64,000 nt of DNA from an uncultured Fodinibius sp. (GTDB taxonomy: Bacteria > Bacteroidota > Rhodothermia > Balneolales > Balneolaceae), in NCBI GenBank assembly GCA_913056455.1, contig CAJXMJ010000004.1, positions 1 to 64,000 on the forward strand, in the 5' to 3' direction. Position numbers and translations under genes: made by a program. The first letter of the stretch is position 1. Each line of letters begins with the position of its first letter. Below the pieces are notes generated by a model. The model did not search any database. It was given only the letters and a program-made list of their open reading frames with translations, and was not told where the DNA came from. Shown piece after piece: positions 1 to 64,000 of this stretch.

Positions 1-533
1 GTCTGAATAGAATCAACAACTAACAGATCGGGATCAAGTTTCTGTGCTTGTTTAAGCACTTTATTAATGTCCGTTTCTGTATAAATGTAGAAGTTATCTG
101 AACTTACTCCCAAGCGTTTTGCGCGCTGCTTAATTTGTCCCGCGGATTCTTCTCCCGCACAGTAAAGTATTTCTAAATCCGGACGTGCCTTCCCAATCTG
201 CAAGGTAAGCGTACTTTTTCCTATCCCCGGATCGCCGCCAATCAATACAAAAGAACCGGAAACAAATCCCCCACCAAGTACCCGATCAAATTCCTGGATA
301 TTACTCAAAAACCGTTCTTGAGAATCCATATCAATTTCTTCGAGCTTTTGCGGCGGCTGGGAATCCTCAATCCCATCAACCTTACCTTTATGTTCCTTCT
401 CGGACTTGGTCTTCCGTTCTACCTTGAATTCCTTAAACGTATGCCAAGCGCCGCAATTGGGACAGTTCCCCAACCATTTGGTAGAAGTGTGTCCACAATC
501 TCCACAAACATATTGTATCCGATCTTTAGGCAT
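1..533 (-). CDS. radA: DNA repair protein RadA (5' part, cut by window edge)
   Basis: Only the first ~177 codons lie in the window; the gene runs off the left end. The ATG is the reverse complement of 531-533. The product starts MPKDRIQYVCGDCG and has a CxxC...CxxC zinc finger (CGDC and CPNC) near residues 10-27, then a RecA-fold ATPase core with the Walker A motif GGDPGIGKST and the RadA motif GEESAGQIKQRA. RadA (Sms) is a branch-migration helicase that processes recombination intermediates and stalled forks. The Lon-like C-terminal domain would lie outside the window. The zinc finger plus Walker A order is diagnostic. The next gene (a flippase-like protein) ends elsewhere on the same strand, 15 bases upstream. 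Confidence 0.96.
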   Translation of the reverse strand, partial: MPKDRIQYVCGDCGHTSTKWLGNCPNCGAWHTFKEFKVERKTKSEKEHKGKVDGIEDSQPPQKLEEIDMDSQERFLSNIQEFDRVLGGGFVSGSFVLIGGDPGIGKSTLTLQIGKARPDLEILYCAGEESAGQIKQRAKRLGVSSDNFYIYTETDINKVLKQAQKLDPDLLVVDSIQ

Positions 534-547
534 AAATACTCGTTATT

Positions 548-1630
548 TTAGGATGGTAAATCGCTCTCAATCTTTTCTTCGGCAGCCTCATCACTCAAAG
601 TATCTACCATGGAACGGTTGATATACCAGGTCGTGGCCATCATTCCCAATCCAATACTTATATAATAACTGATCACCCGCCAGGCAAAAACGGCTAATCC
701 AATAAAGGCTTTTCGATCCATAAGCGGACCTTGAAAAATTGCAAACAGTCCCTCTACCCCACCACTACCGCCCGGAGTAGGCATTATAAGAAAGGCCAGA
801 TTCATAGCCAGGCTGCGCAAAACTGACAAGATAACATCAGCCGGGAGTAAACTCAGTACTACAATTGTCGGCAGGGCAATTCGACATAACCACGACATTG
901 TAGATAGAAAAAATGCTTTGAACAGAAAGCTCTTGGGTTTCTTCCGAAGCTCGTGTGCATACTCAACCAAATTATCAACTTCACCGGCCACAGTATCTTT
1001 CCAACGTCGCAAAAAGGGAAGTTTAAATAACCAGTATACAACTTTGCGAATAGCATTGGGATTTTTCAATACACCGTAAGCCATCAGGCCAGCATAACTT
1101 AGCAAGCCCACATATAGTAACATCATAGACGCATGGCCGATGAACCCTGTATTGTTGGGAACTACCTCAAAGAAAAGACCTGAAACCAGCAAAATTGGGA
1201 CAGCCATTGCAAACCAAAGCTGATCTAAAAGCAGGCTATAAAGCATGATGGCTGTAGATTGCCCAAAATTAAATCCCTCTTTAGTCAATGCATAAGTCGC
1301 CATGGGAGCACCACCGACTACCGATGGGGTAATTGAGGATGTAAAATCCCAGCTCAACATTACCCTGAAAGATGCCACCCAATCCAGCGCTTTCTCTGAT
1401 AAATACCTGATCTTTGCAGCTGAAAACCCCAATCGCATAAAAGAAACTACTACCGCAATAAAAATACCCGGAAGTCGCTTCGCCTTAAGATGCGTTAATA
1501 CCCCGGGTGTGTATGTTAGCCAAATGACAAATGCCATTGTGGCTACACTTAATCCAATAGAAATAAAGAGATATTTTTTGGAAAAATATCTCTTTGGATC
1601 CTCTTGTATTTGTTCTTCTTTCTTTGACAA
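548..1630 (-). CDS. Flippase-like / LPG-synthase TM-domain (UPF0104) membrane protein
   Basis: A 360-residue polytopic inner-membrane protein with a short charged N-terminus (to about residue 20) and roughly seven to eight hydrophobic helices. The family motif near residues 285-300 (MPTPGGSGGVEGLF) is typical of the lysylphosphatidylglycerol synthetase transmembrane domain (PF03706, AglD/YbhN-like). Members with only this domain are thought to move or flip lipids or lipid-linked sugars, but the substrate here is unknown. No soluble aminoacyl-transferase domain follows, so it is not a full MprF. It lies 14 bases upstream of radA on the same strand and could be co-transcribed with it. A perfect AT-rich palindrome sits 20 bases before the ATG. 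Confidence 0.88.
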   Translation of the reverse strand: MSKKEEQIQEDPKRYFSKKYLFISIGLSVATMAFVIWLTYTPGVLTHLKAKRLPGIFIAVVVSFMRLGFSAAKIRYLSEKALDWVASFRVMLSWDFTSSITPSVVGGAPMATYALTKEGFNFGQSTAIMLYSLLLDQLWFAMAVPILLVSGLFFEVVPNNTGFIGHASMMLLYVGLLSYAGLMAYGVLKNPNAIRKVVYWLFKLPFLRRWKDTVAGEVDNLVEYAHELRKKPKSFLFKAFFLSTMSWLCRIALPTIVVLSLLPADVILSVLRSLAMNLAFLIMPTPGGSGGVEGLFAIFQGPLMDRKAFIGLAVFAWRVISYYISIGLGMMATTWYINRSMVDTLSDEAAEEKIESDLPS

Positions 1631-1649
1631 AAAAGTAGGTCTACAGTAA

Positions 1650-1668
1650 TTAAATAGTATCTATTTAA
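1650..1668. promoter_or_regulatory. AT-rich palindrome upstream of the flippase-like gene
   Basis: TTAAATAG-TAT-CTATTTAA is a perfect 8-bp inverted repeat with a 3-base centre, starting 20 bases upstream of the ATG at 1630. Its position suits an operator or a small 5'-leader hairpin. Pairs of this length do occur by chance in AT-rich spacers, so function is only a suggestion. Confidence 0.3.
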
Positions 1669-1741
1669 CGTAGGGATTTGGTATAAATCAATGAAAAATA
1701 CATGAGATACACCACAAAACGAATAAAACGATTTCACTTCA

Positions 1742-1776
1742 TAAAAAAGGCCTTATGGAAAACTCCATAAGGCCTT
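1742..1776 (-). terminator. Intrinsic terminator of the class I aldolase gene
   Basis: A perfect 13-bp stem (AAGGCCTTATGGA, 1747-1759, with its complement at 1764-1776) and a 4-base loop. On the minus strand it is followed by a run of T (complement of 1742-1746). It lies about 20 bases past the aldolase stop codon at 1794 and isolates that gene from the flippase gene. Confidence 0.9.
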
Positions 1777-1793
1777 AAAAGTTAGGATACTTA

Positions 1794-2870
1794 TTATGCT
1801 ACCGTAATATCGTCATCAAGGTAAACATCCTGGATGAAGTTCAGCAGTTGAATGCCCTCTTCCATAGGACGCTGAAATGCCTTACGCCCACTGATTAAGC
1901 CCATGCCACCGGCACGTTTATTAATCACAGCTGTACGTACAGCCTGGGCAAAATCATTTTTGCCGGAAGAACCGCCCGAGTTAATCAATCCCGCACGCCC
2001 CATGTAATCATTAGCTACTTGGTAACGAGTCAAGTCGATGGGGTGGTCACTGGAGAGCTCGTCATAAATATCCTCATCCAACTTTCCATACGAAGAATCG
2101 CCCATATTAAGCGCCTTGTATCCTCCATTAGTGGTTGGCTGTTTCTGCTTGATGATATCAGCCTGAATAGTAACACCCAAGTGATTCGCCTGACCGGTAA
2201 GATCTGCCGCAGCATGGTAATCTTCACCATCTACTTTAAATGCAGAATTCCGAGTATAACACCAGAGAATAGTAGCCATTCCCAGTTCATGCGCCCGCTC
2301 AAATGCTTTCGCCACTTCCTGAATTTGCCGGCTTGATTCTTGAGATCCGAAGTAAATAGTTGCTCCAACAGCAACAGCACCCATATCAAAGGCACGTTCT
2401 ACCGACCCAAACATAATCTGATTGTACTCATTGGGATAGGTCATCAACTCGTTGTGATTGATCTTAACAATAAATGGAATCTTATGAGCATATTTGCGCG
2501 CCACAGATCCCAACACTCCAAAAGTGGATGCTACACCATTGCATCCACCTTCAATAGCAAGTTGAACAATTTTTTCCGGATCAAAATAATCGGGATTAGG
2601 TGCAAAAGACGCTCCGCCCGAGTGCTCAACACCCTGATCAACAGGTAAAATGGACAAGTATCCTGTTCCCCCCAATCGACCATTATCCAACAATGTTTGC
2701 AAACTTCGCAATACACGCGGATTTCGATCAGATCCTCCCAGCATATCATCGACATATGTTGGGCTGGGTAAATGCAATTTATCTTTTGGAATCGTTTCAC
2801 ATTCGTGTGTCAGCAGATCTTCCGCTTCATCACCAAGTAATTCTTCAATACTTTTCTTTGCTAAAGCCAT
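1794..2870 (-). CDS. fbaB: Class I fructose-bisphosphate aldolase (DhnA type)
   Basis: A 358-residue aldolase of the DhnA/FbaB (archaeal-type class I) family, which cleaves fructose 1,6-bisphosphate to dihydroxyacetone phosphate and glyceraldehyde 3-phosphate through a Schiff base and needs no metal. Diagnostic segments are [14 protein letters not shown] near residue 76, [14 protein letters not shown] near 134, a central TIM-barrel strand [12 protein letters not shown], and [14 protein letters not shown] near 293 (phosphate-binding loop). It is monocistronic: a long leader separates it from divergent dusB and a strong terminator follows. Role: glycolysis/gluconeogenesis in the cytoplasm. Length and motifs fit the family well. 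Confidence 0.95.
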
Positions 2871-3058
2871 AGCGTAGCTCCCGGGTTTAACTAAAATTAT
2901 TTCGTTTTAAAAGGTAATTAATATAAGTGATTCAACAGGAAATGACTAGTCAACAATAAAACAATATCGTTGATCAAACTGTGAATTACCGCTATCGATG
3001 TTCAGCAAAAAAATCAATATCTTTATTAGTCATTAGAAGAAAACAAATAAGCAATTGT

Positions 3059-4051
3059 ATGAAAATAGGTGATATAGATCTCGGTAATAAACCCATTTTA
3101 CTTGCTCCGATGGAAGATGTGACGGATTCTCCATTTCGTACTATCTGCCGCCGCAAGGGGGCTTCTGTGGTATATACCGAATTTATCAGTTCAGAAGCCA
3201 TTGTCCGAGACAACGATCAAGCCCTGCACAAAATGGATTTCACTGAAGAACAACGTCCATTTGGCGTACAAATTTTTGGCGGACGGGAAGAAGCGATGGA
3301 AGATGCTGCCCAAACAGCCGAAAAAGAAAATCCTGATATCATTGACATCAATTTTGGATGTCCTGTTTATAAGATTGCAAAAAAAGGAGCGGGTGCAGGA
3401 TGCCTGCGTGATCTCGACATGATGCAGCGCATGGCCGCCAGTGTTGTTGATGCAGTTGGTGATGTTCCGGTAACCGCCAAGACCCGTCTTGGCTGGGATG
3501 ATCAAACCATTAAAATCCGCGAAGTTGCTCTGCGCCTGCAATCTGTTGGCATCAAAGCTCTTGCCATACACGCCCGAACTCGCAGTCAAAAATATAAAGG
3601 CGACGCCCGCTGGGATTATCTGAAGTATGTAAAAGAAACACCCGGTCTCGAAATTCCCATTATTGGCAATGGTGATGTTACTTCACCCGAAGACGCCAAG
3701 CGTATGTTTGACGAAACCGGTGTTGACGGGGTAATGATTGGCCGCGGCGCTATCGGCAATCCCTGGATTTTCGAACGTACGCGCCACTATATTGAGACCG
3801 GTGAATTACTCCCCGAACCTACAATCGAGGATCGCATAGACCTCTGCGCGGAACAGCTGAGGCGATCAGTTGATCATCATGGTGAGCGGTACGGTGTTAT
3901 AATTATGAAAAAACATTACGGCCAATATCTGAAAGGAATCCGTAACAGCCGTCAACTGCGTGCCGAAATTATGAAAGAGTCTGAGATGGATCCCATCATA
4001 GATTTACTCATGAACTTTAAAGAACAGGAAATGTTCGCAGTGGCATCATAA
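3059..4051 (+). CDS. dusB: tRNA-dihydrouridine synthase (DusB-like)
   Basis: An FMN-dependent TIM-barrel enzyme that reduces uridine to dihydrouridine in the tRNA D-loop. I place the start at ATG 3059 (MKIGDIDLGN), giving 330 residues, the usual DusB length. The frame is open for 26 further codons upstream, but that segment is not family-like. Motifs: LLAPMEDVTDSPFR (FMN-binding start of the barrel), INFGCPVYKIAKKGAGAGCL (contains the catalytic Cys), TRLGWDD, IHARTRSQ, and IIGNGDVTSPEDA followed by VMIGRGAIGNPWIF. The C-terminal helical tRNA-binding domain ends in KEQEMFAVAS. It is a single gene, divergent from the aldolase. Confidence 0.94.
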   Translation: MKIGDIDLGNKPILLAPMEDVTDSPFRTICRRKGASVVYTEFISSEAIVRDNDQALHKMDFTEEQRPFGVQIFGGREEAMEDAAQTAEKENPDIIDINFGCPVYKIAKKGAGAGCLRDLDMMQRMAASVVDAVGDVPVTAKTRLGWDDQTIKIREVALRLQSVGIKALAIHARTRSQKYKGDARWDYLKYVKETPGLEIPIIGNGDVTSPEDAKRMFDETGVDGVMIGRGAIGNPWIFERTRHYIETGELLPEPTIEDRIDLCAEQLRRSVDHHGERYGVIIMKKHYGQYLKGIRNSRQLRAEIMKESEMDPIIDLLMNFKEQEMFAVAS

Positions 4052-4076
4052 CCTCTCTTTGATAACACTCACAGTA

Positions 4077-4790
4077 TTAACTTAGCATTTCACGTAGCAT
4101 GCGAGCACTTTCTATGGCATTGCCACCCGGATTGTTAAAATAAATCTGTGCTGTCCTTCCTTTGTCGAGCTGCTTTTGTACAATCTTGGCCCAAGGCTCT
4201 AAATCCGACTTTTTGTAATTGTATCGATACCCCATAAGTCCGTGAAATCTGATATAAATAACGTCTGCTGTAGGTATACAATCGTTCGGGAATTCACCTG
4301 AACTCTGCCACACAATAGCTGCATTTTTATCTGCAAGCATATCATATACTTCCTCATCTAACCATGAAGTATGTCTAAACTCAAAAGCGAACTTCTGATC
4401 TTCTGGAAGTTTCTGCAAGAATTTATCAAGGCGTTCAGCATTCTTCTTAAAACTGGGTGGAAATTGCCAAAAAACAGTTTTAAGGGATTCTCCCAACCGA
4501 CGGACGCGACTTAAATATTGATTTAAAGCATCATCAATATCTTTCATCTTATTGTAGTGTGTAATCCGCCGATGACCTTTTACGGAAAAACGAAAATTGG
4601 CAATAGCTGTTTCTTTCCAATTGTCAACTGCATTTTCTGTAGGGATATTATAATAGGTTGCATTAACCTCTACAGAGTTAAACTGCTGTGTATAATACTC
4701 AAGGTAATCTTTTTGCGAAACATCCTCCGGATAAAAGTCGCCCCAATTTTTATACGACCAACCGCTTGTTCCAATCCACAAATCTGTCAT
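4077..4790 (-). CDS. DUF72 (YecE-like) family protein
   Basis: A 237-residue protein of the DUF72 family, a TIM-barrel-like fold of unknown biochemical function. Recognised by the N-terminus IGTSGWSYKNWGDFYP, the motif FNSVEVNATYYNIP near residue 38, FRFSVKGHRRITH near 67, FWQFPPSF near 108, the E-rich strand FEFRHTSWL near 136, and the C-terminal YIRFHGLMGYRY and YFNNPGGNAIESA segments. It converges with dusB and lies 15 bases downstream of a lipoprotein gene on the same strand. Related proteins sit near metal-cluster or nucleic-acid genes in other genomes, but nothing here shows its substrate. Confidence 0.9.
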   Translation of the reverse strand: MTDLWIGTSGWSYKNWGDFYPEDVSQKDYLEYYTQQFNSVEVNATYYNIPTENAVDNWKETAIANFRFSVKGHRRITHYNKMKDIDDALNQYLSRVRRLGESLKTVFWQFPPSFKKNAERLDKFLQKLPEDQKFAFEFRHTSWLDEEVYDMLADKNAAIVWQSSGEFPNDCIPTADVIYIRFHGLMGYRYNYKKSDLEPWAKIVQKQLDKGRTAQIYFNNPGGNAIESARMLREMLS

Positions 4791-4805
4791 AATTACCGTG
4801 AAAGT

Positions 4806-5507
4806 TCAGGAATCTATTTGAAAATGTAATCCAATGGAAAAGAATAGTGGCTCGTAATCAAAAGTAACCTCATCCTGCAGCAATCTTGCAACTCCCAACT
4901 GCGATTCAACTTTAACATTTTTCCAACCTAATCTGGCAAATACAGCCGGCTCCAAAAATGTTCCGGACTCCGTTTCTCCCAAACTCATACCGGAAGTTTC
5001 AAACTCTGAAAAGGTCACCTGAGATAAACGTAATAGCAATCCTGTTTCAACGACTGAAGTTTCCAATCCAATATTTGTTTGAGCAAACACTTTGTTATAA
5101 CTGCCTTCCGCTCGTACCTCATTAGGACCAAAAACATCATACTGATCAACCGCTTCTGCTTTTCCTAACCCAATACCGCCAAGGGCTTCAAAGCGCCCGA
5201 TATCTCCGATAGGGTGAAAATATATTGCGCCAAATTCTCCATATCGATGCTTGTGGTAATCCTCTTCAGTGTCATTGGTTGTTTCATCAGTTTTAAACGA
5301 TGCAGATCCAAAGATACCGACATGATCAAACATCGAATAAGCTAATTGTATATCACCGCCGTTGGTACCGGCATGTGCGGCACCGTGTAGTTCCCCTTGT
5401 TCCTCCATCAGATTAGTTTGGCGGGCATTAGGTACATACACCGGTGCACAAGAAGCCAATATCACTATAGCAGCTAATAATAAAACTGAAAGTTTTACAT
5501 CCCACAT
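4806..5507 (-). CDS. Putative outer-membrane lipoprotein, unknown function
   Basis: A 233-residue predicted lipoprotein. The N-terminus (MWDVKLSVLLLAAIVILASC) is a type II signal peptide with lipobox LASC and the lipidated Cys at residue 20. The mature part is rich in Gly, aromatics and alternating beta-strand-like segments (for example VGIFGSASF, FEALGGIGLGKA, TGLLLRLSQV) and ends with an amphipathic aromatic strand, LFFSIGLHFQIDS. This suggests a small beta-barrel or beta-sandwich. I recognise no named family. The downstream DUF72 gene is 15 bases away. The cell location (outer membrane, periplasmic side) is inferred from the lipobox alone. Confidence 0.8.
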   Translation of the reverse strand: MWDVKLSVLLLAAIVILASCAPVYVPNARQTNLMEEQGELHGAAHAGTNGGDIQLAYSMFDHVGIFGSASFKTDETTNDTEEDYHKHRYGEFGAIYFHPIGDIGRFEALGGIGLGKAEAVDQYDVFGPNEVRAEGSYNKVFAQTNIGLETSVVETGLLLRLSQVTFSEFETSGMSLGETESGTFLEPAVFARLGWKNVKVESQLGVARLLQDEVTFDYEPLFFSIGLHFQIDS

Positions 5508-5661
5508 AAATCCCCCATTCCATTTTGCTGTGATTGCTAATAGTCAAAATACCATTAGCCAGCCAAATTTCAACTCTCCAAGGTCAGTCCATGAATTAAA
5601 TGAATCAAATGGGCTTCTCATTCGTATAGTGGGAAGCAACATTCCAATAAAACAAAGCCAT

Positions 5662-5886
5662 ATGTTTAACCGATTCCTTCGTCTGCTTACAGTGGGCATC
5701 AACGCTTATAGCTTCTACTCCAACCCAGTCCGCTTTTTCGCAACACTTTTTAGTTTACTCCTAATCCCCTATCTGACTTATATTTTATGGGGCAGCATAC
5801 TCATAATAATACTGGCAATACTGGGAGCCTACTTTTTATACAAAGTAATCCAAACTTCCCTCCAAATTAGATCAACCTATCACTGA
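5662..5886 (+). CDS. Possible small membrane protein (74 aa)
   Basis: An ATG at 5662 opens 74 codons for a strongly hydrophobic protein (MFNRFLRLLTVG...) with one or two membrane helices, mainly residues 24-62 (FFATLFSLLLIPYLTY and ILIIILAILGAYFLY). The same frame is open far upstream, but that part reads antisense to the lipoprotein gene and is not protein-like. The stop overlaps the end of the convergent mscS gene by 7 bases. A clean positively charged N-terminus and the hydrophobic profile support coding. No family was recognised, so it remains a tentative call. Confidence 0.45.
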   Translation: MFNRFLRLLTVGINAYSFYSNPVRFFATLFSLLLIPYLTYILWGSILIIILAILGAYFLYKVIQTSLQIRSTYH

Positions 5887-6743
5887 TCGTTACCCTGATT
5901 CAGTGTTTCACTATTTTTGACGAGCTCAATTGGCAGTGGCTTGGATTCTGAGCCCGTATAAAAAGAGACGTGCGGAAACGGAATTTCGATTCCTTCTTCA
6001 TCAAACCGTTTTTTTATCTCTTCCTGTATAGAATTTTTTAAAAATATCCACTCATCAACGGGAGCCCATATTCTAAAATCCAGATCGATAGAAGAAGTAC
6101 CAAATGCCTCAAAAATAATCTGCGGCTCCGGCTCGCTAAGTGAATGCTTATTCTTTTCGGCTACATCCAGCAAGATCTCACGCACTTTTTCTATATCCTC
6201 CTTATAAGCTACTGAGACCTTTGCATTAAATCGACGAATCGGAAACCGAGTCAAGTTAATAACCTCTGTCTTAATGATGGTCTCATTAGGGATACGCACA
6301 AACATATTGTCAAAAGTGCGAAGCTTCACTGATAGCACATCAATAGACATGACAATACCTATAGTGCCCCCAACATTAATAATATCATCTACCTTGAACG
6401 GTTGTTCTGCAATCAGGAATAAACCACTTATAATATTTGAAACGCTCGTCTGCGAGGCAAAACCAAGAGCTACCCCTACAATTCCCGCACCGGCAAGCAG
6501 CGGAGCCAGGCTGATGCCCAGCTGACCCATCACGGTAATGATCATCAAAATGATACCTGAATAAAAAACCACCTTCCCAGCCAGCATACCATAGTGAGGA
6601 GCATATTTTTTGGTGAAGAATCGACGAGCCCATCCCCTCAGTAGTAACAAAACGGGAATACTTGTCACAATAATTAGCAGCACCCTTATAATCTGGTGCA
6701 CTGTTTCTTCCGGCAAATAATTGTAAATATTAAATAGATCCAT
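5880..6743 (-). CDS. mscS: Small-conductance mechanosensitive channel (MscS family)
   Basis: A 287-residue MscS-type channel that releases solutes on hypo-osmotic shock. Three membrane helices: residues 15-35, 52-77 and a pore helix near 80-112. The pore helix GAGIVGVALGFASQTSVSNIISG has the Gly/Ala pattern of MscS TM3. The beta domain follows with FKVDDIINVGGTIGIVMSIDVLSVKLRTFDN and VRIPNETIIK, then a C-terminal alpha/beta domain. The ATG lies 14 bases past the DUF432 gene, which lies 23 bases past serS, so the three look co-transcribed. DUF432 proteins accompany MscS channels in other genomes too. Confidence 0.93.
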   Translation of the reverse strand: MDLFNIYNYLPEETVHQIIRVLLIIVTSIPVLLLLRGWARRFFTKKYAPHYGMLAGKVVFYSGIILMIITVMGQLGISLAPLLAGAGIVGVALGFASQTSVSNIISGLFLIAEQPFKVDDIINVGGTIGIVMSIDVLSVKLRTFDNMFVRIPNETIIKTEVINLTRFPIRRFNAKVSVAYKEDIEKVREILLDVAEKNKHSLSEPEPQIIFEAFGTSSIDLDFRIWAPVDEWIFLKNSIQEEIKKRFDEEGIEIPFPHVSFYTGSESKPLPIELVKNSETLNQGNDQ

Positions 6744-6757
6744 TGGTATAAAATAAT

Positions 6758-7540
6758 TTAACGATCAATCAGAGGAGAGTCTTTAAAAAAGCGTTTAAAC
6801 GTTCTAGTAGCTAAACTCTTTTGTACCTGTTTGCGCGGCTTGGTGAGCAGCTGCTTCTTTGTCATCCCATCGGGAAGTTTGCCTGTCATGATTACCTCGC
6901 TGTGCAAATCTTCTCCTTGAAAAATAATCTGGGTTTCATCCGCCCAAAGCTCATTATCATGTAAATACATACTCAAACGTTCAACCCGGAAGCAAAAATT
7001 GGAAAAGGTGAGCTCTTCATCAGATTTATTGACAATTTTTATCGGACAACTTACCAAATAAGGCTTTTTATCTACCTGGGATAAATCTCTGCGCGCTTTA
7101 GTCATAGCATGATAACAAAGCTCTCCTTCAGTAAATGTGCCAAACCAGGTACGCGAGAGCTTAGCAGTAGGCAATTCGATCAATTGATAATTATTGTTAG
7201 CCAGCGATATACGAACCCAAATAGGTATACGCGTAAATATTTGTATCCGGGTTTCAGAACTCACTTTTAAACTATATTCCGATTGAACAACAAGTGGTAG
7301 ATCGGGATAAACCGGCGAAACATTAACTTCAGGAGAACTATTTTTATGCGCCCAACGCGACCATTCCACATTTTTAGGAGGCTGATCGGACATAGCTTTT
7401 CGTTTTAGCTCATCTTTATACCCATGGGCAATCCAAACCTCTTCATTCCTATATTTCATCCACAGATGCAGATCCCCAATGGTAAAATATTCCACTTTGT
7501 TTTCTGCAAGCGATCTATTTCCCCAAATCTCGTGCTCCAT
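6758..7540 (-). CDS. DUF432 domain protein, partner of the MscS channel
   Basis: A 260-residue soluble protein I assign to DUF432 from its N-terminus (a first strand followed by VEYFTIGDLHLWMKYRNEEVWIA) and its position directly upstream of an mscS gene. It has no signal peptide or membrane helix and looks mostly beta-stranded, with a basic C-terminus (KPRKQVQKSLATRTFKRFF). The function of DUF432 is not known. The 14-base spacing to mscS and the recurring neighbourhood suggest an accessory or regulatory role for the channel. That role is inference. Confidence 0.8.
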   Translation of the reverse strand: MEHEIWGNRSLAENKVEYFTIGDLHLWMKYRNEEVWIAHGYKDELKRKAMSDQPPKNVEWSRWAHKNSSPEVNVSPVYPDLPLVVQSEYSLKVSSETRIQIFTRIPIWVRISLANNNYQLIELPTAKLSRTWFGTFTEGELCYHAMTKARRDLSQVDKKPYLVSCPIKIVNKSDEELTFSNFCFRVERLSMYLHDNELWADETQIIFQGEDLHSEVIMTGKLPDGMTKKQLLTKPRKQVQKSLATRTFKRFFKDSPLIDR

Positions 7541-7563
7541 ATATCACCGTCTTATTAAACATT

Positions 7564-8844
7564 TTATATTTCCGATGTGATAACATCTGTACCCATAAAC
7601 GGCTGTAAGACATCAGGAATTTTAATGCTACCATCTTCCTGCTGATAGATCTCCAAAATAGCTGCCACAACTCGGGGCAATGCCAGTCCCGATCCGTTGA
7701 GCGTATGCACAATTTCGGTATCTCCATTTTCTTTACGCCGACGAATCATCATTCGTCGTGCCTGGAAGCTCCCAAAATTAGAGCAAGAACTTACCTCCAG
7801 CCATTGCTGTTGGCCCGGACTCCATACCTCAAGATCGTACTTTTTAGATTGTGTAAAGCCCATATCTCCGGTACACATTAACAAGGTGCGATACGGGATA
7901 TCCAGCTCTTCCAGCAATGATTCAGCATGCTTTCGCAGACTTTCCAGCTCGTCATAGGCCGTTTCAGGATGAACAATCTTAACCAGTTCAACCTTGTCAA
8001 ACTGGTGCAGCCTATTTAAGCCCCGTACGTCTTTGCCGTATGATCCTGCCTCACGTCTCCAGCAAGGTGTATAGGAGGTATAATAAAGCGGAAGATCGTC
8101 ATCCTCTAAAATCTCATCACGGTGGAAATTTGTTACCGGGACCTCGGCCGTGGGAATTGCAAAAAACTCATCCCGGGGAATTTCATACATCATATCTTCT
8201 TTGTCGGGAATTTGTCCGGTACCCCGCGCCGAATCTTCATTTACAAAATAAGGCACCTGCAACTCGGTGTACCCAGCCTCAGCACCTCTATTCAAAAAGT
8301 AGTTAATCAGCGCACGCTGCAACCGTGCTAACGGACCTACATAAAAAGGAAAGCCCGCTCCCGTTACTTTGGCACCACGATCAAAATCAATCCAACCCTG
8401 CTCCTCGACCAGTTCCCAATGGGGCTTGCGCCAGTCTTCCTTATCAGGATCTCCCCACGTCTTAAACACCTCATTATCATTTTCGGTTTGTCCAACGGGT
8501 ACAGATTCATGCGGAACATTAGGTATTTTGAGCAACAGATCTTCACGGGCTCTTTTTAATGACCGCAGCTTATCTTCTTTTTCCTGAATCTGTTCCTTAA
8601 GCTCGGTGGTATAAGAAATAATTTCTTGAGCTTCCTCTTTTTTGCCCTGCCCCATTAACTCACCAATTTTCTTGGCTTTTGTGTTGCTTTCGTTGCGCAG
8701 GTTATCCGTTTCTTCCACCAGTGAACGCCACTGCTCATCAATACTGATGACTTCATCAACAATCTGGGGATTTTCCTCCCCCTTATTTTTCATAGCTTGC
8801 TTAACTAAATCAGGATTATTTCGGATATACGTGACGTCTAACAT
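7564..8844 (-). CDS. serS: Serine--tRNA ligase
   Basis: A 426-residue class II aminoacyl-tRNA synthetase charging tRNA-Ser (and the tRNA used for selenocysteine where present). The N-terminal coiled-coil arm (residues ~30-100, MLDVTYIRNNPDLVKQAM...) binds the tRNA long variable arm. Class II motif 1 lies near GFPFYVGPLARLQRALINYFL, motif 2 near YTSYTPCWRREAGSYGKDVRGL, motif 3 near TLNGSGLALPRVVAAILE. The length is standard. It is the first gene of a likely operon with DUF432 and mscS. I found no T-box leader in the 203-base spacer upstream. Confidence 0.97.
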   Translation of the reverse strand: MLDVTYIRNNPDLVKQAMKNKGEENPQIVDEVISIDEQWRSLVEETDNLRNESNTKAKKIGELMGQGKKEEAQEIISYTTELKEQIQEKEDKLRSLKRAREDLLLKIPNVPHESVPVGQTENDNEVFKTWGDPDKEDWRKPHWELVEEQGWIDFDRGAKVTGAGFPFYVGPLARLQRALINYFLNRGAEAGYTELQVPYFVNEDSARGTGQIPDKEDMMYEIPRDEFFAIPTAEVPVTNFHRDEILEDDDLPLYYTSYTPCWRREAGSYGKDVRGLNRLHQFDKVELVKIVHPETAYDELESLRKHAESLLEELDIPYRTLLMCTGDMGFTQSKKYDLEVWSPGQQQWLEVSSCSNFGSFQARRMMIRRRKENGDTEIVHTLNGSGLALPRVVAAILEIYQQEDGSIKIPDVLQPFMGTDVITSEI

Positions 8845-9047
8845 CGAGTAAATTCTTTAAAAATTTCGTTGGCAGTTTGGCTTAAGATAAGAGAGTTTAA
8901 CGAAAGGTTTGAACCCAAAATATTTGAAAAACCTTTTTCCTAAAATCATCAAAAACTCTTCAGCAACCCCACTCTAAAAGCTTGATATCCTAATTTATTT
9001 AGGCTATTTTCATAAAAAAATAGAAAATTAAGGACAAGTAAGATATT

Positions 9048-9524
9048 ATGGCTCAAGGATTAGATGAAATTGATATTAAAATATTAAACCATCTCCAAAA
9101 AGATGGGCGGTCACAGCGCAATAAACTGGCAGAAATTGTTCACCTGTCCGTTCCCTCTGTGTCAGAGAGAATGCGTAAGCTGGAAGAAAAGGAACTAATT
9201 AAAGGCTACACAGCACTTCTTGATTCCAAGAAATTTAAATTTGATATCACTGCTTTTGTGTTTGTGGAAGTAGACGGCTCAGATAATTATCCTATTTTTA
9301 TTGAAAATGCAGTGGCAGAACCGGAAATTCTGGAATGTCACTCTATAACCGGAGACGGATCACACATTTTAAAAATTCGAACTGAAAACACCTCATCGTT
9401 CGAACAGTTGCTCTCGAAAATTCAATCCTGGGATGGGGTTAGTAAAAGCCGATCAAATGTTGTTCTCAGTAGTTTTAAAGAAACTACTAAACTGCCTATT
9501 GAAAAGACCGTTGATCCCAAATAA
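9048..9524 (+). CDS. Lrp/AsnC family transcriptional regulator
   Basis: A 158-residue feast/famine regulator. An N-terminal winged helix-turn-helix occupies residues 5-60 (LDEIDIKILNHLQKDGRSQRNKLAEIVHLSVPSVSERMRKLEEKELIKGY, shown here only as landmarks), followed by a RAM/AsnC ligand-binding domain with the family strand ILECHSITGDGSHILKIR near residues 100-118. Such proteins form octamers that sense amino acids and control amino-acid metabolism. Its targets are unknown here. The 203-base spacer upstream, shared with divergent serS, contains a small CCTAA/TTAGG inverted repeat that could be an autoregulatory element. Downstream, an unrecognised gene follows after 18 bases, possibly co-transcribed. 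Confidence 0.93.
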   Translation: MAQGLDEIDIKILNHLQKDGRSQRNKLAEIVHLSVPSVSERMRKLEEKELIKGYTALLDSKKFKFDITAFVFVEVDGSDNYPIFIENAVAEPEILECHSITGDGSHILKIRTENTSSFEQLLSKIQSWDGVSKSRSNVVLSSFKETTKLPIEKTVDPK

Positions 9525-9542
9525 ATCTCTTTTCCCTGTACA

Positions 9543-11045
9543 TTGAAAAACGCTTGCTTACGTTATTTCTTCGTTTCGCTTTTATTACTCGGAGTCTCAC
9601 AAACTGAACTTTACGGTCAGACCAGACTGGGGGTAATTTGGGATACCCCCAATAATCCTGACTCAGCGAATGTACAGTTGCAACAATTTCACCAACTTGG
9701 CATCACGACCTTGGAAATAGATACTCCACCAGCACCTCAGGTGTGGAGTCAGATCGACAGTTTGGGATTCGGAGTGTATGGTAACTTGGGTATTAACTTT
9801 CCTCTTACCCACACTTTTGCCCATCCCGATTCCAGTCTCATTACCTATATCGAAAAAAACGTCACAAACTATCTCTCAAAGCCCTCAGTAAAGGCAATAG
9901 GACTATTTAATTACGGCAGTATATACGAACCTGCTTTTTGGCAAGCAGTTGTTTCATATGCTAATAATATAAAGCAGGCAAAGGAAATAGATTTATATCA
10001 CAAAAGTAGAACGACTCTCCCTACAGACAGCACTATCGTTGCATTCACAATTATTAACGTTCCGGTTACACCCGAAAACTTTAATTCACTATCTTTTTCA
10101 CCTACAGATACAAGCAACTATCTTTATTATGCTCCCTCAGATGAACTAAAACCTTTTTTAAGACCGTTCAAAAATTTTGTATCAGCAGTAAATCAATCTA
10201 AAAACAATACTATTTTTATAGAATCCGGATGGCTTCTTATGATGATTGAAAAGCATCCGGAATTTAAAAACGTACTCCAGAGCCTTTCTTCTGAGTCAGA
10301 ACTGGTTTTTCCTCTTCCTAATGAAACCGTTCCCGCACCCGACCATTCGGCCTTACCCATGGTCTTACTTTTGTTTATCTGGGGAACCGTAGCGCTACAC
10401 TATAATACGAGCCCATTGTACCGAAAATCGATATTTCGATATTTCACAGCACACAAGTTTTTTGTCGATGATATTTTCAAACGACTCATCCGGTCTCCGG
10501 TACCTGCTATTATTATCATTCTGCAAAATGCACTATTGTTATCAATATCCACATATGCCGTATTCTCGGCATTGTTAACTCCACTGGGGCAGGAAGCTTT
10601 TTTCTATCACTTTCCAGGGCTTTCGGTAGTCGGTAGCAGTCCGATATCAATTTTTATATGGACTTTGTTACTGGCATTGCTTTTTTCGCTTCTCTGTATA
10701 GTATGGCTCTATTTTAGTCACAAGCAAGTAAAATCAATCACACAGATAGCAACTATTTTTGCATGGCCGTTACAGCTAAATTTTCTCCTTTGTACCGGGA
10801 CAATAACTTTCTTCTCAGCATCAGAAACTGGAAGTGCTACTCTCTTTACAGCTCTGGCTCTGCTACTATTCTTACTAAGTTATACCTTTTCAGGACTGGA
10901 TATCAGTCGATTTGCAAGATCTAAAACCAAGCATCTGTTTAAAACAATTATTCCTTACGTGATATTAATTGCAGGATTTACTATATGGTTTTTTACTAAT
11001 GATCAGTGGATAGATATTCTAACCCTGACATTGAATCTCACATAA
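9543..11045 (+). CDS. Unrecognised secreted/polytopic protein (signal peptide, periplasmic domain, 6 TM)
   Basis: A 500-residue protein of no family I recognise. It begins with TTG at 9543 and a signal peptide (residues 1-25, cleavage near LYGQ). Residues 26-265 are predicted periplasmic, with beta-alpha segments such as FHQLGITTLEID, GFGVYGNLGINFP and VKAIGLFNYGSIYEP that recall a glycosidase-type TIM barrel. About six membrane helices follow (near 271-286, 319-345, 366-392, 399-425, 431-449, 468-484). The last 8 bases overlap rpoN on the opposite strand. It follows the Lrp-type gene by 18 bases. The barrel idea is a reading of pattern, not a domain match; the membrane half could relate to Bacteroidota six-TM families such as DUF4271, but I cannot confirm it. 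Confidence 0.8.
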   Translation: MKNACLRYFFVSLLLLGVSQTELYGQTRLGVIWDTPNNPDSANVQLQQFHQLGITTLEIDTPPAPQVWSQIDSLGFGVYGNLGINFPLTHTFAHPDSSLITYIEKNVTNYLSKPSVKAIGLFNYGSIYEPAFWQAVVSYANNIKQAKEIDLYHKSRTTLPTDSTIVAFTIINVPVTPENFNSLSFSPTDTSNYLYYAPSDELKPFLRPFKNFVSAVNQSKNNTIFIESGWLLMMIEKHPEFKNVLQSLSSESELVFPLPNETVPAPDHSALPMVLLLFIWGTVALHYNTSPLYRKSIFRYFTAHKFFVDDIFKRLIRSPVPAIIIILQNALLLSISTYAVFSALLTPLGQEAFFYHFPGLSVVGSSPISIFIWTLLLALLFSLLCIVWLYFSHKQVKSITQIATIFAWPLQLNFLLCTGTITFFSASETGSATLFTALALLLFLLSYTFSGLDISRFARSKTKHLFKTIIPYVILIAGFTIWFFTNDQWIDILTLTLNLT

Positions 11046-12561
11046 TCTGCTTTCGGAGTCTTGCTACGGGAATATTCAGCTTCTTTCGATATTTACTGAC
11101 CGTACGACGTGCTACTTTATAACCTCGCTCTTTCAGTTTTTTAACAATTGCTTGGTCGCTGAGCGGATCCTGCTTATCCTCATTATCAACAATTTCCTGC
11201 ACAGCATTTTTCACCTCTGTACTTGATACTTCCTCTCCGTCTTGCGTCTCGATCCCTTCACTAAAGAAATACTTCAACTCAAAAACCCCAAAATGAGTCT
11301 GCACATACTTACCATTAACCACACGTGAAATAGTCGAAATATCCAGATTTACCCGCTCGGCAATATCTTTCAGAATCATTGGCTTTAGCCCTTCTCCGTG
11401 CTTAAAGAAATCTTCCTGCAGAGCCACTATCGTTTTCATCGTATTCATCAATGTATTTTGCCGTTGACGAATAGAATCAATAAACCACTGGGCCGACTCT
11501 ATCTTATTCTTGATAAAATTCTTCGTCTCTTTCGTCTGTTTCTTGGGCTTCTTCTTTTTCTTGAGGTCGTCCCACATTTCTTTATAGCGTGGAGAAATTC
11601 GCAGCGGAGGCACATTTCCATTATTAAGCGTAATTACAAAATCCCCTTCCTCTTCCCCTTCAATATCTCCCTTTTCAGCCGGTTGATAATAAACCTCAAA
11701 ATCAGGCTCAATATAGTTGGACGTGTCATCGACTGCAGTTCCCACGGCTCCCGGCTTGGGATCCAATCCCGTAACACAATCAAAGGCCGTTTGCAGTTCT
11801 TCATTATCAATATCAAGCTTCTTTTTAAGCTTCTTAAAGTGCTTTTTCTCAAAAAGATCCCAGTGATCACGCAACATTTTAATCGCGTCATCACGCCCTT
11901 TCTCATCATCCATCAATTCAAGCTGTACAAGCAGGCAATCCCGTAGATCGCGTGAAGCGATACCTGGTGGATCTAACCGCTGAATCTCTTTCCGTACTTT
12001 CTCGACTTCCTCTTCATTGGTTAGCGTGCCATGGTTAAACGCGATATTGTCTACTACTGCCTCAATCTCCCGGCGAAAATATCCATCCTGATCCAGCGAG
12101 CCTAGAATCTGATCTGCAATTAATTTTTGTTCTTCATTGAAATCAAGTAGGCTAACCTGCTGTTCAAGTTCTTCCAATAATGATTCGTGATAAGGATTCG
12201 GCAAGTCCCGCCAGCTTTCATCTCCTCCACCACCGGAATAACTGGAGCCACGACTATAATTTTCTCCGTCGTACTCTGTGTTTTGCATAAACTCATCCCA
12301 ATCGATCTCTTCATTTTGATCAACGGGATCCAGCTCCTGCTCATCGTTCTTCTCTTCTTCCCATTCTGTCTGTTCTAACTCATCAAAAGAATCTTCAGGC
12401 TCCCCCTCCTCCAATACCGGATTCTCTTCCAGTTCGTCTTTGATACGCTGCTCCAAGGCCACCGTTGGTAGCTGCAGCAACTTAATATATTGTATCTGCT
12501 GTGGCGACAGCCGCTGCTGTTGCGACTGCTTTTGGTTCATCTGCTGGCCCGTTTTAATCAT
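11038..12561 (-). CDS. rpoN: RNA polymerase sigma-54 factor
   Basis: A 507-residue alternative sigma factor that recognises -24/-12 promoters and needs enhancer-binding ATPases. Region I is the Gln/Leu-rich N-terminus (LSPQQIQYIKLLQLPTVALEQRI). Region II is an unusually acidic linker (residues ~45-115). The core-binding region follows, with the typical LDPPGIASRDLRDCLLVQLE near 195. A helix-turn-helix near 395-415 (LDISTISRVVNGKYVQTHFG) precedes the RpoN box ARRTVSKYRKKLNIP at the C-terminus. The length matches the Bacteroidota type. It overlaps the upstream DUF3109 gene by 4 bases (ATGA), so they are translationally coupled. Confidence 0.97.
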   Translation of the reverse strand: MIKTGQQMNQKQSQQQRLSPQQIQYIKLLQLPTVALEQRIKDELEENPVLEEGEPEDSFDELEQTEWEEEKNDEQELDPVDQNEEIDWDEFMQNTEYDGENYSRGSSYSGGGGDESWRDLPNPYHESLLEELEQQVSLLDFNEEQKLIADQILGSLDQDGYFRREIEAVVDNIAFNHGTLTNEEEVEKVRKEIQRLDPPGIASRDLRDCLLVQLELMDDEKGRDDAIKMLRDHWDLFEKKHFKKLKKKLDIDNEELQTAFDCVTGLDPKPGAVGTAVDDTSNYIEPDFEVYYQPAEKGDIEGEEEGDFVITLNNGNVPPLRISPRYKEMWDDLKKKKKPKKQTKETKNFIKNKIESAQWFIDSIRQRQNTLMNTMKTIVALQEDFFKHGEGLKPMILKDIAERVNLDISTISRVVNGKYVQTHFGVFELKYFFSEGIETQDGEEVSSTEVKNAVQEIVDNEDKQDPLSDQAIVKKLKERGYKVARRTVSKYRKKLNIPVARLRKQIM

Positions 12562-13148
12562 AGTACAGCGGCCTCACTATTTTCGATTCTCATTTCGTGA
12601 CATCTTTCTTCAAACTCATCATACCAATCCTTGCCGTATCGACGGAGAAGAGGTTCTTTTAGAAATTCAGACAAATAAATATTCTCTTTTTCCCCTTTCT
12701 TACAAGCCGCCGAACATAATTTGTTAATATATTCAAAATTTGCGTACTCTGTTTCGCCCACCTTTTTCAGTCGAATGGGATACAAATGACAACTTATCGG
12801 TTTTTCCCATTCAATGCGACATTCAAGAAATGCTTTTTGAATAGCACAATAGGCTACATCATCATCGTAAGTAACAAAAATACATTCTTCATTATCACGG
12901 CACGATAATTCTAATCCATTTTTCGATTGTTCTACAAGACCCTGCTTTTCAACTGTTTTTCGAGCTCCAGGATGCAGCTCTTCCTCCAAAAGTTCAAAAG
13001 CCTGTTCTAAATGAGGAAGCTCATCCTCCGCAACAGGAGCCCCCGCATCACCTACTACACAACACGCTCCTTTGCACTTCGGCAAATCACATGCAAAACG
13101 CGCCGTAGCAATATCGTCAGATAATATGGTGTCTTGAACTCGAAACAT
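12558..13148 (-). CDS. DUF3109 family cysteine-rich protein
   Basis: A 196-residue cytoplasmic protein of the DUF3109 family, recognised by its spaced cysteines: CDLPKCKGACCVVGDAGAP near residue 20, SCRDNEECIFV near 81, YCAIQKAFLECRIEWEKPISCHLYP near 97-120, and LCSAACKKGE near 143. The pattern resembles YkgJ-type proteins thought to bind zinc or an iron-sulphur cluster. The actual function is not established. It ends in a 4-base overlap with rpoN, while dprA lies 60 bases upstream. Confidence 0.88.
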   Translation of the reverse strand: MFRVQDTILSDDIATARFACDLPKCKGACCVVGDAGAPVAEDELPHLEQAFELLEEELHPGARKTVEKQGLVEQSKNGLELSCRDNEECIFVTYDDDVAYCAIQKAFLECRIEWEKPISCHLYPIRLKKVGETEYANFEYINKLCSAACKKGEKENIYLSEFLKEPLLRRYGKDWYDEFEERCHEMRIENSEAAVL

Positions 13149-13208
13149 TTCAAATTAAAATACCTTTTCTGACGACTAATTTAAAAACAGAATAGAAACA
13201 ATAGCAGA

Positions 13209-17533
<4,325 letters not shown>

Positions 17534-17556
17534 ATAAAAGATGATTTTAATACTAA

Positions 17557-17588
17557 GAATGGCGCCCCGAAACATCGGAGTGCCATTC
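17557..17588 (-). terminator. Strong hairpin between accD and the S9 peptidase gene
   Basis: On the minus strand GAATGGCACTCCGA (17588-17575) pairs with TCGGGGCGCCATTC (17570-17557) around a TGTT loop: 14 positions with one mismatch and one G-T wobble. It lies 54 bases past the accD stop and 24 bases before the peptidase ATG. It may terminate accD, though only a weak T-rich tail follows, or form a structured 5' leader. Confidence 0.5.
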
Positions 17589-17641
17589 CAACAAACATTG
17601 GGCGATAGGAGATCGCGCTATTAATTATATTGAAATTGTAT

Positions 17642-18493
17642 TTACTCCTCGAATTTGTGAAGCAAAATTTTAATGAGCTTGGTAAGCTTCCCTTTTAACT
17701 GTGGTCGAGGTGTAATAAAATCCAGAAAACCATGCTCAAGCAGATATTCTGAGCGTTGAAACCCTTCCGGTAAATCACGACCTATAGTCTGGCGAATTAC
17801 CCGAGGGCCGGCAAAACCGATAAGTGCTTCCGGTTCGGCAATATTGAAATCACCGAGCATTGCAAAGCTTGCTGTCACGCCACCCGTTGTTGGATTCGTC
17901 ATCAATGAAATGTAGGGGACACCGGATTCTTCGAGCTGTGCCAGCTTGGCCGAAGTTTTGGCCATCTGCATCAGGCTCAAAACACTCTCCATCATGCGCG
18001 CACCACCAGACTGAGAAATAATAATAAGGGGTTTTTCATGTTCTCGGGCATGATCAATAGCCATACCGATTCGCTCACCTACAACCGAACCCATACTACC
18101 ACCGATAAAATTGAAATCCATACAGGTAATTACGACATCCAGATCGTTCATCTTGCCAATGCCTACTCGTACAGCATCAGTTTTCCCTGTCTTTTCCTGA
18201 TACTCATCGAGGCGATCGCTGTATTTCTTACGGTCTTCAAATTCCAACGGATCAGTAGGAACAATATCCTGGCCGATCTCCTCAAACTCTCCCTTATCAA
18301 ATAGGAAAGAAAAATATTCGTCGCTCCCAATCCGGAAATGATAACCGCTCAACGGATCTACCCAGAGATTATCCTCCAATTCTCGTCGGTGCACCGTTTC
18401 ACCGGTTTTGGGCACTTTAACCCATACGCCCTCCGGCATTTCTTTACGCTGATTGGTTTGTATATTTTTGTCTTTTCTCTTAAACCAAGCCAT
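17642..18493 (-). CDS. accD: Acetyl-CoA carboxylase carboxyltransferase subunit beta, without zinc-ribbon cysteines
   Basis: A 283-residue AccD, which with AccA transfers CO2 from biotin to acetyl-CoA in the first step of fatty-acid synthesis. The crotonase-fold body is complete: FNFIGGSMGSVVGERIGMAID, IISQSGGARMMESVLSLMQMAK, YISLMTNPTTGGVTASFAMLGD and IGFAGPRVIRQTIG. The N-terminal segment aligns with the E. coli zinc ribbon (GVWVKVPKTGETVHRRELE... VDPLSGYHFRIG), but all four cysteines are replaced. The first Cys of the protein comes only at VITCMDF near residue 118. As I recall, other Bacteroidota share this loss. The partner accA is not in the window. Confidence 0.95.
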   Translation of the reverse strand: MAWFKRKDKNIQTNQRKEMPEGVWVKVPKTGETVHRRELEDNLWVDPLSGYHFRIGSDEYFSFLFDKGEFEEIGQDIVPTDPLEFEDRKKYSDRLDEYQEKTGKTDAVRVGIGKMNDLDVVITCMDFNFIGGSMGSVVGERIGMAIDHAREHEKPLIIISQSGGARMMESVLSLMQMAKTSAKLAQLEESGVPYISLMTNPTTGGVTASFAMLGDFNIAEPEALIGFAGPRVIRQTIGRDLPEGFQRSEYLLEHGFLDFITPRPQLKGKLTKLIKILLHKFEE

Positions 18494-18600
18494 ATTTGTC
18501 CTGTTTCTTTTAAATGATTCCCAAAAATAATGATTATCGGTCGAAGCTAAAATCTTTTATTTAAAACGCTTTTTACTTGCACACAAACTATCTTTTTCAG

Positions 18601-21207
18601 TTATAAGCTAAGGTTTTGTCCAAAGAAAATTGCATTTAGAAATAATCGACTTGTTGTATGCCAATAACTTCGAAAATTTGGATCATCTGCAAATAAGATA
18701 ACATTCCCCTCTCCCTCATTTCGAACTACAATAGCAGAAGTTCCGCTGACCTTTTCCAGGTTTTCTTCATTAATATGTCCTCCCACAAACGGCTCTTCGG
18801 TATATTGAGCCACAGTACCATAGGGATTTTTACTTTGCTTAAGAAACAACTTGCTATTTTTTATAAACAACTGTCGTCGATCTGGCACCCCAAAAGCGAT
18901 TGGGTTAGAGGGATCAATATCAGCTTCCAGAATAGTACCCGGAATGGTATCTGCCCGCCATCGGTCAGCCTGTTCCTCGTAGTTATAACGCTCTTTTGAT
19001 TCAGTCGTATCCTCGGGAAACGTCTTAATTAAATCCTCACTAACCAACTCCTTCTCAATAGCCCACTGAGAGGCGTCTTCGTTAGTAATAAGCACTCCAC
19101 CGGTCTGTACCCAACGGTGCAGTTTTTCTACAGTATCCTCGCTCCAGTCACTATAATTACCATCCACAAGCACAATCGTATTATACCGCTGCAGGTCAGT
19201 TCGAGGAAATTGTCGGTTACGAATCTTGGTGACTTCCATTCCAACATGCTTATTTAACAAAAACCAAGCTTCTCCAACTTCGTAACTGCTGGTTCCTTCC
19301 CCTACCACCATAGCTACTTCAGGTTTATCTATGGGACGAATATTCGTACTTCCCAAATCAATGCCTGACGGAGTCATCCCGGTATCTACCGAATAAAATG
19401 TAACGTTATGTGTATCAGCTATAGAACGTAACTTCCGGTATAGTTCATTAGGACTGATCTCCTGCTCACGCACTGACACCACAATACTTCCATACCCAAA
19501 TTCTTCTTTATTATTTGATGCGATATTTGCTGTAAAGGGTTTATGCGCTACACGTGTTACCAGATCCGAATCCAGCATATCATACAAGGCCGGCGATGAG
19601 TTATAGTCAGACCACTTCAGCAAGTAGGCATAGTCCGATGGTCCGCCCTTAACGGTTCCGTTACGTTCGGGTAGTTTGGTAACCTGATCTCCTTGAAAGT
19701 TCTGAACTTTTTCCGACTTCAACTCTTCATACTCTATTCCATAACCATGCACCAGCGACCAACCGGTAATATCATAAAACACACTATCGGGGAATGAGGT
19801 ATTGGCCTCAAAAATATCATGGATCACCCGGTAATGAATTTGATCCGTCGGAACCATATAACTGCTTCCGGTCTTAAACTCTTTACCATCTTGTTTGATA
19901 TCCGAGCTTAGTTCATAAACATCCAGACGATGCTTGAGCATTAAATCTAAAAATTCATGGGTTAGAGAAGGGTTATCTTTATCCCCAAAAACGTAAGCTT
20001 CCACAGGCTGTGATTGAGCTTCTTCAAGTGCCGAACGGAAAAAATCTTTTTGATACTCGAAGAGTTTTTGTTTCTCATTCACCGCCGCCCGAACCGTAGC
20101 AATACCTGTATGCAGATGCTTGCGGATCGTTGAACGAAATGTTACTTCTCCAGCATTGCTTTCTTGCACTAATCCCCGCGAACTACCCACTTCAAAAGTA
20201 ACGCCTATACCGCCCTGTATATCGGGATAGGTAGAGCCATAAATAGGAGAAATATTATCAAATATCTCCTTTGTCCAATACAATGCTCCAAGCTGATCAA
20301 GGGCATCTGTATGGTATTCAGCCAGCAGAGGATTCATAACCTCATAATGATAATCCGGGATGATGGGATTCCAGGTCCGAACCGGCTTGGTCGGCTCTAA
20401 ATAATAAGTGCTATTGGTTCCCATTTCATGAAAATCTATCTGAATATTGGGATACCACTGATGGTAAAAGTCCACGCGGTGTTCACTCTCCTGCTGTGTT
20501 ACAGCAAACCAGTCTCGATTCAAATCATGCAGAAAATGATTTGTTCTTCCGCTCGGCCAAGGCTGATTGTGTTCGGCATCAGCCGGATCAGCAACCGGCG
20601 GGAAGGATTTGAAACTGTTGTGATAATGTGCAGCCCGATCACGTCCGTCGGGATTTTGAGCCGGATCAATATGTATTACCAACTCATCCAAAAACTTTTG
20701 CGTTTCTTCGCTTTGATTAGCAATTAAATAATAAGCTGTTAACATCGCTGCCTCACCACTCGAGGTTTCATCTCCATGCACACTGTAGTTCAGAGCAACA
20801 ATAGACTTTCCCTTTTCGGGATCCAAGACCGGAACGTCGGGATCAAGTAGCGTAAGATGTTCTTCTCGAATATTATCGATATTTGAATGATTTTGGGGCG
20901 ATGTAACTGTCAAAACTACTTGTGGACGTTTTTCATAGGTTTCTCCAATTACTTGGAAACTTGCCTTATCTGAGATACGGTCCAGTTCTTTTAAATATGC
21001 TACAATGCGATCATGCCTTGTATAATGCGTACCAATATCGTATCCCAAAAACTGTGCAGGCGATGGTATCTGTTTATCAAATTCTCCTTCACTCACTTCG
21101 GGAAAGTAATAATCGTTTTGCGCAGTGGCATTACCCGGGAGCAGTATTCCAGCTGTAATCCCCAATATTGCTATTACCGTTGCTATATTTTTAATGCGTA
21201 ATTTCAT
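18601..21207 (-). CDS. Secreted M14 family zinc carboxypeptidase
   Basis: An 868-residue exported metallopeptidase. ATG 21207 starts the signal peptide MKLRIKNIATVIAILG...ATAQ; the longer frame adds 13 residues with no support. The peptidase domain (residues ~45-340) carries the zinc motif HGDE in YSVHGDETSSGEA, NPDGRDRA with substrate-binding Arg, the third ligand region DFHEMGTNSTYY, and FEVGSSRG, a likely position of the catalytic Glu. A long C-terminal region contains a class-I-amidotransferase-like segment (VLVDGNYSDW, GGVLITNEDASQWA) as seen in large Bacteroidota M14 proteins. It likely trims peptides outside the cytoplasm. It is a single gene between accD and tsaB. Confidence 0.93.
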   Translation of the reverse strand: MKLRIKNIATVIAILGITAGILLPGNATAQNDYYFPEVSEGEFDKQIPSPAQFLGYDIGTHYTRHDRIVAYLKELDRISDKASFQVIGETYEKRPQVVLTVTSPQNHSNIDNIREEHLTLLDPDVPVLDPEKGKSIVALNYSVHGDETSSGEAAMLTAYYLIANQSEETQKFLDELVIHIDPAQNPDGRDRAAHYHNSFKSFPPVADPADAEHNQPWPSGRTNHFLHDLNRDWFAVTQQESEHRVDFYHQWYPNIQIDFHEMGTNSTYYLEPTKPVRTWNPIIPDYHYEVMNPLLAEYHTDALDQLGALYWTKEIFDNISPIYGSTYPDIQGGIGVTFEVGSSRGLVQESNAGEVTFRSTIRKHLHTGIATVRAAVNEKQKLFEYQKDFFRSALEEAQSQPVEAYVFGDKDNPSLTHEFLDLMLKHRLDVYELSSDIKQDGKEFKTGSSYMVPTDQIHYRVIHDIFEANTSFPDSVFYDITGWSLVHGYGIEYEELKSEKVQNFQGDQVTKLPERNGTVKGGPSDYAYLLKWSDYNSSPALYDMLDSDLVTRVAHKPFTANIASNNKEEFGYGSIVVSVREQEISPNELYRKLRSIADTHNVTFYSVDTGMTPSGIDLGSTNIRPIDKPEVAMVVGEGTSSYEVGEAWFLLNKHVGMEVTKIRNRQFPRTDLQRYNTIVLVDGNYSDWSEDTVEKLHRWVQTGGVLITNEDASQWAIEKELVSEDLIKTFPEDTTESKERYNYEEQADRWRADTIPGTILEADIDPSNPIAFGVPDRRQLFIKNSKLFLKQSKNPYGTVAQYTEEPFVGGHINEENLEKVSGTSAIVVRNEGEGNVILFADDPNFRSYWHTTSRLFLNAIFFGQNLSL

Positions 21208-21285
21208 TTTTTCCCTTTTTTTTATAATTGTAGAAATCCTATACAACAGTTTTTAAACCATCATCCAAATTGGACAAGGGCTATT

Positions 21286-21945
21286 TTATTTCACCTGATT
21301 CGATGTATAATACTTTGGCTCAAATAATTCAGGATCCTCTTCTCGATAAAAATCAGAGAAACCGGCTTGGTATAATTTAATGAGTGATTTTGCCGTTATT
21401 GAAGTGATACCAGAGGTAGTTGCCTTAGCCAACACCTGCTGATCAATTCTATCTAAGCCTGTTCCAATAACGATATCACCCTTTCTCAACATCTTTTCAA
21501 ATGCCTTAATCGGTATAACTTCGACCTCATCTTCTGTTGATAATATTCCATCAGTAAAAGTAAACTGCTGATGATACACATGAACACGCCGGGCATCAAT
21601 AATGCTGTGAATACGATTAGCTTTAGCATTTTCCCGGCTTGCCTGCATGGCAAACGAAGCCAGCGTATTTATCCCCACTAAGGGTACCTTAGTTTGAAAA
21701 AGGAATCCTTTAACTGCACTTGCACTGATGCGCAAACCCGTATAAGAGCCCGGACCCTCACTCACTAAAACAGCATCAAGGTCTTCAATTCGAAAGTTGT
21801 GCTCATCCTGCAGTTGTTCAATAAAAAGAAAAAGTTGTTCAGAATGGGTACCCCGTTTATTTGTCCGTTGCTCATAAATATCTCCACTCTCATCACAATA
21901 AGCAACGGAGCATACATTGGTTGCCGTTTCTAAAGCAAGCAGCAT
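21286..21945 (-). CDS. tsaB: tRNA N6-threonylcarbamoyladenosine modification protein TsaB
   Basis: A 219-residue ASKHA-fold protein that, with TsaD and TsaE, makes t6A37 in ANN-decoding tRNAs. It acts as a scaffold for TsaD. Recognised by the N-terminal MLLALETATNVCSVAY, the motif VSEGPGSYTGLRISASAVKGF near residues 62-82, and GINTLASFA near 97, followed by the poorly conserved C-terminal half IDARRVHVYHQQF. It is normally 210-235 residues, as here. Its neighbours are a DUF3857 gene 61 bases upstream and the M14 peptidase 78 bases downstream. tsaD and tsaE are not in the window. Confidence 0.94.
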   Translation of the reverse strand: MLLALETATNVCSVAYCDESGDIYEQRTNKRGTHSEQLFLFIEQLQDEHNFRIEDLDAVLVSEGPGSYTGLRISASAVKGFLFQTKVPLVGINTLASFAMQASRENAKANRIHSIIDARRVHVYHQQFTFTDGILSTEDEVEVIPIKAFEKMLRKGDIVIGTGLDRIDQQVLAKATTSGITSITAKSLIKLYQAGFSDFYREEDPELFEPKYYTSNQVK

Positions 21946-22006
21946 TTTGATATTTCTTTTATTATAACGATTCCTGTTAGAAGAATATCAACCCGTATGA
22001 TAACTC

Positions 22007-23980
22007 TTATTCTTCGATAAGCCATGAGCTGTTACTGAGTTCAACCCAGCGGTTGTATAACTTATACAACGATGGAAAATAATTAGGGGAAAAATTCCGC
22101 TGATCAATATTTATCTGATATCGATAATTAAGCTGTCCGGCCGTATTATTATATCGCTCCACAAACTCAGCACCGGAAAACCTTATTGTTCGATCATCAT
22201 TGGTATCTACGCTGTAGCCCTGTGGTAACTTAATTGAGTATGACAAGTTTAGTTTTTCGGGAGCATCAAGAGTGATCGGCAGATTTCGGTCGGGGCCTGA
22301 GAATGGATTTTCATCTCTGTATCCCACAACCAACGGGCTGAACTCAAGTCCATCGGTAAAACTCGTAGCATAATTCCCAATCTCAAAATCAGCGCTAATT
22401 ACAATTGGCCTTCCATATCTATCTGCATTATTAACTACCACATCAGAGGTACTCATTTGAGGATATCCATCGAATAAGGTTTGGCGCAAAATATCGCTAT
22501 CGCTGCTCCCATCCGCCCTTTTCTGTCGTATTATCTGGGCCGGATAGCCCTTCTGCACGGCTTCTACCGTTCCCCGAAGCGCACCATCCCGATCAAGTTG
22601 GGCATCAATTTGAACCTGTATATCAAAAAGGCTTTTATCGGGATTAATATCGATCCATTCATATTCATTTTTTCTCAGTACCAGACCACGACTCCCATAA
22701 GTATCAACAGGAATCAGCCCCGGTTGACTATAGGGAAATCCCGCATCCATCAGGTATAATTTTCCGTTAATCTTTGAACGGACCATCATCCCGTTAAACT
22801 GATAAAAAGAAGGGAAATCCATGTTGATTTTTCCTGATTGTCGGGTCGAAATCAACACAGGATTTGCTTCTATATCGGCCGCACGAAGCATCGCAACAAG
22901 CGTCTGGTTGATGGCCGCCTGATTGGAAGGCTCACCAGATAGAACTTCTTCTCCGGGAGTTTGACTAAAAGCCGTATGCTGACCCGAAAAATTAACGCGC
23001 TTATTCAGATGGTGATAAATACTGTCCTGAACCTGATAGAGGGGAGCACCATCCAGTGTCTCCGCTATTGAATCTCCCACAGCTTCAGCTTCTTTATTAT
23101 TGTTAATAAGCTCCCAGGGATCTGTTTTTTCTCGAATTCGGGCGACAACAACTTCCCAGTTATTCTCAAGCTGTTGTCGCGGTATCCCAAATTCGCTCAG
23201 CAACAGTTTAATCTTTCCCCGATAATCATCCAGCGTAGATATATAAGCCTCTTCCTTGACGGGTGGAATATCTCGGGCCATCCAGCGCTCAGTAACAATT
23301 GGCGGGGGCTGAGGAATGGTAAACACTTTGGGAACCGAACTCGTATCGGTATACACTACATCGTGCACTATCTTTCCATCAAAGTTTTCAGTATACGACT
23401 TATATCGTAAATATCTGGGATAAGTGACTGTAAGTTTCGCGATGTCTGTTGGCACCTTGTGAGAAAAATAAAAATCGGGCAGCTCTTCGATATAACGGCG
23501 CTCGATCGTATAGCGATATTCAATAACCGCTCCATCCTCAACAGCAGGCATGGCAAATTCTTTGACATTGTAACGCGAGTTAATATTTATAGTCCGAATA
23601 TCCTGCTCCGATAAAGCTATGCGTTCACCGGTGGGCAAATACGTATAGGCTTCAAGGGAAGTAATGCGCTCCATATCATCCTCAAAGTAATATGGTATCG
23701 CGACCACCGAAGCTTCTCGAACCGAATCATCGAAAACCTTAATTCGAACATGATGCTCTAACACTGCTAATATTGACTCATCGGCTTCTTGAAAGGATAC
23801 ATTCAGTTCCTTGTTAGTAATTCGGTACGGGGTATTTTCATCCGGTTGCTGCATCTGAAACAACGAGTCGGGAATATTACCAAATTCGGCATCCGGCATA
23901 TTTTGGGCTGAAGCCCCGCCGATACCAAACAGAAAAAAACATACAGCTATTAGAAAAAATCGATCCAAAAGAAATGCCAT
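22007..23980 (-). CDS. Exported DUF3857 / transglutaminase-like protein
   Basis: A 657-residue protein starting at ATG 23980 with a signal peptide (MAFLLDRFFLIAVCFFLFGIG...SAQ); a TTG start 7 codons upstream is less likely. DUF3857 covers about residues 50-240 (AVLEHHVRIKVFDD, YRYTIERRYIEELPDFYFSHKVP). A transglutaminase-like domain follows near 270-430. The usual catalytic Cys position reads SGEPSNQAAINQTLVAML and the His position reads FNGMMVRSKINGKLYLMDA. Cys and His thus look lost while Asp is kept, so it may be a non-catalytic binding domain. The C-terminal beta-rich part resembles DUF2569/3858-type tails. Role unknown, probably periplasmic or surface. Confidence 0.88.
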   Translation of the reverse strand: MAFLLDRFFLIAVCFFLFGIGGASAQNMPDAEFGNIPDSLFQMQQPDENTPYRITNKELNVSFQEADESILAVLEHHVRIKVFDDSVREASVVAIPYYFEDDMERITSLEAYTYLPTGERIALSEQDIRTININSRYNVKEFAMPAVEDGAVIEYRYTIERRYIEELPDFYFSHKVPTDIAKLTVTYPRYLRYKSYTENFDGKIVHDVVYTDTSSVPKVFTIPQPPPIVTERWMARDIPPVKEEAYISTLDDYRGKIKLLLSEFGIPRQQLENNWEVVVARIREKTDPWELINNNKEAEAVGDSIAETLDGAPLYQVQDSIYHHLNKRVNFSGQHTAFSQTPGEEVLSGEPSNQAAINQTLVAMLRAADIEANPVLISTRQSGKINMDFPSFYQFNGMMVRSKINGKLYLMDAGFPYSQPGLIPVDTYGSRGLVLRKNEYEWIDINPDKSLFDIQVQIDAQLDRDGALRGTVEAVQKGYPAQIIRQKRADGSSDSDILRQTLFDGYPQMSTSDVVVNNADRYGRPIVISADFEIGNYATSFTDGLEFSPLVVGYRDENPFSGPDRNLPITLDAPEKLNLSYSIKLPQGYSVDTNDDRTIRFSGAEFVERYNNTAGQLNYRYQINIDQRNFSPNYFPSLYKLYNRWVELSNSSWLIEE

Positions 23981-24031
23981 CAATTCAAATTTAGAACTCA
24001 ATAACGTGTAACAAGCCGATTCATTCTGTAA

Positions 24032-25330
24032 TTAAATTTCATTGATCACAAATCGGCCGTTATTATATATGGCCTCAGCCCGTCCCTTTAGCGTTTCACC
24101 CAAATAAGGTGAGTTTTTGGATTTAGATTGCACCGTTGATTCAGCAAACACCCACTCCTCATCAACATTGAAAAGGGTTAGATTCGCTTCTGTACCTTCT
24201 TGTATTATAGGGATCTCTAAATTCAAAATCTCACGCGGCTTTTCTACAAATTTGGCTAATAATGTTTGCAGATCAAGGACATCAGAATCCAACAGTCGTT
24301 TTACACTTATGGCCCAAGCCGTTTCCAAGCCAATAATTCCATTAGGAGCATAAATGAACTCAACTTCTTTTTCTTCAATCGCATGGGGCGCATGATCGGT
24401 GCAGATTGCATCAATCGTACCATCGGCCAATCCCTCAATCATTGCATCCACATCTTCCTGCGTTCGCAGCGGGGGATGCATTTTTACATTGGTATCAAAA
24501 TCACGCCGTTCAATCTCCTCGTCCGTTAAATCAAAATGGTGGGGACAAACTTCGGTCGTTACATTGATGCCATCAGCCTTAGCTTGTCGAACCAAGTCTA
24601 CCGCTTTGGCCGTACTAATATGCGCTACATGTATATGTCCACCGGTAAATTCGGCCAGAAGAATATCGCGGGCAATCATCGTCTCTTCAGCTATGCCCGG
24701 CGTACCATCGATTCCAAGGCGTGCCGATACTTTTCCTTCGTGCATGTGGCCTGGACGCGAAAGCTTTAGATCCTCTTCGTGATTAATTATCGGCATCTCC
24801 AACATCGAAGAATATTCCAGCGCTACACGCATCAGCTGTGAATTATAAACCGGATCACCGTCATCACTAAACGCTACGGCGCCGCCCGCTTTCATATCAC
24901 CCATCTCCGCAATCGATTTGCCTTCACGCTCTTTAGACACACAGCCAATGGGATGCACATCGACAGCTAATTTCTCTGAATTTTTCTTAATAAACTCAAC
25001 AACGTCTCGGGTATGTATGGGTGGGTTCGTATTGGGCATACAAGCTACTTCCGTAAATCCCCCAAAAGCTGCAGCAGCACAACCGGTTTCTATCGTCTCT
25101 TTATGCTCGTAACCGGGCTCACGCAGGTGAACATGCATATCCATCCATCCTCCAGAAAGATATGATCCACTTGCATCAAAGATCGTCTCATTATCTTTTT
25201 GGGGATTTAATGCATCACCAATTTTAGAAATAGTCCCATCCTCTATACGAATGTCAACCGTCTCCGAACCATCAAAATCTCCGCCGACCGGCCTGACGTT
25301 CTGGAGTAATAAATTAGGCGTGTAACTCAT
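24032..25330 (-). CDS. pyrC: Dihydroorotase (class I, multi-domain-type)
   Basis: A 432-residue amidohydrolase converting carbamoyl-aspartate to dihydroorotate in pyrimidine synthesis. Motifs: MDMHVHLREPGYEHKETIETG (metal-binding HxH and substrate Arg) near residue 60, ACMPNTNPPIHT near 98, a lysine-free bridging-residue region at VAFSDDGDPV near 150, HEEDLKL near 179, HVAHISTAKAVDL near 229, and CTDHAPHAIEEKE near 306 with the catalytic Asp. The length fits class I PyrC. The promoter region of 137 bases is shared with divergent xseA. A DUF3857 gene lies 51 bases downstream on the same strand. Confidence 0.95.
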   Translation of the reverse strand: MSYTPNLLLQNVRPVGGDFDGSETVDIRIEDGTISKIGDALNPQKDNETIFDASGSYLSGGWMDMHVHLREPGYEHKETIETGCAAAAFGGFTEVACMPNTNPPIHTRDVVEFIKKNSEKLAVDVHPIGCVSKEREGKSIAEMGDMKAGGAVAFSDDGDPVYNSQLMRVALEYSSMLEMPIINHEEDLKLSRPGHMHEGKVSARLGIDGTPGIAEETMIARDILLAEFTGGHIHVAHISTAKAVDLVRQAKADGINVTTEVCPHHFDLTDEEIERRDFDTNVKMHPPLRTQEDVDAMIEGLADGTIDAICTDHAPHAIEEKEVEFIYAPNGIIGLETAWAISVKRLLDSDVLDLQTLLAKFVEKPREILNLEIPIIQEGTEANLTLFNVDEEWVFAESTVQSKSKNSPYLGETLKGRAEAIYNNGRFVINEI

Positions 25331-25467
25331 AAAAACTTTCCGTTATTTTTGTGAGCAAATATACATGTTTTCAATAGAATTCAATAACCCGTAAATAGCT
25401 GTCAGTTATAAATCATCAAAAAATAAAGATAACTGCTGAATATTGACTACTTAACGCTTTTTTAAAA

Positions 25468-26661
25468 ATGGATCAATCGGATCTTTTTACGCCCCAAATT
25501 CTATCGGTTTCAGAGTTAACCAACGAAATAAAAACCCTGCTCGAAGGTAACTTTCTTGATATCAAGGTAGAGGGGGAAGTGAGTAACGCCTCTACCAGCC
25601 GGGCAGGACACACCTATTTTACTGTTAAAGATGAGGATGCACAACTTTCTTGTGTTATTTGGCGCGGGGTTAATCAGCGGCTTGGTATTGAGCTTGAAGA
25701 TGGACAACAAATTATTGCCGGTGGTGATATCCAGGTATATCCTCCCCATGGGAAATATCAGCTTATCGTACGATCCGTTGAACAAGCAGGTAAGGGTGCG
25801 CTGCAGGAAGCCTTCGAAAAACTGAAGAAAGAACTCAAGGAAGAAGGCCTTTTTGATGACGAGCACAAACAAGCATTGCCAAAATTCCCTTTTAAAATAG
25901 GTGTTATTACCTCTGCCACTGGAGCTGCCTTTCACGATATCCGTGACACGCTTCAGCGTCGCTGGCCAGTGGCTGAAGTGTTACTCCATCATGCAAGCGT
26001 ACAGGGCGTAAATGCTGCCCCACAGTTGGTTAAAGCAATCAACTGGTTTTCTCAGGAACAAAATGTAGATTTGCTCATAATAGGTCGAGGGGGCGGTTCG
26101 CTGGAAGATCTCTGGCCCTTCAATGAAGAAGCAGTAGCTCGTGCGCTATTTAATTGCAACATTCCAACCATCAGCGCTGTGGGACACGAAGTGGATTTCA
26201 GCATCACCGATTTTGTGGCGGATGCCCGTGCTGCAACACCAACCCAGGCCGCAATTCTGGCGGCGCCTGACATTAACGAAGTACGTATGTTTGCCGATGA
26301 CCTAACTACCCGCCTTCACGATATTATAGAAGAGCGAACAACTGAACAAAAAGAACGTATCCAACAGCTGGTGCAGTCACATGCCCTGCAAGTAGTACAG
26401 CAAAAGGTGGCAAACAATCATGAAAAAGTTAATAGTTTGGTAGATCGTATTCACCACCGACGTGAAGTCCACTTTATGCAAAAACGCAATAAATTTAAGG
26501 AGTTACATCACAGACTGGAACTACAAAATCCCAATGCAGCCCTTGAACAAGGGTATTCACGTATATGGCAAAACGAAAAATGGATCCGTTCTGTTGATGA
26601 ATTTGACGCTAATAAAAAAGCAACTATCGAATGGAAGGATGGTAAAACAACCATACATTAA
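25468..26661 (+). CDS. xseA: Exodeoxyribonuclease VII large subunit
   Basis: A 397-residue XseA, the catalytic subunit of the single-strand-specific exonuclease VII. The N-terminal OB-fold (residues ~10-105) is FLDIKVEGEVSNASTSRAGHTYFTVKDEDAQLSCVIWRG (in part), followed by the core with IGVITSATGAAFHDIRDTLQRRWP, VDLLIIGRGGGSLEDLWPFNEEAVARA and ISAVGHEVDFSITDFVADARAATPTQAA. The C-terminal coiled coil is followed by NPNAALEQGYSRIW. The large subunit is normally bound by several XseB chains. No xseB-like ORF is found in the 113 bases downstream, so it must lie elsewhere or be missed. Confidence 0.95.
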   Translation: MDQSDLFTPQILSVSELTNEIKTLLEGNFLDIKVEGEVSNASTSRAGHTYFTVKDEDAQLSCVIWRGVNQRLGIELEDGQQIIAGGDIQVYPPHGKYQLIVRSVEQAGKGALQEAFEKLKKELKEEGLFDDEHKQALPKFPFKIGVITSATGAAFHDIRDTLQRRWPVAEVLLHHASVQGVNAAPQLVKAINWFSQEQNVDLLIIGRGGGSLEDLWPFNEEAVARALFNCNIPTISAVGHEVDFSITDFVADARAATPTQAAILAAPDINEVRMFADDLTTRLHDIIEERTTEQKERIQQLVQSHALQVVQQKVANNHEKVNSLVDRIHHRREVHFMQKRNKFKELHHRLELQNPNAALEQGYSRIWQNEKWIRSVDEFDANKKATIEWKDGKTTIH

Positions 26662-26774
26662 AATGAATACCATGTTGCGACCGTTTATCGGCACAAGTTT
26701 TTTAATGAAATACTCATCTCATAATTAACATTTTGAAGGAACTCGTTACTATCTAAAAGAAATAAATTAATTTT

Positions 26775-27821
26775 ATGGAAATGTATTTACGATTATTGGG
26801 CGGGGTCATTCTCCTTCTCCTTAATGCATTTTTTGTAGCTGCTGAGTTTGCCCTTACGCGTCTCCGTCAATACAAACGTGAAGAGCTAGAAGACAGTGCC
26901 GGCCTTAATCGTGCCTGGAAAATGACGGAAACTCTGGAAATCTATCTTACATCCTGCCAGATTGGTATTACTACAACAAGTATTCTTCTGGGAGTTATTG
27001 CAGAGCCTGCTGTTACTCAACTAATAGAATTAGTTATGCCGGCAGGAACTATCGGTTCCTTCTCTTCCCATACCATATCAATCATACTGTCAGTTACAGT
27101 TATTAATCTCGTTCATACGATCTGGGGCGAACAAGCTCCTACCTACCTGGGGATAGAGCGCGCCGAAACGGTAGCCCGTTATTCTTCTTTTCCACTCTAC
27201 TGGTGGACCTATGCTATTTATCCTGTTCTGTTGTTTGGGGATCGGGTAACAAAAGCAACATTAAAACTCATTGGCGTAGAAATAGATCGTACCTGGCTTA
27301 AAGAAGACTCCGCCTCCGGTGATATCCGTTCGGAAATGGTCAACCTTCTTAAAACAGAAGGAGTCTCAGATGACCGTCGTGAAGAGGTCATTAATGCACT
27401 CGATATTGATGAGATTACCGTCAAAGAAATTATGGTGCCACGAGAAGATATTATTAGCCTAAGTACAGAGAAGTCATTCCCAGAAAACCTGAATGTCATC
27501 CGAAGTCACATGCATGCCCGGTACCCGCTGGTTGGCCAAACACTTGATGATTTCAAAGGCATACTATATACCCCTCAAATAACAGCTAACACCGAGAACC
27601 TTATAAAGGGAGAAAAAGAACTTGATGATTTTGATTGGCCTAAAATGACTGTCGAACATGACTTGCCTGTCAGTAAATTGATTGACCATTTTCAGCAAAA
27701 AAATCATGAGTTAGCATTGGTACAAGAGCAGGGAGAGATTATTGGACTTGTCACACTCACCGATGCCATAGAAACGATTGTAGGTAGTGCCGAAGATCCG
27801 CTGGATCTACTAAATAATTGA
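26775..27821 (+). CDS. Short CNNM/CBS-domain transporter-like protein (lacks CorC_HlyC domain)
   Basis: A 348-residue inner-membrane protein of the hemolysin-C/CorC family, whose members are tied to magnesium or cobalt efflux. The CNNM (DUF21) domain covers residues 1-190 with about three to four helices (GGVILLLLNAFFVAAEFALTRLR; CQIGITTTSILLGVIAEPAV). Two CBS motifs follow near 213-340 (VKEIMVPREDIISLS; ALVQEQGEIIGLVTLTDAIETIVG). The family-typical C-terminal CorC_HlyC domain is missing: the protein ends within LDLLNN. A longer relative lies at 39155-40435. A terminator directly follows. Confidence 0.9.
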   Translation: MEMYLRLLGGVILLLLNAFFVAAEFALTRLRQYKREELEDSAGLNRAWKMTETLEIYLTSCQIGITTTSILLGVIAEPAVTQLIELVMPAGTIGSFSSHTISIILSVTVINLVHTIWGEQAPTYLGIERAETVARYSSFPLYWWTYAIYPVLLFGDRVTKATLKLIGVEIDRTWLKEDSASGDIRSEMVNLLKTEGVSDDRREEVINALDIDEITVKEIMVPREDIISLSTEKSFPENLNVIRSHMHARYPLVGQTLDDFKGILYTPQITANTENLIKGEKELDDFDWPKMTVEHDLPVSKLIDHFQQKNHELALVQEQGEIIGLVTLTDAIETIVGSAEDPLDLLNN

Positions 27822-27826
27822 TTAGT

Positions 27827-27851
27827 GCAAATTGTAATAATTTGCTTTTTT
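27827..27851 (+). terminator. Intrinsic terminator after the short CNNM/CBS gene
   Basis: GCAAATT (27827-27833), loop GTAAT, AATTTGC (27839-27845), then TTTTTT. It starts 6 bases after the stop codon. The stem is 7 bp and AT-rich but has a clean T-tract on the plus strand. Confidence 0.8.
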
Positions 27852-27938
27852 ACATTATTGCTTTCAACATTTTTAACAAATTATGAGGTAATTGCTTGTA
27901 CTTCAATTATATAACCCCATTTAACTTTTTCAGTCTCT

Positions 27939-28394
27939 ATGCTTGAGCAATATCGCATTCAAATCGACTACAAAACACGTGAGCGTCAAATTTTAAATGC
28001 CCTGTTGGCACTGGTTACCGGATGTCTCACGCTCATTTACCCGAATTTCCTTTACCTGATTACAGGCGGATATCTTGTTTCTTTGGGCTTATTATTTATA
28101 GTATTTCGACTTTCACCTACGCTTTCAGCAATACCCATCGTAACGGGAGTACTTATTTTTATTTTTCCGGAGCTAATTCCCGTCACTTTTGCGGCCTTTT
28201 TAGGGCTGTTTGGTTTTATCCTGCTATTCGGTTTTCAATTTTCCATTGTAGGCGCCATTACGCTGATAATTGCCTTACTTATAGTTGCAAACCCTGATTC
28301 TGTGGCATATTTCGTTGCCACCTTTTTGCTGATCTATGCTGTTTCAAATCTTATTCGATTTTATCAGGATTGGAAGGGTCAGAGCACACAGTAA
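27939..28394 (+). CDS. Small polytopic membrane protein (DUF308/HdeD-like)
   Basis: A 151-residue protein that is nearly all membrane helices: about five or six between residues 18 and 140 (LNALLALVTGCLTLIYP, LYLITGGYLVSLGLLFIVF, LSAIPIVTGVLIFIFPELIP, FAAFLGLFGFILLFGFQF, AITLIIALLIVA, YFVATFLLIYAVSNLIRF). The repeating two-helix pattern resembles DUF308 (HdeD) proteins, whose role in acid resistance is known only for E. coli HdeD. The N-terminus (MLEQYRIQIDYKTRERQ) is cytoplasmic by the positive-inside rule. It is separated from its upstream neighbour by a terminator and lies 61 bases before the HD-domain gene. Confidence 0.7.
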   Translation: MLEQYRIQIDYKTRERQILNALLALVTGCLTLIYPNFLYLITGGYLVSLGLLFIVFRLSPTLSAIPIVTGVLIFIFPELIPVTFAAFLGLFGFILLFGFQFSIVGAITLIIALLIVANPDSVAYFVATFLLIYAVSNLIRFYQDWKGQSTQ

Positions 28395-28455
28395 CTCCAT
28401 AAAAATTTCAGAAAATCTTGCGGATTCTACACTCAAAGACTAAATAACTAATGCC

Positions 28456-29010
28456 ATGAAAAACCGAGATCAATCTGTAGAATTGCTACAAACGTTTATT
28501 GAAAACAAAAACCTCAGGCATCATTGCCATATGGTAGCTACCGCTATGGAGGCCTATGCCCGTAAGCTGGATAAATTTCACAAGGAGATTGAAGCGTGGT
28601 GGACGGCCGGACTGCTGCACGATCTGGACTGGGAGAAGTTTCCTGAGGAACATCCTAAAAAGGCGGTTGAAGATATCCTCCCCGAGGAGGGATATCCCGA
28701 AACAGTTATTAATGCAATTGAAGCGCACGCCCCCGGTCGAACGGGACGAGAACCTGAAACCGAGATAGAACGTTATCTGTTTGCCTGTGATGAACTTTCC
28801 GGATTTATGAATGCCGTTTCTCTGGTGCGTCCCAATGGTTTTGCCGATATGCGAGTGAAATCAGTTACCAAAAAGCTTAAAGACAGCAGTTTTGCAGCGG
28901 ATGTACCACGCGACGATATCAAAAAAGGGGCCCAGCTGATTGATACCGATCTTAATGATCATATCTCCTTCTTAATTGAAGTGTTCAAACAAAAGCCCCA
29001 AACTCAGTAG
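28456..29010 (+). CDS. HD-domain phosphohydrolase-like protein
   Basis: A 184-residue cytoplasmic protein of the HD superfamily. The metal residues are visible: HCHMVATAMEAYARK near residue 24 (first His), LLHDLDW near 52-57 (HD pair), HPKKAVEDIL, AIEAHAPGR near 90 and ACDELSGFMNAV near 113. HD proteins hydrolyse phosphate esters of nucleotides or related compounds. The substrate cannot be read from the sequence. Similar short HD proteins are common in Bacteroidota as hydrolases of unknown function. It is convergent with pheA with an 7-base gap. Confidence 0.88.
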   Translation: MKNRDQSVELLQTFIENKNLRHHCHMVATAMEAYARKLDKFHKEIEAWWTAGLLHDLDWEKFPEEHPKKAVEDILPEEGYPETVINAIEAHAPGRTGREPETEIERYLFACDELSGFMNAVSLVRPNGFADMRVKSVTKKLKDSSFAADVPRDDIKKGAQLIDTDLNDHISFLIEVFKQKPQTQ

Positions 29011-29017
29011 AAGTATT

Positions 29018-30169
29018 TTACTCATCAGGAGTTCCCACTTGGGCGGGATAGCACCCAAGCACCTTTAGCGAACTGGCTTCTTGTTCTAACTCCTGAAGGG
29101 CCACTTGAACCTCCGGATTGGCAATATTTCCTTCAATATCCAGATAAAACTGGTATTTCCACGGTTCGTTGGGCTTGGGTCGTGACTCGAGCTTTGTCAT
29201 ATCAATGCCGTGATCTGCTATAATATTCAGGCAACCAACAAGCGCTCCCTGTTGGTGCGTAGTAACCATCAGCAAAGAGGTTTTGCATGGTATCTGCGGA
29301 TCAACCTCCACCGGTTGACGACTAACCACCACAAAACGGGTAAAGTTTTCGGATTGATTGGCTAAATCACGCTTCAAAATTTTAAGCCCATAAATATCTG
29401 CTGCGTAACTTCCGGCGATGGCAGCTTGGGATAAATCTCCATCTTCCAGCACTTTCTTGGCCGACATCGCAGTGTCGATGTAAGATTCGACTCGACAATC
29501 ATGGAGCTTTGCCAAAAAGTTACTGCACTGTGCAATAGCCTGGGGATGTGACATAATTCGGCGGATGCGATTAATGGGAATGTCTTCCAATGCCAATAAG
29601 CAATGAATAATCCGAATCGCTTCTTCTCCAACAATATGCAAATCATCATCAGCTAAAAGATCATAGGTTTCATTAATGGAACCTGCGGTCGTATTCTCGA
29701 TAGGCAAAATAGCGTAATCCACCTTTTTGGCTTTTACCGCCTCAGCAGCCTCACGAAAGGTGTCATAGCCGAAACAATCAACCTTGCTATAGCGCTCTTC
29801 AAAATGTCGATATGCAGCCTGATGACTGAAAGCTCCATCAGTTCCCTGATATGCTACCTGAACAAGATCTGCCTCCTTATCAACGTTCTGATGATCAACT
29901 AATGAATGTCTCTGAAAACGTACCGAATGATGGATAATATCCTTAAACAATTGCTCGGCAAAATAGGGGTCAAGACCGGCTTCACGAGCCAACTTTGTAA
30001 TTTTGGACAGCAGTTCTTCTTCCCTTTCAGTATCTCTTATATCAGAATCATCACCGATTTTTAACTCCGAAATTTCACGTACTAATTCCTGCCGCCTGGC
30101 CAAAGAATCGACAATCTTTTTATCGGTTTCATCGAGTAATTTACGTATGGAGTCAAGTTTATCAGACAT
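29018..30169 (-). CDS. pheA: Bifunctional chorismate mutase / prephenate dehydratase
   Basis: A 383-residue P-protein with three domains. The N-terminal chorismate mutase (residues 1-90, LDSIRKLLDETDKKIVDSLARRQELVREISELK region) is AroQ-type. The prephenate dehydratase (about 105-285) has YQGTDGAFSHQAAYRHF, DYAILPIENTTAGSINETYDLL (the catalytic TTAGS) and MSHPQAIAQCSNFL, and ends with FTRFVVVSR. The C-terminal ACT domain (295-370) has MVTTHQQGALVGCLNIIADHGIDMTKLESRP, the ESRP being the Phe-binding motif for feedback inhibition. It makes phenylpyruvate in phenylalanine synthesis. I saw no leader peptide rich in Phe codons upstream. Confidence 0.95.
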   Translation of the reverse strand: MSDKLDSIRKLLDETDKKIVDSLARRQELVREISELKIGDDSDIRDTEREEELLSKITKLAREAGLDPYFAEQLFKDIIHHSVRFQRHSLVDHQNVDKEADLVQVAYQGTDGAFSHQAAYRHFEERYSKVDCFGYDTFREAAEAVKAKKVDYAILPIENTTAGSINETYDLLADDDLHIVGEEAIRIIHCLLALEDIPINRIRRIMSHPQAIAQCSNFLAKLHDCRVESYIDTAMSAKKVLEDGDLSQAAIAGSYAADIYGLKILKRDLANQSENFTRFVVVSRQPVEVDPQIPCKTSLLMVTTHQQGALVGCLNIIADHGIDMTKLESRPKPNEPWKYQFYLDIEGNIANPEVQVALQELEQEASSLKVLGCYPAQVGTPDE

Positions 30170-30278
30170 TAATAATAAGATGGTATTAAACTGAATAGGA
30201 GTTCATAGAATATTGTATTCCCATCTTTAATGAAAGAATTATTGACTGATTCCTTACTATAAAAACAAGTTATCCCCC

Positions 30279-30303
30279 TAAGACCTTAGACAAATAGGTC
30301 TTA
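30279..30303. terminator. Hairpin between the ABC export operon and pheA
   Basis: TAAGACCT (30279-30286) pairs with AGGTCTTA (30296-30303) over a 9-base loop. It lies 49 bases past the last permease stop. No T-tract follows on either strand, so its role as a terminator is weakly supported. Confidence 0.3.
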
Positions 30304-30351
30304 TTAAGGCAGCTTCAATTTGCAGTCAATTTATCTGGGGATGACTTAAGA

Positions 30352-31470
30352 TCAAGACGTCGATTTACGATACCGGAAAATTGCGGCAGGTAATATTAGT
30401 GCTGCCATAAGGGTTAACATGCCAACAAGATGTTGAATATCAACCCAGCCCGCTCCCTTGAGCATCACCCTTCGCATAATTTCAATAAAGTGTGCAACGG
30501 GATTTAAAATGGTGAGCTCCTGTGCCCAAACCGGCATACTTTCAATAGGAGTGAACAAACCACCCATCAGGATAAAAACAACCATAATAAACCAAGCAAT
30601 AAACATCGCCTGTTGTTGGGTGTGAGTAATTGTGGAAATAAAGAGTCCTATCCCCTCTACTACTAAGAGGTATATGCCCCCGATAGCAAGCAATAACCAT
30701 ACACTGCCCACAAAAGGAACACCAAACCCAAAGCGAGCAATGGCAAGCCCCAAGCCAAGCTCAAACAACCCAATCACCCAAAACGGCAGCAACTTGCCGG
30801 TAATAAATTGGTAGCGCTTGATAGGAGTCACATTCAACTGTTCGATGGTACCTATTTCCCTTTCGCGTACTATATTCATTCCTGACAAAAACATCCCAAT
30901 CATAGAAACCAGCACGACCAATATACCCGGTACCATATATTGAATATAATCCAGGTTCGGGTTATACCAGCTTGCAGGAATAATATCCAAACCAGCCCTT
31001 TTTGCTAACTGATTCGTTGTAGCTTCAGTAGTTATTTCATTGCTAAAATCTTGGATAATCGACTGACCGTAGCCCTGTATTAAACCGGCGGTCGCTCCAT
31101 CTACCGCATCAATATTCATTTGGACCGTGCTGGGCTGCGCAGATGAAAGATTCCGTTCAAAACCTTCGGGAATTACTAACACCATCCTGATCTCATTTTT
31201 ACGCATCTCCTCAATGCCCTGATCCACATCAAAAGAGCGGCTTTGCAGGTTAAAATATCCAGAAGCTTCAAGCTTATTGACCAATCGTTGTGAAGTAGCC
31301 GACTGATCAAAATCAACCAGGTGAAAGTTCACTTCCCGGAGTTCATAGGTAGCTGCAAAAGACAATAGCACCAGCTGCACAATGGGCATTAAAAAAATGA
31401 TAGGCAACATGCCCTTATTACGAAAAACTTGGAGAAACTCTTTTTGCAACAAAAATCTAATGGTTCTCAT
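30352..31470 (-). CDS. ABC-2 type permease (YbhR-like), second permease of export operon
   Basis: A 372-residue ABC-2 membrane protein. One N-terminal helix (residues ~20-42, GMLPIIFLMPIVQLVLLSFA) is followed by a large periplasmic loop (50-175), then five helices between 180 and 365 (YMVPGILVVLVSMIGMFLSG; FWVIGLFELGLGLAIARFGFG; VWLLLAIGGIYLLVVEGIGLFIS; AMFIAWFIMVVFILMGGLFTP; LVGMLTLMAALILPAAIF). The cytoplasmic motif NIVREREIGTIEQLNVTPIKRYQFI marks the family. It overlaps the first permease by 4 bases. By analogy to E. coli YbhR it forms half of a heterodimeric exporter for drugs or other hydrophobic compounds. Confidence 0.93.
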   Translation of the reverse strand: MRTIRFLLQKEFLQVFRNKGMLPIIFLMPIVQLVLLSFAATYELREVNFHLVDFDQSATSQRLVNKLEASGYFNLQSRSFDVDQGIEEMRKNEIRMVLVIPEGFERNLSSAQPSTVQMNIDAVDGATAGLIQGYGQSIIQDFSNEITTEATTNQLAKRAGLDIIPASWYNPNLDYIQYMVPGILVVLVSMIGMFLSGMNIVREREIGTIEQLNVTPIKRYQFITGKLLPFWVIGLFELGLGLAIARFGFGVPFVGSVWLLLAIGGIYLLVVEGIGLFISTITHTQQQAMFIAWFIMVVFILMGGLFTPIESMPVWAQELTILNPVAHFIEIMRRVMLKGAGWVDIQHLVGMLTLMAALILPAAIFRYRKSTS

Positions 31471-32612
31471 TGTAATCTCTCATTAAAACTTTTGATACTT
31501 AACACTATAAAAAGAAGGGTCATGCCTCCCAGAATTGCCGTTTCTTTCCAAATCATAAGTAACCCTACATCCTTCAGCATAATACTTCGTACGATCACCA
31601 GAAACCAGCGCGCAGGAATAATATTACTTATGACCTGCAGGAATACCGGCATACTCGAAATAGGAAATATAAATCCGGAAAGTAATACGGTCGGCAATAG
31701 TAACCCTGCCAGAGAAACCATCATAGCCGTTTGTTGGTCGTCTGCTCGCGCAGAAATAAATACCCCCAAAGCAAGGGCAGTAAAAATAAACAGCAATGAT
31801 TCAGCCAGAAATAGGCCATAAGAACCTCGAAACGGTACTCCAAAAACCCAACGTGCCAGGGCTAAAATAGTTAGTACATTTACGAACGCCAGAACTAAAT
31901 ATGGTAATACCTTTCCAATAATGATCTGCCCCGGTCGTAAGGGAGATACGAGTAAAATCTCCATATTCCCCATCTCCTTTTCACGGGTAATCGAAATGGA
32001 GGTCATCAACGTAGAAATGAGCATTAGAATAACGGCAATGAGACCAGGCACAAACAAGTTTACACTCTCTAGCTGAGGATTAAACAGCATATTGGCATTG
32101 GTGATAATACCACTTTTTTGGGGCTGCCCTTTGTCAGCCATCTCCTGCTGGAAATCCACCATAATAGCGCTGGAGTACTGCTGAATAAGCTGAGCCAAAT
32201 TAGGATTTGAGGCATCTGTAATCACATTAACCGAAGGGCGTTCACCACGCTGTATCTTCCGGGCGAAATCAGCTTCAAAGACCAGTACCTCATCAATTTC
32301 TCCTTTCTGAAAAAGGTCGTCAATCTTATCGTATCGCTGTACCTCTCCCACCACCGTAAAATAGTTGGAGGCATCGATTTTATTAATCAGTTCATGTGTA
32401 ACTTGATCTTGCGAGGCATCCAAAACCATTATATTGGCATTTTCCACCTCATTTCGGATGGCAAACCCAAACAATAGCATCTGAATAATCGGCATCCCAA
32501 AAAGTACTACAAGGGTACGCTTATCACGATAGATCTGCTTAAATTCTTTGACGACGAAGCCGACAAAAGCCGCAATTTTATTTTGTATTCGATTATTCAC
32601 CACGATCGGCAC
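31467..32612 (-). CDS. ABC-2 type permease (YbhS-like), first permease of export operon
   Basis: A 381-residue paralogue of the following permease with the same topology: one helix near residues 36-55, a periplasmic loop with the usual Gln-rich stretch, and five helices after residue 180. Family motif SISITREKEMGNMEILLVSPLRPGQIIIG near 212; IFPISSMPVFLQVISNIIPARWFL near 318 is the typical last-loop signature. The ORF start overlaps the preceding ATPase by 20 bases; a GTG four codons in would give a shorter overlap. It pairs with the 30352 permease and the two ATPases. Confidence 0.93.
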   Translation of the reverse strand: MPIVVNNRIQNKIAAFVGFVVKEFKQIYRDKRTLVVLFGMPIIQMLLFGFAIRNEVENANIMVLDASQDQVTHELINKIDASNYFTVVGEVQRYDKIDDLFQKGEIDEVLVFEADFARKIQRGERPSVNVITDASNPNLAQLIQQYSSAIMVDFQQEMADKGQPQKSGIITNANMLFNPQLESVNLFVPGLIAVILMLISTLMTSISITREKEMGNMEILLVSPLRPGQIIIGKVLPYLVLAFVNVLTILALARWVFGVPFRGSYGLFLAESLLFIFTALALGVFISARADDQQTAMMVSLAGLLLPTVLLSGFIFPISSMPVFLQVISNIIPARWFLVIVRSIMLKDVGLLMIWKETAILGGMTLLFIVLSIKSFNERLQ

Positions 32613-33333
32613 CCCGGGCCAGCCTTATAAATACTTCTTCAATATCATCGGCATCAAATTGCTCTTTGAGTCCGGCCGGTGTATCTAAAGCATCAATACG
32701 ACCATCCACCATAATTGAAACCCGATCGCAATACTCGGCTTCATCCATATAGTGTGTAGTCACAAAAACGGTGGTTCCTTCTTCAGCCACTTTGTAGATC
32801 TGCTCCCAAAACTGTCGCCGTGTAATGGGATCAACACCGCCGGTGGGCTCATCGAGAAATACAATATCCGGTTCATGGAGAAGTGCCACCGAAAAAGCCA
32901 GCTTCTGCTTCCATCCCAAGGGTAATGAACCGATCATTTTATTTTGAAGCTCTTTCATCCCAAGCATATTCACGAGTTCATCCGACTTCTGCTTAATCTG
33001 TTGGTCTCCCAAACCATAGATACCACCATACAGCCGGATATTTTCGCGTACTGTTAGATCCTCGTAAAGTGAAAACTTCTGACTCATGTAGCCAATACGT
33101 TTCTTAATCTGCTCAGGCTGCTCATACACGTCATAACCGGCAACGGTTGCCCCTCCCTCAGTGGGGACGAGCAAGCCGGTAAGCATGCGCATGGCTGTCG
33201 TCTTACCGGCCCCATTAGCGCCCAGGAATCCAAAAATCTCTCCCGCTCCCACTTCAAATGAAATATGGTCTACCGCGGTAAAGTCTCCGAATTTTCGTGT
33301 TAACTTTTCTGCTTTTATCATCGGGTTATTCAT
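32593..33333 (-). CDS. ABC transporter ATPase, second subunit (YbhF C-half-like)
   Basis: A 246-residue ATPase: Walker A GANGAGKT near residue 39, Q-loop YMSQKFSLYEDL, signature SLPLGWKQKLAF near 137 (an unusual variant of LSGGQ that is also typical of the second half of E. coli YbhF), Walker B DIVFLDEPTGGVDP near 157, H-loop TTHYMDEAEYCD near 193. It overlaps the first ATPase by 8 bases. In E. coli the two nucleotide-binding domains are fused in YbhF; here they are separate genes. Confidence 0.94.
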   Translation of the reverse strand: MNNPMIKAEKLTRKFGDFTAVDHISFEVGAGEIFGFLGANGAGKTTAMRMLTGLLVPTEGGATVAGYDVYEQPEQIKKRIGYMSQKFSLYEDLTVRENIRLYGGIYGLGDQQIKQKSDELVNMLGMKELQNKMIGSLPLGWKQKLAFSVALLHEPDIVFLDEPTGGVDPITRRQFWEQIYKVAEEGTTVFVTTHYMDEAEYCDRVSIMVDGRIDALDTPAGLKEQFDADDIEEVFIRLARGADRGE

Positions 33334-34249
33334 AGGTCCTCTCCTGTTCCATCAGGCGCATAAAGGTATCTTCAATATCGGGCTCAATAGTTACAACTTT
33401 TGGATTGATCACCCCCTTTGATTTCAAATAACCCATTATATGCTCGGTCTGTACCTCTTCACGCTTATCGGTGTAATGCACATACTCACCAAAAGGCTGT
33501 ACTGATTCTGCATGCTTATAGGAACGAAGTAGTTGAATAAGCTGATATTTGTTCTCTGTCTTTATAGCCCAAAGCTTGTTATCAAATGTCTCTGTGATAC
33601 GCTCCGGAGTATCTATAGAAAGAATTTGCCCATCTTGCATGAGAGCAACGCGATCGCACTGCTCAGCCTCATCCATATAAGGGGTTGATACCAAAATGGT
33701 AATATCTTCTTCTTTTAGGCGATGCAGCATCTGCCAGAACTCTTTGCGGGATACCGCATCTACCCCAGTGGTCGGTTCATCCAGAAATAATACTTCCGGT
33801 TTATGAATGAGTGCACAGCTCAAGGCCAGTTTCTGTTTCATTCCCCCGGACAATGCCCCGGCCAATCGATCTTTGAAGGGTTCCAGCTGACTATAAATAG
33901 GTTTAATCAAATCGTAGTTGGCATCAACGGTAGTGCCAAACACAGATGCAAAAAACTTCACATTTTCTTCCACCGACAGATCTTGGTAGAGCGAAAAACG
34001 GCCGGGCATATATCCTACACGTTCACGAATCTGGCGATAGCCGTCCACCACATCCAAGCCTAAAACCGAGGCTTCACCTCCGTCGGGCTTGATCAGGGTA
34101 GTTAGTATTCGAAAAATGGTTGTTTTCCCTGCACCGTCGGGCCCTATCAAGCCAAAGAGTTCTCCTTCATCCACTTCAAAAGATACTCTCTTAACTGCTT
34201 CTTTGGCACCATATCCTTTGTGCGTATTTTGTACACTTATTGGTTTCAT
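33326..34249 (-). CDS. ABC transporter ATPase, first subunit (YbhF N-half-like)
   Basis: A 307-residue ATPase with Walker A GPDGAGKTTIF near residue 35, Q-loop YMPGRFSLYQDLSVEEN, canonical signature ALSGGMKQKLALSCALIHKPE near 132, Walker B VLFLDEPTTGVDAVSRKE near 152 and the H-loop position reading VSTPYMDEAEQCD, with Pro-Tyr in place of His-Tyr: TPY rather than THY. That His-to-Pro change may slow or abolish hydrolysis at this site. It has a longer C-terminal region (230-307) and precedes the second ATPase. The spacer to the HlyD gene holds a repeat-like element. Confidence 0.94.
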   Translation of the reverse strand: MKPISVQNTHKGYGAKEAVKRVSFEVDEGELFGLIGPDGAGKTTIFRILTTLIKPDGGEASVLGLDVVDGYRQIRERVGYMPGRFSLYQDLSVEENVKFFASVFGTTVDANYDLIKPIYSQLEPFKDRLAGALSGGMKQKLALSCALIHKPEVLFLDEPTTGVDAVSRKEFWQMLHRLKEEDITILVSTPYMDEAEQCDRVALMQDGQILSIDTPERITETFDNKLWAIKTENKYQLIQLLRSYKHAESVQPFGEYVHYTDKREEVQTEHIMGYLKSKGVINPKVVTIEPDIEDTFMRLMEQERTYE

Positions 34250-34257
34250 AATAAAAA

Positions 34258-34362
34258 CGTGTTATGCTGAATTTATTTCAGCGTCTACAATTATAAGCAG
34301 TGTTCAAGATCCTTAAACCCCGAATCCTCGGGACGCAGCAAATTCAGGGCGGCATTATAGCT
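34258..34362. repeat. Degenerate REP/BIME-like element in the operon spacer
   Basis: The 118-base spacer between the HlyD-like and first ATPase genes contains ATGCTGAATTTATTTCAGC (34264-34282, arms GCTGAA/TTCAGC) and, about 50 bases on, a region with CGAATCCTCGGGACG and GCAAATTCAGGGCGGCA. Both ends resemble the two halves of the REP-type repeats scattered in Bacteroidota genomes (GCTGAA...TTCAG and ATCCTGAA...TTCAGGA), here decayed. No second copy was found in the window. Confidence 0.45.
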
Positions 34363-34367
34363 AATGG

Positions 34368-35270
34368 CTAAAAGTTCACCTCACCCGGTATACCAATTTT
34401 TAAAACTCCATCGGGATTTGGCACTTTTATCTTTAGAGCGTAAACCTGCGTGACACGCTCCTCCTTCGTCTGAATCATCTTGGGTGTAAACTCTGCCTGT
34501 GATGCAATCCAGCTTATTTTACCATTCAGTTGTTGATTCTCTTCCGCATTTTTATCAACCAATACCTCAACCGATTGTCCTAACGTTATCGATCGTAGCT
34601 GAGCACCACTCACGTACGCTCGCAATTCCAGCGTATCTAAATTTGCAATCTGATAGAGTGGTTGTCCCTGACCAACTAGCTCATGCGGCTCAACAAAGGT
34701 CGTAAGCACTGTCCCATTTACAGGATTGATTACATGGGCATCGTCAATCTGTTGCTCAACCTGATTAAATCGAGCATCTATCGATTTAATTTCTGCACGC
34801 ACCGACTTTTTCTGCGTTTCCAACGACTGAATTTGTTTCTTCATGGTTTGCACATTTCCTTCAGCATCATCCAATTGCTGTTCAGTAGCTGCGTTATCCT
34901 TTCGCATTGCTTGAATTCTCTGCAGTTTTTTTTGAGCCGTCTCCAATTTTTGTTGCTGAACGGCAATCTCTGCATCAATAGTCGCTATCTTTGACTCAGC
35001 TGCTTCCCGCTGTGAACGCAACTCATCTTGCTTCAGATTCAGCTGTACCGTATCAATTACTCCTACCTCTTTGCCGACCGCAATAGTTGCTCCTTCTGAC
35101 ACAGTAAATGATAACAGTTCCCCGGACGTTTTTGCCGAAATAGTTGTTTCTACTGCTTCAAACTGCCCGTAGGCATCCGACTTTTCATCATTTGCGCATC
35201 CACTAATCATCAAAATTGAGAGGATACTCATAAATACTATATGCAATCTATTTATTTTCAATTTCATCAT
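34368..35270 (-). CDS. HlyD-family periplasmic adaptor lipoprotein (YbhG-like)
   Basis: A 300-residue membrane fusion protein. The signal peptide ends in lipobox SGC (Cys near residue 26, MISGCANDEK). A biotinyl-lipoyl strand pair occurs near 40-70 (AKTSGELLSFTVSEGATIAVGKEVGVID), followed by a coiled-coil hairpin near 75-185 rich in Q/K/E, then the second lipoyl half VINPVNGTVLTTFVEPHELVGQGQPLYQIANLDTLELRAYVSG and a beta-barrel. It joins the inner-membrane ABC complex to the TolC-like gene upstream. It is 7 bases after that gene. Confidence 0.94.
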   Translation of the reverse strand: MMKLKINRLHIVFMSILSILMISGCANDEKSDAYGQFEAVETTISAKTSGELLSFTVSEGATIAVGKEVGVIDTVQLNLKQDELRSQREAAESKIATIDAEIAVQQQKLETAQKKLQRIQAMRKDNAATEQQLDDAEGNVQTMKKQIQSLETQKKSVRAEIKSIDARFNQVEQQIDDAHVINPVNGTVLTTFVEPHELVGQGQPLYQIANLDTLELRAYVSGAQLRSITLGQSVEVLVDKNAEENQQLNGKISWIASQAEFTPKMIQTKEERVTQVYALKIKVPNPDGVLKIGIPGEVNF

Positions 35271-35277
35271 GTTGTCT

Positions 35278-36555
35278 TTACCTGTGTTCTGAAATGCCTA
35301 ATGTTGTTTTATAATCGATTTTAGATTGAACCAACTTTGTTCGATGAATCATCTGCGACAGCCGAGCCTGCGTAACCTTATTCAGCTCTGTGATATATTC
35401 CGTAGCAGTAACATTTCCGTTTTTCATCTGACTCTGTTTCTCATTCACCACTTTTTTTCGCAACGCTATAATCTGGTGATCCTGCTTCAACTTCTTCTCA
35501 AACAATCTTATCTGCTCTCTAATCTCACTCAACCTTGCTTTCAGCTGACGCTCAAATGCCCGTTCTTCTTCGGATATTGTTTTCTGCTGCTTCCGAATAA
35601 TCTGTTCTTTTCTTGTTGCATTCTGTGCATTCCAAAAGTTCCATCGTAGTCGCAAACCAACCATGTAAAAGGCATGAAACTCATCGTCAAATACGTTGTA
35701 GCCCGGACGTCCGTAAGAAGCACTCCCAAATGCAGATAGCGTAGGCCATTTCTCAGTTTCAACTAATTCTTTCTGATAGCTCAACGCTTTCCGATTATTT
35801 TCAAAAAGGGCGAATTCAGGTCGTTGCTTCGGCATTTCCTCCCCAATAGGCAAATCAACTTGTGGCATTTCCAGTCTACTTTCGGAACTTAATTCCTCTC
35901 CGATAAGATCACTCAACATTTGATATCCCGAAACAATATTAGATCGGATTTCCGTAGAATCCTGTCGGGAGTTGATGAGCTCGGCTTCCAGCGTGTATCT
36001 TTGACTGGGCAGTAGCACCCCATGCTCTACTTTAGAGGAAACCTCTTTGATTTGGGTTCTAAGGTTTTCCATCAGCGTGCTGATAACGCGAAGCTGCTCC
36101 TGAGCTAACAGTATCCCAAAGAACACTTGGTTAACCTGATCTCTAATTTGGCGCAATTGTACTTCAGTAGCTTTGTTCTTTCCCTGCCCGTTGATTTCCT
36201 CAATCTCTTTTTTGATGCCTATAGCACCACTATTGTAAATAGTCTGCGAAGCCTCTACTGTAGCTTTATATTGATCCTTGCTGAGCTCAGGAGCGGTAAA
36301 CTGGCCCCCTGAAGGAAATGGGAGGTCAGTTACCTCAGACTGGTAAGTTGCAGTAGCACTGAAATTGAGCTGTGGATATCCCGCCGAACCCGCAATTTTT
36401 TTGTTGAGCTCCGTGATCTCGTTTTGCAGATCAATCTTTTGCGCAAGCGGATAATTATTTACAATCTCCCTGTGAATATCATCGAGCGTAAGGGTATCCA
36501 CAGGTTCAGGTTGCAAACCTATGAGGGTAATGAGGAAAAGTAATGCGGTTACCAT
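35278..36555 (-). CDS. TolC-family outer-membrane efflux protein
   Basis: A 425-residue outer-membrane channel subunit. An N-terminal signal peptide (MVTALLFLITLIGLQPEP...) is followed by two OEP domains of long coiled coils: LTLDDIHREIVNNYPLAQKIDLQNEI near residue 20, a beta-hairpin segment FSATATYQSEVTDLPFP near 64, a middle region GVLLPSQRYTLEAELINSRQD near 180, and the second repeat with WPTLSAFGSASYGRPGYNVFDDEFHAFYMVGLRLRWNFW (in parts) near 255-295. It is unusual for E. coli-type ybh operons to carry their own TolC; here it is encoded 5 bases after the TetR gene. Confidence 0.93.
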   Translation of the reverse strand: MVTALLFLITLIGLQPEPVDTLTLDDIHREIVNNYPLAQKIDLQNEITELNKKIAGSAGYPQLNFSATATYQSEVTDLPFPSGGQFTAPELSKDQYKATVEASQTIYNSGAIGIKKEIEEINGQGKNKATEVQLRQIRDQVNQVFFGILLAQEQLRVISTLMENLRTQIKEVSSKVEHGVLLPSQRYTLEAELINSRQDSTEIRSNIVSGYQMLSDLIGEELSSESRLEMPQVDLPIGEEMPKQRPEFALFENNRKALSYQKELVETEKWPTLSAFGSASYGRPGYNVFDDEFHAFYMVGLRLRWNFWNAQNATRKEQIIRKQQKTISEEERAFERQLKARLSEIREQIRLFEKKLKQDHQIIALRKKVVNEKQSQMKNGNVTATEYITELNKVTQARLSQMIHRTKLVQSKIDYKTTLGISEHR

Positions 36556-36560
36556 GGCAA

Positions 36561-37166
36561 TTATTTTTTAACTGCATTCAAAATAAATTTCGGGAGCTCC
36601 TTCTTGCGTTGCTCCAAAAACTGCTGATACTGTTCATTGTTCATCTTAAAAACCGTCTCAATCATAGGCCGAGCAATTAATGGGAATACACAAAGGCCAA
36701 TCGTGTTGATGATAAATTCGCGGGGATCAATATTTAGCATGCTATCCGATTCAATTTCTTGCCGAATTTGCTTCACAAATGTCTCTGGGATTTCAAAACC
36801 CATATTTTTTACAAACTCTTTGAATCGATCGGGGTGCTGATTCATCTCATGAATAACAAAGCGCGGCAGATGAGGATGCTTTCTAAACATCTCGTAATAG
36901 GTTTCTACCAGCTTTTCTATTTTGGGAGTAAGCGCCAAATCTGCATGCAGTACTTTTAGTATTTCCGGGAAGAATTGGCGGATACTATCCTGAAATACTT
37001 TTTGAAAAAGCTTGTCCTTGCTACGGAAATAATAATGCAGCATCGATTTGTTAATATCTGCCTCGTCGGCAATTTCCTGCATTCGTGCCCCGGCAAAACC
37101 ACGTTCCTGGAATATCTGTTTTGCCGCTTCTAATATCTGTTGTTCGGTCTCTATTTCTTCTGACAT
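36561..37166 (-). CDS. TetR/AcrR-family regulator of the ABC export operon
   Basis: A 201-residue regulator. The N-terminal helix-turn-helix covers residues 5-50 (ILEAAKQIFQERGFAGARMQEIADEADINKSMLHYYFRSKDKLFQ in order) with the TetR recognition helix at KSMLHYYF. The C-terminal all-helical ligand domain fits the CecR/YbiH type with an HFPR-like segment, PLIARPMIETVF. It is the first gene of the efflux run and lies 52 bases downstream of an operator-like palindrome that overlaps a -35 hexamer. It probably represses the operon until a substrate binds. Confidence 0.95.
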   Translation of the reverse strand: MSEEIETEQQILEAAKQIFQERGFAGARMQEIADEADINKSMLHYYFRSKDKLFQKVFQDSIRQFFPEILKVLHADLALTPKIEKLVETYYEMFRKHPHLPRFVIHEMNQHPDRFKEFVKNMGFEIPETFVKQIRQEIESDSMLNIDPREFIINTIGLCVFPLIARPMIETVFKMNNEQYQQFLEQRKKELPKFILNAVKK

Positions 37167-37193
37167 AATTAAATCTAATTCAAATTCGTCACT

Positions 37194-37222
37194 AATTTAT
37201 AATATCTAACCATACAATTCAA
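37194..37222 (-). promoter_or_regulatory. Putative promoter of the TetR-led export operon
   Basis: On the minus strand, -35-like TTGAAT (37222-37217) and -10-like TAAATT (37199-37194) are separated by 17 bases. The -35 lies inside the right arm of the palindrome at 37218-37235. Positions alone support it. Confidence 0.45.
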
Positions 37223-37235
37223 CTATTTAGTTGAA
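37218..37235. promoter_or_regulatory. Operator-like palindrome before the TetR gene
   Basis: TTCAACTA-TT-TAGTTGAA, two perfect 8-base arms with a 2-base centre, 52 bases upstream of the TetR start codon and overlapping the likely -35. Size and placement are as expected for a TetR-family operator. It is the strongest inverted repeat in the 251-base spacer. Confidence 0.7.
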
Positions 37236-37330
37236 CTTATTAGTTAGTAAAAATTAAAATCATTACTCTGGGCTTTTACCCGGATATTTAAACAAGCTTA
37301 GCATGATATTGAGAGGAGACTTATGGCCTT

Positions 37331-37372
37331 CAAATAAAAAACCCCGACAGCACTCAAAACGCTGTCAGGGTT
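37331..37372 (-). terminator. Intrinsic terminator of the PspA-AAA gene run
   Basis: Minus-strand hairpin: AACCCTGACAGC (37372-37361) pairs with GCTGTCGGGGTT (37351-37340), one A-C mismatch, loop GTTTTGAGT, then TTTTA (complement of 37331-37339). It lies 46 bases past the AAA+ ATPase stop at 37418. Confidence 0.85.
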
Positions 37373-37417
37373 AGTCAAATAGACGTACTGTCTTTACTCA
37401 TCGGATTCTATGCTCAG

Positions 37418-39130
37418 CTATCCGATACGGTATTTTAATTCTTCGATCTTGCTGAGAATTTCGCCTCGATCCATTTCCTGGTATCGCTCAGGCAACAATT
37501 CTTTAGAGGTGCATTCAATAACAGCACTGAGGGTTTGCAGCTCAATCTCCTCGGGATAGGTGGGAGGAAGGAAATCGTTTAGAGCTATATCTAAAATTTC
37601 TGGCGTAACCTTGTCTAAATCACGTGCAGCTGCGCGGAATTTTGCCCGTGTGAGTGCGGCTTCCATATCTGCACCGGAGAACGTTTTTAACCCCTGCTCA
37701 ATAACCTGCGGGATATATTCTTCAGTCAGCTGTAAGCCAGTTTTCTTTTTCATGGCATTAAAAAGATCTACCCGTTCTTCTTTGGTATGGGGTGGAAATA
37801 ATGCCAAGTGCTCCTCAGCTCTTCCCTGGCGCTTAAGGTCCACCGGCATCAGATCGGGACGTGCCGTCATCAAAAACCAGATAATTTCACCGCGATTTCG
37901 AGTATCACTCATAAAAGTAGCGATTTGCGAAAATACGCGACTGGAAACGCCACTGTCTCCACTCGCATCTCGATCTCCCAAATAGGCATCGGCCTCATCA
38001 ATCATCACTGCTACCGGTGACATCGCTTTAAGCAACCCAAGAATTTTCTCCAGATTCCCTTCCGTCACTCCCTGCCATTGGCTCCGAAAGTTTTTCAGTT
38101 TTACCATTGGAATACCTACCTCACTTGCAAAACAGGTCACCAAAAAAGTTTTCCCAGTCCCAACAGGACCGCAAACCAGGTATCCCATGGGAAGCACATC
38201 TTGTCGGCCAGACTTTAAGGCCTTAACAGCATGTCGTAGATGTTCTTTGACCTTAGTATGCCCCGCTACATTCTCAAGGGTATATTCTGTTTCTACAAAC
38301 TCCAACAGTCCATACGCCTCGGCCTCAATCAATTCTTTCTTTGCCTCAGATAATCGATCGTGGGTGATATTTTCTTTATTCTCTCGGGCATTGGAAAGAA
38401 TGCTTCGAAGATTTATAAAATTTAATCCGGCCGTCTGCTGAGCCACAACTTTCTCGCTGACATTAGAAAATGCCTGAAATTCTTCATCAGAAGATTCAAA
38501 ATTGATAAACTGCCGGCGTTGCCGCTCATCCGGAATATTGATTTTGATATCTGTGGTGTAAGGGTTTTGTACCAGCGTTTTATTTAAATCTGCGAGATTT
38601 TCGGTGAGTAGTACTGTTGTAAAATCTGCCGCTAAAAACATGGGATCATGCGCCCATCGTGAGAGATATACCATTGCTGTACGATCTTCTGATCCGCTGG
38701 TTCCGGCTTCGTTCATAGGCACAATGGTATCAGCATAATCAACAATCAAAGCAATACTCTTTTTATCGTCTATGCGAAGTCGAAAATACTGCTCCAGCAG
38801 CGAAAAAACCCGCACCGGATCTTTAGGCACCTTATTGGCGTAGTCCGTACCCATCAATGAATCACGTCCCGACAAAGCACGGTTAAAATCTTTTTTCGAC
38901 TCCCCATCGCGAAAGTAAATACCCGATGAACGATCATAGAAAATGACATAATCACGTGCGCCGAAAAATTCTTCAGACAAAAATGATTTAAGACGCACAA
39001 AATCTGTTTGGTCTTTTCGCTGCAGTGGAACCAAATCATGTACATTTCCATGCAGGATAAACTGGTTAATCGTACGACTTAAATATTTCTGGGCAAACTC
39101 CTGCGCCCAACTGGGATAATGGTCAAACAT
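37418..39130 (-). CDS. Two-domain AAA+ ATPase (degenerate N-module, classical C-module), PspA partner candidate
   Basis: A 570-residue AAA+ protein without signal or membrane helix. The N-terminal module (residues ~1-250) looks like a decayed AAA domain: FILHGNVHDLV at the P-loop site has no GxxGK, but a Walker-B-like IALIVDYAD (126-134) and sensor-like TTVLLTENLADL (171-182) remain. The C-module has Walker A GPVGTGKT (321-328), the pore-loop region FRSQWQGVTEGNL, Walker B VAVMIDEADA (373-382), sensor-1 area WFLMTARPD, Arg finger candidates R434/R437 and sensor-2 FSGADMEAAL (484-493). These are marks of classical AAA proteins such as Vps4 and p97. It ends the run that begins with pspA, so a role in remodelling PspA polymers is inferred. 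Confidence 0.85.
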   Translation of the reverse strand: MFDHYPSWAQEFAQKYLSRTINQFILHGNVHDLVPLQRKDQTDFVRLKSFLSEEFFGARDYVIFYDRSSGIYFRDGESKKDFNRALSGRDSLMGTDYANKVPKDPVRVFSLLEQYFRLRIDDKKSIALIVDYADTIVPMNEAGTSGSEDRTAMVYLSRWAHDPMFLAADFTTVLLTENLADLNKTLVQNPYTTDIKINIPDERQRRQFINFESSDEEFQAFSNVSEKVVAQQTAGLNFINLRSILSNARENKENITHDRLSEAKKELIEAEAYGLLEFVETEYTLENVAGHTKVKEHLRHAVKALKSGRQDVLPMGYLVCGPVGTGKTFLVTCFASEVGIPMVKLKNFRSQWQGVTEGNLEKILGLLKAMSPVAVMIDEADAYLGDRDASGDSGVSSRVFSQIATFMSDTRNRGEIIWFLMTARPDLMPVDLKRQGRAEEHLALFPPHTKEERVDLFNAMKKKTGLQLTEEYIPQVIEQGLKTFSGADMEAALTRAKFRAAARDLDKVTPEILDIALNDFLPPTYPEEIELQTLSAVIECTSKELLPERYQEMDRGEILSKIEELKYRIG

Positions 39131-39154
39131 AAACGTTGAATTTGGTAGAAATGA

Positions 39155-40435
39155 TCAGAGTTGATCCATCACAATTACTTTGACGGTCTCGATACGACTT
39201 GGCGTGGCTTTGCTAATAATAATTTTTTTTCCATCAATTAAAAGCTCTTCATTCACTTTGGGAATACGCCCCAATTCATTGATGATATACCCGGCTATCG
39301 TTTCATACTCCGTAGATTCCTCCGGCATATCAATCTCGGGAAATTGTTGGAGCAAATCTTCGATCTCGACTCCTCCACTCAAAATATAACTGTTGCCCGA
39401 TATCTTTTTCAGGATTCGATCTTCTGTATCATATTCGTCCTGAATATCTCCGACGACCTCTTCTAAAAGATCCTCGATGGTAATCATCCCGGCCGTACCT
39501 CCATATTCGTCGATAACGATGGCCACCGAAATATTGGAACTACGGAATTCTGAAAGCAGATCTTTCGACTTTTGTGACGCGGGAACTAACTTAATTGGAC
39601 GTATTATCTCAGACAAACTCTTGGGATTACTAAACAGGTCATAGGCAAAAATAACCCCAATAATATCATCGATAGATTCTTGGTAAACCGGTAGCTTTGA
39701 AAAACCCGATGAAATAAAAAGCTTTAGCGTTTCGTCGATACTGGCATTTTTTTCAACTGCTACAATATCAGTACGCGGTATCATCGATTCCTTCACGCGT
39801 TTATTCGAAAGCTCAAGCACATTGTGAAGGATTTCAGAATCATCTTTATCCAAATCATGCCCTCCGGAATCACGCAGCTCCTGAAATATCAGCTCTACAT
39901 CTTCTCGTCGAAACACTTTGCCCGAGCGATCCACATCCGGATTAATAAACTTAATAATCAAATCGGAAAATTTATCAGCTATAAAGATAAGAGGCTTAAA
40001 TAATTGATTGCATATTTTTTGAGGAATCGCAATTATCTTCATCCACCAGTCGGCATTTATGCGAAAAAGTGCCTTCGGAACTATCTCACCAAAAAGCATA
40101 ATCACGACGGAGGCAATCACCGTCTGAATTACCAACACCAACGCCTCGGAAGGCATTGTTCCCATCCAACCTTGATATATTTCGGTAATGGGACCTACCA
40201 GAAATATCGTCATCAAGGTAGCATACACTACATTTACTACATTATTGCCCACCAATGTAGTGGTTAAAAAGGTTTCCGGGTTATGGATAAAATCATTTAC
40301 TATACGGCCCGTCCATGAAGCTTTTCGGGATTCTATCTCCAGCTTTAACCTGTTAGAGCTGACAAAAGCTATCTCCGACCCTGAAAAAAATCCACTGAGA
40401 AGAATAGTTAATATAATGATAAGTATTTCAGTCAC
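39155..40435 (-). CDS. CNNM/CBS/CorC_HlyC membrane protein
   Basis: A 426-residue full-length member of the hemolysin-C/CorC family. CNNM (DUF21) with four helices (residues 1-190, beginning ILTILLSGFFSGSEIAFVSSNRLKLE), two CBS motifs (near 215-340: VKESMIPRTDIVAVEK, SVAIVIDEYGGTAGMITIEDLLEEVVGDIQDEYD region) and the C-terminal CorC_HlyC domain with a FAD-like fold (residues ~350-426). Family members influence magnesium/cobalt efflux and membrane integrity. It lies 24 bases upstream of the AAA gene and 104 bases downstream of the enoyl-CoA hydratase. Confidence 0.93.
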   Translation of the reverse strand: MTEILIIILTILLSGFFSGSEIAFVSSNRLKLEIESRKASWTGRIVNDFIHNPETFLTTTLVGNNVVNVVYATLMTIFLVGPITEIYQGWMGTMPSEALVLVIQTVIASVVIMLFGEIVPKALFRINADWWMKIIAIPQKICNQLFKPLIFIADKFSDLIIKFINPDVDRSGKVFRREDVELIFQELRDSGGHDLDKDDSEILHNVLELSNKRVKESMIPRTDIVAVEKNASIDETLKLFISSGFSKLPVYQESIDDIIGVIFAYDLFSNPKSLSEIIRPIKLVPASQKSKDLLSEFRSSNISVAIVIDEYGGTAGMITIEDLLEEVVGDIQDEYDTEDRILKKISGNSYILSGGVEIEDLLQQFPEIDMPEESTEYETIAGYIINELGRIPKVNEELLIDGKKIIISKATPSRIETVKVIVMDQL

Positions 40436-40539
40436 TTAAAACAGTTTTATTTCTTGGGCAATTTGGGGCGTCTTCGTGAAACTTGCTACAACAGCAATAC
40501 CATTGAATAATCCTAAGAGGATATAAATATCAGGAATCC

Positions 40540-41316
40540 TTATTTTCCTTTAAACTCAGGTTTCCGTTTTTCGAGAAATGCGGACGTTCCTTCCATACAA
40601 TCTTCGGTTTCGCAGAGTTCACCAAACAGATCCGCTTCTACCTGGTAGCCCGAACGGTGATCAGAATGATAAACAGCCTTGATAGCATTTCGTATAGCAA
40701 TAGGGCCATTTTTCAAAATATTATTTAAAAGCTCTTTTGATGATTCAAATGGATCAGCACTTACTTCATTAACCAAACCAAGCTGGAGAGCCTCTTCTGC
40801 CTTCACCTGTTTACCGGTCAAAATCATTTCTAAGGCACGAGCTTTCCCTATCAAATCGGGAAGTCGTTGCGTACCGCCATATCCCGGTATCAATCCCAAT
40901 CCAACTTCAGGCAATCCAAAAACTGCATCTTCACCAGCAATACGTAAGTGGCACGCCATGGCCAACTCTGCACCACCACCTAAAGCATATCCGTTTACGG
41001 CAGCAATAACAGGCTTGCGGGTATCTTCAATAAGCTGAAAGATCTGCTGTCCCTTTTGAGAAGCCATTCGCCCCGACCGATCATCCAGCTCACGGAGCTC
41101 CTTGATATCAGCACCAGCCACAAAAGCCTTGTCACCAGCTCCCTTCACAATAACAGCATTGATTTCTTCGTCTATTTGAATAGCCTTAAACACATCGGCA
41201 AGCTCATTTAAAACCCCATCATTTAAGGCATTGAGTTTTTTGGGTCGATTGATAGTAACAGTGGATATTCCCCTGTCATCGGTTTCCAACGTAATAGTAC
41301 TAAACGATTCACTCAT
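40540..41316 (-). CDS. Enoyl-CoA hydratase/isomerase (crotonase family)
   Basis: A 258-residue crotonase. ATG 41316 (MSESFSTITLETDDRG) avoids the overlap with the upstream gene and gives the standard length; a longer frame adds 12 residues. Motifs: INRPKKLNALNDGVLNEL near residue 22, AFVAGADIKEL (oxyanion-hole Ala) near 60, VNGYALGGGAELAMACHLRIA near 100-120, FGLPEVGLGLIPGYGGTQRLP with the catalytic Glu pair region near 128-145, and SAFLEKRKPEFKG at the C-terminus. It hydrates 2-enoyl-CoAs in fatty-acid beta-oxidation or related paths. Its presence inside the PspA-type gene run is unexplained. Confidence 0.93.
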   Translation of the reverse strand: MSESFSTITLETDDRGISTVTINRPKKLNALNDGVLNELADVFKAIQIDEEINAVIVKGAGDKAFVAGADIKELRELDDRSGRMASQKGQQIFQLIEDTRKPVIAAVNGYALGGGAELAMACHLRIAGEDAVFGLPEVGLGLIPGYGGTQRLPDLIGKARALEMILTGKQVKAEEALQLGLVNEVSADPFESSKELLNNILKNGPIAIRNAIKAVYHSDHRSGYQVEADLFGELCETEDCMEGTSAFLEKRKPEFKGK

Positions 41317-41323
41317 AAATATT

Positions 41324-42220
41324 TTATCCCTTAACACGACTTGAGGAGTCAACCTTAGAGTCGGTTTCTTTTTCCTGTTTTAGTTCATCTTCGATTTCCA
41401 AAAAATCAGAATCTAAATCAATATCGTCAAGATCAGAATGAAAAGGCAAAATATCTCGATCCAGGTCATCAATCAACTGGGAGGTTTCCTCAACTTCCTC
41501 AAGAAGATTATCAAGCTGGAATCCAATTTCTTCAGGATTACTCATTGTCATAGATTGCTCATAAATGTATCGAATGGCATCTTCTATCGTTTCAAGATGC
41601 GTCTCACAAATCAGATACTTTTCTTTGGCTACCTCAAACTTTTTAAGGCGTTTCTTCAAAATACCTACGCGCCGAGCTGTAGTTCGCTTTAACCGTTCCG
41701 ACTCCATATTCTGCATCTCGCGTTCTTCTTTCTGGACCTCCTGTTTCAAACTTTCCTCTACCGAGGTATCCATATATAGTCGATATCGCTTATGCAGATC
41801 CAATAAGGTAAGATAATTCGAGAGAAGTTCTTCAATCTTATCTCTAATATTTTCCAATAAGCCTTGTGAACTGTATGGCAGCTTATCAAAATTTTCTTTA
41901 ATTAATTTTGCAAGGTGCTTCAACACCAAAAAGCGTTTCTGGCTTTTTTTATCGAGGTCCTGGAACGTAGATTTTTCCCTCGCAGCAGGGTTTTGTTCCC
42001 GCACCTTTTTCAACTTTATGTTTTTTCTAAAACGGGGCAGTCGCGGAACAATACCCAGATACATTAGCTCTACAGCAAATGTCATCGTCAGGACTAGGCT
42101 CGAAATAAGCCCCATACCACTCATCGCAAAAGCAGAAATAGCCGAAATTAGCAGTACTCCTAAATTAACAGGGTGTAAAAATGCTTCACGCGTAAAATTT
42201 ATGGTGTTATCATCACTCAT
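41324..42220 (-). CDS. Two-TM coiled-coil protein in the PspA cluster
   Basis: A 298-residue protein with no family I recognise, start ATG 42220 (MSDDNTINF; GTG two codons upstream is possible). Two adjacent hydrophobic helices (residues ~18-33 and 36-58: PVNLGVLLISAISAFAMSG and LISSLVLTMTFAVELMYLG) form a membrane hairpin, followed by a basic stretch PRFRKNIKLKK and a long charged coiled coil (about 75-240), ending in an acidic tail. It starts 5 bases after the half-PspA gene and ends 7 bases before the enoyl-CoA hydratase. It could anchor PspA-type filaments to the membrane. Confidence 0.85.
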   Translation of the reverse strand: MSDDNTINFTREAFLHPVNLGVLLISAISAFAMSGMGLISSLVLTMTFAVELMYLGIVPRLPRFRKNIKLKKVREQNPAAREKSTFQDLDKKSQKRFLVLKHLAKLIKENFDKLPYSSQGLLENIRDKIEELLSNYLTLLDLHKRYRLYMDTSVEESLKQEVQKEEREMQNMESERLKRTTARRVGILKKRLKKFEVAKEKYLICETHLETIEDAIRYIYEQSMTMSNPEEIGFQLDNLLEEVEETSQLIDDLDRDILPFHSDLDDIDLDSDFLEIEDELKQEKETDSKVDSSSRVKG

Positions 42221-42225
42221 AATCA

Positions 42226-42681
42226 CTACTCGTCTTCAAGTTCATTGCCAGGCTTGTCAGAAACTGCTGACGAATTCCTGCCAATTGTTTTATTTACCTG
42301 GATATTATTTGCCTGCTCTTCGATCTCATTATATAAGAGTCCCATTTCTAACTTGACTTGCCGCAGGGTATCTTTTGCTTTCGACTTCCTTATCTCTTCA
42401 TCCATTTCTTGCTGACTTATATTATCCTCACTTTCCTCTACAAGGCTGTCCATAGCCAAGTCAAGGCGAGCCTCGACTGAAGCCAACTTATGCTTCACCG
42501 AATAAAGAAAATCATCAAAAGAGTTCAGCATCTCTGTTTTATCCATATTTTTTAACGCACTGGCGATATTTTGCGTACGCTTGGCCCGTGATGCGCGTTC
42601 TTTTATCTCACGCATCTTGCGATAGTGCGCCTTGTATTCTTCTTTGAGGCGTTCCCGTTCACTTTTGCTATCGTTAGCCAT
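42226..42681 (-). CDS. Half-length PspA-like coiled-coil protein
   Basis: A 151-residue protein (start ATG 42681, MANDSKSERERL; the frame is open 5 codons more). It is almost wholly helical and aligns with the C-terminal half of the adjacent PspA protein: EARLDLAMDSL (70-80) against EARMELALDSI (181-191), IASALKNMDK (39-48) against IADALEQFET, and a following KLEMG/FKAEMG. It lacks the N-terminal amphipathic helix and the first hairpin of PspA. Its tail KTIG (131-134) matches KTIG at 252-255 of PspA. It lies between pspA (15 bases) and the two-TM gene (5 bases). It is likely a truncated duplicate acting with PspA, perhaps as a regulator of polymer length. Confidence 0.85.
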   Translation of the reverse strand: MANDSKSERERLKEEYKAHYRKMREIKERASRAKRTQNIASALKNMDKTEMLNSFDDFLYSVKHKLASVEARLDLAMDSLVEESEDNISQQEMDEEIRKSKAKDTLRQVKLEMGLLYNEIEEQANNIQVNKTIGRNSSAVSDKPGNELEDE

Positions 42682-42696
42682 GGTTAAAAGCCACAT

Positions 42697-43485
42697 TTAG
42701 GATTTAGATCGCTCTTTGTTCCCAATCGTTTTACCCTGTTGTTTCTCAGATGTTTGCTCATCAATTTCAATTTCTTCCTCATCGTCAGATGAACCTACAC
42801 TCTTTTCTTTTTCCGGGGCATCTACTTTACCCATTTCGGCCTTGAATTGCTCTACCAGCTCATGGGCACGCAGTTTTTCCGCATTAGCTTCGATCTCCAT
42901 CGTTTCTGTGTCGATGCTATCCAATGCCAGTTCCATACGAGCTTCATTCTTTGCGGTTTGCTCATTAAGCCGGTTAACCATTTCATCATGGGTCTGATCA
43001 AGTCCCCCGGTTTCAAATTGCTCTAGCGCATCGGCAATTTTACCCTGCCATTCAGCACGTTCACTGGCACGCATCGCTTCTTTTGCTTCTTGAATCTTGC
43101 GATCCTTTTCGCGCATAAATGCTTTTTTAACTTTGATCGCCTTTTCATAAGCCTGCTCAGCAAACTTTAACTGCTCTTTTGATGTCTCCAGATTCTCTTT
43201 GGCCTTCTCAAGCTGCATGGCATATCCTTCGGCGATATCGTCACGATCTGCCTGGATAGCAGATTTTATCTTAGCCGTTAAATCCTCAATCTTCTTCTCC
43301 AGCTTGTTCACCTCTTTCTGGAGCATAATTTTATTCGCCTTTACTGTGGCGATATTCTCATTCATCTGGGGAATCTGATCGTTTAAATCCCGAATATTCT
43401 GCTCCAGAATTAGTTTCGGGTCTTCCATTGAACTTACGAATCCACCAAATAGCGACTTGATTGCTCGAACGAATCTTTTAAACAT
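42697..43485 (-). CDS. pspA: PspA/IM30 family membrane-remodelling protein
   Basis: A 262-residue PspA/Vipp1 (IM30) family protein, a bacterial relative of ESCRT-III. The N-terminal amphipathic helix MFKRFVRAIKSLFGGFVSSM is followed by the family signature EDPKLILEQNIRDLNDQIPQM (20-40 region), a long coiled-coil hairpin (42-150), and helices to about 220 including EARMELALDS (181-190). The last 40 residues are a disordered acidic tail (GSSDDEEEIEID) ending KTIGNKERSKS. PspA forms rods and coats that stabilise damaged membranes. It heads the run of genes down to the AAA+ ATPase. No sigma-54 site is seen upstream, but two direct repeats are. Confidence 0.93.
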   Translation of the reverse strand: MFKRFVRAIKSLFGGFVSSMEDPKLILEQNIRDLNDQIPQMNENIATVKANKIMLQKEVNKLEKKIEDLTAKIKSAIQADRDDIAEGYAMQLEKAKENLETSKEQLKFAEQAYEKAIKVKKAFMREKDRKIQEAKEAMRASERAEWQGKIADALEQFETGGLDQTHDEMVNRLNEQTAKNEARMELALDSIDTETMEIEANAEKLRAHELVEQFKAEMGKVDAPEKEKSVGSSDDEEEIEIDEQTSEKQQGKTIGNKERSKS

Positions 43486-43520
43486 AATATTATCGATTTT
43501 ATTAATCTTTGCCCTGCCCT

Positions 43521-43550
43521 TTAGTACTATTTTAATACCCTTAGTACTAT
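43521..43550. promoter_or_regulatory. Paired TTAGTACTAT direct repeats upstream of pspA
   Basis: TTAGTACTAT occurs at 43521-43530 and again at 43541-43550, exactly 20 bases (two helical turns) apart, 35 bases upstream of the pspA start codon. Each contains the 8-base palindrome TAGTACTA. Such spacing suits cooperative regulator binding. Confidence 0.5.
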
Positions 43551-43597
43551 AAAGTTATGTTAATTTAGTGATATTGCAATTAATTAGTGCTTACGCT

Positions 43598-44938
43598 TTA
43601 TAATTCATGCACGCCGTCTTTATCAACGCGATGCGTAATCATAGTCAATCTTTCTGTCGTCTTATCACGAATTGAAAACGCATTTTTCAACTCATCAATT
43701 GCTGTGTCTGTTAACTGCTTGTTATTCGTATATCCCACAGCTAATGTTTCACCCTTTTTAACAGAATCACCTATTTTCTTCTTTAACTCTATACCTGCAG
43801 CCGGATCGACATCATCTTCCTTTTTCTTACGTCCGGCTCCCAACTCAAGCGAAGCCATCCCTATACTGTAAGCATCGATTTCAGAAATATATCCTGCTTC
43901 TGTAGCTGAAAACTCAAAAGAGTATTCAGCATGATCATAAGCCGAAAAATCTTTCAATACACTTGTATCTCCGCTCTGCTCTTCCGTCAACTCTAGCCAC
44001 TTATCAAAAGCCTGACCATTTTGCACCGCTTTCCGACTCATTTTGACCCCTTCTTCAATGGTATTAGCCTTACCGCCCAGCATAATCATCGTCCCGGCCA
44101 ACATGTGCGTAACTTCCATAACATCTTCCGGCCCCTTCCCTTGTAGTCCCTCCATAGATTCTTCAACTTCCAGCCAGTTCCCAACTTTATATCCCAATGG
44201 CTGATTCATATTGGTCAGATAAGCCACAGTTTCTTTGCCGAAATCCTCACCTATAGCAACCAAGGTTTCAGCCAACTCCTGGGCATCTTCGTGCGTTTTC
44301 ATGAACGCGCCGGACCCAAATTTTACATCAAGTACCAACGCATCTATGCCCTCAGCCAACTTTTTACTCATAATACTCCCGGCAATCAATGGAATAGACT
44401 CTACCGTAGCCGTCACATCGCGCAGTGAATAGAGACGTTTATCAGCCGGAGCCACCTCTTCAGTTTGTCCCGCCATCACCATGTTACACTTTGCCAATAT
44501 CTGTTGATACCGCTCCAAGCTTATATCAACTGTAAAACCAGGAATGGATTCCATCTTATCAAGGGTACCGCCGGTATGTCCCAATCCCCGCCCGGAAATC
44601 ATCGGCACAGGTACGCCATAACTGGCAACGATGGGTGCCAAAATCAACGACAACTTATCCCCCACACCACCTGTTGAGTGTTTATCCACCTTCTTCCCGG
44701 GGATATCACTAAGGTCAAGTACGCGCCCCGAATGAAGCATAGAATGAGTCAAGGCCGATGCCTCATCTTCATTCATGCCATTTAAAAAAGAGGCCATCAA
44801 AAAGGAACTCATCTGATAATCAGGAACTTCATCTTTCGTATATTTATCAATGAGATAAGAGATTTCATCTCTTGTTAATGTATTGCCGTCTCTTTTTTTT
44901 CGGATTAAGGAAACAATATTATACCCTTTGGTACTCAT
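43598..44938 (-). CDS. deoA: Pyrimidine-nucleoside (thymidine) phosphorylase
   Basis: A 446-residue phosphorylase that cleaves thymidine/uridine with phosphate to base and (deoxy)ribose 1-phosphate for salvage. The N-terminal alpha domain begins IVSLIRKKRDGNTLTRDEISYLID. The phosphate-binding KHSTGGVGDKLSLILAPIVASYG occurs near residue 84, then PMISGRGLGHTGGTLDKMESIPGF near 113, LAEGIDALVLDVKFGSGAFMK near 190 and the C-terminal pyrimidine-nucleoside phosphorylase domain (VGYTNNKQLTDTAID). The length fits the broader-specificity Pdp type, so DeoA versus Pdp cannot be told apart here. Divergent from pdxB. Confidence 0.94.
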   Translation of the reverse strand: MSTKGYNIVSLIRKKRDGNTLTRDEISYLIDKYTKDEVPDYQMSSFLMASFLNGMNEDEASALTHSMLHSGRVLDLSDIPGKKVDKHSTGGVGDKLSLILAPIVASYGVPVPMISGRGLGHTGGTLDKMESIPGFTVDISLERYQQILAKCNMVMAGQTEEVAPADKRLYSLRDVTATVESIPLIAGSIMSKKLAEGIDALVLDVKFGSGAFMKTHEDAQELAETLVAIGEDFGKETVAYLTNMNQPLGYKVGNWLEVEESMEGLQGKGPEDVMEVTHMLAGTMIMLGGKANTIEEGVKMSRKAVQNGQAFDKWLELTEEQSGDTSVLKDFSAYDHAEYSFEFSATEAGYISEIDAYSIGMASLELGAGRKKKEDDVDPAAGIELKKKIGDSVKKGETLAVGYTNNKQLTDTAIDELKNAFSIRDKTTERLTMITHRVDKDGVHEL

Positions 44939-45005
44939 AAAATAATGCTGTTAAATTAGTTTTACAGTGACTTAAATAAATTAATCGCTATAAGTAAAAT
45001 CCCTG

Positions 45006-46133
45006 ATGATCAACGTTTTAGCCGATCAATATCTGTATAATATACAGTCTTATCTACCTGAAAGTGTAAATTTACAACTTTTTGATCCTGCTGAAGGATT
45101 ACCGGGCGAGGTTGAAAAAGCTCATGCCCTTCTCATTCGCACGGTAATCCCCATAAATAAAGAGACACTGCCAAATATTCCAAAGAACTTACGTTTTATA
45201 GGTACTGGTTCATCAGGCACAGACCATGTGGATCGACAATATCTTATAGAAAATAATATTCACTTGGCTGATGCCGCCGGTTGTAACGCTCGATCAGTTG
45301 CTGAGTACATAGCAACATCACTTATACTTTGGACGGAAAAAAGAAACAGAGATTTAACCAGCCTTTCGGTCGGCATTATTGGGATGGGGCATGTTGGCTC
45401 AGAAGTAATCAATATCTTGAATAACATAGAATTACAAACGGTAGCATACGACCCTCCTCGTGACCAACGCGATCCCGACTTTTCAACAGCATACCTTGAT
45501 GAGGTATTGAGTTGTGATATACTAACCTTTCATACACCGCTTAATAAAAAAAGCAAATACCCCACGTATCACTGGTTAGACCAAGAAAAATTGAAAGGAC
45601 GAACATTTGATCTAATTATAAATTCAGCCCGCGGTGGGGTAGTGGACGAAAAAGCCCTGCTCGCCGCAATGAAAAAAGGAATTATCAGAGATATAATTAT
45701 TGACACTTGGGAAAATGAGCCAAAAATTCATCTTGAGACTGCAGGAGCTGCATTTCTAAAAACCCCCCATATCGCAGGGTATTCGGTACAGGCCAAAGAG
45801 AATGCCTCAAAATTTATTGCAGATAAACTGATTAATGTCTTTGAATTAGATTATCCAGTTCAAGCCAACGCAACTGGGAATATCACTTTTAATAAAAACC
45901 TTTCCCAGATTGATTCACTTTCCTCCCTTTTGGCAGAACTTCATCCCATCAAGGAATATGAGAAACAATTAGCAAACATTGTCAGGGATCATCCCGAAAA
46001 ACGGGGGGAACTGTTCAATAAATTACGTGCAGAATTTCCGCTGCGACAGCAATTTGCACAAATTCATCTGCCCAAAATCTACTTCGATCATTTTTACACC
46101 CTAAAAGGGTTGGGATTTTCAGCAATTAACTGA
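45006..46133 (+). CDS. pdxB: 4-phosphoerythronate dehydrogenase
   Basis: A 375-residue NAD-dependent D-2-hydroxyacid dehydrogenase of the PdxB type, the second step of the DXP-dependent pyridoxal 5'-phosphate pathway. Motifs: GTGSSGTDHVD near residue 66, the Rossmann fold SVGIIGMGHVGSEVINIL near 121 (GxGxxG), FHTPLNKKSKYPTYHWLD with a catalytic region near 170-190, IINSARGGVVDEKALL (Arg near 208) and DTWENEPK (Glu) near 240. The C-terminal dimerisation domain of PdxB (residues ~285-375) separates it from generic dehydrogenases. Length equals E. coli PdxB. The stop overlaps convergent tatD by 8 bases. Confidence 0.92.
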   Translation: MINVLADQYLYNIQSYLPESVNLQLFDPAEGLPGEVEKAHALLIRTVIPINKETLPNIPKNLRFIGTGSSGTDHVDRQYLIENNIHLADAAGCNARSVAEYIATSLILWTEKRNRDLTSLSVGIIGMGHVGSEVINILNNIELQTVAYDPPRDQRDPDFSTAYLDEVLSCDILTFHTPLNKKSKYPTYHWLDQEKLKGRTFDLIINSARGGVVDEKALLAAMKKGIIRDIIIDTWENEPKIHLETAGAAFLKTPHIAGYSVQAKENASKFIADKLINVFELDYPVQANATGNITFNKNLSQIDSLSSLLAELHPIKEYEKQLANIVRDHPEKRGELFNKLRAEFPLRQQFAQIHLPKIYFDHFYTLKGLGFSAIN

Positions 46134-46887
46134 TTTTAAAAAGCCGTTTAGCATTTTCATCGGTAATCGATTCCACTTCGTCAACTGACATATCCATCAC
46201 CTCAGCCAAACGCACGGCGGTATATTTTACAAAGGCTGGTTCATTGCGTTTGCCCCGCTTGGGATCCGGCGCCAAATAAGGAGCATCGGTTTCAAGCATC
46301 ATACGGTCAATTGGCAGCTGAGCTACTGCTTTATCCACACCGGCATTTTTAAAGGTGAAAATCCCCCCAATGCCTAACTCCAGTCCCAGATCAATAGTAC
46401 GTTTCCCTTCATCCGAGGACCCGGTAAATGAATGCCAGATTCCTTGTAAACTACCATCCTGCTCTTCCTCAATGATATCAAGCAGATCGTCGGTACTTTC
46501 ACGATTGTGTAATACAATAGGCTTCTGCACTTCTTTAGCTACCCTGCAATGCATCCGCAGGCTTTCTTTTTGCCGGGATTTATAATCCTCACTCCAATAA
46601 TAATCCAATCCTGTTTCACCCACTGCAACGTATTCCGACTGGCTACAGAGGTCATACAGTTTTTGTTCAGATATCCCTTTGCCGTCATTCACACTGGTGG
46701 GATGAATGCCCGCCATTTTATGAAAGGTAATCTCAGGATGTTGAAGCTGATCCATTTTCGGAAGCGAATCCAAGTCGATAGCCGGCAAACAAATATGAGA
46801 TACACCTGCTTGGGCTGCACAATCTAAAACGGCATCAAGATCCTCTTCAAATTGGTCGAGATAAAGATGACAATGGGTATCAATCAC
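46126..46887 (-). CDS. tatD: TatD-family metal-dependent hydrolase
   Basis: A 253-residue TIM-barrel hydrolase of the TatD/YcfH family. Metal ligands: MIDTHCHLYLDQF (HxH at residues 5-7), the motif AVGETGLDYYW (Glu near 93), VLHNRESTDDLL (His near 127), GIWHSFTGSSDEG (His near 153), and MMLETDAPYLAPDPKRGKRNEP (Asp near 203). Members degrade DNA 3'-ends or act as deacylases. The partner and substrate are not shown here. It overlaps the BadF-type kinase gene by 4 bases, indicating coupled translation. Confidence 0.94.
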   Translation of the reverse strand: MIDTHCHLYLDQFEEDLDAVLDCAAQAGVSHICLPAIDLDSLPKMDQLQHPEITFHKMAGIHPTSVNDGKGISEQKLYDLCSQSEYVAVGETGLDYYWSEDYKSRQKESLRMHCRVAKEVQKPIVLHNRESTDDLLDIIEEEQDGSLQGIWHSFTGSSDEGKRTIDLGLELGIGGIFTFKNAGVDKAVAQLPIDRMMLETDAPYLAPDPKRGKRNEPAFVKYTAVRLAEVMDMSVDEVESITDENAKRLFKIS

Positions 46888-47738
46888 GACTGTTGGAGGG
46901 TTGTATCTGAGTGAAAAGTTACCAGTCGATCCATCGGGTTCTTTACAAACAAGCCCGGCTTAAGATTATGTTTATGCAAAATCTCTTTGATTAATTCCTG
47001 ATGGGCATAAGCAACTGAACCAATAAAACGAACTTCGTAATCTGTCGCATCATTATAATTTAGTAAGATACGAGAAATAAAACTCTCGAACCCCTCATAC
47101 AACATTTCTTTGACAAAAGGATGATCGGGATGATCGCCCAAAAATGCCCCATAAGAAGCGACGAACCTACTTTTCTGTTCACCGTCATACAATTCCCTGG
47201 TAATATGATCGAGCGACATATTATAATTTTGTTCGAGATCTTGTTTTAGATCTTCGGGAACCTCAAAACGAAAATATTTATTAATTAGCTTCTTGCCGAA
47301 ATAGCCCGCACTCCCTTCATCCCCCAAAATAAAGGCCAATGAAGGTATATGTTCGACAATTTTCTCTCCATCATAGAGGCAAGAATTGGAACCGGTTCCA
47401 AGGATACAGGCAATACCGGGCTTATTGTGAAAACAAGCTCTTGCTGCCCCTAGCAAATCGTGATACACATTGTTATTGGAATCCGTAAAACAGGAATCCA
47501 GCGCTTCTTTTACAACCTGCTCTTTTTCGTCGCTGTCACACCCCGCTCCGTAAAAGAATACCTCATCAATAGATTCTTCGAGTTTGGGCAATAAGTTTTG
47601 GCGAACAACGTCTTCAATACTATCTGTTGTATGATAGTAAGGGTTTAACCCTTCCGTAAAATGCGTTTCGGTCTCATCATTAACCAGACACCATTCCGTT
47701 TTTGTAGCACCACTATCAGCAATTAGAATACTCATCAT
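46884..47738 (-). CDS. BadF/BadG-type N-acetylglucosamine kinase-like protein
   Basis: A 284-residue ASKHA-fold ATPase of the BadF/BadG/BcrA/BcrD group, of the subtype annotated as N-acetylglucosamine kinase in Bacteroidota. Motifs: ILIADSGATKTEWCLV (phosphate 1) at the N-terminus, ACILGTGSNSCLYDG near 110 (phosphate 2), SLAFILGDEGSAGYFGKKLI near 133, and FIGSVAYAHQELI near 239 (adenosine motif). It likely phosphorylates GlcNAc or a related amino sugar in wall recycling. ATG 47738 and 47735 are both possible starts; the frame's TTG at 47741 is less likely. Confidence 0.85.
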   Translation of the reverse strand: MMSILIADSGATKTEWCLVNDETETHFTEGLNPYYHTTDSIEDVVRQNLLPKLEESIDEVFFYGAGCDSDEKEQVVKEALDSCFTDSNNNVYHDLLGAARACFHNKPGIACILGTGSNSCLYDGEKIVEHIPSLAFILGDEGSAGYFGKKLINKYFRFEVPEDLKQDLEQNYNMSLDHITRELYDGEQKSRFVASYGAFLGDHPDHPFVKEMLYEGFESFISRILLNYNDATDYEVRFIGSVAYAHQELIKEILHKHNLKPGLFVKNPMDRLVTFHSDTTLQQS

Positions 47739-47875
47739 CAATTTTCTTTTATTAATTCCGCGCCAAATCTAAGCAATTTTAGGGTCATCCTACAACCATA
47801 GATCAAAGATAGAGACTATCACAAATTCTACCTATTATTAGTTGCTTTGCAAATGTATAAAAATACTTATTGGGG

Positions 47876-48658
47876 ATGAAACTTACCTATAGCAACTATC
47901 TGAAAATCGATGAGCTTCTGGAGCTACAACAGCTTCAGTCTGATCCGGAAGAGCACGACGAAATGCTCTTTATCATCATTCATCAAACCTATGAGCTCTG
48001 GTTTAAGCAAATTTTACACGAAATGGATAAGCTTCGTGATGATTTAAAAACGGGCAAAACCTGGGCGGCTGTCAAAACGATGAAACGCATATTAACCATA
48101 CTAAAAACGATGGTTGCCCAGATTGATATTCTGGAAACCATGACTCCACTGGAGTTTGAGAGCTTCCGTGGGTTTTTAGATGAAGCCAGCGGATTCCAAT
48201 CAGTACAATTTCGCGAACTGGAAATAGTATGCGGACATCGGTCCGAACACATCCTTAAAGTCCACGAGCATCAACCTCAATACGTCAATCGGATGAAAGA
48301 GCGGATGGCTGAACCTACGCTCTGGGAATGTTTCTGTAAGTACCTTCAGCAAAAAGGGTACGACGCCAAAATGCCGGAGCGTAAACACAAGAATGGGTTA
48401 CTTTATGATCCATCAGAAAAAAACCAGGAAATCTTACTCGATATCATGCAGAACGATCAAGAAACGGCTATGCTCTGTGAGTTGTTTGTAGATTTTGATG
48501 AGGGAATGCAGGAATGGCGCTATCGACATGTTAAAATGGTGGAACGTACTATTGGAAATAAAATGGGTACCGGAGGCTCAAGCGGTGTAGACTACCTCCG
48601 GGAAACGCTGCACCAACGCATATTCCCTGATTTATGGGAAATTCGATCAGAAATTTAA
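47876..48658 (+). CDS. kynA: Tryptophan 2,3-dioxygenase
   Basis: A 260-residue heme dioxygenase converting L-tryptophan to N-formylkynurenine. Family signatures: LTYSNYLKIDELLELQQ (N-terminus), FIIIHQTYELWFKQILHEMDKLRDDL near residue 35, MTPLEFESFRGFLDEASGFQSVQFRELE near 88, the substrate/heme region CGHRSEHI..HEHQP, and HVKMVERTIGNKMGTGGSSGVDYLRETL near 220-248 with the heme-ligand His. The ATG at 47876 is preferred over a TTG two codons before it. kynU follows after 26 bases. Confidence 0.95.
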   Translation: MKLTYSNYLKIDELLELQQLQSDPEEHDEMLFIIIHQTYELWFKQILHEMDKLRDDLKTGKTWAAVKTMKRILTILKTMVAQIDILETMTPLEFESFRGFLDEASGFQSVQFRELEIVCGHRSEHILKVHEHQPQYVNRMKERMAEPTLWECFCKYLQQKGYDAKMPERKHKNGLLYDPSEKNQEILLDIMQNDQETAMLCELFVDFDEGMQEWRYRHVKMVERTIGNKMGTGGSSGVDYLRETLHQRIFPDLWEIRSEI

Positions 48659-48684
48659 AACCATAGCATTAAAAAACTGTTTAA

Positions 48685-49875
48685 ATGTCACACGATATAG
48701 ATCAACTTGCGCAAGAACTGGCTCCCCATTATTCCCACTTTGATGTAGGCAATCGGTTACTTTTTACAGGTCATTCCCATCAAGCCTGGCCCGATATTGC
48801 CAGAGAAGGGCTGCAAGAAGCATTCGATGTTGCAGCTTCTGATGTAGATAACAAATGGGAAGTAGCATTTGAAAAAGTTGAACAATTGCGCAGCTACCTC
48901 CGCAACTTTTACGACGATCCCAACGGGATGTACTGCCTGGGAGAAAACACCCATCACTTGCTGGTATCGTGGCTATCCAGCTTTGACCTGCAGAACAAAC
49001 CGAAAATTATTACGACCGACAGTGAATTTCACTCTATGTCGCGACAGTTAAAACGACTGAAAGAGGAGGGGCTTGAGATCGTTACGGTAGAAGGTCATGC
49101 CGATAATATAGTTGAACAGATTGACAACCAAATCGATGATCGGGTATCGGCCGTAATGCTGTCGCGAGTCTACTTTAACAGTGGAATCATAAATCAATAT
49201 ATCAGTAAAATAGCTGAGATCACCAGAAAGCAGGACATCCCCTTACTGATTGATGATTATCACGGAACAAACGTGGTACCACTTTCTCTTTCCGATGAAA
49301 ACCTCGAGGATTGTTTCGTTCTAATCGGTGGTTACAAATATCTGCAATGGGGTGAAGGAAATTGTTTTTTACGATATCCCAAAGATTGCGAATTACGCCC
49401 TGCAATAACCGGCTGGTTTTCTTCCTTTAGTGAACTTGATGAATCGAAGGAAGACGAAAAAGTATCTTATGCAGATCCCAACCAGCTTTTTGCCAGTGGC
49501 ACTTTTGATTCCACCTCCCAATTCAGAGCGGCTAAAGTTGTAGAGTTTTTCGACAAAATGGGTTTGACTCCTCAGGTACTCTACAAGCAGTATCAAACCC
49601 AAATAACATTACTGCGAAATACCTTTTTAAACAAAGATTTTGATACTGAAGTTATTCAGCTTGCACATCAACAACCGGTCAAGAATATTGGTGGATTCAT
49701 AGCCCTACAATCCCCTTTTGCACGAACTATCAGGGCAAAACTAATGGAAAAAGAAGTTTATACTGATGCCCGGGGCGATATCCTCCGCTTTGGCGTAGCC
49801 CCTTACATAACCACTCAACAGATCAGCAAAGCAATGGATGAGCTGGAAAGTGTAGTCTCCAAAATAAATCCATAG
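48685..49875 (+). CDS. kynU: Kynureninase-like PLP enzyme
   Basis: A 396-residue class V aminotransferase-fold enzyme with features of kynureninase: RLLFTGHSHQAWPDIAREGL near residue 24, DSEFHSMSRQL near 113 (PLP contacts), VMLSRVYFNSGIINQ near 157, LIDDYHGTNVVPLS near 188 (Asp of the pyridine ring), and GGYKYLQWGEGNCFLRYP near 215 with the Schiff-base Lys. The GEGNCFL motif is kynureninase-like. It splits kynurenine or 3-hydroxykynurenine to (3-hydroxy)anthranilate plus alanine. With kynA upstream it forms a partial tryptophan-breakdown unit; the formamidase and monooxygenase are not in the window. Confidence 0.88.
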   Translation: MSHDIDQLAQELAPHYSHFDVGNRLLFTGHSHQAWPDIAREGLQEAFDVAASDVDNKWEVAFEKVEQLRSYLRNFYDDPNGMYCLGENTHHLLVSWLSSFDLQNKPKIITTDSEFHSMSRQLKRLKEEGLEIVTVEGHADNIVEQIDNQIDDRVSAVMLSRVYFNSGIINQYISKIAEITRKQDIPLLIDDYHGTNVVPLSLSDENLEDCFVLIGGYKYLQWGEGNCFLRYPKDCELRPAITGWFSSFSELDESKEDEKVSYADPNQLFASGTFDSTSQFRAAKVVEFFDKMGLTPQVLYKQYQTQITLLRNTFLNKDFDTEVIQLAHQQPVKNIGGFIALQSPFARTIRAKLMEKEVYTDARGDILRFGVAPYITTQQISKAMDELESVVSKINP

Positions 49876-49994
49876 TGTAAGGATTCGCGGCCTAACTGAT
49901 CTTACTAAATAGACTACCGATAAGTTACAAGAATGAATTTTAGGAACATATCTTGGTGATGGGTGGTGCGCTTTAAGATTATGAGAAGATAAAC

Positions 49995-50010
49995 TGACAC
50001 TACGTTGTCA
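49995..50010. promoter_or_regulatory. TGACA-N6-TGTCA dyad upstream of recA
   Basis: TGACACTACGTTGTCA has two 5-base arms. It lies 57 bases before the recA start codon in a 191-base spacer. It could be an SOS-type operator, but its sequence is not a LexA consensus that I can name for this lineage. Confidence 0.35.
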
Positions 50011-50066
50011 TTATTATTTAATATATTGACCGGTGAAAACACAAAAATCTAATTACTCTTTCATTT

Positions 50067-51131
50067 ATGTCTGACAATAAAGATCGCGAAAAGGCACTCG
50101 AAATGGCCATCGGCCAAATTGAAAAACAGCACGGCAAAGGTACGATTATGCGGCTTGGCGATGAAGCCACCCAAGATGTACCAAGCATTTCTACCGGATC
50201 TCTCATGGTAGATTATGCACTGGGCGTGGGCGGTGTTCCGCGTGGACGTGTTACCGAAATTTACGGGCCTGAAGCCAGTGGTAAGACAACACTTGCACTT
50301 CATATTATTGCCGAAGCACAAAAAGCCGGAGGATATGCCGCTTTTGTCGATGCCGAGCATGCTTTCGATCCCCGTTATGCCAAAAACCTGGGAATTAACA
50401 CCGATGAGCTACTTGTATCACAACCTGACAGCGGTGAACAGGCCCTCGAAATTACCGAAACTCTTATCCGATCTGCAGCTCTTGATGTTATTGTTGTTGA
50501 TTCTGTTGCGGCCCTTGTTCCCCGCGCTGAGCTTGAAGGAGAAATGGGAGACTCCCATATGGGGCTGCAAGCTCGTTTGATGTCGCAGGCAATGCGGAAA
50601 ATCACCGGTATCATCAATAAAACCCGCACATCGGTAATTTTCATTAACCAAATTCGTGAAAAAATCGGGGTTATGTTCGGTAATCCTGAAACGACATCCG
50701 GCGGACGTGCTCTCAAGTTTTATTCTTCTGTCAGGATGGATATCCGTCGCATTGGCTCGCTCAAAAAAGGCGACGATATGGTTGGAAACCGTACTAAAGT
50801 AAAAGTGGTTAAGAACAAGGTTGCCCCTCCCTTTAAAGAAGTTGAGTTCAATATTATTTATGGCGAGGGAATTTCGCGCATGGCTGAAATCCTCGATATG
50901 GCTGTTGAGTTTGATATCATTGAAAAACGTGGCAGCTGGTATCGCTATGACGGAGAACCTATTGGTCAGGGTACCGATAATGCCATCGAATTTCTTGAAT
51001 CTGATCCCGAACTTACCGAGAAAATAGAAAAGCAGGTTCGAGAGCAGATGAATCCTTCTGAAGAGAGTGAAAAAGCAGAAGAAAACGGCCAGGAAAAAAA
51101 TGAGGAAGAAGATTCTGACAGCGACGATTAG
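50067..51131 (+). CDS. recA: Recombinase RecA
   Basis: A 354-residue RecA that polymerises on single-stranded DNA for strand exchange and triggers SOS autocleavage. Landmarks: [51 protein letters not shown] (Walker [10 protein letters not shown] near residue 69), VDAEHAFDP near 95, Walker [22 protein letters not shown] near 142, and the L2-region [25 protein letters not shown] near 190-215. The tail is highly acidic ([17 protein letters not shown]), a usual RecA feature. recX follows after 2 bases, so they are co-transcribed. Confidence 0.98.
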
Positions 51132-51133
51132 TC

Positions 51134-51802
51134 ATGGCCGATGAATCAGATCAACAATTACCCGGAGCAATAAGCTCCATCAGCGTTCAAAAAAAGAATA
51201 AAGAGCGCTATTCTATTTTTGTTGATGAGGAGTTTCTGGTCGGTGTTTCTGAGCAGACGCTCCTCAAATTCAACCTTGCCAAGGGGGATACTATTACGCA
51301 TGCTTTACTCAGAAAAATTGAACGTGAAGAGGGACGATTTGCTGTTAAATCATATATGATGAAGCGTCTGGGGAGTCGCGACCACTCTCGGAAAGAATTA
51401 TTTACCAAAGCAATACGCAAAGAATATCCCAAAAATATTATTGAAAACGTTCTTGATGAGCTCGAGGAAAAAGGATATTTGAATGATACCGGGTTTGCTG
51501 AAAAATTTGCGCAAGATAAAAGCCATCTCAATAAATGGGGTCCCAATAAAATAAAAGCGCACCTCTATAAAAAAGGAATTTCGGGCGATGTAGCAGAGCA
51601 AAGCATTCAAAAAGTATTTCAGGATAAAAATATTAAAGAGGTTTTATTACATTTGGTTTTAAAGGGGAAAAGGCGCTTTTTGAGAGAAGAAGACCCCTAT
51701 AAACGAAAGAAAAAAGTGGTCGACCATTTAGCCCGAAAAGGATACCGAGCCTCAAATATCTATAGACACATAGATGAGCTAATGAAAGCTATTGAGCAAT
51801 GA
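51134..51802 (+). CDS. recX: Regulatory protein RecX
   Basis: A 222-residue modulator that caps and limits RecA filaments. Three helical repeats of the RecX fold are seen: VKSYMMKRLGSRDHSRKELFTKAIRKEYP near residue 75, NVLDELEEKGYLNDTGFAEKFAQDKSHLNKWGPNKIKAHLYKKGIS near 105-145, and VVDHLARKGYRASNIYRHIDELM near 195. The N-terminal extension (residues 1-65) holds a beta-rich segment, VQKKNKERYSIFVDEEFLVGV. It begins 2 bases after recA and its stop overlaps the AI-2E gene by 4 bases. Confidence 0.92.
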   Translation: MADESDQQLPGAISSISVQKKNKERYSIFVDEEFLVGVSEQTLLKFNLAKGDTITHALLRKIEREEGRFAVKSYMMKRLGSRDHSRKELFTKAIRKEYPKNIIENVLDELEEKGYLNDTGFAEKFAQDKSHLNKWGPNKIKAHLYKKGISGDVAEQSIQKVFQDKNIKEVLLHLVLKGKRRFLREEDPYKRKKKVVDHLARKGYRASNIYRHIDELMKAIEQ

Positions 51803-52878
51803 ACAATATTACCCTTGAGCGCGTAATAAAATCAATACTGGGACTTGCTGGTATTGCTGTCATCGGATATTTACTATTTAGATACGGTACGCTGGTAGGA
51901 TACGCAATAGTAGCCATGATATTCAGCTACATTCTTGATCCGCTGGTAAATCGGATGCAATCAGCCGGCATGAATCGGACCTTTTCCATCACGCTCACAT
52001 TAAGCGCACTTGGGTTAATCCTCGTATGGATCTCGACCAATGTTATTCCAATTGTTGCAAATCAGATGGTGGAATTGGCCAGCCAGCTGAACATGGAGAA
52101 TATTCAAAGTATTACCCAAAAAATTGAGGGTCGACTAAGCCAAAAGTTTACATTTATTCCTGATAAATTTCTCAGCACCAATATCTCATCGGTGCTCCAA
52201 GAATTATTTGATGTCGGTGAAATCCCCTCTGCGGTTAGTAACATCATCGGCATTTTCACGAATATCTTTTCAGCTGCACTTATTATTCCCTTCGCAACCT
52301 TCTTCTTCTTAAAAGATGGAACTAAAATTCGTCGCGATATACTAAAGTTAGTTCCGAATAAATATTTTGAAACAACACTTAGTCTTATTGATAAAATTGA
52401 AAGTCGTTTAGGGCTTTATTTTAGAGGAGTAATGCTCCAAAGCCTCATTATTGCTTTCACTTCTTGGGTTGGATTATCAATAGTTGGCCTCAATAATTCT
52501 CTTTCCGTGGGTATTGCCGTGGGTATTGCTAACACCATACCCTACTTTGGACCCATTATCGGATACATTTTATCGATTGTAGTTTCTATAATTGAAATTG
52601 GAAATTTTTCTCTGGTCCTACCTTGTATTCTTGCTATACTGGCAGTACAAATCCTTGACAATGTAGTGCTACAACCACTCATCTTTTCGCGCTCTGCCGA
52701 TATTCATCCTGTCGCCATCCTGTTTATTATTATGATCGGTGCCGAAACTGCCGGCATCCTTGGAATGTTAATTGCTGTACCCATAGCAACTATCATCAAA
52801 ATTACATTTAATCAGATTAGCTGGAGCTTCAATAATTACTATGTTTTTAGAGCGGGCAATTCCTCAGAAACAGAATAG
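51799..52878 (+). CDS. AI-2E family (PF01594) transporter-like membrane protein
   Basis: A 359-residue polytopic protein with about seven to eight helices: GIAVIGYLLFRYGTLVGYAIVAMIFSYILDPLV at the N-terminus, LTLSALGLILVWISTNVIPIVA near 68, a soluble loop (100-145), then NIFSAALIIPFATFFFLKDG near 150, ILKLVPNKYFETTLSLIDKIESRLGLYFRGVMLQSLIIAFTSW, the family motif GIANTIPYFGPIIGYILSIVVS near 235 and AVPIATIIKITFN. The family is named after AI-2 exporter TqsA but many members carry other cargo; the substrate is unknown. The ATG overlaps the recX stop by 4 bases. Confidence 0.9.
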   Translation: MNNITLERVIKSILGLAGIAVIGYLLFRYGTLVGYAIVAMIFSYILDPLVNRMQSAGMNRTFSITLTLSALGLILVWISTNVIPIVANQMVELASQLNMENIQSITQKIEGRLSQKFTFIPDKFLSTNISSVLQELFDVGEIPSAVSNIIGIFTNIFSAALIIPFATFFFLKDGTKIRRDILKLVPNKYFETTLSLIDKIESRLGLYFRGVMLQSLIIAFTSWVGLSIVGLNNSLSVGIAVGIANTIPYFGPIIGYILSIVVSIIEIGNFSLVLPCILAILAVQILDNVVLQPLIFSRSADIHPVAILFIIMIGAETAGILGMLIAVPIATIIKITFNQISWSFNNYYVFRAGNSSETE

Positions 52879-52918
52879 AACATCTAAAATCGACTCTTAA
52901 TCTGTCTGCTTTTTTATT

Positions 52919-52926
52919 TATCTTTG
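52919..52926 (+). promoter_or_regulatory. Bacteroidota-type -7 box (TAnnTTTG) before purN
   Basis: TATCTTTG matches the TAnnTTTG -7 element described for Bacteroidota housekeeping promoters. It lies 34 bases upstream of the TTG start of purN in the 81-base spacer after the AI-2E gene. No clear -33 TTG element is present, so support is partial. Confidence 0.35.
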
Positions 52927-52959
52927 CGGGCAAACCGATAACTATCTTGCTCCTTTATC

Positions 52960-53562
52960 TTGATTAATATTGTAGTATTTGCCTCGGGATCGGGCACGAA
53001 TTTTCAAGCTATCATTGATGCTGTCAAAAGCGGACAGATTAATGGACGCATTGTCGGTCTTATTACCAATAAAAAGGGAATTCAAGCTATAGATCGCGCC
53101 CAAAAACACAACATTGATCACCAATACTTAAACCCCTCCGACTTTTCTTCCTATGCCAAGTATATTGAAGCTTTGATCGAGCAACTTGAAAAATGGGATA
53201 CACAGCTTATTGCCCTGGCTGGTTATATGATTAAAATTCCATCTGAGATAATTAACAAGTACGAAGCACGCATTGTAAATATTCATCCTTCTTTATTACC
53301 AAAATATGGAGGAAAAGGATTTTATGGGATGAACGTGCACCAAGCTGTTATTGAAAATGAAGAAACAACATCGGGCTGCACAGTGCATGTTGTTACCGAA
53401 GAATACGACCAAGGACCCATTTTGGGACAGAAAGAAGTTCCGGTAAAGAGATCGGACGATCCCGAATCCCTGGCTCAACGGATATTGAAGGAAGAGCATA
53501 AATTATTTCCCAAAGTAATTGCCAAATTAGCTGACCAAATCAACAAGAAATCTAACCCTTAA
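52960..53562 (+). CDS. purN: Phosphoribosylglycinamide formyltransferase
   Basis: A 200-residue GAR transformylase that uses 10-formyl-THF in purine synthesis. Landmarks: INIVVFASGSGTNFQAIIDAV at the N-terminus (substrate phosphate loop), VGLITNKKGIQAIDRA near 29, LALAGYMIKIPSEIINKYEARIVNIHPSLLPKYGGKGFYGMNVHQAVIENEE (formyl-transfer Asn-His and folate site), and the catalytic Asp in EEYDQGPILGQKEVPV near 150. The start is TTG at 52960; no ATG fits the conserved N-terminus. purH follows after 15 bases. Confidence 0.95.
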   Translation: MINIVVFASGSGTNFQAIIDAVKSGQINGRIVGLITNKKGIQAIDRAQKHNIDHQYLNPSDFSSYAKYIEALIEQLEKWDTQLIALAGYMIKIPSEIINKYEARIVNIHPSLLPKYGGKGFYGMNVHQAVIENEETTSGCTVHVVTEEYDQGPILGQKEVPVKRSDDPESLAQRILKEEHKLFPKVIAKLADQINKKSNP

Positions 53563-53577
53563 TTACACTTTCAAATC

Positions 53578-55158
53578 GTGTCATTACAACCACTCGATTC
53601 TCTCCCCACAAACCCTCTAAAAATAAAAAGAGCCCTTCTCTCTGTTTCAGATAAAACCGGCATTGTTGAACTTGCCCGCCAGTTACATAAATCAAATGTA
53701 GAAATTATTTCTACCGGTGGAACAGCCCAAAAGATACGCGAAGCCAACATTCCGGTAACCGATGTCAGTGACATTACCGGATTTGAAGAATGCCTGGATG
53801 GGCGAGTCAAAACGCTTCATCCCATAATTCACGGAGGGATCTTGGGGCGTACTAGTTATCAACCTGATGTTGATGAAATGAATCGTCTGGATATTGCTCC
53901 CATCGAATTGGTTGTGGTTAACTTATATCCCTTTGAAGAAACAATAGCAGATCCTAATTGCAACCCCGCCATTGCCACAGAAAATATTGATATCGGCGGT
54001 CCAACGATGATTCGTGCTGCGGCCAAAAACTTTGCTCACGTCTGCGTATTGACATCCCCCAAACAATATAAAGAGTTTGGCAAAGAGCTTAGTACACACA
54101 CTGAAATTTCATTCACAAATCGCCAGCAATGGGCCACCGAAGCTTTTAATCATACTGCCCAATACGATGCAGCCATTGCCAACTACTTTAATGATCTGGA
54201 AAAGAAAGACGGTAAACTTCCTCAACAGCTAAATATTTCATTACCTAAGTCTCAATCTCTTCGATACGGTGAGAATCCTCATCAAGAAGCAGCGGTTTAC
54301 GGGAATCAAAATGGATTTATCGACTGCTTCCACGGCAAGCAGCTCAGCTTCAATAATTTTACAGATGTTGACGCAGCACTTAATCTTATTGCCGATTTTA
54401 GAAATGACGATCCAACCTGCGCCATATTCAAGCATACCGTTCCGTGTGGCGTAGCCGTCTCTGATAAACTTGCTGATGCTTGGGACAAGGCATTTGCTAC
54501 AGATACAATGTCTCCTTTTGGCGGTATTGTTGCTGTTAATAAAGAGCTGGATATCGAAACAGCCCAGAAGATTGATGAAATTTTTACAGAAATTATCATC
54601 GCACCATCCTACAGCAAAAAAGCGTTAGAACTATTTCAGCAAAAGAAAAACCGAAGGCTTATCCGCATCAAGAAGCTTCCAAACACAACGCAAAACCTTC
54701 AGTTCAAATCTATTTTTGGCGGGGCTTTGATCCAAGATGCCGATGTTAAAACGATCAGTAAGGAAGAGCTAAAAACAGTTACTGAAAGAAAACCAACAGA
54801 ACAGGAGATCAAAGATCTGCTTTTTTCCTGGAAAGTTGTGAAACATGTTAAGTCAAATGCAATTGTATATGCAAGGGATGGGCAAACAATTGGCATTGGT
54901 ACCGGGCAAACGAGTCGCGTCGAAGCATCGGAAATTGCTATTGCAAAAGCTAACCAAGAAGGACTTTCACTGGAAGGAACGGCCATTGCCTCAGATGCCT
55001 TTTTCCCATTTGCCGATGGTGTTGAAGCAGCGGCCAAAGCAGGTGCAAGCTGTGTAATCCAACCTGGTGGCAGCATCCGCGATGACGAAGTAATTGAAGC
55101 TGCTAACGAGCTAAATCTGGCCATGGTCTTCACCGGTAACAGACATTTTAGACACTAA
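53578..55158 (+). CDS. purH: Bifunctional AICAR transformylase / IMP cyclohydrolase
   Basis: A 526-residue enzyme for the last two steps of IMP synthesis. The N-terminal MGS-like cyclohydrolase domain (residues ~18-150) has ALLSVSDKTGIVELARQL, IISTGGTAQKIREANIPVTDVSDITGFEE and DGRVKTLHPIIHGGILG. The AICAR transformylase domain (about 155-526) has DIGGPTMIRAAAKNF, SLRYGENPHQEAAVYG, CAIFKHTVPCGVAVS (catalytic Lys-His) and DAFFPFADGVEAAAKAG, ending FTGNRHFRH. It begins at GTG 53578 and lies 15 bases after purN. Confidence 0.96.
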   Translation: MSLQPLDSLPTNPLKIKRALLSVSDKTGIVELARQLHKSNVEIISTGGTAQKIREANIPVTDVSDITGFEECLDGRVKTLHPIIHGGILGRTSYQPDVDEMNRLDIAPIELVVVNLYPFEETIADPNCNPAIATENIDIGGPTMIRAAAKNFAHVCVLTSPKQYKEFGKELSTHTEISFTNRQQWATEAFNHTAQYDAAIANYFNDLEKKDGKLPQQLNISLPKSQSLRYGENPHQEAAVYGNQNGFIDCFHGKQLSFNNFTDVDAALNLIADFRNDDPTCAIFKHTVPCGVAVSDKLADAWDKAFATDTMSPFGGIVAVNKELDIETAQKIDEIFTEIIIAPSYSKKALELFQQKKNRRLIRIKKLPNTTQNLQFKSIFGGALIQDADVKTISKEELKTVTERKPTEQEIKDLLFSWKVVKHVKSNAIVYARDGQTIGIGTGQTSRVEASEIAIAKANQEGLSLEGTAIASDAFFPFADGVEAAAKAGASCVIQPGGSIRDDEVIEAANELNLAMVFTGNRHFRH

Positions 55159-55291
55159 AATAATCAACAATTTGGTTTTTACTATTAATCCTGATTAATT
55201 CGCAAATAGACTTACAAAATTGTATTTTCATTCTTTGAAATTATTCAGGCGATCAACTTGATTACAATTAGCTCATCTACATAACATAATC

Positions 55292-56344
55292 ATGGACAAA
55301 CACGCATCTAAAAAGAAGAAGGATCAGCAAAAGGCAGGCTGGTTTGATTGGCTATATACCGACATAGCTATTGACCTCGGTACCGCAAACACACTCATTT
55401 ACTCGCGCGGCGAAGGCATTGTACTCAATGAGCCTTCTATCGTAGCGCTGAACTCACAAAATGAGCCGGTAGCAACGGGTCACGAAGCCCGACTAATGCA
55501 CGAAAAAACACATAAAAATATCCGTACCGTTCGCCCGCTCCGCGATGGTGTCATCGCTGATTTCGAAGTTGCCGAGCAGATGATCCGTGGTATGATTGAC
55601 AAGGTTAAAATGAAATGGTACTCAAGCACGAGACAGATGGTTGTTTGCGTGCCCAGCGGTATTACAGAAGTAGAACGCCGAGCCGTTCGTGACAGTGCAG
55701 AACATGCCGGAGCTAAAGAAGTACATCTAGTTGATGAACCAATGGCAGCCGCTATTGGAATTGGCCTCAACGTCCATGAACCTATTGGAAATATGATCGT
55801 GGATATTGGGGGCGGTACTACTGAAATTGCCGTTATTGCTCTTTCAGGTATCGTGTATGCACAATCTGTGCGCCTTGGCGGTGATGAGCTTAATGATGAC
55901 ATCATCAATTACTTTCGGCGAAATCACAATTTATTAATCGGTGAGCGAACAGCCGAAAAGATTAAGTGTGAAATAGGTTCTGCTGCTCCTTTGGATGAGG
56001 AGTTGGATATGGAAACCAAAGGACGTGATTTAGTCAATGGTGTCCCCCGAATTCGTCACGTCTCTTCGAAAGACGTTCGAGAAGCGATCTCTGAATCGGT
56101 CAACACCATTGTGGAATCGATCACCAAATCGCTTGAACAAACTCCTCCCGAACTTTCGGCTGATATTCTTGATCGGGGGATAATGCTTACCGGTGGTGGC
56201 GCAAAATTAAAAAATCTAGATAAGCTAATTATTGAAACTACTGATCTTCCTGTCCATATTGCTGAAGACCCATTGACAGCCGTAGTACGCGGAACGGGAG
56301 CAATTCTGGAAGATATCGAATATTACAGAACGGTCATTTCTTAA
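55292..56344 (+). CDS. mreB: Rod shape-determining protein MreB
   Basis: A 350-residue bacterial actin that guides wall synthesis along the cell cylinder. Landmarks: IAIDLGTANTLIYSRGEGIVLNEPSIVAL (phosphate 1) near residue 26, the amphipathic-patch region FGW-like KKDQQKAGWFDWLYTD at the N-terminus, IVDIGGGTTEIAVIALSGIVYAQSVRLGGDELN (phosphate 2) near 170, and RGIMLTGGGAKLKNLDKLI (adenosine motif) near 295. It opens the mreB-mreC-mreD-mrdA-rodA operon; the 133-base spacer upstream should hold its promoter. Confidence 0.97.
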   Translation: MDKHASKKKKDQQKAGWFDWLYTDIAIDLGTANTLIYSRGEGIVLNEPSIVALNSQNEPVATGHEARLMHEKTHKNIRTVRPLRDGVIADFEVAEQMIRGMIDKVKMKWYSSTRQMVVCVPSGITEVERRAVRDSAEHAGAKEVHLVDEPMAAAIGIGLNVHEPIGNMIVDIGGGTTEIAVIALSGIVYAQSVRLGGDELNDDIINYFRRNHNLLIGERTAEKIKCEIGSAAPLDEELDMETKGRDLVNGVPRIRHVSSKDVREAISESVNTIVESITKSLEQTPPELSADILDRGIMLTGGGAKLKNLDKLIIETTDLPVHIAEDPLTAVVRGTGAILEDIEYYRTVIS

Positions 56345-56359
56345 ATCCAGAGAAGGTGA

Positions 56360-57202
56360 ATGCGATTCAAACTTCCCAGCATAGCTGATGCGAAAGATCA
56401 TATAATAACAGCCCTGATTCTGATTATTGCTGTGGCACTGATGATCGGACGATATCAAGGAGGGCTCAACAACCTGCGAAAAGCATCAATAACAATATTC
56501 AGCTACTTGGAAGAACCACTTTCAAATGTTAGGGTATACCGTCGGGCCCTAAAAACGAATACCTATTTGCGGAAACAGAACGTCTTACTCTTAGATGAAC
56601 TAAGCCGCCTAAGAGCTGCAGAGCAACGAAATGAACAGCTACGGGAGCTACTGCAATTTAGCAGCGAGAGTAATCTAAGCCTATATCCTGTTCAAATCGT
56701 GGGCAAAGAACTTAATCAAATTACCAACTCTCTTACCGTGGATGCCGGACAAGAAGAAGGTATTACCAATGGCATGCCCATGGTTTCATCCGAAGGACTT
56801 GTCGGAAAAGTGATCTTGTCGGCAAACGGCTATTCGCAAGTTATGCCCTATTTCAATACCCTGTTTAGGGTCAGTGCAAAACTTCAGCAATCCAACGCCT
56901 ACGGCATCGTCTCATGGGATGGTGATAGCAAAAAAGAACTACAGCTTAATTATGTTCCTCAAACTACAGATGTTGACACGGGCGAAGTTGTCGTCACCTC
57001 AGGATACAGCAACCAATTTCCGCCTGATATTCCTATCGGAAAAGTACTGAGAACCGAACCACAGCAAGGAAAAGAAACGCAACGCGTATATATAGAGCCG
57101 TTTGTGAACCTATTTGAAATTGCCGAAGGCTTTATTGTAAAGTTTAAGCCGGATACTACTATCAAGAATCTCAACGAAGATTATGAAAATCTTTTACAAT
57201 GA
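56360..57202 (+). CDS. mreC: Rod shape-determining protein MreC
   Basis: A 280-residue bitopic protein linking MreB to the periplasmic wall machinery. A single helix near residues 14-32 (HIITALILIIAVALMIG) is followed by a periplasmic coiled coil (60-95, LRKQNVLLLDELSRLRAAEQRNEQLRELLQF region) and two beta-barrels (100-275): VGKELNQITNSLTVDAGQEEGITNGMPMVSSEGLVGKVI, then VVTSGYSNQFPPDIPIGKVLR. It starts 15 bases after mreB and its stop overlaps the mreD start by 4 bases. Confidence 0.93.
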   Translation: MRFKLPSIADAKDHIITALILIIAVALMIGRYQGGLNNLRKASITIFSYLEEPLSNVRVYRRALKTNTYLRKQNVLLLDELSRLRAAEQRNEQLRELLQFSSESNLSLYPVQIVGKELNQITNSLTVDAGQEEGITNGMPMVSSEGLVGKVILSANGYSQVMPYFNTLFRVSAKLQQSNAYGIVSWDGDSKKELQLNYVPQTTDVDTGEVVVTSGYSNQFPPDIPIGKVLRTEPQQGKETQRVYIEPFVNLFEIAEGFIVKFKPDTTIKNLNEDYENLLQ

Positions 57203-57669
57203 ATCCTGAACGTTTTAAAAACTTTGGCATCGGGGTTGGCTTCCTTCTAATTCAAGTAATGCTTTTTCGGCATCTTAAAATCATACAAATCCAACCCGAC
57301 CTGATACTTATTTTTTTGGTGTGGTACATGGCACGTAAAGACCGCACAGCCGCTTTACTTATGGCTGCAGGATTGGGATTTTTACAAGATGCAATACTTG
57401 ATCTTTGGGGACTAAATATGTTCTCCAAAACGTTATTAGTATTCATGAGTTACAACTTCATCCCAAGCGGATCAAAAAAACAATTATTAATTGGACAGGT
57501 TTTTTTGACTATTGCTATTGCAGCTTTAATTCATAATCTCATATTTCTTGGGCTCAATGTCGCTATTCAAAGTTACACCGGAGAACAGTACTTCTGGCAA
57601 CATCTGATTGGTAGCAGTCTGTATACTGCTTTTGTAGCAAGTTTCATCCAATTATTCAGAACAAACTAA
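57199..57669 (+). CDS. mreD: Rod shape-determining protein MreD
   Basis: A 156-residue inner-membrane protein with about five helices (FGIGVGFLLIQVMLF, IIQIQPDLILIFLVWYMA, ALLMAAGLGFLQDAILDLWGLNMFSKTLLVFM, LIGQVFLTIAIAALIHNLIFLGL, LIGSSLYTAFVASFIQLF). MreD proteins diverge widely. The assignment rests on length, topology, the LQD motif and its place between mreC and mrdA, overlapping mreC by 4 bases and 4 bases before mrdA. Confidence 0.9.
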   Translation: MNPERFKNFGIGVGFLLIQVMLFRHLKIIQIQPDLILIFLVWYMARKDRTAALLMAAGLGFLQDAILDLWGLNMFSKTLLVFMSYNFIPSGSKKQLLIGQVFLTIAIAALIHNLIFLGLNVAIQSYTGEQYFWQHLIGSSLYTAFVASFIQLFRTN

Positions 57670-57673
57670 TACA

Positions 57674-59545
57674 ATGCCATCCCGAAAAAAAATACGTACT
57701 AAAACCTCCCTCCGGGTACTACAGGTATGTATTATACTTTTGGGGCTTATCATTTTAGGCAGATTATTCCAGTTACAAATACTTCAGTACGATACCTATA
57801 ATCCCCTCAGTCGAGAAAATTCACTACGTCAAGAGGTTATCAATCCTGCCCGGGGATTGATCTATGATCGCAATGGCAACCTTATTGTTGACAATCAACC
57901 GATCTATACCATAACCGTAACACCAGCCAGTTATGATCCTAAGAACACTCCAATTCTGGCTGAACTTATGGATGTGCCGGTAGAAGAAGTCGAAAAAAGA
58001 GTACAGGAGGCCCGCGACTATTCCTATTATCGATCGTCCCGCATTTTTACCGAGGTCGATTTTGAAACATTTTCGATCATCCAGGAAAGCATTTGGCAAC
58101 TCCCGGGTGTTGGTCACCAGATAGAAAGCAAACGCGACTACCCCATAGACAGCTTAAAGGCATCTCACATTTTGGGATATTTGCGCGAAGTATCTAAAGA
58201 AGAATACCTGAGGACAGAGAGTTATCATCTTGGTGATAAAACGGGCAAAAGCGGGCTTGAAATGGCTTATGAAGAACACTTAAGGGGTACGCTCGGTACC
58301 AAGTATATTAAAATTAACGCCATGGGACAGAATCTGGGCCCGTATCAGGATGGAGCCATAGATGAAAATCCTGAAAAAGGATCTGACTTATATACGACTA
58401 TTGATACCGAGCTACAACTCTTGGCCGAAGATCTTATGCAGGGCAAACAAGGAGCTGTCGTGGCATTAAATCCCGATAATGGAGCTGTACTTAGCATGGT
58501 AAGTGCTCCCGAATATGATATCCGAAAATTGTCGGGCCGTCTCGACAAAACCTATTGGGATAGCATCAACGCCGACACGACCAACCCACTATACAACCGC
58601 GCAGTCTCAGGGAAACAACCTCCCGGCTCTACCTTTAAGCCTCTTATGGCGCTGATGGGATTGGAACTCGGAATTATCACCCCTGAAACAGAAATTGACA
58701 ATCCTGGTTATTATTCTCGCGGGCGCCGCTATAACGACCTTGCTGATCCCGGAAAGTATGATGTGGGCAAAGCTCTCCAGGAGTCCAGTAATACCTTTTT
58801 CTTCTGGTTAATGGATAAAATTGCCACTCAAAAAGGTCTTGATAAGTGGCACGAACTGGCCACCTCTTTTGGACTTGGGCGTCACAATAATATTGATATA
58901 CCTAATGAAGTAGCAGGAACCATTCCGGACAGTACCTTTTTTAACCGGGTGCTGGGCGAAGGTAAATGGGGCATTGGCGACCAGCTTAGCTTAGGTGTTG
59001 GTCAGGGATTTGTAGCTGTATCCCCTCTGCAAATGGCATTAGTAGCTGCTCAAATTGGTAATGGGGGACATAAGGTCCAACCTCACTTTGTTAGTGCAAT
59101 TAGACAAAATGACGGAACCATGATGTTGACTAATCCCGAAAAGGACAAAATTGAATGGGTCGATGCCAGTGAAATATCAGTAGTAAAGGACGGTATGCGC
59201 AGAGTTGTTACCGAAGGCAGCGGTCGCTATTATGCCGATCTGGACAGCGTTAAGGTTGCCGGAAAAACTGGAACAGCTCAGAATCCGCATGGACAGGATC
59301 ATGGATGGTTTATTAGTTTTGCTCCGGTTGACGATCCGAAAATTGCCGTTGCTGTTCTTGTTGAAAACGGAGGCTATGGGTCAATTTCTGCTGCCCCTAT
59401 TGCCTCTCTACTCATTGAGCAATACCTGACTGGAGAAATTGACCGATCGTATGTATACAATTATGTGAAGACTTTTGAGCCAAGAAAACAAACGACTGAT
59501 GAAGAAGAGGAAGAAAATATAGATGATCAATCTCAAGGAACTTAG
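57674..59545 (+). CDS. mrdA: Penicillin-binding protein 2 (elongasome transpeptidase)
   Basis: A 623-residue class B transpeptidase for cylinder-wall growth. One N-terminal helix (residues 17-38, VCIILLGLIILGRLFQLQI), then the pedestal domain with RGLIYDRNGNLIVDNQPIYTI, and the transpeptidase with active-site SxxK in KQPPGSTFKPLMALMGLE near 318, SxN in LQESSNTFFFWLMD near 376 and KTG in VKVAGKTGTAQNPHGQDHGWFISFAP near 530. The C-terminal tail is acidic. It overlaps rodA by 23 bases and matches the RodA-PBP2 pairing. Confidence 0.96.
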   Translation: MPSRKKIRTKTSLRVLQVCIILLGLIILGRLFQLQILQYDTYNPLSRENSLRQEVINPARGLIYDRNGNLIVDNQPIYTITVTPASYDPKNTPILAELMDVPVEEVEKRVQEARDYSYYRSSRIFTEVDFETFSIIQESIWQLPGVGHQIESKRDYPIDSLKASHILGYLREVSKEEYLRTESYHLGDKTGKSGLEMAYEEHLRGTLGTKYIKINAMGQNLGPYQDGAIDENPEKGSDLYTTIDTELQLLAEDLMQGKQGAVVALNPDNGAVLSMVSAPEYDIRKLSGRLDKTYWDSINADTTNPLYNRAVSGKQPPGSTFKPLMALMGLELGIITPETEIDNPGYYSRGRRYNDLADPGKYDVGKALQESSNTFFFWLMDKIATQKGLDKWHELATSFGLGRHNNIDIPNEVAGTIPDSTFFNRVLGEGKWGIGDQLSLGVGQGFVAVSPLQMALVAAQIGNGGHKVQPHFVSAIRQNDGTMMLTNPEKDKIEWVDASEISVVKDGMRRVVTEGSGRYYADLDSVKVAGKTGTAQNPHGQDHGWFISFAPVDDPKIAVAVLVENGGYGSISAAPIASLLIEQYLTGEIDRSYVYNYVKTFEPRKQTTDEEEEENIDDQSQGT

Positions 59546-60773
59546 CTGGTCGCTTGTCATTATTTGGGCAAGCCTTATTGCCGTGGGATTGGTAGCTATT
59601 TACAGTGCTACACAAGGTCCCGTAGCTGAATTTCTACCCAGTTATATTCAATTCAATTTTTATAAACAATTAATTTCCTTTGGGATTGCGGTACTCCTTT
59701 TAATAGGACTTCAATTTATCAACCCGCGAACCTTTCAAGAGGGTTCCTATGTATTTTATGGAATTGGTATACTGTTGATGATTCTCACGCTCTTAATCGG
59801 AAAGGAAGTAAACGGGGCGAGAAGCTGGCTTGTATTGGGTCCTTTCAACCTGCAAGTAAGCGAATTGATGAAAATTGCTACCATCCTTGCTGTAGCTAAC
59901 TACTTGACCAGCGGACGAAATATATCGGCAGAGAATTTAAAATCAGCCATTATTGCGGTTTCACTTATAGTCCTACCCGCCATCTTAATCATTATGCAAA
60001 ACGATATGGGGACGGCAATTATCTTTTTTGCATTAATTCCGGTAGTGCTGTTTTGGTCAGGACTGCCCTACGGCATTTCATTATTTATTATATCTCCTGC
60101 CATCATCGGTTACCTCACTATTATCTCATGGTACTGGGGACTTATTGCCGCAATAATCATTACACTTGCGATCTTTATAATACAGCGACGTACATGGTTG
60201 ACCTTTACGTCATTCGTTACCGGAGTTTTACTTGTTATTGGTATTCAAGTTGCCCTTAACCAGGTATTACAACCCCACCAGCGAGCTCGCATAGAAGCCT
60301 TTACAAACCCTTCTTTTGACCCCCAAGGTGCAGGATGGAACGTCATACAAGCTAAAACAGCAATAGGATCGGGCGGGATATACGGGAAGGGATTTCTTGA
60401 AGGCACACAAACACAACTTCGTTTTCTACCCGAACAATGGACTGACTTTATTTTCTGCGTGATCGGAGAAGAGTTTGGGTTTATTGGTGCCGGATTTACT
60501 GTTCTACTACTGCTTGCACTGACATTACGGTTATTGCGAATGGCCTCTGTCCATAAACATCCCTTTGCTCAATTGGTCATGGTAGGAGTATTAACCATTT
60601 TCTTCACTCACTTCTTTATAAATGTAGGGTCGGCCACAGGCTTATTACCAGTCATTGGGATTCCCTTACCATTTATCAGCTATGGAGGATCAGCACTTAT
60701 CACCAACACACTGATGCTGGGAATTTGCTTGAATCTCGATTTCTATAAACGGCAGTTCAGTATTTACCGATAA
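59523..60773 (+). CDS. rodA: Peptidoglycan glycosyltransferase RodA (SEDS family)
   Basis: A 416-residue ten-helix SEDS glycosyltransferase polymerising lipid II with PBP2. Landmarks: LVIIWASLIAVGLVAIYSATQG at the N-terminus, GKEVNGARSWLVLGPFNLQVSELMKI near 97 (the ARSW signature), NDMGTAIIFFALIPVVLFWSGL near 160 (the MGTA-type Asp region), the periplasmic loop near 250-290 with AKTAIGSGGIYGKGFLEGTQTQLRFLPEQWTDFIFCVIGEEFGFIG, and NVGSATGLLPVIGIPLPFISYGGSAL. It overlaps mrdA by 23 bases and ends 3 bases from convergent rnhB. Confidence 0.96.
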   Translation: MINLKELSWSLVIIWASLIAVGLVAIYSATQGPVAEFLPSYIQFNFYKQLISFGIAVLLLIGLQFINPRTFQEGSYVFYGIGILLMILTLLIGKEVNGARSWLVLGPFNLQVSELMKIATILAVANYLTSGRNISAENLKSAIIAVSLIVLPAILIIMQNDMGTAIIFFALIPVVLFWSGLPYGISLFIISPAIIGYLTIISWYWGLIAAIIITLAIFIIQRRTWLTFTSFVTGVLLVIGIQVALNQVLQPHQRARIEAFTNPSFDPQGAGWNVIQAKTAIGSGGIYGKGFLEGTQTQLRFLPEQWTDFIFCVIGEEFGFIGAGFTVLLLLALTLRLLRMASVHKHPFAQLVMVGVLTIFFTHFFINVGSATGLLPVIGIPLPFISYGGSALITNTLMLGICLNLDFYKRQFSIYR

Positions 60774-60776
60774 TTT

Positions 60777-61424
60777 TTATTCTTCTAACTTCTTATCGGT
60801 GCGTAAGTTGAAACTCTGTCGATGAAATTTTGTTGCACCGTACTTCTTTAGACCCTCAAAATGCTTAGCTGTAGGATATCCTACATTGGTATCCCAGCCA
60901 TAATAGGGATAATCTTGGTGGAGCTTAATCATCCACTCATCGCGATACACCTTTGCAATGATTGAAGCTGCAGCAATACTCATCGATCGGTCATCACCCC
61001 CAACAATACATCTGTGCGGGCACAATCCTGAACTAAACCGATTCCCATCAACAAGCAGATAATCCGGATTCGCCTCCTCAGCTTCGGCACATTTTGTCAT
61101 CGCTTTAATAGATGCATGCAGGATATTCAGTTTATCAATTTCGGTGGGGCTGCACCATTGAATAGTCCAATACAATGCTTCTTTTTTGATTTGCTTTGTT
61201 AGTTGTTTGCGTTCGCTAAGAGTAAGCTTTTTGCTGTCACGAATCGCCTCTACATAAGTCCCCGGCTCAAAAATAACCCCCGCTGCTACCACTGGGCCCG
61301 ACAAACAGCCTCGACCCACTTCATCAAGCCCCATAACCCGTTCATATTCTTCTCCCCAAAGCTGGCGTTCGAACATAATGCGGTCTGTGGAACCAATCTT
61401 ATTTAAATTACTCGAATTATTCAT
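60777..61424 (-). CDS. rnhB: Ribonuclease HII
   Basis: A 215-residue RNase HII that nicks 5' of ribonucleotides in DNA. Catalytic acids: Asp-Glu in VMGLDEVGRGCLSGPVVAAGVIF near residue 33, Asp in LLVDGNRF near 124 and Asp in SIAAASIIAKVYRDEWM near 160. The C-terminal GYPTAKHFEGLKKYGATKFHRQSF segment is the family signature, ending about 200. The N-terminus has a short extension (MNNSSNLNKIGSTDRIM) so a start at a later Met is possible. It converges with rodA and is divergent from the VWA gene. Confidence 0.95.
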   Translation of the reverse strand: MNNSSNLNKIGSTDRIMFERQLWGEEYERVMGLDEVGRGCLSGPVVAAGVIFEPGTYVEAIRDSKKLTLSERKQLTKQIKKEALYWTIQWCSPTEIDKLNILHASIKAMTKCAEAEEANPDYLLVDGNRFSSGLCPHRCIVGGDDRSMSIAAASIIAKVYRDEWMIKLHQDYPYYGWDTNVGYPTAKHFEGLKKYGATKFHRQSFNLRTDKKLEE

Positions 61425-61488
61425 TACTATGAATTAAAAAGGTTTCTAAAGCGTTAGGATTACGCAAGCTAAAGTCAATCTTTTTACT

Positions 61489-62598
61489 ATGCATTTCAAG
61501 TACCAACAATGGGATGAACGGTTCGCAAAGGACAAGGGGAAATCCCCTTTTGATTCCCTTTGGGATACTTTCCAAGAATTACTAACTATTGCCAGCGGTG
61601 ATGTTCAACAAGCCCTCCGTTGGCTTACAGAGCTTGATAATGATTATGATCTGACGGATCAATTTGATGATTATAATATTGGTGATTTTGTCGATGAACT
61701 GAAAGAACGTGGTTACATCGAGCAAGATGATAACCAAGAAATATATGTAATCACACGCAAAACAGAGCGAAGCCTGCGCCAGCGATCACTGGAAGAAATA
61801 TTCAATAATCTTAAAAAAGGCGCTACCGGCAACCACCAAACTGACCATACCGGCAAAGGCCTGGAACGGCAGCCAGAAACGCGTAAGTGGCAGCAAGGTG
61901 ATGATATTGCCAATATCGACAGTGTAGGTACCATGATGAATATGTTGCGACACAGCAACATTGATCAAATGCAGCTGCACGAAGACGATATACGCGTTCA
62001 TGACACCGATCACTACACATCAGTAGCTACGGTATTGCTGATCGATCTAAGCCACTCTATGGTGCTTTATGGCGAAGATCGCATTACTCCCGCTAAGAAA
62101 GTGGCCATGGCACTATCGGAGCTTATTTTGAATAATTATGCCAAAGATTCACTGGATATCGTAGCTTTTGGTAATGAAGCATGGAAAGTAGAAATTGAAG
62201 ATCTTCCCTATCTAAAAGTCGGTCCATACCACACAAATACCCAGCAGGCACTTGAGCTGGCTCGTCACACCCTACATCGTCGCAAATTTGCCAACAAGCA
62301 GATTTTTATGATCACAGACGGTAAACCTTCCTGCATTATCGAGAATGGCAAAATGTACAAAAACAGCTTTGGACTCGACCGAAAAATTGTGAACAGGGTA
62401 TTAGATGAGGCTGTTAAATGTCGACGCGATGATATTGACATCACTACCTTTATGATTGCCAGAGATCCTTATCTACAAGATTTTGTTCGAGAGCTCACCG
62501 AAGCAAACAAAGGACGTGCTTATTTTGCATCACTCGATAACTTGGGTGGGTATATTTTTGAAGATTATATCAAAAACAGAAAGCGAAGGGTTAAATAA
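61489..62598 (+). CDS. VWA-domain protein
   Basis: A 369-residue cytoplasmic protein. The N-terminal half (1-175) is helical with no family name I know (SPFDSLWDTFQELLTIASGDVQQALRWL region). The VWA domain (about 180-355) has a full MIDAS site: DLSHS (DxSxS) in VLLIDLSHSMVLYG near 184, a Thr in HTNTQQAL near 252 and the Asp in MITDGKPS near 277. Family members often pair with MoxR-type AAA ATPases to activate metalloproteins or macromolecular complexes. No such gene is adjacent here. A bidirectional-looking terminator follows. Confidence 0.9.
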   Translation: MHFKYQQWDERFAKDKGKSPFDSLWDTFQELLTIASGDVQQALRWLTELDNDYDLTDQFDDYNIGDFVDELKERGYIEQDDNQEIYVITRKTERSLRQRSLEEIFNNLKKGATGNHQTDHTGKGLERQPETRKWQQGDDIANIDSVGTMMNMLRHSNIDQMQLHEDDIRVHDTDHYTSVATVLLIDLSHSMVLYGEDRITPAKKVAMALSELILNNYAKDSLDIVAFGNEAWKVEIEDLPYLKVGPYHTNTQQALELARHTLHRRKFANKQIFMITDGKPSCIIENGKMYKNSFGLDRKIVNRVLDEAVKCRRDDIDITTFMIARDPYLQDFVRELTEANKGRAYFASLDNLGGYIFEDYIKNRKRRVK

Positions 62599-62626
62599 AA
62601 AAGGCAGCCCGTTATGAGCTGCCTTA
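62596..62626 (-). terminator. Terminator between the VWA gene and the OmpH cluster
   Basis: AAGGCAGC (62601-62608), a 9-base loop, GCTGCCTT (62618-62625). On the minus strand the stem is followed by a T-rich tract (complement of 62591-62600), so it ends the OmpH transcript and, being between convergent genes, probably also the VWA one. Confidence 0.8.
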
Positions 62627-62651
62627 TAATATTCTCCTATGATTACCTGCC

Positions 62652-63203
62652 TTAAATTCCCAGCTCCTGCATTACCTGATCGGTAATATTATATTTCTCC
62701 TGGGCTTCGTCAGAAGCATAAAGAATAATCATATCACCTTGGCTAGTCGTTGTGTTAATCACATACGTTAGTCCCATATCTTCGGCAACTGTACCAACAG
62801 CATTATCAATCTGATCGAGAAGCGGACCTACCAATTCTTGCTGTTTCTGTTGTATCTCCTGCTGAATCTGTGATTGATACTGCTGCAACTCAGAATTCAA
62901 CTTACCAAGCCGTTCTTCTTCACGTTTACGAGCAGACTCATTGATTACATCCGCTTTTTGCTGATACTCAGTAAGCTGTTGTTGAAAGTCTTGTTGCTTT
63001 TTACTGAATTCATTTCGCTTGCGTTCTATGAAGTTTTGCAAGCGCTGCTGAACAGCCTTCATTTCAGGCATTTTATTTAAAATGGCTTGCGGGTCAACAT
63101 AACCTATTTCCATTTGTTGACCTTGTGCCTGTGCGCTAGAAAGACCTGTAAAGCCAACAGCCAAAAAACAAAGTAGTGATATAGAAAGTATTCGTTTTAA
63201 CAT
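62652..63203 (-). CDS. OmpH/Skp family periplasmic chaperone, copy 1
   Basis: A 183-residue Skp-like chaperone (start ATG 63203; a TTG six codons earlier is less likely). The signal peptide (MLKRILSISLLCFLAVGFTG..AQAQ) is followed by a short strand MEIGYVDPQAILNKMPEMKAVQQRL, a long charged coiled coil of Q/K/E (about 45-125) and the C-terminal strands MGLTYVINTTTSQGDMIILYASDEAQ with NITDQVMQELGI. Skp captures outer-membrane proteins in the periplasm before Bam inserts them. It is 19 bases after copy 2. Confidence 0.92.
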   Translation of the reverse strand: MLKRILSISLLCFLAVGFTGLSSAQAQGQQMEIGYVDPQAILNKMPEMKAVQQRLQNFIERKRNEFSKKQQDFQQQLTEYQQKADVINESARKREEERLGKLNSELQQYQSQIQQEIQQKQQELVGPLLDQIDNAVGTVAEDMGLTYVINTTTSQGDMIILYASDEAQEKYNITDQVMQELGI

Positions 63204-63221
63204 AGTATGATGTGTTTTCAA

Positions 63222-63758
63222 TTAATTCTGGTCAGATGTTTCGTTGATATATTGTAATACTTGCTCAGTAATATCCAGTTTTTCGCTAGCAGCGTAGTAG
63301 ACAACACTTTCGCCATTTGTAGTTGCCTCGTTAATAACAAAGTCGAGATCATTTCTTTCTGCAACTGTGCTAATAGCCTCGTTCATCTTATTGTACAGTG
63401 GTTCTAACAGCTTGGCTCTACGCTGCTGAATTTGTTGCTGGAGCCCCTGCCGAAATTGGGTCATTTCAGTTTCCATTTGGGCAAGCTGCTGTTCTCTGTT
63501 TTGTATTTCGGTCTCAGACATACTATCCTGGTTCTGCTGAAATTCAGCAACAGCATCCTGGAATTCAGTTGTTTTCTGTTGCAGCTCTTGTCGCTTTTCT
63601 TGAATAAAACTATTTAATTCCTGCTGTACTTGTGAACGTTCAGGCATCTGAGTCATTACTTCCTGGGTATTCAAATACCCGATATTCAGCTGTCCAAATG
63701 CCGATGTACTTACAACAAAAAGAAATAGGAAAAATAAACTTGCTAATTTTCTAAACAT
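63222..63758 (-). CDS. OmpH/Skp family periplasmic chaperone, copy 2
   Basis: A 178-residue paralogue of copy 1: signal peptide MFRKLASLFFLFLFVVSTSAFG, strand LNIGYLNTQEVMTQMPERSQVQQEL, a coiled coil rich in Q/E from 45 to 120, and DLDFVINEATTNGESVVYYAASEKLDITEQVLQYI. It differs clearly from copy 1, so the duplication is old. Copy 3 lies 60 bases upstream at the window end. Confidence 0.92.
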   Translation of the reverse strand: MFRKLASLFFLFLFVVSTSAFGQLNIGYLNTQEVMTQMPERSQVQQELNSFIQEKRQELQQKTTEFQDAVAEFQQNQDSMSETEIQNREQQLAQMETEMTQFRQGLQQQIQQRRAKLLEPLYNKMNEAISTVAERNDLDFVINEATTNGESVVYYAASEKLDITEQVLQYINETSDQN

Positions 63759-63818
63759 CAGATCAATTTAGCTTTAGGGTTCAATTATTTCGGCTTGTGA
63801 GTATAAAAACTATTTTTA

Positions 63819-64000
63819 TCAATTGCTTGGTTCATTTAACGTAATACCAAGCTCTTGTAGTACCTCTTCATTTAAATTCCATTCTTGTTCGCCAAAAAGC
63901 ATGTTAGAATTTTGGGCACGATCAAATACAAAGTCGAAATTTTGATCGTTGGCTACCTTATTGATAGCTTTAAAAACCTTTCGCTGAATTGGTTCAAGCA
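63819..64000 (-). CDS. OmpH/Skp-like chaperone, copy 3 (3' end only)
   Basis: The reverse strand is open from the right window edge to a TGA at 63819-63821, encoding about 60 residues: LEPIQRKVFKAINKVAND, then FDFVFDRAQNSNMLFGEQEW and LNEEVLQELGITLNEPSN. The pattern KAINKVA..FDFVFD...LNEEVLQELGI matches the C-terminus of the OmpH copies downstream. The 5' part lies outside the window, so signal peptide and length are unknown. Confidence 0.8.
   Translation of the reverse strand, partial: LEPIQRKVFKAINKVANDQNFDFVFDRAQNSNMLFGEQEWNLNEEVLQELGITLNEPSN

Follow-up and report, generated by a model that had tools for sequence, protein, structure and literature searches.

What is encoded by a short open reading frame that stands head to tail with a full-length pspA gene, both on the minus strand, and what might a partial PspA subunit do beside a complete one? 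The locus that raises this question lies in a stretch of 64,000 nucleotides, hereafter the window. An earlier note on this DNA had claimed that the 151-residue product aligns with residues ~125–220 of the neighbouring PspA, that it lacks the N-terminal amphipathic helix and the hairpin of that protein, and that it could cap or tune PspA polymers. Coordinates are collected in Table 1; the short protein was taken to start at the ATG at 42681, which is common to close relatives, the listed reading frame beginning five codons earlier.

Table 1 Features of the pspA locus and their positions in the window
Feature	Position	Strand	Evidence or description
Short PspA paralogue, 151 aa	42229..42681 (ORF 42226-42696)	minus	BLASTP, profile-profile comparison, AlphaFold2
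PspA (PspA_IM30), 262 aa, full-length, including amphipathic helix and hairpin region	42700..43485 (ORF 42697-43485)	minus	Pfam E 4.1e-17
K-T-I-G tag of short protein, residues 131-134	42280..42291	minus	
K-T-I-G tag of PspA, residues 252-255	42721..42732	minus	
Second tag-like K-S-V-G in PspA tail, residues 228-231	42793..42804	minus	
Membrane protein: coiled coil preceded by two TM segments (by eye); without a Pfam family above threshold	41327..42226	minus	Next gene of the run
Enoyl-CoA-hydratase-like gene (named by eye)	40543..41352	minus	Position and conservation in the run only
CorC/CNNM-like membrane protein (named by eye)	39158..40435	minus	Position and conservation in the run only
AAA+ ATPase, 570 aa	37421..39130	minus	N-terminal module without Walker A; C-terminal GPVGTGKT (321), AVMIDE (374), pore-loop-like WQG (352)

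Pairwise BLASTP aligned residues 21–114 of the short protein with residues 129–219 of PspA (32/97 identities, E 5e-8). A profile-profile comparison built on 43 short proteins and 31 PspAs, which had been set beforehand as the test on which the proposed paralogy could fall, matched residues 18–118 to PspA residues 126–223 over 95 columns with a probability of 98.3% and an E-value of 1.5e-14. Control comparisons of the short profile gave 0.2% for the coiled-coil membrane protein encoded in this run of genes, 0.3% for reversed PspA and 0.1% for the AAA+ ATPase. Searching its own genome with the short sequence at E<=1 returned, besides the query, just the PspA next to it (E 0.0096) and no other coiled-coil protein. 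Moreover, a profile of the 43 short proteins matched all 138 PspA reading frames at E<1e-3 among the 8,462 reading frames of the fetched loci, and matched none of the same 8,462 at E<1 when they were reversed. The neighbour itself scores 63 bits against Pfam PF04012 (cut-off 33.9), and PspA of this class is collinear with solved Vipp1/IM30 PDB chains over residues 1–201. No PspA domain was matched in the short protein by Pfam at E<=10, a search in which HMMER filters drop most matches above 0.1; standard annotation would therefore call it hypothetical. Both proteins are α-helical and charged, and this, together with the failure of Pfam to join them, would be expected if they resembled each other by coiled-coil chance. 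However, the similarity is specific and collinear and the reversed and unrelated controls are negative, so we reject chance resemblance at the level of the profile comparison and give it practically no credence. These sequence comparisons establish the short protein as a genuine paralogue of PspA, corresponding to the C-terminal half of its neighbour, as the earlier note had proposed. A pseudogene or broken copy of pspA is ruled out, since the frame is open and conserved in 12/12 genomes of the genus and widely in the class.

The short form is thus fixed across the genus as far as it was searched. An initial search of 58 genomes gave matches in 51 at E<=0.01, six of them only through PspA, leaving 45/58 with the short gene; the 11 named relatives were Fodinibius, Aliifodinibius and Balneolaceae/Balneolales genomes and one MAG labelled Bacteroidetes. 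In a class-wide search, 225/244 genomes matched, with PspA cross-matches counted in. Among the 137 class genomes with a readable PspA tail, the short gene lies beside pspA in 113 and, in addition, in G186, where it is divergent and was missed by the profile; other absences may likewise be short genes elsewhere in the genome. Strong divergence has left the body of the short protein barely recognisable in G185 and G186, with the tail tag described below intact. When a sample of the phylum was searched with the short profile at E<=1e-7, 74/74 genomes of the class matched and 0/222 genomes outside it did, the number 222 being derived from the tally of the sample. PspA was sought in 79 of these 222 without a match, a weak negative given a query of uncertain reach beyond the class. 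The truncated PspA paralogue is known so far only from this class.

AlphaFold2, run with 12 sequences, places helices at residues 2–45, 48–86 and 91–126 of the short protein, followed by a low-confidence tail. Mean pLDDT is 76, and with a pTM of 0.30 the packing of the helices against each other cannot be relied on; pLDDT reaches 83–94 in 9 of the first 13 ten-residue blocks and falls below 50 from residue 133, from where we take the end to be disordered. The helices align with part of α3 and then with α4 and α5 of PspA, the last two being represented by helices 48–86 and 91–126 with aligned columns. The short model gave no match at E<=10 in a PDB fold comparison, and the short profile matched PDB chains with nothing better than E 0.1. 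Both absences claimed in the earlier note hold up. The hydrophobic moment (Eisenberg) of residues 2–19 is 0.18, against 0.65 for PspA, and the α1–α2 hairpin is missing from this protein of 151 residues, its homology to PspA beginning at PspA residue 126. In the excerpts of PMC8281802, the α1–α2 hairpin is described as a hallmark of Vipp1, PspA and ESCRT-III, and Vipp1 cut at residue 191, which removes α5 and α6, as failing to assemble. Carrying the role of α5 over to the short protein through the collinear PspA/Vipp1 alignment (PMC8281802, as excerpted), we suggest that it retains the polymer-forming α5, predicted to reach the hairpin tip of a neighbour, and would offer no hairpin to the next subunit. 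With α5 present and the hairpin absent, such a piece could bind the end of a filament without extending it. The 262-residue neighbour clearly belongs to the PspA/Vipp1 family (PF04012, the bacterial ESCRT-III branch); the short protein matches it from part of α3 through α5, and differs in having no α0, no α1–α2 hairpin and no Pfam PspA match. Because the hairpin is not found, we class the short protein as ESCRT-III-like rather than as a strict PspA.

The motif K[TS][ILVM]G occurs in the charged, variable C-terminal tails of both PspA and the short protein; the PspA tail is probably disordered, judging by its composition. Counted as [KR][TS][ILVM]G, the tag occurs in 114/137 PspA tails, against 1.94 expected from tail shuffles. 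It is followed by 2–8 residues in 111 of the 114, and its second position, T or S by definition, holds T in 98 cases and S in 16. Of short proteins longer than 100 residues, 111/112 carry the tag; in the shuffle control, which covered residues 116 onward, 103/112 did so against 1.26 expected. Among the 58 reading frames of the window taken as genes, only PspA, the short protein and one other have it in their last 40 residues. G103, whose PspA tail is cut by a contig end, was left out of all tail counts, and the single short protein of 100 residues or fewer (G092, at a contig end) was left out of the counts of tags per short protein. The only short protein above 100 residues without a tag, at 5931-6359 of L058 (G045), ends in KTVF, and its profile match continues through the stop; this end may be a recent truncation. 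The additional KSVG, some 20 residues N-terminal to the KTIG of PspA, was seen in all 12 genus genomes of our table of loci (L032-L037, L082, L083, L192-L194) and in no other row.

At the level of the order, the short gene belongs to a conserved run of deoA, pspA, the short gene, the membrane-protein gene, the enoyl-CoA-hydratase-like gene, the CorC-like gene and the AAA+ gene. On the fetched stretches, 43/49 order loci contain the short gene and 39/49 the AAA+ gene; the ten without the latter are six loci of family f3, which also lack the short gene, and L038, L049, L057 and L068, some of the ten being truncated by the end of a contig or of the fetched stretch. In genomes outside the order, the AAA+ gene is found away from pspA, and none of the genes that we followed was found on the nine stretches fetched around it. 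Adjacency to the ATPase gene was abandoned as class-wide evidence, since the two are unlinked there.

The first start codon of the membrane-protein gene overlaps the stop of the short gene by 1 base. This gene was found in 135/138 class loci examined, the exceptions being G015 and two loci at contig ends, and it persists where the short gene and the ATPase are lost. Its product is a candidate membrane anchor of PspA, and is perhaps the protein termed Snf7, with a TM segment, in the excerpts of PMC11237479. Pfam gave no match to Snf7 (PF03357) in either the short or the membrane protein at E<=10, again with HMMER filters dropping most matches above 0.1. We also considered the membrane protein as a third relative of PspA, and the profile comparison (17%, E 0.0015) was too weak to claim this. 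It is unlikely to be the receptor of the tag, since it is retained where the tag is lost.

The ATPase of the run has, at residue 127 of its N-terminal module, a Walker-B-like strand that lacks the acidic pair, and a Walker A only at 321, with the Walker B at 374. We take its WQG segment to resemble the pore loop of Vps4, and presumably the protein is also similar to Ycf46. Among proteins of solved structure, VCP-like, CDC48 and p97 ATPases are closest in sequence. The predicted structure is poor (mean pLDDT 63); p97 and Rix7 match it across both modules, with TM-scores of 0.21–0.36 among the 50 matches listed. The protein thus looks p97-like over both modules, and the model is too poor to say more. 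No MIT domain was found on the ATPase among Pfam hits at E<=10, and no MIT-like helix bundle is seen in the low-confidence model, in which the N-terminal module is α/β. Outside the class, 1/222 genomes of the phylum sample matched the ATPase at E<=1e-50. This genome, G454, belongs to another class, and its protein is a distant relative (E 6e-126, profile positions 125–569). At its locus L205, a relative of the membrane protein (6752-7756; E 7e-17) is followed directly by the ATPase relative (7861-9705) and then by a further gene with no assigned family (9702-10412). No PspA was found in G454, and none of the three L205 proteins ends in the tag. The ATPase and the membrane protein may be an older pair to which PspA and the tag were added in this class; alternatively, the motor may have work besides PspA.

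In raw counts, the presence of the tag follows that of the ATPase across the class. All 116 genomes with the ATPase have the tag on PspA or on the short protein, and 15/21 genomes without the ATPase have no tag, or 7/8 if only genomes at least 90% complete are counted. Divided further, 100 of the 137 genomes (here including G186) have the ATPase, a tagged PspA and the short gene. Eight (families f6 and f21, and two genomes of f3) have the ATPase and a tagged PspA with no short gene beside pspA, and another eight (f17, f14, f20, f7) have the ATPase and the short gene with the tag on the short protein only. Neither ATPase, tag nor short gene was found in 15 genomes (14 of f3, and G015). Because PspA keeps its tag in the eight ATPase genomes that lack the short gene, the tag tracks the ATPase and not the short gene; and because the 14 f3 genomes without ATPase, short gene and tag retain the membrane protein, the tag does not track the membrane protein either.

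The remaining six genomes have the short gene and tags, with no ATPase found. Five of them (G018, G019, G088, G158, G234) are 64–89% complete; the first 84 residues of the ATPase stand at a contig edge in G019, and 3.9 kb of contig beyond the enoyl-CoA-hydratase-like gene of G018 carries no CorC-like gene or ATPase. The sixth, G142 (L140), is 92% complete and has RTIG on PspA and KTIG on the short protein, with no ATPase at E<=1e-15; its assembly figures do not explain this. Incompleteness cuts both ways, since 5/6 exceptions and 8/15 supporting genomes fall below 90%, the supporting genomes of at least 90% being G015, G036, G039, G050, G052, G054 and G117.

A Fisher test on the raw table of tag and ATPase gives 1.4e-15, a value that ignores relatedness. 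On the PspA tree there are seven independent pairs that differ in the ATPase, and the PspA tag differs in the same way in two, in the opposite way in none and is unchanged in five, which is not significant; if the five incomplete genomes are left out, the figures are two, none and one of three pairs. The independent support for the link between tag and ATPase therefore amounts to two co-losses. G015 (98% complete) has no short gene and no tag, and its ATPase is a decayed remnant of 70 residues with two stops. The stretches concerned are 4846-5055 and 7272-7480 of its locus L176, where the PspA tail and the short and membrane-protein genes are gone. The loss of these last three seems to have been one deletion, so the loss of the tag there is not separate evidence, and the same could hold in f3. 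All five good-quality genomes of the class that gave no PspA match (G025, G026, G031, G053, G081) were negative for the ATPase and the short gene as well; a contig absent from the assembly might account for such a joint loss wherever the genes stand side by side. G025, G026 and G031, with G110 and G114, are small genomes (1.5–2.4 Mb) of one family, and in these five none of PspA, the short gene and the ATPase was matched.

The tags of the two proteins are also related to each other. Two copies of the tag stand on the short protein in 8/8 genomes in which PspA has lost its own, against 15/98 elsewhere (Fisher 1.6e-6); if only K is allowed at the first position, the figures are 5/8 and 14/98 (p 0.004). 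This pattern corresponds to about three changes on the tree, with one supported independent pair, and random pairings went the same way in 132/200 and showed no difference in 68. The simplest reading of this redundancy, which is suggestive, is that PspA and the short protein take part in one assembly that needs enough tags.

We propose that the short protein co-assembles with PspA and that the K[TS][ILVM]G tag is a handle by which the AAA+ motor extracts subunits, a reading that we hold tentatively, at a little short of even confidence. PspA and the half-PspA would form a mixed polymer on stressed membrane, into which the short protein would insert its α4–α5 half, with α5 docking on the tip of a PspA hairpin. 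Since it offers no hairpin in return, it would sit at filament ends or on the outside, and so would end or decorate the polymer. The ATPase, presumably a hexamer with an inactive N-terminal module, would grip the tags on the flexible tails and pull subunits out, disassembling the polymer; the short protein would then alter both the number of handles per polymer and the point at which polymerisation stops. Taken as a whole, this would be an ESCRT-III/Vps4-like cycle of the class's own, in which a composite polymer of full and half PspA carries, on either subunit, a tag that acts as the loading code of the motor. We consider that fuller scheme possible, and would sooner expect some part of it to fail than all of it to hold.

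Capping or tuning of PspA polymers, as suggested in the earlier note, remains plausible from the sequence. We regard an adaptor or client of a remodelling motor as at least as likely as a passive cap, because of the shared tail tag and its link to the ATPase. A purely passive cap or length regulator would bind filament ends through α5 and stop growth, the tag serving some other end. The presence of α4–α5 without a hairpin suits such a role, as do the need for α5 in Vipp1 assembly (PMC8281802, as excerpted) and the position of the short gene, which adjoins pspA wherever it was found, many loci having been fetched through pspA. Nevertheless, a passive cap accounts neither for the tag common to both proteins nor for the redundancy of that tag and its link to the ATPase, and no short gene adjoins pspA in families f6 and f21 and in two genomes of f3; we judge it improbable. 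The short protein might also stand outside polymer biology, as an adaptor between the ATPase and a cargo independent of PspA, its likeness to PspA being a matter of ancestry. Its family is far more divergent than PspA (mean column identity 37% vs 69%) and has a conserved N-terminal motif of its own (K13, K17, H19), and in G185 and G186 the tag has outlasted a diverged body. The adjacency to pspA and the redundancy of tags with PspA speak against such a cargo adaptor, which we think has a smaller chance still of being correct.

The tag, in turn, might be recognised by some partner other than this ATPase, such as a protein kinase, a protease or an unseen receptor. The T or S at its second position could be a phosphosite, the correlation with the ATPase comes down to two co-losses, and the distant relative of the ATPase in G454 exists without PspA and tag. 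However, among the genes that we followed only the ATPase tracks the tag, and the membrane protein is made a poor receptor by being kept where the tag is lost. We consider another partner unlikely, though less so than the passive cap or the cargo adaptor.

Our preferred reading, a half-PspA that co-assembles with PspA and is handled by the motor through the tag, has parallels in known systems. Vps4 pulls on ESCRT-III through MIM tails. There, as here, polymer subunits with C-terminal linear motifs are paired with an AAA+ partner, and the combination of half-PspA, tag and motor recalls this membrane-remodelling pair, hinting at a bacterial version of it. To our knowledge, K[TS][ILVM]G is not a MIM. 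The ATPase differs from Vps4 in being two-module and CDC48-like, and because no MIT domain was found we do not call it a Vps4 system. CBH24266 is, we assume, a Salinibacter protein, and hence of this class. The triad of PspA, Snf7 and a coiled-coil protein reported from Bacteroidetes (PMC11237479) is probably the same type of locus as ours; the excerpts of that paper give no half-PspA architecture, tail motif, class-wide fixation or covariation with an ATPase. They do describe some pspA genes adjoining a gene for a protein with two AAA+ domains, the N-terminal copy inactive, and our ATPase, with a Walker A only in its second module, fits that description. ATP-dependent remodelling comparable to that by Snf7 and VPS4 was already proposed there from gene neighbourhoods. 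That argument, as excerpted, is one of neighbourhood, whereas here a candidate tag on two subunits tracks the ATPase even where the genes lie apart. Cyanobacterial tandem PspA/Vipp1 paralogues (PMC11237479, as excerpted) are likewise adjacent genes of the PspA family; they consist of a PspA-like and a Vipp1-like copy, whereas one partner here is a C-terminal half only. In the literature searched, including the excerpts of PMC11237479, we found no half-PspA architecture, tail tag, tag redundancy or link between tag and ATPase.

According to the excerpts of PMC8281802, it is unclear whether PspF takes the role of Vps4 in the PspA system, or whether an equivalent ATPase assists Vipp1. The class supplies material for this question: an ATPase as candidate motor, a putative recognition tag shared by two subunits, natural losses for comparison, and a half-subunit as a possible cap or adaptor. 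If our reading is true, the tag would play in these bacteria the part that the MIM code plays for Vps4, using a motif and a type of ATPase of its own.

Finally, residues 9–21 of the short protein form a conserved RERLKEEYKxHYR-like stretch, within which K13, K17 and H19 are invariant in the 43 short sequences. This stretch has no counterpart in the aligned part of PspA and is perhaps a candidate site for a further partner.
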